This document shows positions 1 through 40,128 of a stretch of DNA of 40,128 nucleotides, one piece after another. Within the stretch, counting starts at the first letter, position 1. The number at the start of each line of letters is the position of its first letter. The stretch lies in the IMG/VR virus record IMGVR_UViG_3300031643_000004, positions 1-40,128 of that record, one strand, 5' to 3'. The notes below the pieces were generated by a model. The model was not told the origin of the DNA, ran no database searches, and was given only the letters and a program-made list of their open reading frames with translations. The stretch comes from a virus. A program made the position numbers and the translations under genes.

Positions 1-55
1 GTTTACAGGCTTAAAAGTTGTAGATTTCTAATATCCCCCCTCTTTATTTTAATTT

Positions 56-424
56 TTACTTATTGCCGAAGGCTCCATCTTCCTTGGCAGTCTTAACCGA
101 ATGATGATAGTGGCAGAGGGCCTGCCAGTTATTTTCATCCCAAAATAGAACAGAGTCACCTTTGGTAGCTATTATATGGTCAACCTCAGTGGCGGCTATA
201 ACTTGCCCTTCCTTTAGACATTCCACACAAAGAGGATGTTCCCTTAAATATCTAACACGGGCCTTTCGCCATCTCCTATCATATCCGCGTTGAGTGGAAG
301 AACCTCGTTCCTTATCTTGCTGCCTCTGTAATTCTTTTTTGTGTTTCGCACAATACCCACTCTTATCAATGCTAAGATGGGGGCAGCCCGGTATTTTGCA
401 TGGGGAGGCTGGTTTATATGGCAT
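56..424 (-). CDS. HNH endonuclease next to the packaging site
   Basis: 122 residues. The N-terminal part carries a Cys/His cluster (C9, C14, C25, H28). The C-terminal HNH core runs from a CVEC pair through EVDHI to an N-x-Q-x-LC-x-x-CHH-like block (QALCHYHH), as in the phage HNH nucleases encoded just before TerS. The start follows a good AAGGAG site. On a circular map the gene lies about 135 bases upstream of TerS; in HK97-type phages such HNH proteins assist terminase in cutting packaging DNA. The role is inferred from family and position. Confidence 0.9.
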   Translation of the reverse strand: MPYKPASPCKIPGCPHLSIDKSGYCAKHKKELQRQQDKERGSSTQRGYDRRWRKARVRYLREHPLCVECLKEGQVIAATEVDHIIATKGDSVLFWDENNWQALCHYHHSVKTAKEDGAFGNK

Positions 425-433
425 ATTTGCTCC

Positions 434-646
434 TTAATGACCATTTCTAGCCCTGAGCCAAATAATTAACTCTGACATTGCTTCCTTCATGTCCTTAATT
501 GCTTCGTTATAGTCCTTAACAACACCAATCAAGCGATCTTCCATGAACATTCTGTCCTGTCGCATCTGCCCCACTAAATGCCTCAGGAAAAAGAAGAGTG
601 CTGCTGCTAATATTCCAGCTATGCCTAAGTCTAAAAACTCAATCAT
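434..646 (-). CDS. Small single-span membrane protein, holin-like (BhlA/UviB-type architecture)
   Basis: 70 residues. A hydrophobic segment at about residues 4-22 is followed by a charged, probably coiled-coil tail rich in E/K/D. This matches the layout of BhlA/UviB-type holins: one N-terminal span and a charged helix. Its ATG lies one base after the stop of the 21-residue ORF (TAA-A-ATG), which suggests translational coupling, and it is followed 9 bases later by the HNH gene. The holin role is inferred from topology and place only, and no endolysin gene is seen nearby. Confidence 0.7.
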   Translation of the reverse strand: MIEFLDLGIAGILAAALFFFLRHLVGQMRQDRMFMEDRLIGVVKDYNEAIKDMKEAMSELIIWLRARNGH

Positions 647-647
647 T

Positions 648-713
648 TTATTCCTCTTCTTCCTCTAAAGTCGTCCCGTCCTCAGTCCATGTAAAGTTAT
701 CGTTCAATTCCAT
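648..713 (-). CDS. 21-residue acidic small ORF
   Basis: A short ORF starting with MELND and ending in five glutamates. It has a perfect GGAGGT site five bases before its ATG. It overlaps the 3' end of the upstream zinc-binding gene by 17 bases and ends one base before the start of the holin-like gene. It may encode a micropeptide or simply serve as a leader that couples translation. No family is recognised. Confidence 0.45.
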   Translation of the reverse strand: MELNDNFTWTEDGTTLEEEEE

Positions 714-888
714 CTTTTACCTCCGGGCATTTGATGTGTATTCGATAAAATTTAGTGGTTCTCTGCCCCTGAGATTCAACATATCTTCCCTGTAGATAAT
801 AAGGCGTTTTCGGCTTTATCGGCTGTCCGCATTTGGCGCACTTATGCTCATAATTGCTTACGCATTGGCGCGGTCCTTCTATACTCAT
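697..888 (-). CDS. Small zinc-finger-like protein
   Basis: 63 residues from the ATG at 888. A CAKCGQ pair is followed about 30 residues later by an H-x-K-C motif, so a single zinc site is likely. The ATG was preferred over an in-frame TTG two codons upstream because it overlaps the previous stop as TGATG and has AAGGG upstream. It sits among small membrane proteins before the late genes. Function unknown. Confidence 0.7.
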   Translation of the reverse strand: MSIEGPRQCVSNYEHKCAKCGQPIKPKTPYYLQGRYVESQGQRTTKFYRIHIKCPEVKDGIER

Positions 889-1133
889 CAGCAACCCTTA
901 AAAATACAGGCCATAACTGCGACAAACGCTATTAGCGATAACACGCCTAAACCCAGGCCAGCCTTGTAATAGTGTAATTCACTCCTCATCTTTTCCTCAC
1001 TGCCGTAAATCTCGTTTATGGTTAGCCAGTCAGTTCTACGGCATGAAACACCATCGCCCCAGCCTATGACTAGAGCGTGCCATTCCTGGTGCTCATTGAG
1101 AAATTCCTTTATCCACTTAAACGGCGGTATCAT
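888..1133 (-). CDS. Small protein with C-terminal membrane anchor
   Basis: 81 residues. The first 55 are polar, with tryptophans and charged residues. A hydrophobic segment (about residues 58-78) ends in a short KGC tail, so the protein is probably tail-anchored in the inner membrane. Its start overlaps the previous stop by four bases (ATGA) and its stop overlaps the next start. It could belong to a lysis cluster as a spanin- or antiholin-like factor, but no family is recognised. Confidence 0.7.
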   Translation of the reverse strand: MIPPFKWIKEFLNEHQEWHALVIGWGDGVSCRRTDWLTINEIYGSEEKMRSELHYYKAGLGLGVLSLIAFVAVMACIFKGC

Positions 1134-1408
1134 GTCACCAACTTATTCACAATATCCTGGGAAGACCAGCCAAATGTAAAGGCAAATACAAAGACATACT
1201 CACCCGAGACCGGGAAACTCGGCAGTATCAATATAGTGGTGATGAGGGCAACAATAAGGTTAAATACCAGCGTCCAGACGAATCTACTTTCCCACTTGAT
1301 TTGCTGCCCTAACTTTGCTGCCTCGCTTTTCTTCTTCAGCCAGGGATATACAGCTCTCAGGAAACAGCCCAGGAATATACCGAGTGCTACGATGATTTCG
1401 GTCTCCAT
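1130..1408 (-). CDS. Small multi-span membrane protein (holin candidate)
   Basis: 92 residues with probable membrane spans at about 5-23, 43-63 and 68-85, and a lysine-rich loop (KKKSEAAK) between the first two. The ATG at 1408 is chosen because an AAGGGGGTGA site precedes it; the GTG at 1414 would lie inside that site. The gene begins immediately after the hairpin terminator that ends the candidate RNA, so its expression may depend on read-through. A holin role is plausible from size and topology but not shown. Confidence 0.75.
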   Translation of the reverse strand: METEIIVALGIFLGCFLRAVYPWLKKKSEAAKLGQQIKWESRFVWTLVFNLIVALITTILILPSFPVSGEYVFVFAFTFGWSSQDIVNKLVT

Positions 1409-1420
1409 GCTCACCCCCTT

Positions 1421-1450
1421 AAATGCGAAAAGCCACCCTGAAAGGTGGCT
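1421..1450 (-). terminator. Hairpin terminator/attenuator before the small membrane genes
   Basis: A perfect 7-bp stem, AGCCACC/GGTGGCT (1431-1437 with 1444-1450), with a 6-nt loop. On the minus strand it is followed by TTTCGCATTT. The U-run is short, so termination may be partial. It lies right before the ribosome binding site of the gene starting at 1408. Confidence 0.65.
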
Positions 1451-1600
1451 CTAAAATGCAAGGAGCCTGACATCATTGCCAAGCTCCTCTCTCCATATTG
1501 CCCGAAGTCGGCTGGCCAAGCAAACTTCGGGTTCCCTAGGGATTGTTTAGTTCCGGGGACACACCCCGGCTTCCCGGGAGGCGCAGCTTTTCCACGCCTT
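1425..1600 (-). ncRNA. Candidate structured RNA, about 175 nt, with own promoter and terminator
   Basis: There is no convincing protein gene between 1409 and 1644. The minus-strand transcript can form successive hairpins. They pair 1579-1583 with 1595-1599 (5 bp), 1553-1558 with 1564-1569 (CCGGGG/CCCCGG), 1524-1531 with 1501-1508 (8 bp, perfect), 1477-1487 with 1462-1472 (11 bp) and the terminator stem 1431-1450. The 11-bp stem has two G-U pairs on the minus strand, which would be A-C mismatches on the plus strand, so the minus strand is probably the functional one. A TTGACA box lies 30 bases upstream. I do not recognise it as any known RNA family. Confidence 0.6.
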
Positions 1601-1606
1601 GTCAAT

Positions 1607-1636
1607 AGGGTAGCACGAATAATAAACTTTTGTCAA
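1607..1636 (-). promoter_or_regulatory. Probable sigma70 promoter of the candidate RNA and pre-late genes
   Basis: A perfect TTGACA -35 box (1631-1636), an 18-base spacer and a weak -10, TACCCT (1607-1612). Transcription would start near 1600. It begins right after the stop of the upstream gene (1645). On the circular map it is the promoter candidate nearest the late operon. Confidence 0.5.
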
Positions 1637-1644
1637 GCCCATTT

Positions 1645-2082
1645 TTACGACATTTTTATCGCTTTTTTGTGGTATTTCCGATCCTTTACCCAGCCAGAAA
1701 AAGACCTCGGTTTCCTATCCCAGCCAGCCACATAATACAAGGCATCTTTGGCGTTATCGCTGAGGTATATCATTCTATCCCGATTGATACATTCTTCTTT
1801 GAGAAGCAAGCCCCGCCAGCCGGTAGTTTCAATCCGAGAGTCTATTTCCGAGATAATCAGGGTTGCCTTCACAAAGCGCCCTTCAGTTATCGTCTGCCGA
1901 CCTCGAACTCCACCCTCAACCAAGCTTTCAGGAGAAGGCCATAACCCTTGTCTCAGAATCCAAGCATATTTTAACGCCCAGAAAACCTGTTGAGCACACC
2001 ACCTGAATTCAGAAAATGAATACCACTCTTTGCCAGGGCAGCCCTTCCAGCTTTTACACTTCCGGCAATCGAGCTCAGCCAT
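1645..2082 (-). CDS. Phage protein with N-terminal Cys cluster, possible regulator
   Basis: 145 residues. The N-terminus has a C-x-x-C-x-x-W-x-G-C-P cluster (C6, C9, C15) followed by a tryptophan-rich stretch. The C-terminus is basic. No strong Shine-Dalgarno site precedes the start. The position, just upstream of the pre-late promoter, is where many temperate phages keep a late-transcription regulator (ArpU/RinA type), but I cannot see a firm HTH. Function unknown. Confidence 0.7.
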   Translation of the reverse strand: MAELDCRKCKSWKGCPGKEWYSFSEFRWCAQQVFWALKYAWILRQGLWPSPESLVEGGVRGRQTITEGRFVKATLIISEIDSRIETTGWRGLLLKEECINRDRMIYLSDNAKDALYYVAGWDRKPRSFSGWVKDRKYHKKAIKMS

Positions 2083-2132
2083 TAAAATCCATAACTAAAG
2101 TAATCCCCTATAATCCTTGCAGTCTTGGCAGT

Positions 2133-2531
2133 TCAAATTAGCTCCATAACTTTCTGCTTATATTCCTTACTGTGTTCATAGACATGACATTTGTGGCAAA
2201 GAACTCGCAGATTGTATGGCATATTTAGGCGATGCCATGTTCTATCCTCACCATTTAGCGGAATAATGTGATGAACCTCCATGCCACTTCGTTCTGCCCA
2301 GCTTCCTTCGCCCAAAAGTGGCACATCCATACAACCACGCCCACAGCGTTGACACCTCTCGCCAGCCCGCTTAAATGCATCGTGGCTAGCAGTTTGCCAA
2401 AAGAATAGATGCTTATAAAATTCGGCACATTTATCAGAACAATAGACCCTGCGACTTTTAGGTAATTCACCACCGCACATGACACAGATTCCCTGATTCT
2501 CATAGCCTGTGCAAACTACTTTGAGTTTCAT
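2133..2531 (-). CDS. HNH endonuclease with N-terminal zinc finger
   Basis: 132 residues. A CVMCGGEL-type zinc finger with a second Cys pair (YCSDKC) is followed by another CQRCGRGC site. The HNH core then runs EVHHIIPL to NLRVLCHKCHVYEH. This is a standard phage HNH arrangement. Its start overlaps the end of the previous gene by four bases and has a GGAGGG site. It may be a homing-type or structure-cutting nuclease; the substrate is unknown. Confidence 0.85.
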   Translation of the reverse strand: MKLKVVCTGYENQGICVMCGGELPKSRRVYCSDKCAEFYKHLFFWQTASHDAFKRAGERCQRCGRGCMDVPLLGEGSWAERSGMEVHHIIPLNGEDRTWHRLNMPYNLRVLCHKCHVYEHSKEYKQKVMELI

Positions 2532-2737
2532 CTTTCCCTCCCCTGACTATCAATACTATAATTAGCCGTCTGTCGCATGAGCTTGTCTATCTCTGAAATG
2601 TCCTCTAGCTTTGTCTCGCACTGAATAGCCCGCTCATGCCTTGCAGGTGCTAGGAATTGTTTGCCAAACTTCTCTTCATAGAAGCCAGCTAACTTCTGCC
2701 TATTCTCGTTGCTTAAAATCTGCCATAAGGTAGCCAT
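2528..2737 (-). CDS. Small phage protein, unknown
   Basis: 69 residues from the ATG at 2737; a longer in-frame TTG start at 2749 is possible. Charged, probably helical, with no recognisable motif. It overlaps the 3' end of the LuxR-type gene by 25 bases in a different frame and overlaps the HNH gene start by four bases, so it is likely translated from the same message. Confidence 0.55.
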   Translation of the reverse strand: MATLWQILSNENRQKLAGFYEEKFGKQFLAPARHERAIQCETKLEDISEIDKLMRQTANYSIDSQGRER

Positions 2738-2973
2738 CTTCGGAACCAACCCTTACGGATAGCGTAGGAAGTAGCGCCGACCCTGTTTCTAACCCCTAGC
2801 TTTTGGTAGATATGCTGGACATGGTTTTTGACTGTCTGATGCCCGATGCCCATGTGGCAGGCGATTTCCTTGTTCTGCCAGCCCCGGCACATATAGCGCA
2901 GAACCTCAGTCTCCCTTCTGGTGAGGGGTTTCCGTCTTATCCCCAGCATCCGCTCTAACCACTCTTTAATCAT
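2713..2973 (-). CDS. LuxR-type (GerE) helix-turn-helix protein
   Basis: 86 residues, almost all of it a LuxR C-terminal DNA-binding domain. LTRRETEVLRYMCRGW opens the domain, NKEIACHMGIGHQTVKNH forms the recognition HTH, and HIYQKLGVRNR closes it. No sensor or receiver domain is attached. The ATG lies six bases after the U-run of a strong terminator and lacks a Shine-Dalgarno site. An internal ATG at 2949 behind GAGCGG is an alternative. Translation may need read-through of the terminator. It probably regulates phage transcription; the target is unknown. Confidence 0.85.
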   Translation of the reverse strand: MIKEWLERMLGIRRKPLTRRETEVLRYMCRGWQNKEIACHMGIGHQTVKNHVQHIYQKLGVRNRVGATSYAIRKGWFRRWLPYGRF

Positions 2974-2978
2974 CGTAA

Positions 2979-3025
2979 TAAAAAAAGAGGCGAGCCCCCG
3001 GGTTTCCCCGGTAAAGCCCGCCTCT
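2979..3025 (-). terminator. Strong intrinsic terminator
   Basis: A 10-bp stem (3016-3025 with 2986-2995, one G-U pair) encloses an inner CCGGG/CCCGG stem closed by a GAAA tetraloop. On the minus strand it is followed by seven U residues. It ends the transcript that includes the 75-residue gene, and it is also the leader of the LuxR-type gene. Confidence 0.85.
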
Positions 3026-3047
3026 CGTTTCCCGAGTCAGCGTCTAG

Positions 3048-3275
3048 TTAGCTTCTACAATTTCTCATTATCGTCTTTAATGCTTTATTTGTTACTTTGT
3101 GTGTATTAAGTATATTTGCTATCACTCGCCCATTATAGGAAATTGTTATTTTTTGTTCGGGGTAATGACGATGAATATTTTGCTGAAGCCAATCCCAACC
3201 ACAGAGAGGAAATACTTTAGCTTCAATAAAAGCTAGTCTTATATCTGTATAATCTTGGTCAATTATGGCTCTCAT
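3048..3275 (-). CDS. Small phage protein, unknown
   Basis: 75 residues, starting MRAIIDQDY, with an AGAAGG site before the ATG. The middle may form beta strands (KITISYNGRVIANIL). No family recognised. It is the last gene before the strong terminator at 2979-3025. Confidence 0.65.
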   Translation of the reverse strand: MRAIIDQDYTDIRLAFIEAKVFPLCGWDWLQQNIHRHYPEQKITISYNGRVIANILNTHKVTNKALKTIMRNCRS

Positions 3276-3285
3276 TTTACCTTCT

Positions 3286-3498
3286 TTACTTTAGCAATCC
3301 TGCCCTCCGTGCAAACTTGTCGAACATTATTGTCTCATAGCCAGTGCCATCTTCGCAAGGAATCTCAGCCTTGACTGGTATCCCGTCCTGAAAGACCAGC
3401 TCCCGGATACGCCCGTAGGGATGCTGGCGCCCCCACTCAATCAAGGCAGCTTGTAGGGGAGTTAGCCTACACTCTACGAGCTTTATGCCATCTAGCAT
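3286..3498 (-). CDS. Small phage protein, unknown
   Basis: 70 residues. No motif recognised. The sequence LTPLQAALIEWGRQHPYG looks helical and the rest mixed. It begins six bases after the previous stop with no clear ribosome binding site, so translation may be coupled to the upstream gene. Confidence 0.6.
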   Translation of the reverse strand: MLDGIKLVECRLTPLQAALIEWGRQHPYGRIRELVFQDGIPVKAEIPCEDGTGYETIMFDKFARRAGLLK

Positions 3499-3504
3499 GA
3501 CTGT

Positions 3505-3699
3505 TTATCGTGGTCTTTTTTGACCATCTAGTATTTCCCGCTTGTAGAAATTCTCATCAGCGTCCATCACTACGACACCGTTTGGTGCACGGTAAATATT
3601 ACTCTTCCTTATCAGATGAAAGATACCCTCCCAAGTAATCATCACCTTAGCTGTCTTGGGATATTTTGCAAGTTCCTCTCTTAATTCTCCTATGTTCAT
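3505..3699 (-). CDS. Small phage protein of the 'reduce to LREELAKYP' type, unknown
   Basis: 64 residues. The opening, MNIGELREELAKYPKTAKV, resembles the short early phage and plasmid proteins that start with a helix, then D/K-x-x-V and a strand. A TAGGAG site precedes the start. It is the first gene after an extended -10 promoter at 3737-3745, so it probably leads a small early operon. Function unknown. Confidence 0.65.
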   Translation of the reverse strand: MNIGELREELAKYPKTAKVMITWEGIFHLIRKSNIYRAPNGVVVMDADENFYKREILDGQKRPR

Positions 3700-3736
3700 T
3701 CTAATACTCCTAGCTTTATGCCTTCCATCTGATTCT

Positions 3737-3745
3737 ATTATATCA
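3737..3745 (-). promoter_or_regulatory. Extended -10 promoter
   Basis: TGATATAAT on the minus strand is a perfect TATAAT with an extended TG. No good -35 is visible, as is usual for this promoter class. Transcription would start near 3730, about 30 bases before the start of the 64-residue gene. Confidence 0.55.
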
Positions 3746-3763
3746 CTCCTAGATTAAGCTACT

Positions 3764-5386
3764 TCAGATATTTAACTCCATTGCCAAAGGAATCCCTTGC
3801 AGTTCCTTGACCGTCAGTTTGCAATAACCAGGGTTAAGGTCTATCCCTATGGTCCTCCGGCCTAATCTCTTGGCCACTGCCAGCGCCTTGCCGCTACCAC
3901 AGAACGGGTCCAGAACTACGCCCGGTTCCCAACCTACATTACAGCCACAGTCGGTGTACTCAGCCGTGGGTGTTTCAGTCGGTGCCCAGCCCGTCGAATC
4001 TACCTTTGTCGGGGTATTGCCTGGTTGGTGTGCTGGCTCACGTTTATTTATATGCCCGGTACGCTCATAGATTCGTTCCCTTGCCTTGCCACAGCTCTTA
4101 CAGACTTGAGACGGACACCCCGCTAATATCGGTGTCTCGCATAACTTCTCAGGGAAGGTGGCAAAGTGAGCTTCAGGATAAGGTTGCGTGGTTATCTCCC
4201 AGACATCACGCTTGTTGCGGCCAAAAGGTAGCCAAGTCTCGCCAGTGTATTTGTTCCAATCCTTGTGTGCCTGCTTGCCATCAGCCTGCAGCGATTTGAC
4301 CTGAAATTCGGGTGTATCTCTTAATAGCTGCCCCTTTGAATGTGTGTTATCGCCTTGGGGTTCAAACTGCTGCTCAAACCAATAATCACGTCCCGACCAG
4401 AAAGAATATTTTATTTGTCCCGTGCCTTTACATCTTTTGCATTCACCAACCTTATCTCGGTGATACCTTGCTCGTGGACTACCCATACTCTCAGCCATAG
4501 ATTCTTCAATCTTAGTTTCTTTCTCTTTTTTAATTTCACCCGTTCCTTTACAATTAGGGCAGACCCGCCATTCCCAATCCTCCCCTTCCGCCCCGTGAAT
4601 ACCTAAAGGCATTTTGGCTACTACTTTGCGTGTTTTCTCATTTACCCAATATTGAGCGGTGTTAGACTTAACAAAGAAGAATAAATGTTCCCAAGAGCCT
4701 GTGAACCTGTCCTTTACGCTCTCAGGCATGGGATTCGGCTTGTTCCAGACAATATCGTTCCTGAGTATCCAGCCGTTTTCTACCATAGTCAGAGCAAAAC
4801 GAGAGGGGATTAAGCAGAGGGATTTAGAAGGATAATCCGGCATATTTCTTGATGGCGAATAGTCAAGAGGTAAATCTTGCTCATTCCCTCCAGCTATTGA
4901 TTGTGGTTTATTTGTTTTACGAGTACCGGAGGCGTAACTATCATCTATATTCACCCAGCAAGTGCCTGTCTTTTTGAGGACTCGTTGCACCTCATTGAAG
5001 ATTTGAATTAGATGGGATATGTAGAGTTCTATGGTAGGCTCAAGGCCGAGTTCGCCACGCCAAGCGTTGCATTTGAGGCAGAAGCCAGCCTTGAGGTTTG
5101 ATGTCTTGTGAGTGTGCGCCAAGGCATAGCCGCTACTTAATACCTCCTCCTGGGTGCCGGAATGAAAGTTGCGGTTCTCATGTAATAGGCTTGTCTTATA
5201 CTCGCCCCACTCATGCTCGCAATGATTATCTCCCCAAATCTGAGGCTCTGTTTTGTAGGTCCTGAGTCCCCAGTATGGCGGTGAGGTCATAACACAATCC
5301 ACTGAGTTAGACGGCATCGCCTGAAGTTCGGTCAAGGCGTGTCCTTGGTAGACCGTGGCACCAGGCTCTTGATAATAGGGTTTCAT
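3764..5386 (-). CDS. Site-specific DNA methyltransferase (N4-cytosine/N6-adenine type) with zinc motifs
   Basis: 540 residues. Catalytic motif IV, SPPYWG, is at residues 35-40, and the AdoMet-binding motif DPFCGSG is at 493-499, which gives the beta-class order (IV before I). A 450-residue middle part, presumably for target recognition, carries a CLKC pair at 103-106 and two DnaJ-like CxxCxGxG motifs (276-283 and 316-323). It probably modifies phage DNA at a specific site to escape host restriction. No companion restriction enzyme is seen. The start overlaps the previous stop by four bases. Confidence 0.93.
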   Translation of the reverse strand: MKPYYQEPGATVYQGHALTELQAMPSNSVDCVMTSPPYWGLRTYKTEPQIWGDNHCEHEWGEYKTSLLHENRNFHSGTQEEVLSSGYALAHTHKTSNLKAGFCLKCNAWRGELGLEPTIELYISHLIQIFNEVQRVLKKTGTCWVNIDDSYASGTRKTNKPQSIAGGNEQDLPLDYSPSRNMPDYPSKSLCLIPSRFALTMVENGWILRNDIVWNKPNPMPESVKDRFTGSWEHLFFFVKSNTAQYWVNEKTRKVVAKMPLGIHGAEGEDWEWRVCPNCKGTGEIKKEKETKIEESMAESMGSPRARYHRDKVGECKRCKGTGQIKYSFWSGRDYWFEQQFEPQGDNTHSKGQLLRDTPEFQVKSLQADGKQAHKDWNKYTGETWLPFGRNKRDVWEITTQPYPEAHFATFPEKLCETPILAGCPSQVCKSCGKARERIYERTGHINKREPAHQPGNTPTKVDSTGWAPTETPTAEYTDCGCNVGWEPGVVLDPFCGSGKALAVAKRLGRRTIGIDLNPGYCKLTVKELQGIPLAMELNI

Positions 5387-5694
5387 GCTCTCAATATCTC
5401 AGCGATCCCCTCAATGTCCCCCGGGCGCCACAGGTAAACCTCTTGCCCGCATGCTTTGAGCTCGTCAAATACCTGTTGTTGTTCAGGAGTCATTTTGCCT
5501 TTCTCCGATTTCAATTCAGCGAATATAACTCGCTTTTGTTCGGGATTGATAAGAAATAGGTCCAGCATCCCCTTTGGGCTATGAATTGATGTCCAAGTAA
5601 ATAGAAATCTCCACCCGAAGAGCTTGCAGAGTGTCCGGATTTGCTCTCTCAGGTCTTTCTCAGTGACGGGGATGCGGTTGATCGTTCTTGGCAT
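5383..5694 (-). CDS. VRR-NUC domain nuclease
   Basis: 103 residues from the ATG at 5694. The pattern E-x-x-I-x-x-L-C, then GMLDLFLI, FAELKSEKGKMTPEQQ and VYLWRPGD is the stand-alone VRR-NUC fold: a PD-(D/E)xK nuclease with D and E-x-K catalytic residues. Phage versions act on branched or broken DNA. An in-frame TTG at 5703 is the alternative start. It overlaps a 48-residue gene upstream and the methyltransferase start downstream. Confidence 0.88.
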   Translation of the reverse strand: MPRTINRIPVTEKDLREQIRTLCKLFGWRFLFTWTSIHSPKGMLDLFLINPEQKRVIFAELKSEKGKMTPEQQQVFDELKACGQEVYLWRPGDIEGIAEILRA

Positions 5695-5806
5695 TGCCTT
5701 CAATCACTTTAAGAATCCTCTCAAGTAATTCCCTTATCTGTTTTAGATGCCATTCAATGCTTTTTCGCCATATTCGTTCGTTTTCTTCTTTTGCTCCATT
5801 ACTCAT
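5660..5806 (-). CDS. 48-residue helical protein
   Basis: A short ORF with a near-perfect GGAGGAG site two bases before the ATG, a four-base ATGA overlap with the gene before it and a 35-base overlap with the VRR-NUC gene. It is charged and probably one long helix (EWHLKQIRELLERILKVIEG). No family recognised, but the ribosome binding site and overlaps support a real gene. Confidence 0.6.
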   Translation of the reverse strand: MSNGAKEENERIWRKSIEWHLKQIRELLERILKVIEGNAKNDQPHPRH

Positions 5807-6171
5807 TTCTCCTCCTCTATCACTTTATATATTGCCCAGAAGAGAGCGAGGGCAGGGTCTTCGTCACTTGCATCACCTATAAATTCCTTGTTGTTAAAGC
5901 CTATCAGTTGCACATGAGCCTCAACTTTGCCCGTTGCCCTTATCTCGGTGTCAGAGCATAATTCCCAGCCCTTCCCTAAACTCCATGTAAATAGCTTCGG
6001 CACAGCCCACTTGAATAAATTGTTGAGGTCTATGGGGGGATAACCCCTGAAGCTAATATATGTATGGTCAGGAGAACGATATAGCCACTTTATATCAGGT
6101 TCAGGGTACTCTTCCTTATAGAACCCCCAGTGTTCCCAGAATTTCTTTATCTGTTCTTCAGTTGGTTTCAT
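5803..6171 (-). CDS. Phage protein, unknown
   Basis: 122 residues starting MKPTEEQIKKFWEHWGF. Rich in aromatic residues; the C-terminus DPALALFWAIYKVIEEEK is helical. It resembles early phage proteins that end in a P-x-x-AL-x-x-AI helix, but I cannot name a family. Coupled by overlaps to both neighbours. Confidence 0.7.
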   Translation of the reverse strand: MKPTEEQIKKFWEHWGFYKEEYPEPDIKWLYRSPDHTYISFRGYPPIDLNNLFKWAVPKLFTWSLGKGWELCSDTEIRATGKVEAHVQLIGFNNKEFIGDASDEDPALALFWAIYKVIEEEK

Positions 6172-6410
6172 TTCTTCACCTCATATCGGGACTTCAGGGA
6201 TTGCCATATTTCAGATAAGGCACTCCAGATGTCCCTTACATCACCACGAGGGTCAGTCCAGTCATCCCTTATTTTATCGGCAGCTTCATCGGCTTTGAAC
6301 TTTCGCTTACAAACGTTGCAATAGTAACGTTGTACGCCTTCGTAAACGCCATACTTAATGACTTTATTAGAGCCACAATGCGGGCAGGTTAAGCTCAAAA
6401 GTTCTGTCAT
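6168..6410 (-). CDS. Zinc-ribbon protein (transposase InsA-like N-terminus)
   Basis: 80 residues. CPHCGSNKVIKYG, GVQRYYC and NVCKRKF form a four-Cys zinc ribbon like the one at the N-terminus of IS1-type InsA and related transposases. There is no transposase domain behind it: the rest is an acidic, tryptophan-containing helix. It is probably a small DNA- or RNA-binding regulator rather than a transposase remnant, since it sits in frame in an overlapping early operon. Confidence 0.75.
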   Translation of the reverse strand: MTELLSLTCPHCGSNKVIKYGVYEGVQRYYCNVCKRKFKADEAADKIRDDWTDPRGDVRDIWSALSEIWQSLKSRYEVKK

Positions 6411-6796
6411 AGTAATATCGCTTGGCTCATTGCATCCTGTGGGTTGAGCGAAACTTCCGTCCCTGCTGCTAGGTCACTCTCATCCTCAACGTGGAACTTC
6501 GGAGACCACCATCGTCTCATCATCGTGCTGGCCTTTTTGAACGCTTTGAGTTCAAACGCCCTTATTAAATCATCGGGATAGAGATATCCGTTGTTGTAGA
6601 AATGACTAGCTAACATATTGCGAAATTCAATCGGGATATCGCTATAACTATCGTACCCACTTTCATAGTAAAACTTGGCTGCCCACCAACAGGCATAGCA
6701 CACAGGCCCCGCTGCCCATTGATGCTTCACAGGCTGTAATGGGCGGCCACAAGTTATACACTTTTGGCTGAGTAGCCCATTTTTATCTCTACTCAT
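6407..6796 (-). CDS. Zinc-finger phage protein, unknown
   Basis: 129 residues. The N-terminus has two Cys pairs (CITC and CYAC) around a basic loop. A tyrosine-rich middle and a basic KKASTMMRRWW segment follow. No catalytic motif seen. It overlaps both neighbours by four bases. Confidence 0.65.
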   Translation of the reverse strand: MSRDKNGLLSQKCITCGRPLQPVKHQWAAGPVCYACWWAAKFYYESGYDSYSDIPIEFRNMLASHFYNNGYLYPDDLIRAFELKAFKKASTMMRRWWSPKFHVEDESDLAAGTEVSLNPQDAMSQAILL

Positions 6797-7233
6797 TTTC
6801 TCTCACCTGCTACCTCAGCCCTGCCAGTGTCATATCCTTCGGCAAGTCCATCATTGCGTATAGAGTAGAATACCTCAAACTCCCTCTCAGTAAGGTCAAT
6901 ATCCTTCTCCCCTCTCAAGTCCTTAATGGCTTTATGGAAACTTTCCACTACCTCAGCCTTTGCCTGCTGGATAACCTGAAGTTCATCCAATACTTCTATT
7001 GCCCCCTGCTCGGCATCATTTTCTTCAGGGCTCAATACCTCAATGGCATGGGAGAGTGTCTCAATATCAACCTTTAACCCTCTAATAATAGGCTCATAAT
7101 AATCTTGGGCTTTCTGCCAGGTATCATCTCGCTGGGCTGTCATTATTGCTTCAGGGTAAGTGCTGTTGGTTCGCCAACACTTTCTAGCGATTTTCCGTTG
7201 TCTTTCATCACTCAATACACTTGGTTTATCCAT
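6793..7233 (-). CDS. Coiled-coil early protein, unknown
   Basis: 146 residues, acidic and mostly helical; a coiled coil is likely over about 50-115 (heptads rich in E, L and I). No enzymatic motif. It is the gene following the replisome organiser in the transcript, so a role in replication or its control is possible but unproven. Confidence 0.65.
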   Translation of the reverse strand: MDKPSVLSDERQRKIARKCWRTNSTYPEAIMTAQRDDTWQKAQDYYEPIIRGLKVDIETLSHAIEVLSPEENDAEQGAIEVLDELQVIQQAKAEVVESFHKAIKDLRGEKDIDLTEREFEVFYSIRNDGLAEGYDTGRAEVAGERK

Positions 7234-7284
7234 TTCTACTTACTCCTCCTTATTCGCTGTTCTTTCATTGCCTATCACCGGGAA

Positions 7285-7971
7285 TCAGCCTGTCTTTTTG
7301 CCATATTTCGACCAATTCTTCAGTATGCCAACTATATAGGGCCAGCGCGGTTGATTCTGTGCCACGGCTTCCCGAATAGCATCGTAAACCCAATCCGGCG
7401 AGTGTCGCGCGCAGGCACCTTTTATTTCGTGCTCCATATCTTCTGAGATAGTAGCCCCAAGTAAGATATTATCCTGATAAAGAGACATTACTTGTTCTAT
7501 TGTTTTTAAGAACCGAACTGGACTTTCTTCTTGTTTAGTTTCTTCTTTATTTTTAACTTTAACTTTATCTTGTTCTTTAACTTTAACTTGCGTTAGTGCT
7601 AAACCGTTTTTACTCCGTTGTAGGTCTGGGGTAAAAGGGGGGATTTGCGATTGAGCTTCTTGGTTTTTCCGCAATCCGACTTGGTGTTTTTCAAAAGTTT
7701 TCATCAATAAATATTCATTTCCGTTAACAGAATAACGAAAAATCAGCTCATTTTTTTGCAATTCTTTGAGATAATTTTCGACTTTTCGATTAGAAATGTT
7801 GCGCCGGGGGAAGACAATGCTTTTGACAGTTTGGGGATCGCCATACATTCTGCCCTCGCAGTCCAGGTGGGTGATTAGCCAGGTGAACAGGAGCCGGCAG
7901 GTGTCGTCCGAAAGGGCATCCACCTTCTCGTCCAGGCTGATAGCCTTGCTGATAAATCTACCGCGTGCCAT
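7285..7971 (-). CDS. Phage replisome organiser with winged-helix N-terminus and DnaD-like C-terminus
   Basis: 228 residues. The opening ARGRFISKAISLDEKV and the following LFTWLITHLDCEGRMYGDP are the hallmark of phage replication initiators with a winged-helix DNA-binding domain (about 1-100). A lysine-rich linker (about 115-145) leads to a DnaD-like domain ending PRWPYIVGILKNWSKYG. Such proteins bind the phage origin and recruit the host helicase. No phage helicase or loader follows, so host DnaB/DnaC-type proteins are probably used. Iteron-like repeats lie inside the linker-coding DNA. Confidence 0.88.
   Translation of the reverse strand: MARGRFISKAISLDEKVDALSDDTCRLLFTWLITHLDCEGRMYGDPQTVKSIVFPRRNISNRKVENYLKELQKNELIFRYSVNGNEYLLMKTFEKHQVGLRKNQEAQSQIPPFTPDLQRSKNGLALTQVKVKEQDKVKVKNKEETKQEESPVRFLKTIEQVMSLYQDNILLGATISEDMEHEIKGACARHSPDWVYDAIREAVAQNQPRWPYIVGILKNWSKYGKKTG
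7552..7589 (-). repeat. Two 14-bp iteron-like repeats, candidate replication origin
   Basis: TTTAACTTTAACTT (plus-strand reading) occurs at 7552-7565 and again at 7576-7589, 24 bp apart, and each copy is itself a double hexamer. The DNA around it is AT-rich and lies in the middle of the initiator gene, where many phages carry their origin. The simpler explanation is a Lys/Val-rich linker encoded by repetitive codons. Confidence 0.4.
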
Positions 7972-8377
7972 GTATAAGCTCTTTAACTAACCTTTGATGT
8001 TTTTCAGTTCGTGGTTTCTCCTTGCCACGGAGATATATAGCTTTATATAGAGCATCACTCTGAGGTTTATTGAGCATTTTAGACGGGTGGCACTTCCCTA
8101 CTGGGCAGGGTAATTCAATGCTCACTCCCAAAATACGGCAAAGGAATGGCCGGACAGGATAAATGAGACACTTTTTCTCTGAGTTAAGGTAGGGGCAATC
8201 ACCGTTCTCTGTAATGTTGAGAAAGTCCATATACTCAAGATGATGCCTCTCGCACCAGTCCTTAACATTCCTGACCTCAGCCAGGCTTGGCATTATGGGA
8301 CCGCAGCATTTCCCGCAGTTGGGCTCACAGGTAGATTGTGGGATTTGAGCGTAAATGTCTGCTAGTTTTGAGTTCAT
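7958..8377 (-). CDS. YkgJ-family cysteine-cluster protein
   Basis: 139 residues. C17, C21, C24 and C25 near the N-terminus and a later set in CPYLNSEKKCLIYPVRPFLC give the YkgJ/CxxCxxCC pattern, thought to bind zinc or an iron-sulfur cluster. Biochemical function of the family is poorly known. It overlaps the replisome organiser start by 14 bases and the upstream Cys-rich gene by four, so the three genes before the initiator are one translation unit. Confidence 0.85.
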   Translation of the reverse strand: MNSKLADIYAQIPQSTCEPNCGKCCGPIMPSLAEVRNVKDWCERHHLEYMDFLNITENGDCPYLNSEKKCLIYPVRPFLCRILGVSIELPCPVGKCHPSKMLNKPQSDALYKAIYLRGKEKPRTEKHQRLVKELIHGTR

Positions 8378-8643
8378 TTTGCTTCCAGTTCTCTAACTCT
8401 CTTATCGCTCAAATTCGCCCGTGCCTTTACACTCCCAACACCAAGGTCCCGAAGTTGATGATAGATTTCCTTCCTACGGTCATTATCCGTTGCGTTCACA
8501 AAGGCATCATATAAGGCTTGGCACTCATCCTTGCATGAACAATCGGGATTGTCAGCACAGCACCGAATTACCCGGCGCTCCATTGCCTTAGCTCCCCAAA
8601 ACCTTTCCTTTAATAATCTCAGTGTTGCCTCTGGCTTAAACAT
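8374..8643 (-). CDS. Cys-rich small protein in the DUF5131-YkgJ cassette
   Basis: 89 residues. The segment RCCADNPDCSCKDECQALY holds five cysteines in 14 residues and could bind a metal; the ends are helical and basic. It overlaps DUF5131 upstream by eight bases and YkgJ downstream by four. No family recognised. Confidence 0.7.
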   Translation of the reverse strand: MFKPEATLRLLKERFWGAKAMERRVIRCCADNPDCSCKDECQALYDAFVNATDNDRRKEIYHQLRDLGVGSVKARANLSDKRVRELEAK

Positions 8644-9562
8644 TCGGCATTTCCTGTCTTAATCGGCAATCTTTATAAAATAAGCCTTCAGGTGTTCCCT
8701 CCCCGGCAATAAGAGGAACAAGGTTATCCTTCAAAAACACCTTCACTCCCGCCTTGTCCGCAGCCTCGACAATCTCCCGCAAATCCTCGATACGGGGCTG
8801 GGCCGTGAATCTATTGCCATATCGCATCACAGCTAAGTTCCCGAAGGGGTATCTATCACATAGGGATACCATCTCTGGCAAAGTGCCAGTGCAAGCACCG
8901 GGGATGAGCCAGTTGATACCGTAAAGTGTTAGCCCTTTAGCCCACTGAGTAATTGCCTCTTGGTCGGCAGGATAATCCCCCCAAGATAGCAAGGGTTCAA
9001 GTGAAATATATTTGACTTTAGCCTGTATATCCCCAAGTTCTATGCAGGCTTCAACAAACATTTTATGATTCGTAGCCGTCACCCCCACCCAGCAATTCTC
9101 AGGGAAGGGCGAGAACTTGATTAGGTTCTGAGGCTGTTTGGTGAGAGTGTAAATCCGGTGTTGAGGATTATCCCTCATCATTTGGAGCTCAGCCATGGTC
9201 CACTCCCTCGGCCAGTAATCACCCATCCAGTCGCTCATATCATCCAGGAAGATACCAGTGGGCTTCTTCAGTTTGCTAATTTGCGCAAGTCGTTCTGGCC
9301 ACCATCGAGGATAGAAGGGGTCATTGAAAGCCGCCTTCAAGTTTGCATCGCTTCCCTCTTCCCCTCCTTCATAATCACATGCCACTAACCCATTAGCCAA
9401 ATACCTCTGCTTCAATCTTCCATGTGCCAGCTTGAAGGCATAGCAGGGAAATAACCCCCCCAAACATAAGCCCTCTGGCGTGTGGTTCCGGCAGCCCGTT
9501 TTGCTGTTTAATGTAACCCCGCGGCTGCCGTCAGGGTTAAGAACCCATTCAATACCTGTCAT
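8636..9562 (-). CDS. Phage Gp37/Gp68-like protein (DUF5131)
   Basis: 308 residues. The start TGIEWVLNPDGSRG with TGC, LC and PCYA cysteines, the YPRWWPERL and FLDDMSDW blocks, YTLTKQPQNL, CWVGVTAT and SLEPLL are the sequence signature of the Gp37/Gp68 (DUF5131) family. The family has clustered cysteines and is often described as radical-SAM-like, but its reaction is not established. An AGGAGG site lies just upstream, and a 7-bp hairpin precedes it at 9585-9607. Confidence 0.88.
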   Translation of the reverse strand: MTGIEWVLNPDGSRGVTLNSKTGCRNHTPEGLCLGGLFPCYAFKLAHGRLKQRYLANGLVACDYEGGEEGSDANLKAAFNDPFYPRWWPERLAQISKLKKPTGIFLDDMSDWMGDYWPREWTMAELQMMRDNPQHRIYTLTKQPQNLIKFSPFPENCWVGVTATNHKMFVEACIELGDIQAKVKYISLEPLLSWGDYPADQEAITQWAKGLTLYGINWLIPGACTGTLPEMVSLCDRYPFGNLAVMRYGNRFTAQPRIEDLREIVEAADKAGVKVFLKDNLVPLIAGEGTPEGLFYKDCRLRQEMPNV

Positions 9563-9584
9563 AATTACCTCCTATAAAGGGATA

Positions 9585-9607
9585 GCGGGGGTTGGTTAGG
9601 CCCCCGC
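9585..9607 (-). repeat. Inverted repeat in the leader of DUF5131
   Basis: GCGGGGG/CCCCCGC arms with a 9-base loop, 23 bases upstream of the DUF5131 start. No U-run follows on the minus strand, so it is more likely an mRNA 5' hairpin or a weak pause than a terminator. The rest of the 9563-9686 gap shows no gene. Confidence 0.55.
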
Positions 9608-9686
9608 GCCACCTAAATCAGAAAGGAGTGTGAAGAGAAAAGACGGTCATTATTCTTTGTAAGCATTCCTTCATCTACAGTAACTC

Positions 9687-10076
9687 TCAGCGCAATATCA
9701 AAATAAGACATGGATTGCGGTCCCTGGGTTTTGCTGGTGTTGGTTCGCCATCCTCCAAAGCTAACCATTCTGGCCTCCCAGCATATCGGATATCTGCTCC
9801 CTCATCTGCAAGATAGGAAATGACCCTAACCTGATATAAAGGCAATATCAAAACACTCATATTTCCTCGCTCATGTTCTAGTATTGCCTTCTTAGCCCAC
9901 TTCATGACGCCCCCTGTGAATGGCGGATTAACCCAATTCCGTTTACCCCACGGCACTTCTAGCCCATCAAATCCATCAGGGCGGGGATGTGGGCAAGGGT
10001 CAAAGTCAAAATTAAACTCTCTATTCAATTCATCCATCAAATCTGGCGGTGTAACCCAGTAATGCTTGTTATTCAT
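9687..10076 (-). CDS. Phage DNA N6-adenine methyltransferase (Dam-like)
   Basis: 129 residues. [23 protein letters not shown] and WVNPPF (catalytic NPPF at 50-53) are typical of the short phage Dam-type methyltransferases. The usual protein is longer by some 30-50 residues; this one ends soon after RNPCLILIL, but that block is also where several phage copies end. A second methyltransferase besides the one at 3764-5386. It probably methylates adenines in phage DNA against restriction. Confidence 0.85.
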
Positions 10077-10116
10077 TATCGCTACTACTGTATGTCATGG
10101 GATAGTTACCATATTC

Positions 10117-10512
10117 TTAGCTACCTACGGTTACCGGCTCCTTGGCCTCTTCAGCTTCGTCTAAGGAATACTGAGGGCTGCCGAAGGTTACATCTACCGT
10201 GTGCCCGGCTTGCAGGGTATAGAGAACCTTTTCCAGTTTTGCCGGCGTGCCTGCATACTCCACCTTGACTTCGGTGATAAGGTGCCGGTCAATAACTTCA
10301 CCCTCTTGCTTTTCCTCAACCAGCTTCACCTTCGCCTCCATCTTGCTTATTTGGACTTTCACTTCGATTTTAGCCATTGATTCCTCCTTTGATAATTTAT
10401 TTACGATGTCATCGCCAGTGCATTTGAGGCACAGCCCATTCTGCGCTGCACCTTTAGCTCCGCACCGGGAGCATTTAGCATCTAGGTCAATCCTAATATC
10501 AGCTTTAGCCAC
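10117..10512 (-). CDS. Zinc-finger protein with internal start encoding a second product
   Basis: 131 residues from a GTG at 10512 with an AGGAGGG site. Residues 1-45 contain a CSRCG/CLKC zinc finger. Residue 46 is a methionine (ATG at 10377) with an even better AAGGAGG site, in frame, giving an 86-residue product starting MAKIEVKVQ. Both openings (MAKADIRID and MAKIEVKVQ) look alike, so the reading frame could be a fusion of two small genes. The second half is beta-rich with an acidic tail. Function unknown. Confidence 0.65.
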   Translation of the reverse strand: MAKADIRIDLDAKCSRCGAKGAAQNGLCLKCTGDDIVNKLSKEESMAKIEVKVQISKMEAKVKLVEEKQEGEVIDRHLITEVKVEYAGTPAKLEKVLYTLQAGHTVDVTFGSPQYSLDEAEEAKEPVTVGS

Positions 10513-11203
10513 TGTTCCCTCCTATATAAACCGGTTTGCCTGTTATTTCCTGCACCTTTCGCTTGAACATATCTGCGTCAGAATTATTATCGCTCAGGTG
10601 GAGTAGGTGTATCTCTTCGACCTTACTCAAATCGTTTGCCCGGAGCATCCCAACTAGCGTCTCCAGGCTCATGTGATCCTGGAGAATTGACTGCCTGAGC
10701 TCTGATGATGGGGTGTTATCCTTGAGCAGAGGCAAGCTGTAATTCGCCTCAATCATAATGATTTGAAGATTATTGAAACGATAGGGGCAGTATGGAGTAT
10801 CTGTTATATAGACTGCTCGCTCGCCCTTACTATTTGCAAAAAGGAATCCACAGTTAGGGACATCATGCTTGAGCGGGAATGCCTTAACTGAAAAAGTGCC
10901 GATTCTGAATTGCTGGAGTAAATCAATCTCGTGGATTCTGTGTCCAGATAATCCTAAAGCCTCCCTCGTTTCGGGGAGAAGGTAAATATCTTGCCCTGCT
11001 TTTGCCGCCTCGCTTATACCAGCAGAATGGTCCCCATGGGAATGACTCAAACAAATAGCAGAATACTCCGAGGTCTTAAAGCTAAGAGCTTTTTGAACTT
11101 GCTTCCAGGGGAGACCACAGTCAAGCATAAGAGAAGTCTCTCCATCTGAAAGGGTATTCAAATTCCCTGAACTTCCACTGGCATACGACTTGAATGCAAT
11201 CAT
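10505..11203 (-). CDS. MBL-fold metallo-hydrolase in the recombination module
   Basis: 232 residues from the ATG at 11203, 14 bases after the upstream stop. S-x-GSSGN near the N-terminus, the metal motif HSHGDH at 54-59, a later H-D-V-P block and ITDTPY are those of the YycJ-like MBL fold. A longer reading from 11287 is rejected because it would lie inside the upstream endonuclease gene. MBL-fold genes adjoin recT in several Gram-positive phages, so it may be the nuclease partner of RecT. Confidence 0.85.
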   Translation of the reverse strand: MIAFKSYASGSSGNLNTLSDGETSLMLDCGLPWKQVQKALSFKTSEYSAICLSHSHGDHSAGISEAAKAGQDIYLLPETREALGLSGHRIHEIDLLQQFRIGTFSVKAFPLKHDVPNCGFLFANSKGERAVYITDTPYCPYRFNNLQIIMIEANYSLPLLKDNTPSSELRQSILQDHMSLETLVGMLRANDLSKVEEIHLLHLSDNNSDADMFKRKVQEITGKPVYIGGNSG

Positions 11204-11216
11204 ATTATAATTAGCC

Positions 11217-11735
11217 TTATTGTCTCCTGTTTTTGCCTTGTTCACTCTTTGGTATCCATCGGCAATTACTTGGTTCATAATTACCATAGGGGTTTATACG
11301 GTCTATTGTCAGATTATTCCTGTAGCCACTCGCTAATGCCCAACTCCTAAATAGCACAAAGGTTAACCACTCTGTACACACTTGAACTCCCTTTGCACCA
11401 TAGTACTTGAAACTCTTGGCATGTGGATTTCTACATCTAACAAGCATGCTCTTCCAGATAGAATGAAGCCTAACAGGAGTACTCCCGTGTGTGAGTCTGG
11501 ATTTAGCAGATATAGTTTTTAGATTACAGCCACAACTTTGAGTATGTCCACTTCGTAAATTGTATATGTGTACTATGGTTTCCTTGCCACATTCACACCG
11601 ACAAAGGAACATGCGCTTACGATACTTGCCCCAATATGTTGCTTCAGCTTCTCCAAGCACTGTTAGGTTACCGAATTTAGCCCCAGGTAATATCGGTTTC
11701 CCCCAATGGATTATTCTAGGATATATGCCTTTCAT
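11217..11735 (-). CDS. HNH-type homing endonuclease with AP2-like region
   Basis: 172 residues. RCECGKE, SGHTQSCGC, HGSTPVRLHSIWKSMLVRC and TIDRINPYGNYEPSNCRW, ending in EQGKNRR, are the pattern of phage HNH/AP2-type endonucleases that move between phage genomes. The gene is wedged between recT and the MBL-fold gene, starting directly after the recT stop (TAG-ATG). It looks like a recent free-standing insertion into the recombination module. Confidence 0.85.
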   Translation of the reverse strand: MKGIYPRIIHWGKPILPGAKFGNLTVLGEAEATYWGKYRKRMFLCRCECGKETIVHIYNLRSGHTQSCGCNLKTISAKSRLTHGSTPVRLHSIWKSMLVRCRNPHAKSFKYYGAKGVQVCTEWLTFVLFRSWALASGYRNNLTIDRINPYGNYEPSNCRWIPKSEQGKNRRQ

Positions 11736-12806
11736 CTAGAATCCCGGCTCCTCCTCCGGTCCCTTCTTGGGCCCTACCCTGACTGCCGCTACCCGTCTGT
11801 AGCAATCTGCTGGGCCTTCCGTTATCTCTGTCTGTTTTGAAAACCCAAGCTCAGCCAGCACTTGTTTTGGTTGCAAACCGAAGTCCTCAAAACATGCCTT
11901 CATCATAGCCTCTATTGTTTTAAGGCTCGCGGGATTACGGCTCGGCTTTCGTGGCTCCACGTTGTGTACCTCCACCGCTTGCTCCTCAACAATCTCCCCG
12001 GTCTCGGGATCCACATCAAGAATGTCCTTGTTGGCCTTCTCCTCGATCTCAGTTTCAATCTCAATCTCAGTTTGCTCTTCGTCTGCGCGGTTAAAATGCT
12101 CCAGGAATAGATTATCGTCAGAGCTAGAATTGATAAGCGCCTTACAAGCCCGGTTGGTTACGGTGCGCTTCGCCATTTCTTCAGGGAATTGAGAATGTAC
12201 TGAAGTAGGCGCATCAGGGTCCATCTTCGATTTAGCCCATGCCTTTTTTATCTGAGCAATGGTCATAATCTCGGTAAACGAGGGCTTATCATTGCTGAAC
12301 TCAATCACGCAATAAGCGGCCACGATAGCGCCTGGCTTGACATTCCCGATCTTCTGCGTGTGCTTGGACACAGTTTTCCGGTTGTGGGAGATCGCATATT
12401 CAAACTCGTCCCCTTCGTAAACGACCTCTGCCCAAATATCACTTGCTCCCGCTACCCTCTGAGCTACTGCCATGGTGCCGAAGTAACTCCTCTGGCATAC
12501 GAGCTTTTGCCCGTATGCGATGAAGTAGCATTGATCCTTGCCAGGGTTTAACCCCTGGACAGCCATATCGAGAAGGGCATTTGCTATACTAGCTTGAGAA
12601 CACACCTGGAGAACCGGGCGCTTTTCCCTATCAACTGCTTCCTGGAGCGCCAACCAAGCAGACTTCAAGGCGTTCTCGATACTGTAGTTCGCAGGTAAGA
12701 CCAGTTCCCTGTTATCTGTGTAGGTCCGCAACTTTGAAGTTACGAGCGCCACTACATCAAATGGCTTACCTACAGCCGTTTCCTTTTTCTCCGTTGGTTT
12801 TTCCAT
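11736..12806 (-). CDS. recT: RecT single-strand annealing protein
   Basis: 356 residues. The core shows RecT signatures: NALLDMAVQGLNPGKDQCYFI, QRSYFGTMAV, GDEFEY, SFTEIMT and KAWAKS, with FPEEMAKRTVTNRACK behind. The C-terminal 100 residues are acidic and then basic, longer than in the plain RecT fold. It anneals single-stranded DNA during phage recombination. The start overlaps the preceding stop by one base; the usual RecE exonuclease is absent, the MBL-fold protein and Rad50-like ATPase being its neighbours. Confidence 0.93.
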   Translation of the reverse strand: MEKPTEKKETAVGKPFDVVALVTSKLRTYTDNRELVLPANYSIENALKSAWLALQEAVDREKRPVLQVCSQASIANALLDMAVQGLNPGKDQCYFIAYGQKLVCQRSYFGTMAVAQRVAGASDIWAEVVYEGDEFEYAISHNRKTVSKHTQKIGNVKPGAIVAAYCVIEFSNDKPSFTEIMTIAQIKKAWAKSKMDPDAPTSVHSQFPEEMAKRTVTNRACKALINSSSDDNLFLEHFNRADEEQTEIEIETEIEEKANKDILDVDPETGEIVEEQAVEVHNVEPRKPSRNPASLKTIEAMMKACFEDFGLQPKQVLAELGFSKQTEITEGPADCYRRVAAVRVGPKKGPEEEPGF

Positions 12807-13162
12807 TATTCAATTCCTCCTTTTTTAGCTTTTACCTCATCCCATAACTTCCTCAGGCCAACTGCTTTAGTTTCACTACCCTTTAGTTCTTCTGCAAGCC
12901 TGACAAAATCTACAGGAACTCCACTGACAGCCGAGGACATTGCCTTTAGAAACTTTAAGTCAATATTTATTCGTTCTTTTTCTTCTTCAGTAGCCTCCAT
13001 CATCACTGCCACAATAGCCAGCTTAAATTGACCTTCCTCATCGAGAACACACCAGTGCCCTAATGCAGCTCGCATAGCAACCTTGAGCCTCTCTTCTAGT
13101 GGTTGTTTGGAGTCAACACCAGCTCTTAGTTCTGTTATGCCTATCATTATCCTATTATCCAT
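12806..13162 (-). CDS. Phage protein between RecT and ATPase, unknown
   Basis: 118 residues, helical, with an EEEKERINIDLKFL stretch and a basic end. An AAGGAAG site precedes the start and the stop overlaps the recT start by one base. No family recognised; co-translation with recT suggests a recombination role. Confidence 0.7.
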   Translation of the reverse strand: MDNRIMIGITELRAGVDSKQPLEERLKVAMRAALGHWCVLDEEGQFKLAIVAVMMEATEEEKERINIDLKFLKAMSSAVSGVPVDFVRLAEELKGSETKAVGLRKLWDEVKAKKGGIE

Positions 13163-13180
13163 CTGGTTCTTCCTTTTTTA

Positions 13181-13354
13181 TTACTCCTTTGTCTCGCCTG
13201 GTAGTAGTTCAGGGTTGGATACCTGGACATACTTCAGGGCTTCGATGCCTAGCTTAAGGGCTTGTTGCCCTGGAAAATTGTCCTCCAGATTGAGTCCTGC
13301 CTTGCGGTCATCATAAATAGCTTCTAATAATCTAATAGCTTCTTCTGATGTCAT
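13181..13354 (-). CDS. 57-residue protein, unknown
   Basis: Begins MTSEEAIRLLEAIYDDRK and ends LLPGETKE, helical throughout. It overlaps the stop of the Rad50-like gene by four bases (ATGA), which supports a real, translationally coupled gene. This opening is common in short phage proteins that keep the pattern EEAIRLLE, but I assign no function. Confidence 0.65.
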   Translation of the reverse strand: MTSEEAIRLLEAIYDDRKAGLNLEDNFPGQQALKLGIEALKYVQVSNPELLPGETKE

Positions 13355-15315
13355 ATTGCCACCGCTTCTTTTGCTGCTTCAATTCTAAGCACCCTGTCGG
13401 CTTCGCTCACATATAGTCTGATTTGCTGCCCCTTTGTCTGTAGTAATTGTGTGACAGCCTCAGCGTTATCTATCCATATTGGAGCGTCAAATTGGAAATG
13501 CTTGCTCAAGGTGTTAATAATGTCGAGCCCGATGTTTATTCGTGCCGAGTTATTAAGCGCTGAGCTATACGGGACCCCGAGATACATTGTTTCGCATACT
13601 TCCTCTACCCCGCCGTTCACTAGCTGGTTGAACAGCTTAAACCTTGCCAGCTCAAAGCGGCTATTTATCCTGTCCTCGAGTAGATTAACCTTTGCTCTAA
13701 CAAACTGCTCGGTGAGGTATAGTTCCCCTTCCAGTCTCTCATACTCTTTAGCCAGTGTTCTTTCCGCAGACTTCAATTCCTCAATGCGTTGCAGGCCAGC
13801 TTCGCGCTGCTTGATTTGAGCTATTGCCGATTCGCAATCCGCTATCTTTGCGTCAATGGCAGAGAGAATCAATCTCACGGCCTCGACTGCCCCGCTATTA
13901 GTAGCCTTGAGCTTCTCAATATCCAGCTCTATGGTTTGCTTTAAGGCTTGCTTCTCGGTATAGGTATCATCGTGTGCCTGAAAAGGTGCGCCTGCCTCTA
14001 TCGCTGAAACCTTGTCCTGGGCATCGGTAATCTGCTTCGCTATTACGTCTAATTGGGGTTGAGCATCGGCAATCTCTTGTTCGAGTTCAGATGTTTCATG
14101 CCTAAGCCTTTCAACTTCAGCGCCGGTGAGCTTCCCGTTCTTGGTAATCTTTTCAAGGCGCTCCGCCTTATCGCTATTAAATATAGCCAATGCCTTATCC
14201 CTAGCTGCCTCTAATTGTTCCGGCGGTAATGACTGTCCGCAAGCTGGGCAAGTATCGGACTGCTCAAAGGTAAAGTTTTCAGAGTTGGCCACACTCCAGT
14301 CCTGGCGATATGTATTCAGCGTCCCTTCAAGCACCTTGGCGCTTTCCTGGTTGGCCTCAATCCTTCGCTGCTTATTCTGTATCTCTCTCTTTAAACCGTC
14401 CGCCTCGTTTTCCAGCTTCCCTAGCTCTACCTTCGTTGATTGAGCCTCCGTGTTCATCAATGACCTGTGTTCGTTATCTATCTGAAGTATCTCGGCCTCA
14501 ATCACCCTCAACCCCTTTGTTTTCTCTGCAACCCCACCGCCGGCCTCGAGGTTCGCAAGCTCCTGAGCTTTCGCATTGCGCTTCTCTTTCAAATCCTCGA
14601 GTTCTGTTTTAAGGCTTGGGGCATTGATAGCATCGGGTAAACCACGCTGAACCTCACTAATGCGCACAGGTATCTTCTCTATATCTTTATTGATCTCTGA
14701 GCGCCTGGCTGCTATGACCTTGCGATGGTCCTCGAGCTTATGGCCATTTAGGAGCTCAGGTAGTTTTGCCAGCTTAGAATCACTGGCTATTACCTCAGCA
14801 TCGCTCAGGTCTCCGCATACTTCTAAGAGTAGCTTCCTGCGGTCCTGCCAGTGTAGAACTTCATTGAAATGCCGGGGATTGGTGAGCAGCTTAAAAGCAT
14901 CTTCATCTACGATACTGGCGATCCTAGCCTCATACTCATTCTTTTTGGTGGGCACACCGTCCAGGAAGTAGTTTGTCGTGTGGCCCGTGAATTCTCGCTC
15001 TAGGGAGCCTCGCTTCTTGGTCCAGTTCTCGGAGTAGACTTTCTTTAGGCTAAGTTGTCTCCCGCCAATTTCCAGCACACCTTCAACCTCATGCTCTAAG
15101 CCGTGGACCGGCTCCCCGTCTACTCCAAGTGTTTTGATTTCAAAGTCCTTCCGGTTGGCTGAGTCTTTATCGAATAACAGCCAGGAGAAGGCATCAAAGA
15201 GTGTTGTCTTGCCTACCGCATTCTCACCAAATATGCTCGTATCTCGACCTGCGATATCAAGAGTAAAATCCCGAATACCCTTGAAGTTTCTTAATTTAAG
15301 ATTGATAAGTTTCAT
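13351..15315 (-). CDS. Rad50/SMC-like AAA ATPase with zinc hook
   Basis: 654 residues. Walker A GENAVGKTT lies at 30-38. Two long coiled coils (about 190-350 and 370-560) flank a CPACGQ zinc hook at 356-361. The C-terminal Walker B is degenerate (IDNAE at 615-619), as in phage AAA proteins of this type. Such ATPases hold and process DNA ends. No SbcD/Mre11-type nuclease is encoded beside it; RecT, the MBL-fold protein and VRR-NUC are candidates to complete the pathway. Confidence 0.92.
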   Translation of the reverse strand: MKLINLKLRNFKGIRDFTLDIAGRDTSIFGENAVGKTTLFDAFSWLLFDKDSANRKDFEIKTLGVDGEPVHGLEHEVEGVLEIGGRQLSLKKVYSENWTKKRGSLEREFTGHTTNYFLDGVPTKKNEYEARIASIVDEDAFKLLTNPRHFNEVLHWQDRRKLLLEVCGDLSDAEVIASDSKLAKLPELLNGHKLEDHRKVIAARRSEINKDIEKIPVRISEVQRGLPDAINAPSLKTELEDLKEKRNAKAQELANLEAGGGVAEKTKGLRVIEAEILQIDNEHRSLMNTEAQSTKVELGKLENEADGLKREIQNKQRRIEANQESAKVLEGTLNTYRQDWSVANSENFTFEQSDTCPACGQSLPPEQLEAARDKALAIFNSDKAERLEKITKNGKLTGAEVERLRHETSELEQEIADAQPQLDVIAKQITDAQDKVSAIEAGAPFQAHDDTYTEKQALKQTIELDIEKLKATNSGAVEAVRLILSAIDAKIADCESAIAQIKQREAGLQRIEELKSAERTLAKEYERLEGELYLTEQFVRAKVNLLEDRINSRFELARFKLFNQLVNGGVEEVCETMYLGVPYSSALNNSARINIGLDIINTLSKHFQFDAPIWIDNAEAVTQLLQTKGQQIRLYVSEADRVLRIEAAKEAVAI

Positions 15316-15564
15316 TTACCTTTCCTCCCCCTTTACAAACCTATCGGCATATATGCAGTTGAAGCCAGAACCACCCGTATCAATTAGGATAGCCCAGCAA
15401 GGCAAGGATGCATTTATAGCGATTATTTCATGGACTGCCCCTTGAAGAATAACTACTACACGCCCATTGCAAAGCCGTATCTCTCCTGGGTTTTTGTTTG
15501 GAAGATAAGCCGTTGTCAGTCCATCCTGTGTTATTATCGTTGCCTCTTTTGTAATCGTAATCAT
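15316..15564 (-). CDS. Small phage protein, unknown
   Basis: 82 residues, beta-rich (EATIITQDGLTTAYLPN, RVVVILQG), with three cysteines not in a recognisable motif. Its start overlaps the preceding stop by four bases, and its stop directly precedes the Rad50-like ATPase. Confidence 0.6.
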   Translation of the reverse strand: MITITKEATIITQDGLTTAYLPNKNPGEIRLCNGRVVVILQGAVHEIIAINASLPCWAILIDTGGSGFNCIYADRFVKGEER

Positions 15565-15758
15565 TCCTTCATCCCTCTTTCTGCTCTCATATCGGCTTGC
15601 CCCTTTAGGTAGGCATCAACCGCTAAGGCACATTTCCCGAAACGTTCATTCCATAGAGGACAATTCCACTGGGCACAGGCGGTATCAATCCAATTACCTC
15701 TTTCTTTACTTTCCTGGGCAAGGGTTGCCCATGCAATCAATCTAAATGGACACTCCAT
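15561..15758 (-). CDS. Small Cys-containing phage protein, unknown
   Basis: 65 residues with a GGAGGAG site. Four cysteines and several tryptophans (DTACAQWNCPLW) suggest a small metal-binding fold. The start lies inside the end of the gene before it. Confidence 0.6.
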   Translation of the reverse strand: MECPFRLIAWATLAQESKERGNWIDTACAQWNCPLWNERFGKCALAVDAYLKGQADMRAERGMKE

Positions 15759-15939
15759 CTTTCTCCTCCTTTCTCTCCGGCATGAACTTCTCTTTCGCTT
15801 TGACTACTTTCATGGCCACTTCTGCCATAACAGGATCAGTCGTATTGTGTGTAATCTGCCGAAGTAGCTCCATAGAAGTCAGCCTGAGCAAGACATTTAT
15901 TTGAAGTTCAGAGAAGCTCGGCCTCACTTGCTTACCCAT
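15742..15939 (-). CDS. Small phage protein, unknown
   Basis: 65 residues from the ATG at 15939, chosen because GGAGGG lies just upstream; the reading frame is open further but without a site. Helical (LLRLTSMELLRQI), basic end. Overlaps both neighbours. Confidence 0.55.
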   Translation of the reverse strand: MGKQVRPSFSELQINVLLRLTSMELLRQITHNTTDPVMAEVAMKVVKAKEKFMPERKEEKDGVSI

Positions 15940-16087
15940 CTGCCCTCCACATAACCCAGCAGCCATGTCTCGATAAGTCCTTTGCTATTTCCCCCAGGGT
16001 GAGATTTCCGTACTCCTGGCAGAATAAGTCAAAGAGCCAGAAGGCTTGACGTGCTTTCCCTGCTACTGCTATAATTACTTTATTCAA
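15932..16087 (-). CDS. 51-residue TTG-start ORF, HTH-like
   Basis: Starts at a TTG behind AAAGGA. KARQAFWLFDLFCQEYGNLTLGEIAKDLSRHG-type wording suggests a short helix-turn-helix (LGEIAKDLSRHG), although part of the helix is missing. The stop overlaps the next start. Without a homologue this stays tentative. Confidence 0.45.
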   Translation of the reverse strand: MNKVIIAVAGKARQAFWLFDLFCQEYGNLTLGEIAKDLSRHGCWVMWRADG

Positions 16088-16093
16088 TTTCCT

Positions 16094-16348
16094 TTACTCC
16101 TTCCCGGGGCCAGAAGTGATGAGGTCACTCCTGGTCCCTTTCTGTATTTGCTTATGGTTGCTCGACCTGCAACACAGCTTATAAAGCCTCAATAGCTCAG
16201 CCCGATTGTTGGAAGCTAAAATACTTGGGGTATCCTTGCCTCCTTTATTATTTTCTTGAGCCCTGTGAGGCTGTTGCTGCCTTTCTTCTAAAGTCAATAT
16301 TCTAGGCCGTCCTCCTAACCTTCCACACTCAGTTTTGCTTAAACTCAT
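16094..16348 (-). CDS. Small basic phage protein, unknown
   Basis: 84 residues. The N-terminus, MSLSKTECGRLGGRPRILT, has the G-G-R-P-R loop seen at the start of several small phage proteins; the rest is low-complexity, polar and basic. A GGGGGAA site precedes the ATG. Function unknown. Confidence 0.55.
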   Translation of the reverse strand: MSLSKTECGRLGGRPRILTLEERQQQPHRAQENNKGGKDTPSILASNNRAELLRLYKLCCRSSNHKQIQKGTRSDLITSGPGKE

Positions 16349-16358
16349 ATTCCCCCGA

Positions 16359-16550
16359 TTATGTTTCAGCTTTATCTAGAATTGATTTAATTGCCTTTTG
16401 ATGCCTTAAAACAGCAGCATCACCAATCGTATCTATCAATGATTTATAAGCTCGCTGCCTTGCTTCCCAGCATTTAGCTTCATTACCATAAAGGCTATGA
16501 CCTTTCTTTATGTGACAATCTTGTTTGAATTGCTGTAATATCTTCATCAT
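16359..16550 (-). CDS. Small helical phage protein, unknown
   Basis: 63 residues starting MMKILQQFKQDC with a GAGGAA site. Charged, helical, two cysteines. No motif recognised. Confidence 0.55.
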   Translation of the reverse strand: MMKILQQFKQDCHIKKGHSLYGNEAKCWEARQRAYKSLIDTIGDAAVLRHQKAIKSILDKAET

Positions 16551-16558
16551 CTAATTCC

Positions 16559-16873
16559 TCATAACAAACCTATCCCGTTAAATACGCAAACCCCGGTCAT
16601 TCCGATTACTATGACCAGGAAAAGCATCCTAATCTGTCCCGGGTATTTATTCGCCAGTAGAAGAAGAAGCCAGGTGCAAACCATCACCGCTCCAATCTTC
16701 ACAGTCCAGAATAGCCCCATAGATTGCTGTTCAAGGACATATCTCATTGGCGGGTTTAACTCGTATCCACCCCTGCCGTCTAGGATATGAGTGAGTAAGC
16801 CATCAACCACATTCAGGATAATGAAGGCACTCGCTAAGCCTACCGGCCTTTCTAACTTGCTAATCTTTTCCAT
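16559..16873 (-). CDS. DUF5658-like membrane protein
   Basis: 104 residues with three or four hydrophobic segments. ILNVVDGLLTHIL, GGYELNPPMRYVL and FWTVKIGAVM are the conserved pattern of the DUF5658 family: a membrane protein of unknown function with an E-x-NP motif. It belongs with the early genes and has a GGGGGAG site. Confidence 0.75.
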   Translation of the reverse strand: MEKISKLERPVGLASAFIILNVVDGLLTHILDGRGGYELNPPMRYVLEQQSMGLFWTVKIGAVMVCTWLLLLLANKYPGQIRMLFLVIVIGMTGVCVFNGIGLL

Positions 16874-16930
16874 AGATTCTTAGCTCCCCCCAGTAAATCC
16901 CACACAAAACCTTTTCAATCCCCTTAATTC

Positions 16931-16945
16931 CATTGATTATCAATG
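16931..16945. repeat. 15-bp perfect palindrome
   Basis: CATTGATTATCAATG: 7-bp arms around one central base, twelve bases left of one copy of the 16-bp direct repeat at 16957. It overlaps the last bases of the 96-residue gene. Possible regulator or integrase/excisionase binding site. Confidence 0.5.
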
Positions 16946-17230
16946 CTTTCCCACCAAATTAGGCGATTTCTGATGCCGTGCCTTCTGTAATCTTTCACCC
17001 ATCTTTTTCTTTTGCTCAGGTGATAAATTCTTAGGAGCTCTCGGTAATGGGATTCGCCTTTTGGCGATGTGATATTCCTTGCCCCCATAGCCATTATTGA
17101 GAACAGGTTTTAGCCCGAGCTTCTTTTCCAAATGTATTTGCCATCGCTTGTTGTAGGTGAATATCACCGCCTCGGCAGGAGTTTCATCGAAGCTGATTAA
17201 GGTTTCCTTCTCTTCATTGCTGAGCTGCAT
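16940..17230 (-). CDS. Protein adjoining integrase, unknown
   Basis: 96 residues from the ATG at 17230, chosen for a GGGGAGGG site 9 bases upstream. MQLSNEEKETLISFDETPAEAVIFTYNKRW followed by a long LPRAPKNLSPEQKKK basic end resembles a family of small proteins found beside integrases or conjugative genes (SNEEKET, T-x-N motifs), but function is unknown. It overlaps the end of the integrase gene by 17 bases, and its 3' end carries one copy of the 16-bp repeat. Confidence 0.7.
   Translation of the reverse strand: MQLSNEEKETLISFDETPAEAVIFTYNKRWQIHLEKKLGLKPVLNNGYGGKEYHIAKRRIPLPRAPKNLSPEQKKKMGERLQKARHQKSPNLVGKH
16957..16972. repeat. 16-bp direct repeat, copy 1 (candidate att-related site)
   Basis: AATTAGGCGATTTCTG, identical to 19211-19226; both copies are preceded by CACC, with one extra A in this copy. 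It lies at the 3' end of the gene next to the integrase. Together the copies bracket the integrase, HTH and membrane-protein genes. Confidence 0.55.
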
Positions 17231-18053
17231 TTTCAAAAACCCTCCCCGGCGTGTGCCGATGGTGGATCTGAATCACATCTTCGATTAGAAGTGGAGTATA
17301 GTAATTTGCTGTTGTGCTAATATCGGAATGTCCTAGAATCTCTGACAGGCTCTTTAGGTCCCCCCCATCTTTCAGGTGAAACACGCCATAGGACCGTCTT
17401 AAAGTCTGCGGTCCGAACTGCTTTCCTTTGTAACCTACCTTCTTGAGATACTTCTTGACCACACCATAGAAACCATATTTAGTTAATGGCTTGCCTCCCT
17501 TACCATGAAATACATACCCATCCTCGTGAATCGGTAAAGATAGAAGCAAGTCTCTGGTAACTTCTGAAAGTGGTGCTATTCTGTAACCGGTCTTTCCGGT
17601 TACTATAATGTGATTGTCTTTTATATCCTCCCTCTTTAGCCCCACAGCTTCACCCAATCTTATAGCGGTATCTACGAATAAAGTAACAATAGCCCTGTCT
17701 CTTGGATTAGCATCATGCAATGCCCAGGCTAATAAATTAAGCTCTGTACCTGAGACAGTGGGTAAGTTTTCTTTGGGAATACGAGGTCGTGTAACCGACT
17801 TCATAAAGTTGGGGATTTTATATTGCCTTTCAGCGTAGTTGCCTAAAGCGTGCCAGTATCTATAAAAAGTAGCAGCGTATTGCGGATTGACGGTTGCCAG
17901 AAAACACTGTATGATTTCTGGTTTTGGTGGGAACTTTGGGGATATTTCAGCTAATCGCTTCCCGTAGTACTCATGGTTTTTAAGGGTTATAGGCGAGACC
18001 CCCATGAGTTTACGGTCAGCGAGGAAGCTAATAACAACCTCCGTTGTCCTCAT
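17214..18053 (-). CDS. int: Tyrosine recombinase (phage integrase)
   Basis: 279 residues. A SAM-like N-terminal domain (about 1-95) is followed by the catalytic domain. Catalytic residues read R132 (AIRLGE), K154 (TGKTG), then PQTLRRSYG, where the usual His is Gln216 and Arg219 is kept, H242 (LGHSDISTT) and the nucleophile Y251 or Y252. It integrates the phage genome into the host chromosome. A good GGGAGG site precedes the start. The His-to-Gln change at the H-x-x-R motif is unusual, but the rest is intact. Confidence 0.93.
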   Translation of the reverse strand: MRTTEVVISFLADRKLMGVSPITLKNHEYYGKRLAEISPKFPPKPEIIQCFLATVNPQYAATFYRYWHALGNYAERQYKIPNFMKSVTRPRIPKENLPTVSGTELNLLAWALHDANPRDRAIVTLFVDTAIRLGEAVGLKREDIKDNHIIVTGKTGYRIAPLSEVTRDLLLSLPIHEDGYVFHGKGGKPLTKYGFYGVVKKYLKKVGYKGKQFGPQTLRRSYGVFHLKDGGDLKSLSEILGHSDISTTANYYTPLLIEDVIQIHHRHTPGRVFENAAQQ

Positions 18054-18105
18054 GGTTCTCGCCTCCCTTCTCTAATAGACGTGATTGTGTGCTTCCTAGT
18101 ACATT

Positions 18106-18158
18106 GGACTCACCCCCCGAAAAGAACCTATCGGAGTTTATCATATTGAGGTGAGTCC
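18106..18158. repeat. Inverted repeat upstream of the integrase
   Basis: GGACTCACC (18106-18114) and GGTGAGTCC (18150-18158), 9-bp perfect arms 35 bases apart, in the 158-base gap between the integrase and the HTH gene. It could be an arm-type integrase site, an operator or an mRNA hairpin in the integrase leader. No other gene is seen in this gap. Confidence 0.55.
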
Positions 18159-18211
18159 CGTAAATATACTTTTGTCGTTTCATTTCAGCGATTCCTTACA
18201 GAATGGAATGG

Positions 18212-18376
18212 CTAAACTTTGTCATTCCCATCTTTTCTATGCCGTGCTCTCCAAATAACCATTGACACGGTGCTAACCTTCATCTTGAACATCTTGGCAA
18301 TGGCTACATATCGCCAGCCCTTATCAGCAAGCTCTAATATCTTTTCGTTTCGCTCTGTCTTTGTTCTGTTAGGCAT
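18212..18376 (-). CDS. 54-residue helix-turn-helix protein
   Basis: A short gene behind an AAGGTGG site. ERNEKILELADKGWRYVAIA is the first helix pair and KVSTVSMVIWRARHRKDG a recognition helix with a basic tail, similar to the HTH of resolvases and short transposon-type regulators. A perfect -35/-10 promoter (18394-18421) lies directly upstream. In this position it may be an excisionase or a small repressor. The fold is a motif reading, not a homology match. Confidence 0.75.
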   Translation of the reverse strand: MPNRTKTERNEKILELADKGWRYVAIAKMFKMKVSTVSMVIWRARHRKDGNDKV

Positions 18377-18393
18377 TTGCCACCTTTATCCAC

Positions 18394-18421
18394 ATTTTAC
18401 CACGCCAATTTTATTTGTCAA
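18394..18421 (-). promoter_or_regulatory. Strong sigma70 promoter for the HTH/integrase genes
   Basis: TTGACA (18416-18421), 16-base spacer, TAAAAT (18394-18399) on the minus strand. Start about 18387, some ten bases before the HTH gene. Divergent to the plus-strand promoter whose -35 is 50 bases away. Confidence 0.75.
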
Positions 18422-18448
18422 GTCCCCCCTCATAGCTAACTCAAAAAT

Positions 18449-18469
18449 TCTAAAAGGAAAATTTTTAGA
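18449..18469. repeat. Palindrome between the divergent promoters
   Basis: TCTAAAA (18449-18455) and TTTTAGA (18463-18469) with 7 bases between. It lies 28 bases from the leftward -35 and two bases from the rightward -35, as an operator controlling both promoters would. The protein that might bind it is unknown; the 54-residue HTH protein is the only candidate here. Confidence 0.5.
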
Positions 18470-18471
18470 GC

Positions 18472-18499
18472 TTGACATTTCGGGAAAAGGAATTAGAAT
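18472..18499 (+). promoter_or_regulatory. Strong sigma70 promoter for the plus-strand gene
   Basis: TTGACA (18472-18477), 16-base spacer, TAGAAT (18494-18499). Start near 18506. Because the -10 covers the ATG at 18498, the translation start must lie later, at 18516. Confidence 0.75.
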
Positions 18500-18515
18500 G
18501 ATTATGGGGGTGGAA

Positions 18516-19076
18516 ATGAAAAAGGCAGCAAAAATTATCGGTATCATAGCAGCTATAATTATTGTCATTGTTATTATTACAGCAATAAATAGCCCGGCAG
18601 AGAAAACTCTGTCTTTCAGTGAGCAGGATATTACAATTGAAAATGTCCAGGAGGCACTTGACATCAATGGCACAAATATAGAATTGGGGGAAAGTATTTC
18701 TGATATCGAGATATATCCCCATGCCGGCACAGAAAATCCCGACGATTTTATTATCCATATTTACTTCAAACCTGAGAGTGTTTGGGATGAGCAACACGCT
18801 ATGCGGATAGCAGTTCAAACATCAATAAGGGCCATGGAGACATTATTCCAAAATGAAGCAGTCGGCGAGGTTGTGATGTGGGAGCAGCTAGATTTTACAG
18901 ACCAATATGATAGCACTGAAACAGAGACAGCGATTAGAATTCTTATGACAAAGGAAACTGCTGACAAGGTAGTAGATTGGGAAGTTGTAGCCGATAGAGC
19001 ATTGATAGACTATGATACCTTTTTTGATTTAGCAGAATTGCAATATGTCCATCCCGCTATTGCTGGAGAGCTATAA
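18516..19076 (+). CDS. Membrane-anchored extracytoplasmic protein, only plus-strand gene
   Basis: 186 residues from the ATG at 18516, set by its promoter and the GGGGGTGG site. MKKAAKIIG and then a run of I, V and A form an N-terminal membrane anchor (about 8-25) without a lipobox Cys, so an uncleaved anchor is likely. The rest is acidic and presumably outside the membrane. It is transcribed alone, divergently from the integrase side, in the place where lysogeny genes and superinfection-exclusion genes often sit. No homologue recognised, so exclusion is a guess. Confidence 0.8.
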   Translation: MKKAAKIIGIIAAIIIVIVIITAINSPAEKTLSFSEQDITIENVQEALDINGTNIELGESISDIEIYPHAGTENPDDFIIHIYFKPESVWDEQHAMRIAVQTSIRAMETLFQNEAVGEVVMWEQLDFTDQYDSTETETAIRILMTKETADKVVDWEVVADRALIDYDTFFDLAELQYVHPAIAGEL

Positions 19077-19080
19077 ATAA

Positions 19081-19108
19081 AAAATCCCCCCTCCTTAAAG
19101 GAGAGGGT
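19081..19108 (-). terminator. Terminator at the end of the late operon (convergent)
   Basis: A CTCCTT/AAGGAG-type stem extended with C and G runs (19086-19107). On the minus strand it is followed by ATTTTTTATTTA, a good U-rich tail, so it would stop the long late transcript. On the plus strand the same hairpin lies directly after the stop of the membrane protein gene and has a weaker T-rich tail. Confidence 0.7.
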
Positions 19109-19177
19109 TATTTACTGTAAAATCTGAGGTTAAAATCTTCTCTGAGGGTAAAGACACGCAAAAAGAATTTCGTCCTC

Positions 19178-19203
19178 AAATTCCTACATAATTATGGGAA
19201 TTT
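19178..19203. repeat. Inverted repeat beside direct-repeat copy 2
   Basis: AAATTCC (19178-19184) and GGAATTT (19197-19203), 12 bases apart. It lies eight bases left of the 16-bp repeat copy 2, much as the palindrome at 16931 lies left of copy 1, though the sequences differ. Confidence 0.4.
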
Positions 19204-19210
19204 CAGCACC

Positions 19211-19226
19211 AATTAGGCGATTTCTG
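19211..19226. repeat. 16-bp direct repeat, copy 2
   Basis: AATTAGGCGATTTCTG, identical to 16957-16972, here between the late terminator and the 59-residue gene. The gap 19109-19230 otherwise shows no gene. Confidence 0.55.
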
Positions 19227-19230
19227 CGGG

Positions 19231-19410
19231 TTATCGTTGGGTACATGGGCTTAAATCTTCTTCAGCCTTTGCCATAATTTCCAGGTCTTTTGTGCATGTG
19301 TCGAAAACATGATGGATGGTTCTATGTGGAATCCCGTCGTTTCTCATGTCGAGCATGATTTGACGGAGCTGGCCATCATATTTGTCTAGCAGTTCGGGTT
19401 TATCCGGCAT
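19231..19410 (-). CDS. 59-residue protein at the end of the late operon
   Basis: Starts MPDKPELLDKYDGQLRQIML two bases after the stop of the coiled-coil gene and ends just before the 16-bp repeat. Helical, charged, no known motif. Its place after the tail fibre genes suggests a tail or lysis accessory, but there is no direct evidence. Confidence 0.6.
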   Translation of the reverse strand: MPDKPELLDKYDGQLRQIMLDMRNDGIPHRTIHHVFDTCTKDLEIMAKAEEDLSPCTQR

Positions 19411-19412
19411 TG

Positions 19413-19616
19413 CTATTTCCCTTTGACCTTTTCAGCTTTCTCTTGTGCTTCCAGGCGCTTAAATCCTCTGACTTCACCTTCCAGCCTTCGTGCCTCTTGG
19501 ACTAATTCCTGTCTTTGCTGCTCTATTCGCTGTCCCTGCACTGCCAAAGCATTGATTTGCTTTACTATTTCCTCCATCTTGCGATTTGATTCTGCTAATT
19601 CTTTTTGTATGTCCAT
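19413..19616 (-). CDS. Small coiled-coil protein near tail fibre genes
   Basis: 67 residues from the ATG at 19616, behind GGAGGG; a longer open frame would run back into the fibre gene. Almost pure coiled coil (QKELAESNRKMEEIVKQI, then RIEQQRQELVQEARRLEG). Possibly a fibre-associated or assembly protein. Confidence 0.65.
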   Translation of the reverse strand: MDIQKELAESNRKMEEIVKQINALAVQGQRIEQQRQELVQEARRLEGEVRGFKRLEAQEKAEKVKGK

Positions 19617-19623
19617 ATCCCTC

Positions 19624-20499
19624 CTATGCTGCCGTTCCTTCAAAACATCGCTCTGCGCCATTATCATCTATATAGCAATAATGAGTGCCCAACATCGGTG
19701 CCTTTGTGTTAATTGAAATTTGGCTTGGCAGTTTGCCAGTAAGTCCAGTCAGCGTGCCTTCTATGTATCGTTCATTGCCACTGGAATCTATATATCTTTG
19801 CTTCGTTCCTTCTATCCATGGTTGACTTGCTATTTTACCAGTGGCACCCTCCAGTGTGCCTTCCTTTAACCTTTTAGAACAATCGGCACCTACATAAGCA
19901 AATTTAGTTCCTTCCACCCAGATATAGCCAGCAGGACTTTCTCGTAGTGTTGAGAGATGGGACATAACGCCAGCACCCCCTGTAGGAGTACCTGTACAAT
20001 TATAGTCTGTGCTATGAACCCACAGTAGGACTGTGTATCCTTCACTGTTTATATGTGCACTAGGGATAAGGAAGTAGTGGTATTCGTTGTGACCTAAATC
20101 AGCTATATTCTTAGATGCTATGAGGTATTCTGCTGAGAATCGCCCTCGTATCCAGCCATATATCTCTGAACCAAAGTCTGGGTCTGCCCCGTTCCCATTA
20201 AGGATATAAAGCTGCCCTTCTTCGTCAGGTTCGCCCGAAGACCAAACACGAAGCACAACATCTTGGGTAATGCCTGTCGTATCATAAAATGTAATACACC
20301 TTCTTATACCACAAGGATAAGGCCCTGCCCCATACCAAATCCAAGGAGGCATATTATCGTCGTTTGGTTTATAAAGGTCTCCTGCAGTAGCGTGTTCCCA
20401 GACCCACATCCATGTTTCCCAAACAGTCCATCCATATGGCTGAATCAGATTACGAGTTCCCGCAGCACTTATACTTACTCCAATCGGTAGTGTTGCCAT
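19624..20499 (-). CDS. Tail fibre/receptor-binding protein with C-terminal repeats
   Basis: 291 residues. The first 190 are aromatic and glycine-rich with a beta-sandwich look (PWIWYGAGPYPCGIRRCITF, VLRVWSSGEPDEEG). From about 193 there are three degenerate repeats of about 33 residues on the theme IEGT-x-x-x-YID-x-x-G-x-ER-x-x-EGTLTG-x-TGK. No catalytic motif. The location after the hub genes and the repeats point to a host-binding fibre. TAGGAG precedes the start. Confidence 0.7.
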   Translation of the reverse strand: MATLPIGVSISAAGTRNLIQPYGWTVWETWMWVWEHATAGDLYKPNDDNMPPWIWYGAGPYPCGIRRCITFYDTTGITQDVVLRVWSSGEPDEEGQLYILNGNGADPDFGSEIYGWIRGRFSAEYLIASKNIADLGHNEYHYFLIPSAHINSEGYTVLLWVHSTDYNCTGTPTGGAGVMSHLSTLRESPAGYIWVEGTKFAYVGADCSKRLKEGTLEGATGKIASQPWIEGTKQRYIDSSGNERYIEGTLTGLTGKLPSQISINTKAPMLGTHYCYIDDNGAERCFEGTAA

Positions 20500-20507
20500 A
20501 TCATCTC

Positions 20508-22130
20508 CTAGTCATAGCAATCCGTTCCTACGGGTATTTTGAGACGTGACTTGAAGTAGCCTTTTGCGAATTGTTTATCTGCACTACCTAGATTATGGGT
20601 ATCGGTTGAATTAGGAAGCATATCTTTTTCGACTTCAATCCAGTCGCCAGCTCTCAATTCTAACTTTGCACCTGGGTCTAGTATTATGTTGCCATTGGTA
20701 CAAAGTATATAAACTTGGTCATCTCCATTGATCATTAAATTTGGGTCCGCAACCACAGCGAACTGTCCACTAGCGGCAACTCCTATCTGCCCAACAAGTT
20801 CATCGGAGGGATTATAAAAAGCAAGATAGTAATCACCTTCAGCGGTTCCATAAATATGAATTGAATCAGCGTCAAGTTTGACTTTACCGCTGGCTGCATA
20901 AATCGCTCCATCTGCACCAACATAACATTGAGCATCCCCCCACTTCGTAGCAGCGGTAATCAAAGCCATCCCTGTGCCGTAAATACATATGCCCTTTGTA
21001 GCATCAATAGCTACGCCCGATTTGTCATACCACTCGCCCTCATATAAACCTTCTAAGAGCAATTCTGTGCCATTCCATGATAAGGCAGGTGCAGCCGAAC
21101 CACCTAATCTAAAGGTGCCATCATTAAGATTGAATTCCGAGCCTGCATCCTCACCCCAATTATTGGACTGTAGCACTCCTGTGCGGATGTAATCACCCTT
21201 GATATTGGTTGTACCCTCGGAGACCCAATCTATGACGGTAAACTCGCCCAGCACAATGACCTGCCCGGCGCCAATCTTCGTTGCAATATGCTGCCCCAAC
21301 TGTTGGAGGTCATAAATTCCAGCCAGGCTATCCGCAATATCCTTTTGTCCATAAGCCAATTCCAGAATCATTTCCTGGGGATGTAGTAAATCGGGATGCT
21401 CTATGCTGACCACAGTGGTCTCAACATCTATTCCCAGGTCCTCATCTATAACTTTAACGGTAGAACCTAATTGCAGAGTCTCAAAAGAGAAATCAAATTC
21501 ATCCGATTGGCTCAGGTCAACTGTGTCTATCCGGTATGAAATTGGTGGGTCCTTACGCTCAGCCAGTTTTAACTGAGCCCATGCCAAGAGGGTATCAGGA
21601 TGCGTTATGCTTTTATCAACAATAACGGCAGGATAAATACCGCCCCAGGTTGCCTGGGATCCGGCATCTTCAATATAATCTTCCTCTTGCCCCTCAGCGT
21701 CGCTCAGTTTAATCCGGGCATCGCCTTCACCTTCGCCATAGGCATAGATTCGGTTTGCCAGTTGAGTGTAATCTATATCGCGCTCGATTCCTTTAAGGTT
21801 CTTTCGATAGCGGATTTGCTGCCCTTTATCCTCACCAATGGAGTCTAGCCAGTTAAGCTGTCTGTCATTATCAACCTCAATATATCCGCCTACTGTGTCT
21901 CTCAGCCGGTATAAGGCGCGCAGGATGGAATCACCATCGCTCTGAATGGACCTAGTAAGGTTTTTAATCGAATTGGAAATAGTTCCCTTTGTTATTGCTG
22001 GGGTAAGTCCCTGCATTGCCAACAGGTCATCTACGATAGTTTCTACAGTCTCGCTCTCGGCAAGATATTCGACAACCGTTTCCTGTCCTAGCTGGCTTAT
22101 TAAATCTAATGTTTCAATTTCCGTTATCAT
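20508..22130 (-). CDS. Tail hub/minor structural protein, C-terminal part with fibre-like end
   Basis: 540 residues. The first 250 (VDDLLAMQGLTP, GDSILRALYRLRD, YIEVDNDRQLNWLD, RIYAYGEGEGDARIKL) match the middle and later domains of siphovirus tail hub proteins (ReqiPepy6 Gp37-like, prophage tail type). The C-terminal 250 are beta-rich and end with DTHNLGSADKQFAKGYF, a motif of fibre ends. The hub's first domain is missing here; it sits at the end of the previous gene, with which it overlaps by four bases. Confidence 0.8.
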   Translation of the reverse strand: MITEIETLDLISQLGQETVVEYLAESETVETIVDDLLAMQGLTPAITKGTISNSIKNLTRSIQSDGDSILRALYRLRDTVGGYIEVDNDRQLNWLDSIGEDKGQQIRYRKNLKGIERDIDYTQLANRIYAYGEGEGDARIKLSDAEGQEEDYIEDAGSQATWGGIYPAVIVDKSITHPDTLLAWAQLKLAERKDPPISYRIDTVDLSQSDEFDFSFETLQLGSTVKVIDEDLGIDVETTVVSIEHPDLLHPQEMILELAYGQKDIADSLAGIYDLQQLGQHIATKIGAGQVIVLGEFTVIDWVSEGTTNIKGDYIRTGVLQSNNWGEDAGSEFNLNDGTFRLGGSAAPALSWNGTELLLEGLYEGEWYDKSGVAIDATKGICIYGTGMALITAATKWGDAQCYVGADGAIYAASGKVKLDADSIHIYGTAEGDYYLAFYNPSDELVGQIGVAASGQFAVVADPNLMINGDDQVYILCTNGNIILDPGAKLELRAGDWIEVEKDMLPNSTDTHNLGSADKQFAKGYFKSRLKIPVGTDCYD

Positions 22131-24220
22131 CTGGTATCTCTTTTGTGCTGTAATTTGAATTTACGGATGACAATTCCCGTGCGATTATCCCTTAACCAAT
22201 ATTCATTGGCTAATAGGACATTATCTACTTTGGAGTCCGTCGTTGGGACCTGAAATCTTAGTGAATGAGGAGCATTGATTTCCTGTCTATAATCAATACT
22301 ATGAGCATTCTCCAGAATCGCTATTAAATCTCCGTCCCCGTTCCTGACCTCTATCGTATAAGGTCGGGCAGCCAGGATTTTGAGCAAAATTGTTTCGAAT
22401 GAGCCGATGGCCTTCAAACCTAGTAATGCGAGACCACTTCGGGTGATAGAGATTGTTCTGCTACCAGTAGTCTTTAATCCCAACAAGGCTGTTTTAGTCC
22501 TGGCCAGAGCCAATGACCTCGTTCCCATAGCCACCAGTCCGAGATAGGCAATGCCAGTCCTGTAATAATGTTCAGCAGTATAATAGATGCCAGTAACTTT
22601 AAGCCCTAGATATGCTAAGGCTGAACGACTCAAAGATATAGCTCTTGAACCTGTAACTGTTAAACCAAGATAGGCAATGCCAGTCCTGATGTAATGCTTG
22701 ACGGTGGACATTATGCCCGTGGCTTTCAGTCCTAGCAAAGCTACCTTAGCTCTAGTAATGCTTATAGTTCTATTGGCTGTAGTCTTCAGCCCAAGCATTG
22801 CAGTGTCCACTCTGGCAAGCGAGATTGACTTGTTAGCAGTAGTAAGCAATCCTAGCAATGCTGTCTTGCTACGACTCAGGTGTAATGCCCTTGAGCCTGT
22901 GCCAAGTAAACCGAGCAGCGCAATCTTGGAGCGGGTAATGGCTATTGCCCTTGAGCCTACAATTTTCAGCCCAAGCAAGGCAGTCTTCACCCTGCTGATG
23001 GCAATGCTCCTGCTGGCAGTTGCCTTGAGTCCAAGTAAAGCTGTCTTGGTTCTGAGATAAGAAGCTGCCCTTGTCGCAGTGGGAAGAAGTCCTAGAAGTG
23101 CTGTGTCAGTCCTGGCCAGAGCAAAGCCCCTTGACCCACTTCCCAGCAAGCCTAGAAGGGCCGTGCCTGAGCGTTCGTAGTGTGCTCCCCCCTCCTGCAA
23201 GTCAAGAAGCTCTACATAGCCAGTAACATATTTTTGTTGTGGATTATCTTCATCATGCCCAGCGAATCCGTAAATATTTTGGAAATCTTTTTTGCTCGTA
23301 TGTAATGTAACTGATAATGTATGAACTAGTGAGCTACCAGATTCACCATAGTAGTTTCCTGTGCAGATATAAGAAGTCAAAGTTCCATAAGAGCCAACAC
23401 CTTCATCCCTTTCATTTGTTATATAGTAAAGTGTGCCAACCCCAAAAGACCCAGAATCAGTATATTCGCTTGCTCCGTCCCTTTCAGTTAGACGAATATC
23501 TGGCGTGGTACTATAGTACCAAAGAAGAAATGCACTAGCAGATGCTTCCTGCCAATCTCGGTAATCGCCCACCGCATTTGTTATTGCCCAACAAACAATT
23601 ACAGCCGCAGTTCCAGTAGAAGAACTAACTATAAACTTGTGCCTATGCTCAAAATCTCCATCAAAATGATTGCTGCCCTTGTCGTAATAGACATATTCAG
23701 TATAAAGTCTTGTATAAGCATTAGTGAATGTTATGCGGTCTGCCGTCTTGGTAATATCTAAACCCTCATCAACCTCCGTATATGTAGTGAAGTCCTCAGT
23801 GGGGTCGGCACCCAACGCCCCCTGTAAATTATCTAGGCTGATTGCCTTCAGTTCGTCTAGGACAGGAGAGGTCGCAAGCGTGGGTTTAGCCTCCTCTATG
23901 CTCCTATCACCGAACAAAGAAACATGAATAGCCTGATATTCCTCTACGGAGAGTTTGGAAACAGCCTTCCATTCTTCCTTCGTGTAGTTATCCCATCTTA
24001 TCTTCTCGATAAGGCGGTTGCGCTCTGCTAATAATTGTTTCAGGCGTGGGTCGAACTGCTCTTTGGTGTATTGGCGGAACTTGCCCTCATAAGTCGCTTT
24101 ATCAGCAGATGCAATATATGACTGTCGGTTATACTCGTCAATCATCTGCTGGACGAGCGAATAGACGGCAAAGAGCTTTTCTTTGTCAGTCATAATTGTA
24201 GGCGGGTATATTACTCGCAT
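22127..24220 (-). CDS. Chimeric tail protein: lectin-like domain, 20-residue repeat array and hub N-terminal domain
   Basis: 697 residues. A helical N-terminus (1-130) is followed by a ConA/LamG-like region (about 150-345). Thirteen repeats of ALLGLKxTGSRxISIxRxxT type (about 353-615) come next, and a last domain (about 616-697) starts YTIEVRNGDGDLIAILENA, the usual beginning of a siphovirus hub protein. The repeats are 20 residues (60 bp) long except two of 22. The protein probably sits at the tail tip and binds the host; the repeat fold is unknown. AAGGAAG precedes the start. Confidence 0.75.
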   Translation of the reverse strand: MRVIYPPTIMTDKEKLFAVYSLVQQMIDEYNRQSYIASADKATYEGKFRQYTKEQFDPRLKQLLAERNRLIEKIRWDNYTKEEWKAVSKLSVEEYQAIHVSLFGDRSIEEAKPTLATSPVLDELKAISLDNLQGALGADPTEDFTTYTEVDEGLDITKTADRITFTNAYTRLYTEYVYYDKGSNHFDGDFEHRHKFIVSSSTGTAAVIVCWAITNAVGDYRDWQEASASAFLLWYYSTTPDIRLTERDGASEYTDSGSFGVGTLYYITNERDEGVGSYGTLTSYICTGNYYGESGSSLVHTLSVTLHTSKKDFQNIYGFAGHDEDNPQQKYVTGYVELLDLQEGGAHYERSGTALLGLLGSGSRGFALARTDTALLGLLPTATRAASYLRTKTALLGLKATASRSIAISRVKTALLGLKIVGSRAIAITRSKIALLGLLGTGSRALHLSRSKTALLGLLTTANKSISLARVDTAMLGLKTTANRTISITRAKVALLGLKATGIMSTVKHYIRTGIAYLGLTVTGSRAISLSRSALAYLGLKVTGIYYTAEHYYRTGIAYLGLVAMGTRSLALARTKTALLGLKTTGSRTISITRSGLALLGLKAIGSFETILLKILAARPYTIEVRNGDGDLIAILENAHSIDYRQEINAPHSLRFQVPTTDSKVDNVLLANEYWLRDNRTGIVIRKFKLQHKRDTR
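22380..23170 (-). repeat. Array of thirteen 60-bp repeats
   Basis: DNA coding the 20-residue repeats of the chimeric tail protein. Each unit contains a CTT-GGT-CTT-like core coding LLGL and an ATT-x-x-x-AG-x core. Copies have diverged in sequence while keeping length, as expected of an old array kept by selection. Two units are 66 bp (KHYIRTGI and EHYYRTGI variants). Confidence 0.8.
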
Positions 24221-24239
24221 AGCACTTCCTTAAAGACAA

Positions 24240-24258
24240 GGGCAGGTTGTCCCTGCCC
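24240..24258 (-). terminator. Hairpin between tail genes
   Basis: GGGCAGG/CCTGCCC with a five-base loop in the 44-base gap before the chimeric tail gene. The minus-strand sequence after it reads TTGTCTTT, so it may act as a partial terminator or an mRNA end protector. Confidence 0.45.
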
Positions 24259-24264
24259 CTGCTA

Positions 24265-24651
24265 TTAAGCTCCTTGTTTGGACTGTATCTTTATGGTCTG
24301 GTCAACCTTGTCACCAACTATAAAAGCAATCGAGCTCGCCCACTCATGGAAGGCTTGTAGGGTCGAGTCTGCTAAGCCAGTGAACACGCCGGCACCATAG
24401 ATTGTGTCATCGCCCGGCTCCCAGTCTGTCTTCGCACACACGACAGTATCATCGGTCTCAGTCGTGGTTTCGAGAGTAGGAGTTACTGCCTCGCGGGTGA
24501 GCTCGTCGGTGAAGTCAGTGGTGTCCTTGTTGAATGAGCCCATAGCTTCACCACACAGGCTCAGGTAGCCGAGGTCAGCCGGTGCATCACCCTTGAGCAT
24601 CTTGCTCACAGTCTGGAATAAGAGTGCGGTTGGTATACAGCGTTCAGCCAT
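24265..24651 (-). CDS. Phage structural protein near the tail tip, unknown
   Basis: 128 residues with an AAGGAGG site. Threonine- and aspartate-rich, with a likely beta fold (TREAVTPTLETTTETDDTVV). It lies between Dit and the host-binding tail protein. No family recognised; it overlaps the upstream zinc-ribbon gene by eight bases. Confidence 0.65.
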   Translation of the reverse strand: MAERCIPTALLFQTVSKMLKGDAPADLGYLSLCGEAMGSFNKDTTDFTDELTREAVTPTLETTTETDDTVVCAKTDWEPGDDTIYGAGVFTGLADSTLQAFHEWASSIAFIVGDKVDQTIKIQSKQGA

Positions 24652-25012
24652 TTTTGTTTACCTCCTTTTTTAATTTTCTTTCGAGTATCGGGATCGCTAT
24701 TATCTTTACAAAGAAAGGGCATTTGCCTGTCCTCAGGAATAAAGGTATTTTGTCTCTCCTTTTGAGCATGGCATACTTGATCCTTGCTGCCTCAAACCTC
24801 TGTCCCCAGGGTGTTTCAGCATCCTTGGAGCTGAACTGGACTAGCAATTCGCCCCTCTCGCCATGACATTTAGGGCATCGCTTTATATCGGGCATTTCAT
24901 CTGGCTGCTTGATTACCTCAAATGGAATGTGGCATTTCTCACAATTCCCGCTTCTGATTACCGTCTCGCCAATGACATCGTATCCTGTGCTAGTGCTTAT
25001 TGCTTTCGCCAT
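24644..25012 (-). CDS. Zinc-ribbon protein in the tail module
   Basis: 122 residues. CEKCHIPFEV and later CPKCHGERGEL form a zinc ribbon; the C-terminus is basic and hydrophobic with a further FLRTGKCPFFV. Unusual inside a tail gene block; it could be a structural zinc knuckle or a tail assembly factor. Function unknown. Confidence 0.65.
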   Translation of the reverse strand: MAKAISTSTGYDVIGETVIRSGNCEKCHIPFEVIKQPDEMPDIKRCPKCHGERGELLVQFSSKDAETPWGQRFEAARIKYAMLKRRDKIPLFLRTGKCPFFVKIIAIPILERKLKKEVNKNG

Positions 25013-25021
25013 CTTTATGCC

Positions 25022-25771
25022 TCACAGATATGTATTTCTATATTTGATATTCAGGCTTCCCGTATTAGAGAAGCCCGTTACTTTTATCGAATTATTTTGA
25101 CCGGGCAATAGTCTTGGGAATTGCCCGCTTACATCTGCCATATCTGCCACGCCCTCTTTTTTTACTATCCACATGGCCACATCAATCTCCAGTTCCTCAC
25201 CATTGGCCAAAGACCCTTCCCAGGTCAATTCTTCTTCGGTATCGACATTCTCCACCTTGATAGTTACATCGTTTAGGGCTTCGCCCGCTGTCAAAGTGTA
25301 AACGGGCTCGATATATGCCGTTCCTCCCGTTGTTTCCGTCACCGTCTTAGGATCGGCGTTTATATTATGGTCGCTTGATGTCTCAGAGTTGGAATAGCCA
25401 GATGGGTCTGGGCAAATAAAGCTCAGTTCAGCCCTGGCTAACTTATGGGTTACGATTTCCCAATCGATAGGGTTGTTGAGTTTAGCCTTATAGAACCTAT
25501 CGTCGGGAAAATCTAGGATTAGATGCTTAACACCGCCTGCGGGATTCAACAGCTTCGAGATATTATCGAGTTTACTTATCAGGTTGGCTTCACCTGTCCC
25601 GGTGACTACCACATCCAGGTTGATTGTTCGGGGGCTCAGGTATGCCCTGAAATCATAGGCTTTATCGGCAATCTCTACATAGTTCGTCTTGATACTGGGC
25701 ATGAAAGAAGAGAGGCTACTTTTCCTTACAAGCAGCCCGTAATCGATTAAATCTATCTCGTCAAAAATCAT
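25022..25771 (-). CDS. Distal tail protein (Dit, siphovirus tail component)
   Basis: 249 residues. MIFDEIDLIDYGLLVRK, YDFRAYLSPRTINLDVVVTG, DNISKLLNPAGGVKHLILDF, YKAKLNNPIDWE, and LARAELSFICPDPSGY are the Sipho_tail (Dit) signature. The C-terminus adds a galectin-like beta domain. Dit forms the hexameric ring linking tail tube and hub, and follows the tape measure gene as expected. Confidence 0.9.
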   Translation of the reverse strand: MIFDEIDLIDYGLLVRKSSLSSFMPSIKTNYVEIADKAYDFRAYLSPRTINLDVVVTGTGEANLISKLDNISKLLNPAGGVKHLILDFPDDRFYKAKLNNPIDWEIVTHKLARAELSFICPDPSGYSNSETSSDHNINADPKTVTETTGGTAYIEPVYTLTAGEALNDVTIKVENVDTEEELTWEGSLANGEELEIDVAMWIVKKEGVADMADVSGQFPRLLPGQNNSIKVTGFSNTGSLNIKYRNTYL

Positions 25772-25773
25772 AT

Positions 25774-28155
25774 CTACATCCCCATTGCTACCTGTTTGCC
25801 TTGTTGCAAGCGGTATAGCTCTCTGGCAATCCTGTGTATGTCAGCTTCTTCCCGCACAACCAGCTCCGAGATATAGAAGTTATTGCCTACGGTAGCTCCT
25901 GGACCTAAGAATTGCTCCCCACCATGAGCCAGAACCGGCACCGGCTTCCCTATCGGTCCCGGCACAATGCCTCCATACCGAAAACTCGGAAGCGGAATCT
26001 CGGGTATATTAAAACCAAATGTCTTCCCGCCAATCAGTGGCACCCAGTCAGGAATCTTGACGCTGATTTTATTTATCATCCGAATTATAAAGTTGATGGC
26101 TTTCACTATCGCATTGGCGATAAACCTGAATGGTGCAAGCACGATATCCTTTAATTTTGAGAAGATAGCCTTTATCTTCTCGGGGATGCTCTTGAAGAAA
26201 TTGACTATTCCGTCCCAGATCGAGCGTACCTTGTCCCCGATCCCTGTCCAGATTGACTTCAGCTTTTCACTAAGCCCTTCGGTATCTATACCCATCTTCT
26301 CCAGAATCCCCTTAGCGGCATCCCTCATTCCACCGAAAGCGGCTACCATGGCGCCCTTTATCCCGCCTCCAGCCTCTTCATAGCGCTGTTTCATGTTATT
26401 GGCTAACTGCTCGGTATCTATGCCAATCTTTTCCAGCACACCCTTAAATTTGTCTCTAACTCCTTCCATGTGGCCGCTAATCTTTTCCGCCAAACCTGAA
26501 AAGTGTCCGGCGATTTTTTCCTTAACACCGCTAAAAAATCCGGCAATCTTGTCTTTAATGCCCTTGAAAAATCCAGCTACATTGCCTGGTACACTCTTCA
26601 TAAAGCCAACAAACTTGTCCCATCCTGCTTTAATGGCTTTGATTGGTGCCAGCAAGAAATCCAATATTTTTTTGCCGGCTGCTTTGAAGAATTCCACGAC
26701 CTTCCGAAAGGCATTTACTATTGCATCCCAGACTTTCTTGAAAGCCTCTTTAACTTTGTCCCAATGCTTGACCATCCAGACAATAGCAGCCACTAGAGCT
26801 GCTATCGCTAGAATTATTAAGCCAATGGGATTAGCCGACATTGCGGCATTTAATAGCCATTGCGCTGCGGCCGCTACTTTCGTGACTATGGAGGCCGCTA
26901 TAAGGGCAACCTTGTGAGCTACAAAGGCTATAGTTTGAGAATGTAGTGCAAGCGTCATCAATTGAATAGTCTTCAGAAGTGGCCCGGCAATTAACAATAA
27001 ACCACCTAGAGCTCCAACACTGGCTAAAATTATCGTCGTCAATTTCGGATGTTCTGAAATCCATTCTCCTACCTTCGTGATAATGGGAGTTATCTTCTCG
27101 AGCAGTGCTTTTAGAGCAGGCATTAGGGCCTCACCTATGGTTATGGCTATGTCCTGTAATGCAACTGTAAGTTTCTCAAACCGTCTAGTAGTGCTCTCCT
27201 CCATTATTTCAAAGGCGTTTTGTGCGGCACCGGTGGAATTAGCCATTGCATTTAAGGAATTGGCAAAATCCTCTGCCTTAGCACCAGTAAGAGCCAGAAT
27301 CGCCTGCCCAGCTTCTACAGAGCCAAACATCTTCATTAATTGTTCATTGCTTCCACCTGTCGCATCTCTTAAAGTGTTTATAGTATCCGCAAAACCCAAT
27401 TCGGCTAACATCGCCTGGCCTGATTCATAGCCCAATTCGGCAATAACCTTCTGCATATCAGCGGTAGGTTTTTGCAGAGCAACCATCGCCTGGCGCAACT
27501 GTGTTGTGGCTTGCGCTGTCGGCACGCCCTGTGCTGTCATCGCAGCCAAAGCAGCCGATACTTCCTCAAATGAAACGCCACTGGCGGCAGCGATAGGAGC
27601 CACATTAAACATTGAAGCTGAAAGCTCCTCGAACGTGGTTTTACCGCCCTTAACCGTGGTAAACATTAAATCGGCTACGTGCTCAGCCTTACTCATTGGC
27701 ATTCCGAAAGCATTTATTACTGTAGTTAATCCATCCACAGCTACAATTGTATCCGTGACACCCCCGATGGCCGCTTTCGTTGCCACTGTTAGAAAGTCAA
27801 CAGCGTTTTCTTTGGGTACTCCTGCTGAAATGGCTTGGTAAAGTGCCTTAGCAGCACCCACCGCATTAACGCCCATGTCCTTGGCCAGATTCTGGATTTC
27901 CTTTGAGAAATCCTTGAACTCATCCTCGTTAAGAAGCATCATAGTGTTGACCTCTCTCATCGCTCCATCGAAATCTCCAGCCAATTTGAGAGAAGCTACA
28001 CCAATGGCAGCCACAGCTCCCACAATGATCCCGCCGGCAATCTTCATTTTCTTGCTGACGTTTTCCATTTTGTTCTGTACGCCATCGATGCCCTTGTGAA
28101 ATTCATCGGTCTTGGCGCCGATAGCGACAAACAAGCGACTAATTTCAGTTGCCAT
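25774..28155 (-). CDS. Tape measure protein
   Basis: 793 residues. The N-terminal 350 (AAIGVASLKLAGDFDGAMREV, ALYQAISAGVPKENAVDF, GVTDTIVAVDGLTTVINAFG) is the TP901-type core. Hydrophobic spans lie at about 375-460. From about 528 there are 11-residue repeats (FxGIKDKIAGF style), and a larger duplication holds GIDTEQL/GIDTEGL 44 residues apart. At about 1.5 angstroms per residue it predicts a tail of some 120 nm. It sets tail length and may form the DNA channel on injection. Confidence 0.93.
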   Translation of the reverse strand: MATEISRLFVAIGAKTDEFHKGIDGVQNKMENVSKKMKIAGGIIVGAVAAIGVASLKLAGDFDGAMREVNTMMLLNEDEFKDFSKEIQNLAKDMGVNAVGAAKALYQAISAGVPKENAVDFLTVATKAAIGGVTDTIVAVDGLTTVINAFGMPMSKAEHVADLMFTTVKGGKTTFEELSASMFNVAPIAAASGVSFEEVSAALAAMTAQGVPTAQATTQLRQAMVALQKPTADMQKVIAELGYESGQAMLAELGFADTINTLRDATGGSNEQLMKMFGSVEAGQAILALTGAKAEDFANSLNAMANSTGAAQNAFEIMEESTTRRFEKLTVALQDIAITIGEALMPALKALLEKITPIITKVGEWISEHPKLTTIILASVGALGGLLLIAGPLLKTIQLMTLALHSQTIAFVAHKVALIAASIVTKVAAAAQWLLNAAMSANPIGLIILAIAALVAAIVWMVKHWDKVKEAFKKVWDAIVNAFRKVVEFFKAAGKKILDFLLAPIKAIKAGWDKFVGFMKSVPGNVAGFFKGIKDKIAGFFSGVKEKIAGHFSGLAEKISGHMEGVRDKFKGVLEKIGIDTEQLANNMKQRYEEAGGGIKGAMVAAFGGMRDAAKGILEKMGIDTEGLSEKLKSIWTGIGDKVRSIWDGIVNFFKSIPEKIKAIFSKLKDIVLAPFRFIANAIVKAINFIIRMINKISVKIPDWVPLIGGKTFGFNIPEIPLPSFRYGGIVPGPIGKPVPVLAHGGEQFLGPGATVGNNFYISELVVREEADIHRIARELYRLQQGKQVAMGM

Positions 28156-28163
28156 AATTCACC

Positions 28164-28484
28164 TTACCTTTCTATTTCATCCCCTCTCAGCGTTTTATTC
28201 CACAGCTTCACTGTTTCCAGCATCTCCTCTGGAGTTTGTACCTGCCGAACCTTCTCGTATTTGGGCATGAAATCCTCGACATTAAAAGCCTTGCTCTTCT
28301 TCTTGGGATTGCGGTTGATATTAGCCAGCACTGCACAAATCAATGCAGTTCGGCTATCCAGTTTCTTTTGCTCCTCGATGTATTGCCGCAGCAAGGCATC
28401 AAACTGTGCCAATGTTAAATGCCAGAAATCTCTACTGGATAAATGAAGGGTATAAACCCCCAGAGCCCATAGGTCTATCCACTT
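28164..28484 (-). CDS. Tail assembly chaperone GT extension (reached by -1 frameshift)
   Basis: The segment read after the slippery site begins KWIDLWALGVYTLHL and continues RDFWHLTLAQFDALLRQYIEE, then RTALICAVLANINRNPKK, the usual T part of siphovirus GT. It has no good start of its own: the TTG at 28412 has no ribosome binding site. It is therefore read as a fusion with the G protein. The GT protein folds the tape measure and recruits tail tube proteins. Confidence 0.88.
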   Translation of the reverse strand, partial: KWIDLWALGVYTLHLSSRDFWHLTLAQFDALLRQYIEEQKKLDSRTALICAVLANINRNPKKKSKAFNVEDFMPKYEKVRQVQTPEEMLETVKLWNKTLRGDEIER

Positions 28485-28813
28485 GGGGGGTTTTCCGCTA
28501 AAGGGCGGCTGTCACCTTCTGCTTCTGGACTGGCTACTTCCCATGCCTGAGCTATCTTATCTGACAGCTCTCCCATGTTCTCGGCACGAATCATCTTCCC
28601 TACATCCTCAACCTTCAATGCCTCATTCTCATGCAATAGACATGCCCATAACAGAGCCCTGAAATCCTTGGCGCTCATGCTATCGGCATCTAGCCCCTGC
28701 ATGATATTCTTCCCTGTTGCCTCCTCAAAAGACACCATGGCATTGAGGTCCATCAAAAGATACCGTGCCTTGTCCAGTGTTATCGGAATTCCTGGTCTCA
28801 CTTTATCCGGCAT
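28475..28813 (-). CDS. Tail assembly chaperone G protein
   Basis: 112 residues from the ATG at 28813, behind a perfect AGGAGG. MPDKVRPGIPITLDKARYLLMDLNAMVSFEE, then LLWACLLHENE, are typical of gpG-like (tail assembly) proteins. The end AENPPSG stops right after the CCCCCCA slip site. An open frame further upstream to 28882 is rejected because it lacks a start site and runs into a hairpin. Confidence 0.88.
   Translation of the reverse strand: MPDKVRPGIPITLDKARYLLMDLNAMVSFEEATGKNIMQGLDADSMSAKDFRALLWACLLHENEALKVEDVGKMIRAENMGELSDKIAQAWEVASPEAEGDSRPLAENPPSG
28484..28490 (-). promoter_or_regulatory. Slippery site for -1 ribosomal frameshift
   Basis: C-CCC-CCA on the minus strand fits X-XXY-YYZ. 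In the zero frame the codons are CCC and CCA; after slipping both tRNAs re-pair with CCC. Zero frame meets TAG nine bases later; the -1 frame stays open for the whole GT extension. Confidence 0.85.
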
Positions 28814-28849
28814 AAAACCTCCTATTAAGGGCAAAATTCGTTGATTCTG

Positions 28850-28901
28850 GGGACTTTCGGGGGTAATATGAGGTTTCCCCACATCAACCCCGAAAAGTCC
28901 C
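28850..28901 (-). repeat. Long inverted repeat between tail tube and G gene
   Basis: GGGACTTTCGGGG (28850-28862) pairs with CCCCGAAAAGTCCC (28888-28901), 13 bp with one bulged A, loop about 24 bases. No U-run follows on the minus strand, so it is more likely an mRNA processing or stability hairpin than a terminator. Confidence 0.6.
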
Positions 28902-28909
28902 TATTTTAC

Positions 28910-29623
28910 TTATGATGCTGCCCTTGCTACCCAAATGGTGTAAGTCTTTGCGGTTTTGTTGGTCTCTTGGACAGTAATGGTAATTTCGGTGTTTGACCCT
29001 GCAGCACCCAAAGTGATAGCACTGGAAGCCTCTCCCGTTGTCACGATATTGCCATTCACCTTGATGACTCCTGCCGCAGCAGTTGGTGTTACCGTTACCG
29101 ATGAGACACCTACTAATACTGTAGCCACATACAAGTAAACATCACCTGCCGCATCTGGAGTAACAACCGCACTCTCAGATATAACGAAGAACGGTGTCGT
29201 CAGCCCATCAGATGCAGTGACGCCCAGCGTTGGCTTCCCGCTTACCTTCAGGGTAGCAGTGAAACTGGCCTTGTCATCAAACGGCGAGCTGCTCTCAAAA
29301 GCCGTCACGATAGCATCGAATGTCCAGGTGGTCGCCATTGCCACTGGAAAGGTTATCGTGTACTCATCCAGTGAGCCATCGTTAAGGTCGGTCACAAGTG
29401 CCGCCTGTCCGGCATTACCGGGGATGAAATTCCCCTCGATGCTTATCTCACCGCCATCTCGTAACCCCTGGAGGAACTCACGGTATCCATCAGCAGAATC
29501 ATGGCTCGTCGCCTCAATCGTGTCCGCCGACAATGACGGCCCGCCGATATTGGTGAGTTCGGCGATTGCTGTCGCCCCCTTCTTTAAGGTCGTTCCAAAT
29601 GCTGACTTCGCTTCTGTTGTCAT
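28910..29623 (-). CDS. Major tail (tail tube) protein with C-terminal beta-sandwich domain
   Basis: 237 residues. AIAELTNIGGPSLSADTIEA, SHDSADGYREFLQGLRDGGE, and SIEGNF are the classic tail tube signature (1-140). Residues about 140-237 form a cadherin/Ig-like extra domain (PFFVISESAVVTPD, SSAITLGAAGSNTEITITVQ), which would decorate the outside of the tail. AAGGAGG precedes the start. It is preceded by a terminator-like hairpin at 29645-29667. Confidence 0.9.
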   Translation of the reverse strand: MTTEAKSAFGTTLKKGATAIAELTNIGGPSLSADTIEATSHDSADGYREFLQGLRDGGEISIEGNFIPGNAGQAALVTDLNDGSLDEYTITFPVAMATTWTFDAIVTAFESSSPFDDKASFTATLKVSGKPTLGVTASDGLTTPFFVISESAVVTPDAAGDVYLYVATVLVGVSSVTVTPTAAAGVIKVNGNIVTTGEASSAITLGAAGSNTEITITVQETNKTAKTYTIWVARAAS

Positions 29624-29644
29624 TTTTACCTCCTTCTTTTAATG

Positions 29645-29667
29645 AAAAAGGGAGCCTCCGAGCTCCC
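29645..29667 (-). terminator. Intrinsic terminator before the tail tube gene
   Basis: GGGAGC/GCTCCC stem (29650-29655, 29662-29667), six-base loop, followed on the minus strand by TTTTTC. It lies inside the late operon, between the DUF3168 and tail tube genes, so read-through or antitermination must occur. Confidence 0.7.
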
Positions 29668-29690
29668 TGTAACCATGTGGTTGCAAACTG

Positions 29691-30089
29691 CTATTCCTTG
29701 TGCCAGATTAGATAATCAACGGCCACATGGAATAGCTGTTTGTTCTCTTCATATATATCGCTTTCGTTTATGCAAAAGCACGACCCAACCTCGACTCCGC
29801 CGGCTCCGCCCATTGTCCCACTGAAGGCCTCTATCGCTGCCCTTATAGCTTCTGCTATCTGTTTTGCCTGGTAATAGGTCATGGCGAAGCAGGAGAATTG
29901 AAACCTCGGCCGTGCTAATTCTGAGGCCCCATCATGGGAATATTCCCGCGGTGCCGAAGCCTTGAAAAATACCACATAAGGGCTGGCCACATCCTGCGGA
30001 GCCTTGACATAGTATAACCGTTCCCCGATTAGGCTGGTAACTCCGTTATCCGCTAACAATTCCTTCAAAATTGCTTGCTCTATCTGCAT
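29691..30089 (-). CDS. DUF3168/tail completion protein (gp17-like)
   Basis: 132 residues. AILKELLADNGVTSLIGERLYYVKAPQ, SPYVVF, HDGASELARPRFQF and AKQIAEAIRAAIEAF are the DUF3168 pattern; the protein completes the tail at the head side. Its start follows the previous stop by one base. Confidence 0.88.
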   Translation of the reverse strand: MQIEQAILKELLADNGVTSLIGERLYYVKAPQDVASPYVVFFKASAPREYSHDGASELARPRFQFSCFAMTYYQAKQIAEAIRAAIEAFSGTMGGAGGVEVGSCFCINESDIYEENKQLFHVAVDYLIWHKE

Positions 30090-30090
30090 T

Positions 30091-30486
30091 TTACACAGCC
30101 CTCTCTATCAGCTTTTTGGCTCCATCCTTGATGTTGTCTATGACCTTTCTTCCGTTGGCATCCACAGCCGGACGGAAAAACGGCCTCGCTGACATCTTGC
30201 AGGTCCCGAACTCTATCAGGTGGGCATGTGGAGCTATCTTCCTGTCCACTGCCGCTATTGCCACTTTGGGGAATCTTAGCTTATCATCTAATAGTTTGGC
30301 ATGCAGCGATCGCTTCAGGTTTCCGGTCGGGCCAAGCGGCGCCCTATCCCTGGCATCATCGGCAATCATCTGTGCTTGCTTCAATAAGTTATCGCCCATT
30401 GCCTTGCCTTTTAAGGAATCGGATAACTGCTTCAGCTTGCTTGCCGTTTCCATGATGCCTTCTATCTTGAAAGTCAGGTTTCCCAT
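30091..30486 (-). CDS. HK97 gp10-like tail completion protein
   Basis: 131 residues. MGNLTFKIEGIMETASKLKQL, APLGPTGNLKRSL, HAHLIEFGTCKMSARPFFRPA are the HK97 gp10 family motifs. Belongs to the neck. Its start overlaps the preceding stop by one base. Confidence 0.88.
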   Translation of the reverse strand: MGNLTFKIEGIMETASKLKQLSDSLKGKAMGDNLLKQAQMIADDARDRAPLGPTGNLKRSLHAKLLDDKLRFPKVAIAAVDRKIAPHAHLIEFGTCKMSARPFFRPAVDANGRKVIDNIKDGAKKLIERAV

Positions 30487-30806
30487 CAGTCTAGTGCCTC
30501 TTTGTATAGAATATGCAACTCCTGCCTCTTCTCAAACGGGTGGACTATGGAGATAATCTTGAATACCTGGTCTCCATACTTCACACGCATAGTTGGTAGC
30601 ACTCCAGTTCGGTAGCGAATCCTTATCAAACCCTCGACTTCGCTGTTGGCCTGCTTTGCCTCGAAGTAGCGTTTGCCTAAGTTCGGTTCGATGCTCCCCC
30701 AGACAGTAACCCAGTCATTCCAGGACTCAACCCATTCGCCGAAATCGTTCTTGATCTTGCTCGGTATCTGGATTGTCAGCCTGTGCCGTAAAAGCCCTGC
30801 CCTCAT
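30486..30806 (-). CDS. Head closure (head-tail joining) protein
   Basis: 106 residues from the ATG at 30806. MRAGLLRHRLTIQIP, ESWNDWVTVWGSIEP, GKRYFEA and RYRTGVLPTMRV are the SPP1 gp16-like head-tail joining pattern. It overlaps the connector stop by one base (TGATG), which decided the start over an upstream reading. Confidence 0.9.
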   Translation of the reverse strand: MRAGLLRHRLTIQIPSKIKNDFGEWVESWNDWVTVWGSIEPNLGKRYFEAKQANSEVEGLIRIRYRTGVLPTMRVKYGDQVFKIISIVHPFEKRQELHILYKEALD

Positions 30807-31891
30807 CAGAAGCACCTGTCCTGCCACAGCAAAGACTCAACGCTGAATGGCATCTCCTTGGGCACAGCACCGGTGACCGATACAGGCTCCCGGTTCTCAT
30901 ACCAGTGCGATATGAGCAATAACATTGCCCGAATTACTTCTTGTGGTACATCGGTGGCTGCATCGCCGTAGCCAGCCTCGAATGTCACGCATATCCCGTT
31001 TGCCGGTCTCAAAGTCGTGGACGGCCATATCTTTCCGTAGTTAAGGGCCACCCGTCCAGGTTCGCTTTTTGTGTCAACAAAATAGTTGCCGGCACCCATG
31101 AAATATTCGGTATCATCAGTAACATAATATTTGATAATAACCGATGCTGTTGCAGTGCCAGTTCCAATACCTGCCCCTGTCGCTGTAAATACAACACCTA
31201 CTATATTGGCTGAAGCACCAATCAAGGTAAAGTCAGTATTTCCTATGCTCAAAATGCGATATACCGTGCCTATCACAAAACTACCAGCAATGACAGCCGG
31301 TGCTTGTAGAGGCGGCAAGGGAATCTCTATGTAACCTTTTTCGGGCCACTTATCCAGCCACAGTTCCCAGGTCTGCGCTATAAACGCCCGCCTCTGGAAT
31401 TTTTCAGCACTTCGCCGGGCAGCAACTATGAGGGCAGTTAAATAATCATCTTCCACTGATGTTGAGGCATCCTTGATAACGCTTACCCCGAACTCGCAGG
31501 CATTGGCAGCCACGGTCGCCACGACTCTCAGATAGTGCTTTAACCCGGTATATGCTTTTTCGTAGATGACATTATCGTTTGCCTCGCTTACCTGGTCGAA
31601 GGATTCCACATCCGTCCAGGTAATCCCATCATCGCTGTCCTGGATCTTCGCATCTACCGTTGCTCCTGCGCCGCATGCCCCCGCATCCAGATTAACCAGA
31701 ACGGAATAGCCAAGCACATCAACAGACGCTCCTTCTAATGAATAAGCGGCTGCTATCGCATGGCTGCCCGGGGCAATGCTCTGCTCTGTGGTAATGTCCT
31801 CGGCGAAGCTGACCGAATCAATCCTCAGATGTGCCTTTGCCTCAGCTAGACTTATCGGCTCTACGCTTGGCGCTGTCTTTAGCTTTAACAT
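30806..31891 (-). CDS. Head-tail connector (gp6-like) with two internal insertions
   Basis: 361 residues, about twice the usual length. The familiar parts are KTAPSVEPISLAEAKAHLRID (1-26), EDDYLTALIVAARRSAEKFQRRAFI (147-170), FVDTKSEPGRVALNYG and MLLLISHWYENREPV. Between them lie a beta-sandwich insertion (about 27-144) and a 50-residue insertion (about 201-250) with GTVYRILSIGNTDFTLIGAS and FTATGAGIGTGTATAS. The latter is a motif that turns up inserted in unrelated phage proteins. The protein forms the ring below the portal; the insertions should face outward. Confidence 0.85.
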   Translation of the reverse strand: MLKLKTAPSVEPISLAEAKAHLRIDSVSFAEDITTEQSIAPGSHAIAAAYSLEGASVDVLGYSVLVNLDAGACGAGATVDAKIQDSDDGITWTDVESFDQVSEANDNVIYEKAYTGLKHYLRVVATVAANACEFGVSVIKDASTSVEDDYLTALIVAARRSAEKFQRRAFIAQTWELWLDKWPEKGYIEIPLPPLQAPAVIAGSFVIGTVYRILSIGNTDFTLIGASANIVGVVFTATGAGIGTGTATASVIIKYYVTDDTEYFMGAGNYFVDTKSEPGRVALNYGKIWPSTTLRPANGICVTFEAGYGDAATDVPQEVIRAMLLLISHWYENREPVSVTGAVPKEMPFSVESLLWQDRCF

Positions 31892-31973
31892 CTTTCCTTT
31901 TCCTTTTTCGTTTCAGCATGGCGTTCTCGGGTGCTTCCCTGACCGCCATCTCCAGCTCTATTTCCTTCATCAT
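31842..31973 (-). CDS. 43-residue highly basic protein
   Basis: Starts MMKEIELEMAVREAPENAML and is followed by KRKRKRKDVKAKDSAKRR. The start overlaps the previous stop by four bases, and the 3' half overlaps the gp6-like gene by 50 bases in another frame. Small ORFs of this kind occur between capsid and connector genes. DNA- or head-binding is possible, but it has no clear ribosome binding site. Confidence 0.5.
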   Translation of the reverse strand: MMKEIELEMAVREAPENAMLKRKRKRKDVKAKDSAKRRADKSS

Positions 31974-32338
31974 CGTATAAACAGATAAACGGTTCCCTTC
32001 TTGCTGTTTCCCGCAGCGGTGATGGCTACAGTCAATTTACTGGCAGCCACTCCCGCCATGGATGCCGCAGCCACATACTCGGTATCCGTATCGCTGCGGT
32101 TCGCCAGCGCTCCCAGAGCCACATCCACCGAATCATCATCGTTTATGGCGATGTCATAGTTGGCGCTCGGGGTGGCCACCCCATCCGGCACGGTGATAGC
32201 ACCGACCAGCTTTCCGCTGTACGGATAGGTTGTTGTGCCGCTCACGGCCCCTGTCGAGTCATCGCTTATCCAGGCAGCCTTGATCTTCTTGACGCTGGAA
32301 TGCCTTATCTCCGTAAAAACCATTGCAGATCCTGCCAT
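31970..32338 (-). CDS. Small structural protein, head-associated
   Basis: 122 residues, GGAGG site. SVKKIKAAWISDDSTGAVSGTT, then GALANRSDTDTEYVAA, TVAITAAGNSKKGTVYLFI are seen in a common but unnamed family of phage structural proteins beside the capsid gene. Beta-rich. Probably a head decoration or connector accessory. Confidence 0.7.
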   Translation of the reverse strand: MAGSAMVFTEIRHSSVKKIKAAWISDDSTGAVSGTTTYPYSGKLVGAITVPDGVATPSANYDIAINDDDSVDVALGALANRSDTDTEYVAAASMAGVAASKLTVAITAAGNSKKGTVYLFIR

Positions 32339-32360
32339 GTTTTACCTCCAGTTTGCCCAA

Positions 32361-32384
32361 GGGGGCAGGATTACTCCCGCCCCC
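32361..32384 (-). repeat. Hairpin in the late operon
   Basis: GGGGGCAGG/CCCGCCCCC, 9 bp on the minus strand including one G-U pair and a six-base loop. It lies in the 80-base gap before the gene starting at 32338. No U-run follows. Confidence 0.5.
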
Positions 32385-32420
32385 TCAGAAGTATATCGTT
32401 ATTCAATGCCCGCACCACGG

Positions 32421-32876
32421 TTAAGCCGCTTCTACATAAGCCCCGTCATCGATGGGGATGTAGAACAGCGTCCACTTGATTGATCCTGTAAGGGGTGCAG
32501 CCATAACCCAGCGAATCGCCCCGACCGCTACAATAACAGGAGAATCCTGTCCACGTACTGAACCTGATTTTCCGAGCTGCATAGCTGTTGCTGCGGTACC
32601 TGAGATGGTAATTAACGTTCCCGCCTCAGCCGCATTCATTTCAACGGTGCCACACAGGTCAGTTGTCGTTCCGATAGTTGGGTCTGCTGTGAGTTTTGAA
32701 GCACTGGCAGCAGCCTCCATGATGGTCGTTACTTCACCAACAATTAAGTTTAGCTGAACTCTCCCACCAAGGACATTGAACAGAGCAAGTCCAGTAGTCA
32801 GATTCGCGGTGGCTCGTTCAACTTTCGTGCCTAGTTGTAATTTCCTTAATGCTTTTCCTTCGATATAAGCGCTCAT
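32421..32876 (-). CDS. Small structural protein, head-associated
   Basis: 151 residues, GGAGGT site. MSAYIEGKALRKLQLGTKV, then alternating Ala/Thr/Gly beta strands (TLITISGTAATAMQLGKSG) and IRWVMAAPLTGSIKWTLFYI. Such proteins occur next to HK97-type capsid genes; probably a head decoration or fibre. No named family. Confidence 0.65.
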   Translation of the reverse strand: MSAYIEGKALRKLQLGTKVERATANLTTGLALFNVLGGRVQLNLIVGEVTTIMEAAASASKLTADPTIGTTTDLCGTVEMNAAEAGTLITISGTAATAMQLGKSGSVRGQDSPVIVAVGAIRWVMAAPLTGSIKWTLFYIPIDDGAYVEAA

Positions 32877-32902
32877 TGATTACCTCCAAAGATTTCATTT
32901 TT

Positions 32903-32968
32903 TCGCATAAATATGCGATGTTTATCGGGTTGGGCAGGGCTTTACGTTCCCTGCCCTTTTTGTCTTTT
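32903..32968 (+). terminator. Paired hairpins, the second a plus-strand-oriented terminator
   Basis: TCGCATA/TATGCGA (32903-32909, 32912-32918) followed by GGGCAGGG/CCCTGCCC (32932-32939, 32949-32956), whose plus-strand tail reads TTTTTGTCTTTT. The oligo-T tail is on the plus side although all surrounding genes read minus, so it would stop antisense transcripts or work as a mRNA hairpin. Confidence 0.5.
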
Positions 32969-32984
32969 CCCGGTATTAGCTACA

Positions 32985-33461
32985 TCAGTCAAGTATGGCT
33001 GATGGCGGTGTCGCCTGCTGGTAGCGCTCGCACAGGTAATACATCGCTTCAGTAATGTTATCGCCATGAGAGGCGCCGGTTTTCACCGTGATGCAATCGA
33101 ACCCATTGACCAGGTCGAGAGTCGATGGGTCAATCTGGAAGACGATTACCTTGTGCTTGACTGCCGCTGAAGTCGTAAAGCCCACGGCATCGGTCTGGCG
33201 GACTAGGGTATCTGAAGCAACACAGTCTTCATTCGCCCATATCGGCACCGCAACGGTGATTGCCTTGCTATTGCTTGGCAGAACCCCAGTTGCCTGCTCA
33301 ATAGTTATTGCCACGGTATTAGCTTGTGCCTGAGTGATATGGACGACCACGAAAGCCCTATGCACATTCTTCAGCGACACATAGTCGCCCGTGATACCCG
33401 CCCCTGCCTGTGGCTCAATCGCCTCTACTATTTTGGTTACTTCTGGTAAACAAATATCCAC
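32985..33461 (-). CDS. Small structural protein following the capsid gene
   Basis: 158 residues from the GTG at 33461 behind a perfect AAGGAGG; the frame is open to an upstream ATG but lacks a site there. DICLPEVTKIVEAIEP, DYVSLKNVHRAFVVVHI, PIWANEDCVASDTLVRQTDAV and FDCITVKTG resemble an unnamed family that follows capsid genes in many phages. Probably a head decoration protein. Confidence 0.7.
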   Translation of the reverse strand: MDICLPEVTKIVEAIEPQAGAGITGDYVSLKNVHRAFVVVHITQAQANTVAITIEQATGVLPSNSKAITVAVPIWANEDCVASDTLVRQTDAVGFTTSAAVKHKVIVFQIDPSTLDLVNGFDCITVKTGASHGDNITEAMYYLCERYQQATPPSAILD

Positions 33462-33496
33462 TTTTAACCTCCTTGATTTATTTTTGATTAAGGGAA

Positions 33497-33528
33497 GGAT
33501 TGCCATGCTTCGCTCGCAATGACAATCC
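33497..33528. repeat. REP-like palindrome after the capsid gene
   Basis: GGATTGCCATGC (33497-33508) and GCAATGACAATCC (33516-33528) with seven bases between; read the other way it contains GTCATTGCGAGCGAAGC. This sequence style is found as an interspersed intergenic repeat in many bacterial genomes, including host chromosomes. A REP-type copy inside a phage operon is unusual. Confidence 0.5.
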
Positions 33529-33536
33529 CCCTAAAA

Positions 33537-34832
33537 TTAGTCTCTGGTTTCCAGGACTACGAATGGACTCAGGGAGTTACCAGCACCGCCCTTGTAGGGA
33601 GTCAATGCTGAATTCCAGATTGGTTGTCCATCCACCCGGTACACGAAGCGGAAAACGCTCTCATCATAGATGAAGTGAACATGGATGGACGAAGCGGTCT
33701 GTATTCCGCCCTTGTCCGCCAGTACATATTGGCTCAGGTCGGCCAGTATAACATCCCCGAGAGTGCCCAAAGTCTGGCACTGCTCGATGGGGATAACCGG
33801 CCTTCCCATCAATTTGCCGTAAGGCGAATCGGAAAGCCCGTTGGCCGGCATATAGACCGGTATTCCGCCCACTCCTACTGCTAGGCTCATGGTATAAAGC
33901 TGGGGTTCGATATTCTGGTTGATGAACCAGACTCCATTCGGGCGGCTCCTGCTCCACATCCTCGCCCACATTTTTATGACATTCTCGGCTAGGATGGTCG
34001 CTGCTGGCTGCCCCGTTTCCTTGGAAACAGTCACCAGGCAGCCCGATTTCAGCACGCCTAAAGGCAACCCGGCACCGGTCCCGTTGATAATGGCATCGTC
34101 GATCATAAACCCGAACTCCTCACTGAAAGCCTGGGCAATTATCGACTCCAGAGCCGATGTGTCCTGGAGAAGCTCGTCGGTTGCATAGCAAAGCCCGATT
34201 AACTTGTTCAGTTCCAGCTCTATCTTGCGGAATTTCGGCTTGCTCTCTGTTTTGGTTCCTGCCTCTGCCAGCCAGTATGCTCGCACTCCGCCCCAGCGGG
34301 ACCCGGTAGCCCTCGAGGTTTCATCAATGCCGTTAATCTTGATGCCATTGGCATTAGCACTGATGGGGATTCTACGGCAGCGGTTCGCCAGCACTCCGGT
34401 CTCGTAGGCTCGCTTCAGTAGCTCGGTTGCGAAGTCGGTCTGGACCAGGAAGCCGCCCTCGGAGCCGATACCTTCGTTTAGTCCGGTCACTGCTCGCTGG
34501 GTGAGCCTCTGGTCTATTTTCCCGCCGGCCTTCCCAGCCTCAATCACGGCCATCAACTGCTCGCCGAAGCTCCTGAAGCTCTCCTCTTTGTTCTCGGGGT
34601 CGGGCTTGGTCGGCTCTTTCCTCATGGCCTCAATCTCCGGCTGTAAGCCTTTAAGCTCCACATACTGGTCGCGCTGTAGTTCCAGCTTCCTTATGCGGTC
34701 CCTCAGCTCCGTCAATTTCTTATCTTCCTCCTCGGTCGTGTCCCGCTTTTCGGTCTCAGCCTTCGCAAAAATGGCAAGCCCTTCTTGTCTTGCCCCGTCT
34801 ATCTTGGCTTGGTACTCAAGATATTTTTCCAT
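33537..34832 (-). CDS. Major capsid protein (HK97 type)
   Basis: 431 residues. A charged coiled-coil delta domain (1-75) is followed by the HK97 fold: SEGGFLVQTDFATELLKRAYETG, WLAEAGTKTESKPKFRKIELEL, ATDELLQDTSALESII, and DDAIINGTGAGLPLGVL. The delta domain is probably cut off by the prohead protease around residue 100. It forms the icosahedral head. AAGGAGG site upstream. Confidence 0.94.
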   Translation of the reverse strand: MEKYLEYQAKIDGARQEGLAIFAKAETEKRDTTEEEDKKLTELRDRIRKLELQRDQYVELKGLQPEIEAMRKEPTKPDPENKEESFRSFGEQLMAVIEAGKAGGKIDQRLTQRAVTGLNEGIGSEGGFLVQTDFATELLKRAYETGVLANRCRRIPISANANGIKINGIDETSRATGSRWGGVRAYWLAEAGTKTESKPKFRKIELELNKLIGLCYATDELLQDTSALESIIAQAFSEEFGFMIDDAIINGTGAGLPLGVLKSGCLVTVSKETGQPAATILAENVIKMWARMWSRSRPNGVWFINQNIEPQLYTMSLAVGVGGIPVYMPANGLSDSPYGKLMGRPVIPIEQCQTLGTLGDVILADLSQYVLADKGGIQTASSIHVHFIYDESVFRFVYRVDGQPIWNSALTPYKGGAGNSLSPFVVLETRD

Positions 34833-34847
34833 TTGTTTCCTCCTTGG

Positions 34848-35720
34848 TTATTTTTTGCCAAATTCCCACTGCGCACGCTTCTTCTCCAGGCGCTCAACAT
34901 ACCCCTCATCGAGAGTACCCTGGCCGTCCGAATCTTCAGCCTGCTCGGGAAGATAGCTATTCAATACATCGATAGCCTGCTTGACTACCGCTATATCTTC
35001 ATCGTTTGCCGCCGTTTTCTTCTCCATAATTACGGCTAATTTCTCCACGTCTAATCCAGCCTCTTCCAGGAAAGACCTCACTTTCACGTCCGTCTGCGGA
35101 TAAGCTGGATATGTAACCGGTGATACATCGAATAAATCGACTTCTTCCAGTGTCCTTATGCTTTCCTTTTTATCTTGATTCTCCCATGAATCCTTGATGG
35201 TCTTGAAAGCAAAAGACATCTGGGTAATATCGCCCCGCTCAATAGACACCATTAAATCTCTGGCGTAGCTGGTATCCGGCGGGTCAATCTCAATAGCTAA
35301 CCCTTTCTCATCTTCCTCCAGGTTCAGCGTCCCCGCCTTATTCCGGCCGAGGACATAATTAGGATCATGGTTGAATAAAGCCCTGATATCCGACTTTTTA
35401 ATAGTCTTGGCAAAGGCGCCGGATGCTATCTTCTCTCGGAATCCCCCCAGGTCTTCTGATAGCTTGTCGAATACGGCCGCATGTCCTTTTATTTTAGGTT
35501 TATCATCCTCCGACCTGACCTCGATATCATCAAGAGTAAATGTTCTTACTTCTCGTTCTTTGCTCATAGTTTTCTTCTCCTTGTCTTTATTCCAGATGTC
35601 GTGACAAACAGCTAAGCGTTGGTCATTATCCTCAAATTCATCTTTCATTGTGTCATCTGACATACACCGCTCGATAAACTCATCTTTCTTTTCATCTTTC
35701 TTTGGCTTTGGCATAGGCAT
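34848..35720 (-). CDS. Prohead protease (HK97 family) with N-terminal extension
   Basis: 290 residues. The protease core has FNHDPNYVLGRNKAGTL (catalytic His), RGDITQMSFAF (catalytic Ser) and EVDLFDVSPVTYPAY. Residues 1-50 carry KKDEFIERCMSDDTM and the QRLAVCHDIWN cysteine motif, an add-on seen in other phage head genes. A methionine near 51 (MSKEREVR) is an alternative start of the core. The C-terminus is coiled coil and may act as a scaffold. Confidence 0.9.
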   Translation of the reverse strand: MPMPKPKKDEKKDEFIERCMSDDTMKDEFEDNDQRLAVCHDIWNKDKEKKTMSKEREVRTFTLDDIEVRSEDDKPKIKGHAAVFDKLSEDLGGFREKIASGAFAKTIKKSDIRALFNHDPNYVLGRNKAGTLNLEEDEKGLAIEIDPPDTSYARDLMVSIERGDITQMSFAFKTIKDSWENQDKKESIRTLEEVDLFDVSPVTYPAYPQTDVKVRSFLEEAGLDVEKLAVIMEKKTAANDEDIAVVKQAIDVLNSYLPEQAEDSDGQGTLDEGYVERLEKKRAQWEFGKK

Positions 35721-35723
35721 AAT

Positions 35724-35840
35724 TTACCTCCCTATTTTCAGTTTCCGCCTTCTTGCCCGGTTCATAGGCACTTCTTTGACAACATTCCCTTCCTTATCAA
35801 CAAAGCGGACTATCTTTGTCGGCGATGGTGTAAATTTCAT
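35724..35840 (-). CDS. 38-residue basic protein between portal and protease
   Basis: Starts MKFTPSPTKIVRFVDKEGNV and ends NRARRRKLKIGR; begins three bases after the portal stop. A short basic gene here could be a head-assembly or DNA-binding peptide. No family recognised. Confidence 0.6.
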   Translation of the reverse strand: MKFTPSPTKIVRFVDKEGNVVKEVPMNRARRRKLKIGR

Positions 35841-35843
35841 AAT

Positions 35844-37826
35844 TTATCCCGGCACTATCTGACACACGCACCCCAGATGCAGCGGCGGATGCGTTGTCGG
35901 ACGGTATAGCTTTATTTCCGTTCCCTGCTCCGACTCTAATTTGTCCCCTTCCGCCAGGAAGGGCTTGTCTATGCCCACGACCTTCCCGTTTAGTTCCTGG
36001 CATAGCGGACAGCTCTTGCTACCCAGTGCCACCCACCGCAACCTCACCACGCCGGCGCCAGCAAATATAGTTCTGGCCACCGCATTGCTTAGCTGGGTGA
36101 CTTCATTCATCGCTGTTTTACCCGCTCTCGTTTCCTCCCACTCGCTCATGCGTACCATTACTGCCTCAATCGGCTCCTCTTTTTTCTCTGTCGCTTCCTT
36201 GATAAGAGCCTGGAGCTGCCCTTTTGACGATTTCGTGTACCTTCCATTAAACACTGAGGCATACTGCTTCAGGAAACTCTCCAGTTCTGGAGTCATCACA
36301 GCCTCGGCATTTACCTCGTCGGCGGCCAATGCTTGTATCGCCTCGGCCAGAGCGTATATGGCTGGCTCAACCTGCTTAGAAATGAATTCAGGGAAGTCCC
36401 TGTAAAAATCTTCCAGCCATGTATCGAAATCGGCGCTAGATCGCTCGCCCAGGTATTTTCTGGCAGCCCGCAGTATGTTGTCGGTCTCCCGTTTGACAAC
36501 TCTCTGTACGGCATCCTCGAATACCCGCCTGTATGACTGCGCTGTGTTGTGTCGCTGGATGGCTGTCTGTGGATATGCTCTCTCAGCCTGGTAATCCGCT
36601 ATCGGCATTATGCTCTTTGCCTCTGGCATCGTTCCTGCTGGCAGCATGTTCATCGGAACATAATAGATATTCCCCTGGTTCTCAGGGAGAGGGTCCATAT
36701 TCTCCAGCTCTCTAATGTCATTCGCACTCAGCCATCCCCACTGCCTCCCGATGGAGTATGCCTTGTATCTGCTCTCTACATCGCCGCGCAGCAGTCCCTC
36801 TACCAGAAACTCGGCGAAGTAGTCTTTTCGCTCATCCTGGTGCAACAACTTCTTACTGATAACCTGCTCCCACCGCACAAACCACGGCCTCATCGTATAG
36901 ACGACGAACTCGATTCCCTGGTGCTCTATGTTCGAGAATGTGGCATGCTCCAGGTCTCCTATCATGTGCGGAGGTATATGGAAAAAGCTCGCTATCTCCG
37001 AGCGCTGGAATTTCCTCGTCTCTAAGAACTGTGCATCCTCCGGTGGTATGCCCACCTGATGGTACTTCATCCCCTCTTCCAGAATCGCGATCCGATGCTG
37101 GTTTGATAAGCCTTGGTGCATTTCATTCCAGGACTTCCGCAAATTCTCCTGTGCGTTTGTCCCCAGTTTCCCCGGGTGCTCCAGCACTCCACCGGGCTTG
37201 GCGCCGTTGCCGAAAAATCTAGCCCCGAATTCCTCCGTCGCCAGGGATAGCCCGATGGCTTCCCTCGCCATGTGGATCGGTGAGTAACCAATACGACCAT
37301 CAAAACCGAGGCCGGGAACATGGAATACCTTTATCGCAGGCAAGACAACTTCCTGCCCATCAGGTAGGCGGTAATGATAATATATGCCACCATTTTCACG
37401 CTTCACCTGCATCTTGTTTGGCAGTAGTGGCCAGAATGCCCGTGGTCTCCCCTTGTCCATATTCCAGTCAATCTCGGCATAGGCATTGCCCCACAGGACA
37501 AGGTGAGCCATCAGTGCCTCGCGGAAATTGAACGATGTCATCTCTGGATTCGGTGCATCATGCAGCAGAGAATATAAAGGATGCTCATAGGCTCTCCGCT
37601 TGCTGCGTGCTGTTAGCCGCCGGTATAAAGGCAAAGGAATCGAGGCTAATGTCTCTGATAATATCCTCACGCAGGCAAACACCGCCACGCTCTCAAGCGC
37701 TGTCTTCTCGGTTATAGCCACGCCCATTGCGGTATTCCTTCCCGCTAATACCAAATCCATGGCTTTGTCCATATCTGCCAGCGAATACCGCCTCTCCAGT
37801 AATCTACTTAATATCGGTATTTTCAT
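35844..37826 (-). CDS. Portal protein (HK97 type) fused to a MuF-like C-terminal domain
   Basis: 660 residues. The portal core (about 1-400) shows VAVFACVRILSETLASIPLPLYRR, LLHDAPNPEMTSFNFREALM, GYSPIHMAREAIGL, and IPPHMIGDLEHATFSNIEHQ. A helical linker (about 400-585) leads to RLRWVALGSKSCPLCQELNG and HPPLHLGCVCQIVPG (about 590-660), the conserved end of the phage Mu gpF/SPP1 gp7 family. The usual phage has two genes. The fusion places the minor head protein directly on the portal ring. Confidence 0.92.
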   Translation of the reverse strand: MKIPILSRLLERRYSLADMDKAMDLVLAGRNTAMGVAITEKTALESVAVFACVRILSETLASIPLPLYRRLTARSKRRAYEHPLYSLLHDAPNPEMTSFNFREALMAHLVLWGNAYAEIDWNMDKGRPRAFWPLLPNKMQVKRENGGIYYHYRLPDGQEVVLPAIKVFHVPGLGFDGRIGYSPIHMAREAIGLSLATEEFGARFFGNGAKPGGVLEHPGKLGTNAQENLRKSWNEMHQGLSNQHRIAILEEGMKYHQVGIPPEDAQFLETRKFQRSEIASFFHIPPHMIGDLEHATFSNIEHQGIEFVVYTMRPWFVRWEQVISKKLLHQDERKDYFAEFLVEGLLRGDVESRYKAYSIGRQWGWLSANDIRELENMDPLPENQGNIYYVPMNMLPAGTMPEAKSIMPIADYQAERAYPQTAIQRHNTAQSYRRVFEDAVQRVVKRETDNILRAARKYLGERSSADFDTWLEDFYRDFPEFISKQVEPAIYALAEAIQALAADEVNAEAVMTPELESFLKQYASVFNGRYTKSSKGQLQALIKEATEKKEEPIEAVMVRMSEWEETRAGKTAMNEVTQLSNAVARTIFAGAGVVRLRWVALGSKSCPLCQELNGKVVGIDKPFLAEGDKLESEQGTEIKLYRPTTHPPLHLGCVCQIVPG

Positions 37827-39457
37827 ACGCTTATAACTCCTCTATCTTCATAAATGGACTTCTCCTCCTCCCCCTCATGCCGTGTAGCCCTGTCAATGCC
37901 CATTATCAGTGCCACCATGCCATCAATCTTTTGTGTTGCTTTTGCTTTATCTGGCTTCAAGTTCCCCGCTGGGTCCTGCGTCACCACCATATTATCGGCA
38001 TTCCATCTCAAAACGGGATGCCCGCCATGTCGCAGCTTATTGCTTAAAACAAGATTCATAAGTTCCTTTGTTGGTGCCGACATTGAGGCATAGCCCTGCC
38101 CAAAAGGTATAATGGGAATTTTATTGGGTTCCTTCTCAGGGTCAACGGTAAATCTCCCGCTATTAACTAAATCTTGAACTAATTTGGTCGCTCCCCAGCG
38201 GTCAAAGGCTAATTCCCGAATGTTATATCCAGCATCCAATAAATCGAGCAGTGCTTGCTTGATATATCCATAGTCAATAACATTGCCTTCTGTAAGGTTG
38301 ATATATTCTTGCCTCGCCCACAGCGAATAAGGCACCCTGTCCTTGCGTTCATTCACCCGCGCTGTATCCCCGGGAATCCAGAATTGCATTAAAATGTCAT
38401 AGAAATCCTTATTAGGGAACACTAAGCCCAAGGCTGTTAAATCTGTCGTTGCTGCTAGGTCTAAGCCTGCATAACAAGGCCGTTCCCTTAGTGCATATAA
38501 GTCAATTGGCTCACTGCATGCATCCCATTTATCCATCGGCATCCAGCGTTCCACCGAACTCGTCCATTGGTTCAAATAAAGTCTCCTGAATGTCATCTCA
38601 AGAGCCGGTGTCTCCTGTGCCTTGGCGCAGAGCGTCCTCATCTCGTCCAGTGAGCGGAACACCCCCAACGCCGGGTTGCAATCGAACCAGACATCCTCGT
38701 CCGTCCAGTCGGCATCGTCCGGTGCCGCGTATATCACCGGCAGTAATGTCGGATCGTCTATGATTCCGTCCCTGACCTTGCAGGCATAGTCGTGCTGCTC
38801 CCAGCATATCGAGTTCCTGTCATAGCCCGCAGTCGTGATGCACAAGAGAATAGGCTGCCGCCTCGCCCCGAAGGATGTCGTCAGCACATCCCACAGTTCC
38901 CGGTTCGGTGCCGCATGGAGCTCATCATAAATCACGCCATGCGAGTCATACCCGAACTTGGAATAAGCCTCGGCGGAAATAGCATGATAAAAGGATTTAC
39001 CAGCATAATTGACTATCCTTTTTTGGGTATCAATAACTTTGCCCCGTTTGGGAATTAGGGCTGGCGATAATTCAGCTATTTTAGCTGCATCGTTATAAAC
39101 TAAACCAGCTTGGTCCCTGTCATTAGCGGCAGAATATATCTGAGCACCGGGCTCATCATCGGCAAACAAAAGATAAAGTGCTATCGCCGCCGCTAGAGTA
39201 GACTTCCCATTCTTCCGGGGAAGCTCGATGTAGCATGTCCGGTACTGCCTTGTTCCATCAGGATTGAGCGTTCCAAAGAGGGGAATAATAATCTCATCCT
39301 TCTGCCAGGGCATCAGCTTGAACGGCTTACCTGCCCATACCCCCTTATAATGCTTCAGATTTTCAATGAAAAGGACTGCCCTCTCGGCAGCCTTCACATC
39401 TATTTCAGCCTTCGTTTCACAAACCATAATCAATTCATCCCAAATACTGCTAGGCAA
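37823..39457 (-). CDS. Terminase large subunit (HK97-type)
   Basis: 544 residues from a TTG at 39457 behind AAAGG; an ATG at 39427 is the other candidate. Walker A PRKNGKS (about 80), Walker B GVIYDELH, and the nuclease motif AGLDLAATTDLTAL mark the ATPase and nuclease domains of Terminase_1. It packages DNA into the prohead and cuts it. The stop overlaps the portal start by four bases. Confidence 0.94.
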   Translation of the reverse strand: MPSSIWDELIMVCETKAEIDVKAAERAVLFIENLKHYKGVWAGKPFKLMPWQKDEIIIPLFGTLNPDGTRQYRTCYIELPRKNGKSTLAAAIALYLLFADDEPGAQIYSAANDRDQAGLVYNDAAKIAELSPALIPKRGKVIDTQKRIVNYAGKSFYHAISAEAYSKFGYDSHGVIYDELHAAPNRELWDVLTTSFGARRQPILLCITTAGYDRNSICWEQHDYACKVRDGIIDDPTLLPVIYAAPDDADWTDEDVWFDCNPALGVFRSLDEMRTLCAKAQETPALEMTFRRLYLNQWTSSVERWMPMDKWDACSEPIDLYALRERPCYAGLDLAATTDLTALGLVFPNKDFYDILMQFWIPGDTARVNERKDRVPYSLWARQEYINLTEGNVIDYGYIKQALLDLLDAGYNIRELAFDRWGATKLVQDLVNSGRFTVDPEKEPNKIPIIPFGQGYASMSAPTKELMNLVLSNKLRHGGHPVLRWNADNMVVTQDPAGNLKPDKAKATQKIDGMVALIMGIDRATRHEGEEEKSIYEDRGVISV

Positions 39458-39541
39458 ACAATGCCTTTAGAAGAATTCTCCCAGTATCGAAATGCAAGGA
39501 AAACAAGATAAAGGTACCCGCTAACCTTGATGCAATTCATG

Positions 39542-40048
39542 CTAATTATCCCTCTTGGTATTTAGCAGCTTATCCAGCGGGTCCTCGCTCTCCGATTTAT
39601 TCACGCTTATCCTGGTCCTCGCCGCCGGCGTCATCCCGAACTCGGCGAGAAATGCTTTCATCTGTTCCATCGCCCTGTTCGCTATGTGAACGAGGGGATG
39701 CGTGACCCAATTGCCATTAGGCATAGTCTGATAACATAAACCGCTGCCAGAATTGATATTGAAAGCGCCCTCAAATTTATCCTCTATCGCCTTCAATGCC
39801 TTCTCAGCTTTTGCCCACCTGCCATAAGCCTGACAATAGGCGGCAAGTGCAGCTCGATCAACCCTGGTCAGCAGTCCTAGAGTCATCAATTTGGGAACGA
39901 TTCGCTTCCATTCGACTTTAGCCTCATAGCATAACCAGGCTGGGCATGATGGCTTTTCAATCTCGGGTTGAGGTTCTAATTGATTCAGTGGCCTCTTCCC
40001 TGGATTTCCTTCCAATTTTTTAATCGCGGTTGGTTTTATTCTATTCAT
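39542..40048 (-). CDS. Terminase small subunit (P27 family)
   Basis: 168 residues. IKKLEGNPGKRPLN, CPAWLCYEAKVEWKRIVPKL, GLLTRVDRAALAAYCQAYGRW, and HPLVHIANRAMEQMKAFLAEFGMTPAAR are the P27-type TerS signature. It recognises the packaging site and loads TerL. GAGGGC precedes the ATG. Confidence 0.93.
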   Translation of the reverse strand: MNRIKPTAIKKLEGNPGKRPLNQLEPQPEIEKPSCPAWLCYEAKVEWKRIVPKLMTLGLLTRVDRAALAAYCQAYGRWAKAEKALKAIEDKFEGAFNINSGSGLCYQTMPNGNWVTHPLVHIANRAMEQMKAFLAEFGMTPAARTRISVNKSESEDPLDKLLNTKRDN

Positions 40049-40128
40049 TTTCGCCCTCTATAGTTACAAATATTTATCTTTTTAATCTTTAACCCCCATA
40101 GTCTCAAATGCGAACTCTCGCGTCTCAC
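40049..40128. other. Probable packaging-site region spanning the contig ends
   Basis: Joined to 1-55 this gives a 135-base gap between HNH and TerS without a gene. GTCTCA occurs at 40101-40106 and 40122-40127, with a GCGA/TCGC palindrome between them. It is where HK97-type phages keep cos. The exact cut cannot be read from the sequence. Confidence 0.4.

Follow-up and report, generated by a model that had tools for sequence, protein, structure and literature searches.

A promoter-terminator module linked to a small regulator-like gene lies ahead of the late genes of an environmental phage and may form a lambda pR'-like late switch

The window, by which the whole stretch of DNA analysed is meant (40,128 nucleotides of IMG/VR virus record IMGVR_UViG_3300031643_000004), carries a compact module on its minus strand, in the gap between the genes at 1645-2082 and 1130-1414. 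Read in the direction of transcription, the module consists of a promoter, a second TTGACA, four hairpins and a terminator hairpin. The promoter combines a -35 hexamer TTGACA (1636-1631) with a -10 hexamer TACCCT (1612-1607), which fits the consensus at only three of six positions and is preceded by TGC (extended -10), the last bases of an 18-nt spacer. The second TTGACA (1605-1600) lies over the start site and is followed by hairpin 1 (1598-1580, seven pairs and a loop of five) at the 5' end of the predicted RNA, by hairpins 2 (1579-1533), 3 (1531-1501) and 4 (1489-1460), all with stable predicted folds, and by the terminator TTTTAGAGCCACC...GGTGG.TTTT (1456-1428, hairpin 1452-1429). For 1560-1425 the predicted minus-strand fold has -60 kcal/mol versus -41.9 +/- 3.7 kcal/mol in shuffled sequences (z -4.87), and the plus strand of the same segment gave a shuffle z of -4.29. 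It is the G-U pairs that favour the minus strand, most clearly at 1489-1460 (-19.7 vs. -11.6 kcal/mol). A preliminary description of this DNA had recognized an RNA with its own promoter, four hairpins and a terminator and had taken the G-U pairs as a sign of minus-strand transcription, and both points are borne out for 1636-1425. A search of Rfam at the gathering threshold and at E 5 returned no family for the leader. A conserved protein reading frame across the region, which the same description had named as evidence against its proposal, was not found; a frame is present at 1411-1605, but its DNA is missing in the relatives, and it was rejected as a coding explanation.

The first late gene behind the module (1130-1414, minus strand) encodes a membrane protein of 94 amino acids with hydrophobic segments, 85-87% identical in the related loci L002 and L003. 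The name holin-like, given to its product earlier, comes from hydropathy only, and no family was matched. Of the genes proposed to lie downstream, those for HNH and TerS could be identified, together with TerL. The ends of the window show no terminal repeat, and the circular join that had been used to place the module ahead of the late operon is without such support. The placement itself is supported by the gene order of relatives, since in L008 and L012 the upstream gene, the module, HNH, TerS and TerL follow one another on one contig and strand, within 4 kb in L012. As for the terminators expected within the late genes, a strong intrinsic one, AGGGAGCTCGGAGGCTCCCTTTTT (29668-29649, minus strand), separates structural genes of the late operon. 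The HNH endonuclease at 2133-2531 is 100% identical at the protein level to that of L003 (3983-4378) where the flanking proteins are 68-88% identical, and its gene has probably moved recently.

Relatives were gathered with the gene at 1130-1414, which led to L002 and L003, with the terminase, which added more, and with the gene at 1645-2082, which led to about 20 contigs. For the linkage test, all collected loci were searched with a profile built from the 1645-2082 family, and 16 loci with close homologues were obtained. A promoter of the form TTGACA-16/18-TANNNT was present at -32 to +242 nt of the stop of the upstream gene in 15 of these 16 loci, which are related to one another and are not independent trials; in the exception, L090, a similar doubled promoter is 919 nt off. 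All 15 promoters are followed by a terminator, 14 of them within 300 nt by script and that of L095 at about 310 nt, past a tRNA, and some modules carry two. The background, 1.87 Mb made up of both strands of the terminase contigs, contains 31 promoters of this form, of which only 2 lead into a terminator. In the 13 aligned modules, the -35 hexamer is exact and the -10 hexamer conforms to TANNNT throughout, and the module elements are unchanged among loci whose spacers and leaders have diverged. The terminator sequence TTTTAGAGCCACC is common to L002, L003, L093, L140, and L146 and occurs as a variant in L008, L086, L097, and L147. The run of U at its end has five to six residues in most relatives versus four in the window, for which reason the window terminator may be leaky and was missed by a simple terminator scan requiring five T. 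In L003 the DNA equals that of the window over 54 bases (1653-1600), through the second TTGACA, and is then wholly different until TTTTAGAGCCACC is reached.

Among the hairpins, conservation is limited to hairpin 1. Six of its pairs are formed in 100% of the cells of an alignment of seven relatives, and two compensatory double changes were detected, G-C to A-U and U-A to C-G, in what is a small set of seven sequences. Slid versions score much worse. This covariation was taken from alignment A5 only, because the MAFFT alignments A3 and A4 had mis-registered the shifted stem of L088 and L097. The covariation search proposed in the preliminary description was thus answered for hairpin 1, and hairpins 2-4 were without relatives to compare. 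Judged from these sequences, hairpin 1 belongs to the conserved module, and its repeat may be a feature either of the RNA or, as an inverted repeat, of the DNA.

The stretch between hairpin 1 and the terminator is a variable slot. Hairpins 2-4 are absent from L002, L008, L093, and L097, which share the promoter, the terminator and the late operon, and the slot is empty in these four and in L146; the leaders of L002, L008, L093, and L146 consist of a single short hairpin. In L003 the slot is occupied by an additional terminator and in L088 by different hairpins. L095 (764-835) and L086 (3777-3848) carry a tRNA there, recognized by Rfam in both cases and also by ARAGORN in L095. In L096 a decayed tRNA-like copy of which only the T arm is recognized lies at about 3665-3745, so that in these three loci tRNA-Met (CAU) genes or their remnants are found inside a terminated late leader. 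Blastn of the hairpin region 1460-1579 against 50,697 phages returned no relative covering it. From this comparison, the 120 nt of window-specific hairpins are one more filling of this variable slot.

An exact second TTGACA is found 27, 28 or 31 nt past the first in 10 of the 13 aligned modules, with offsets of 28 nt in L002, L008, L093, L095, and L146 and of 31 nt in the window. The background of TTGACA at other offsets is low, and the doubled hexamer persists in modules whose spacers have diverged. It is missing in its exact form from L097, L140, L147, L012, L091, and L102, where promoter and terminator are present. Use as the -35 hexamer of an overlapping promoter was ruled out, as there is no -10 hexamer at 16-18 nt. 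No -10-like pause sequence (A2/T6-type hexamer) is conserved 3' of the second TTGACA, the window having AAGGCG and L003 TCGCGG. Because the start site, at the usual distance, falls on its last bases, the second TTGACA would work as DNA and not as RNA. When the doubled promoter was used as the sole criterion, a scan of all viral contigs yielded 38 stretches, including six known modules and a new locus, L189/L165; a terminator is present in both L189 and L165, and in L189 the upstream gene was recognized once more (E 2e-30). Most of the remaining stretches, which are without terminator, are probably due to chance. The same pattern scan brought up four unrelated AT-rich viral contigs (L107, L112, L114, and L118) that share a repeated element, TTGACAATGTGGGC(C/A)AAATATGCCC, followed by TTGACAA, probably a coincidence or another promoter family.

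The upstream neighbour of the module (1645-2082, minus strand) encodes a protein of 145 amino acids (family A2) with an N-terminal Cys cluster that is missing in the most distant family members. Its structure is predicted to be all-helical with moderate confidence (AlphaFold2, mean pLDDT 76.6). No sequence match was found in Pfam, which includes RinA/ArpU and other late-regulator families, in PHROGs or, by hmmsearch, among PDB sequences, and two AlphaFold models gave no usable Foldseek match in PDB folds or BFVD. Neither in sequence nor in fold does the product match the known Q proteins (lambda, 21, 82) or AlpA, and no relatives were found in genome contigs or in the 50,697 phages. Distant homologues in L100 and L103-L105, mostly without the Cys cluster, have an extra helix-turn-helix-like stretch, and beside their genes the promoter-terminator module is missing. 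It is the position of its gene that makes the 145-residue protein a candidate antiterminator or late regulator. Another candidate close to the late switch, a small LuxR/GerE-type DNA-binding protein at 2713-2973, was rejected as a partner; it is present only in the window, L002, L003, L093, and L096 and is therefore less consistent than the 1645-2082 product.

Lambda late transcription offers the nearest comparison. In the lambda genome (NC_001416), the order is Q, the promoter TTGACT-17-TAAATT-TGACT (28 nt), the leader, the terminator and the S holin gene, and in both phages a regulator gene (in the window a candidate), a promoter, a short leader (6S in lambda) and a terminator (tR' in lambda) precede holin or lysis and packaging genes. 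The second TTGACW directly 3' of the -10 hexamer is also shared, at 28 nt in lambda, where both copies read TTGACT, and at 31 nt in the window. The differences are that a -10-like pause sequence, present in lambda and 21, is not conserved here, that a hairpin lies at the 5' end of the RNA, that the regulator protein is unrelated and that the window leader carries 120 nt of cargo hairpins. Lambda Q requires the -35-like sequence at pR' and stabilises sigma region 4 there; such a sequence is reported absent from other lambdoid late promoters, including 21 pR', and the Q regulators of 21 and 82 likewise load at a promoter that a terminator follows (PMC6606751). Pseudomonas AlpA also loads at a promoter with a terminator behind it (PMC9371919). 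The module agrees with 21/82 Q and AlpA in this arrangement and differs in that its candidate protein has no sequence or Foldseek match and, as regards 21 pR', in having the -35-like sequence. All 15 modules keep a promoter that runs straight into a terminator, located ahead of late genes and beside one small regulator-like gene, and this corresponds to the layout of promoter-loaded antitermination as in lambda Q and AlpA. Our preferred reading, for which we regard the chances as about even, is that the module is a late switch like lambda pR'-tR' with the 1645-2082 product as its antitermination factor. Antitermination, already suspected in the preliminary description, remains the likely theme.

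The same linkage between gene and promoter, and the same repeats, would be expected if the upstream protein were a conventional activator or repressor in the style of RinA/ArpU that recognizes, as DNA, either the doubled TTGACA or the inverted repeat underlying hairpin 1, with the terminator only shielding the late operon against early leakage and against read-through from upstream. RinA and ArpU are small regulators encoded by the last early gene, adjoining the late genes, which is the position of the candidate gene at the early/late border; the conserved hairpin 1 doubles as an inverted repeat in DNA, and weak -10 hexamers (three to four of six positions) would suit an activator. However, a terminator placed downstream of the promoter and ahead of the genes would cut the activated transcript as well, and it is kept in all 15 modules, and the lack of a Pfam or PHROGs match sets the protein apart from the described late-regulator families. 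We consider an insulated activator or repressor unlikely, if the most serious of the alternatives.

Less probable again is that the module serves in the early phase as a gene for a small RNA, whose leader delivers cargo, hairpins here and tRNA-Met in relatives, and that the late genes are fed mainly by leakage or by another promoter. The variation of the cargo, with tRNAs among it, and the high stability of hairpins 2-4 would agree with such a gene, but the many cargo-free relatives retain promoter, hairpin 1 and terminator, and hairpins 2-4 have no relative in which selection would be visible.

The preliminary description had likened the four-hairpin RNA to HK022 put, an RNA that spans about 70 nt, folds into two stem-loops and acts in early operons without a protein (PMC9378689). 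A leader RNA that itself makes polymerase resistant to terminators is very improbable here: the position of a structured RNA right after a promoter and ahead of an operon with terminators, the stable hairpins and the compensating changes of hairpin 1 recall put, but in relatives the terminator is often preceded by only one short six-pair stem, their leaders lack or replace hairpins 2-4, which are confined to the window phage, and put itself works on early operons, so that a conserved put-like RNA is not supported. Gene order and the position of the second TTGACW over the start suggest that the comparison with lambda pR' and Q fits better.

Under the preferred antitermination reading, the host RNA polymerase with a sigma-70-type factor would initiate near 1600 on the minus strand, and most transcripts would end at the terminator (1450-1428) as a short leader of some 170 nt. 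At a late stage of infection, a phage protein, for which the 1645-2082 product is the most likely candidate, would load on the polymerase at or just past the promoter, where the TTGACA copy over the start site might help to hold sigma region 4 or the loading protein. The modified polymerase would then pass the leader terminator and later ones and transcribe the late genes, from the holin-like one through HNH and terminase to the structural ones. Hairpin 1 would belong to the switch, and hairpins 2-4 would be cargo inserted into the slot.

It is possible, at somewhat less than even chances, that the 1645-2082 family is a new class of Q-like antiterminators, structurally unrelated to the known ones and using a doubled -35 element, and that the leader serves as an exchangeable slot for early cargo RNAs, tRNA-Met in some phages and the three-hairpin RNA here. 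Promoter-loaded antitermination has evolved repeatedly, as the lambda, 21 and 82 Q proteins and AlpA show. If the reading is true, the doubled -35 of lambda has been re-used, in a family outside the phages studied so far, with an unrelated small protein, which would reveal the essential parts of such a switch and provide a ready test set. The turn-on of late genes in these environmental phages would then be explained, and the leader would be marked as a site where phages park small RNAs.
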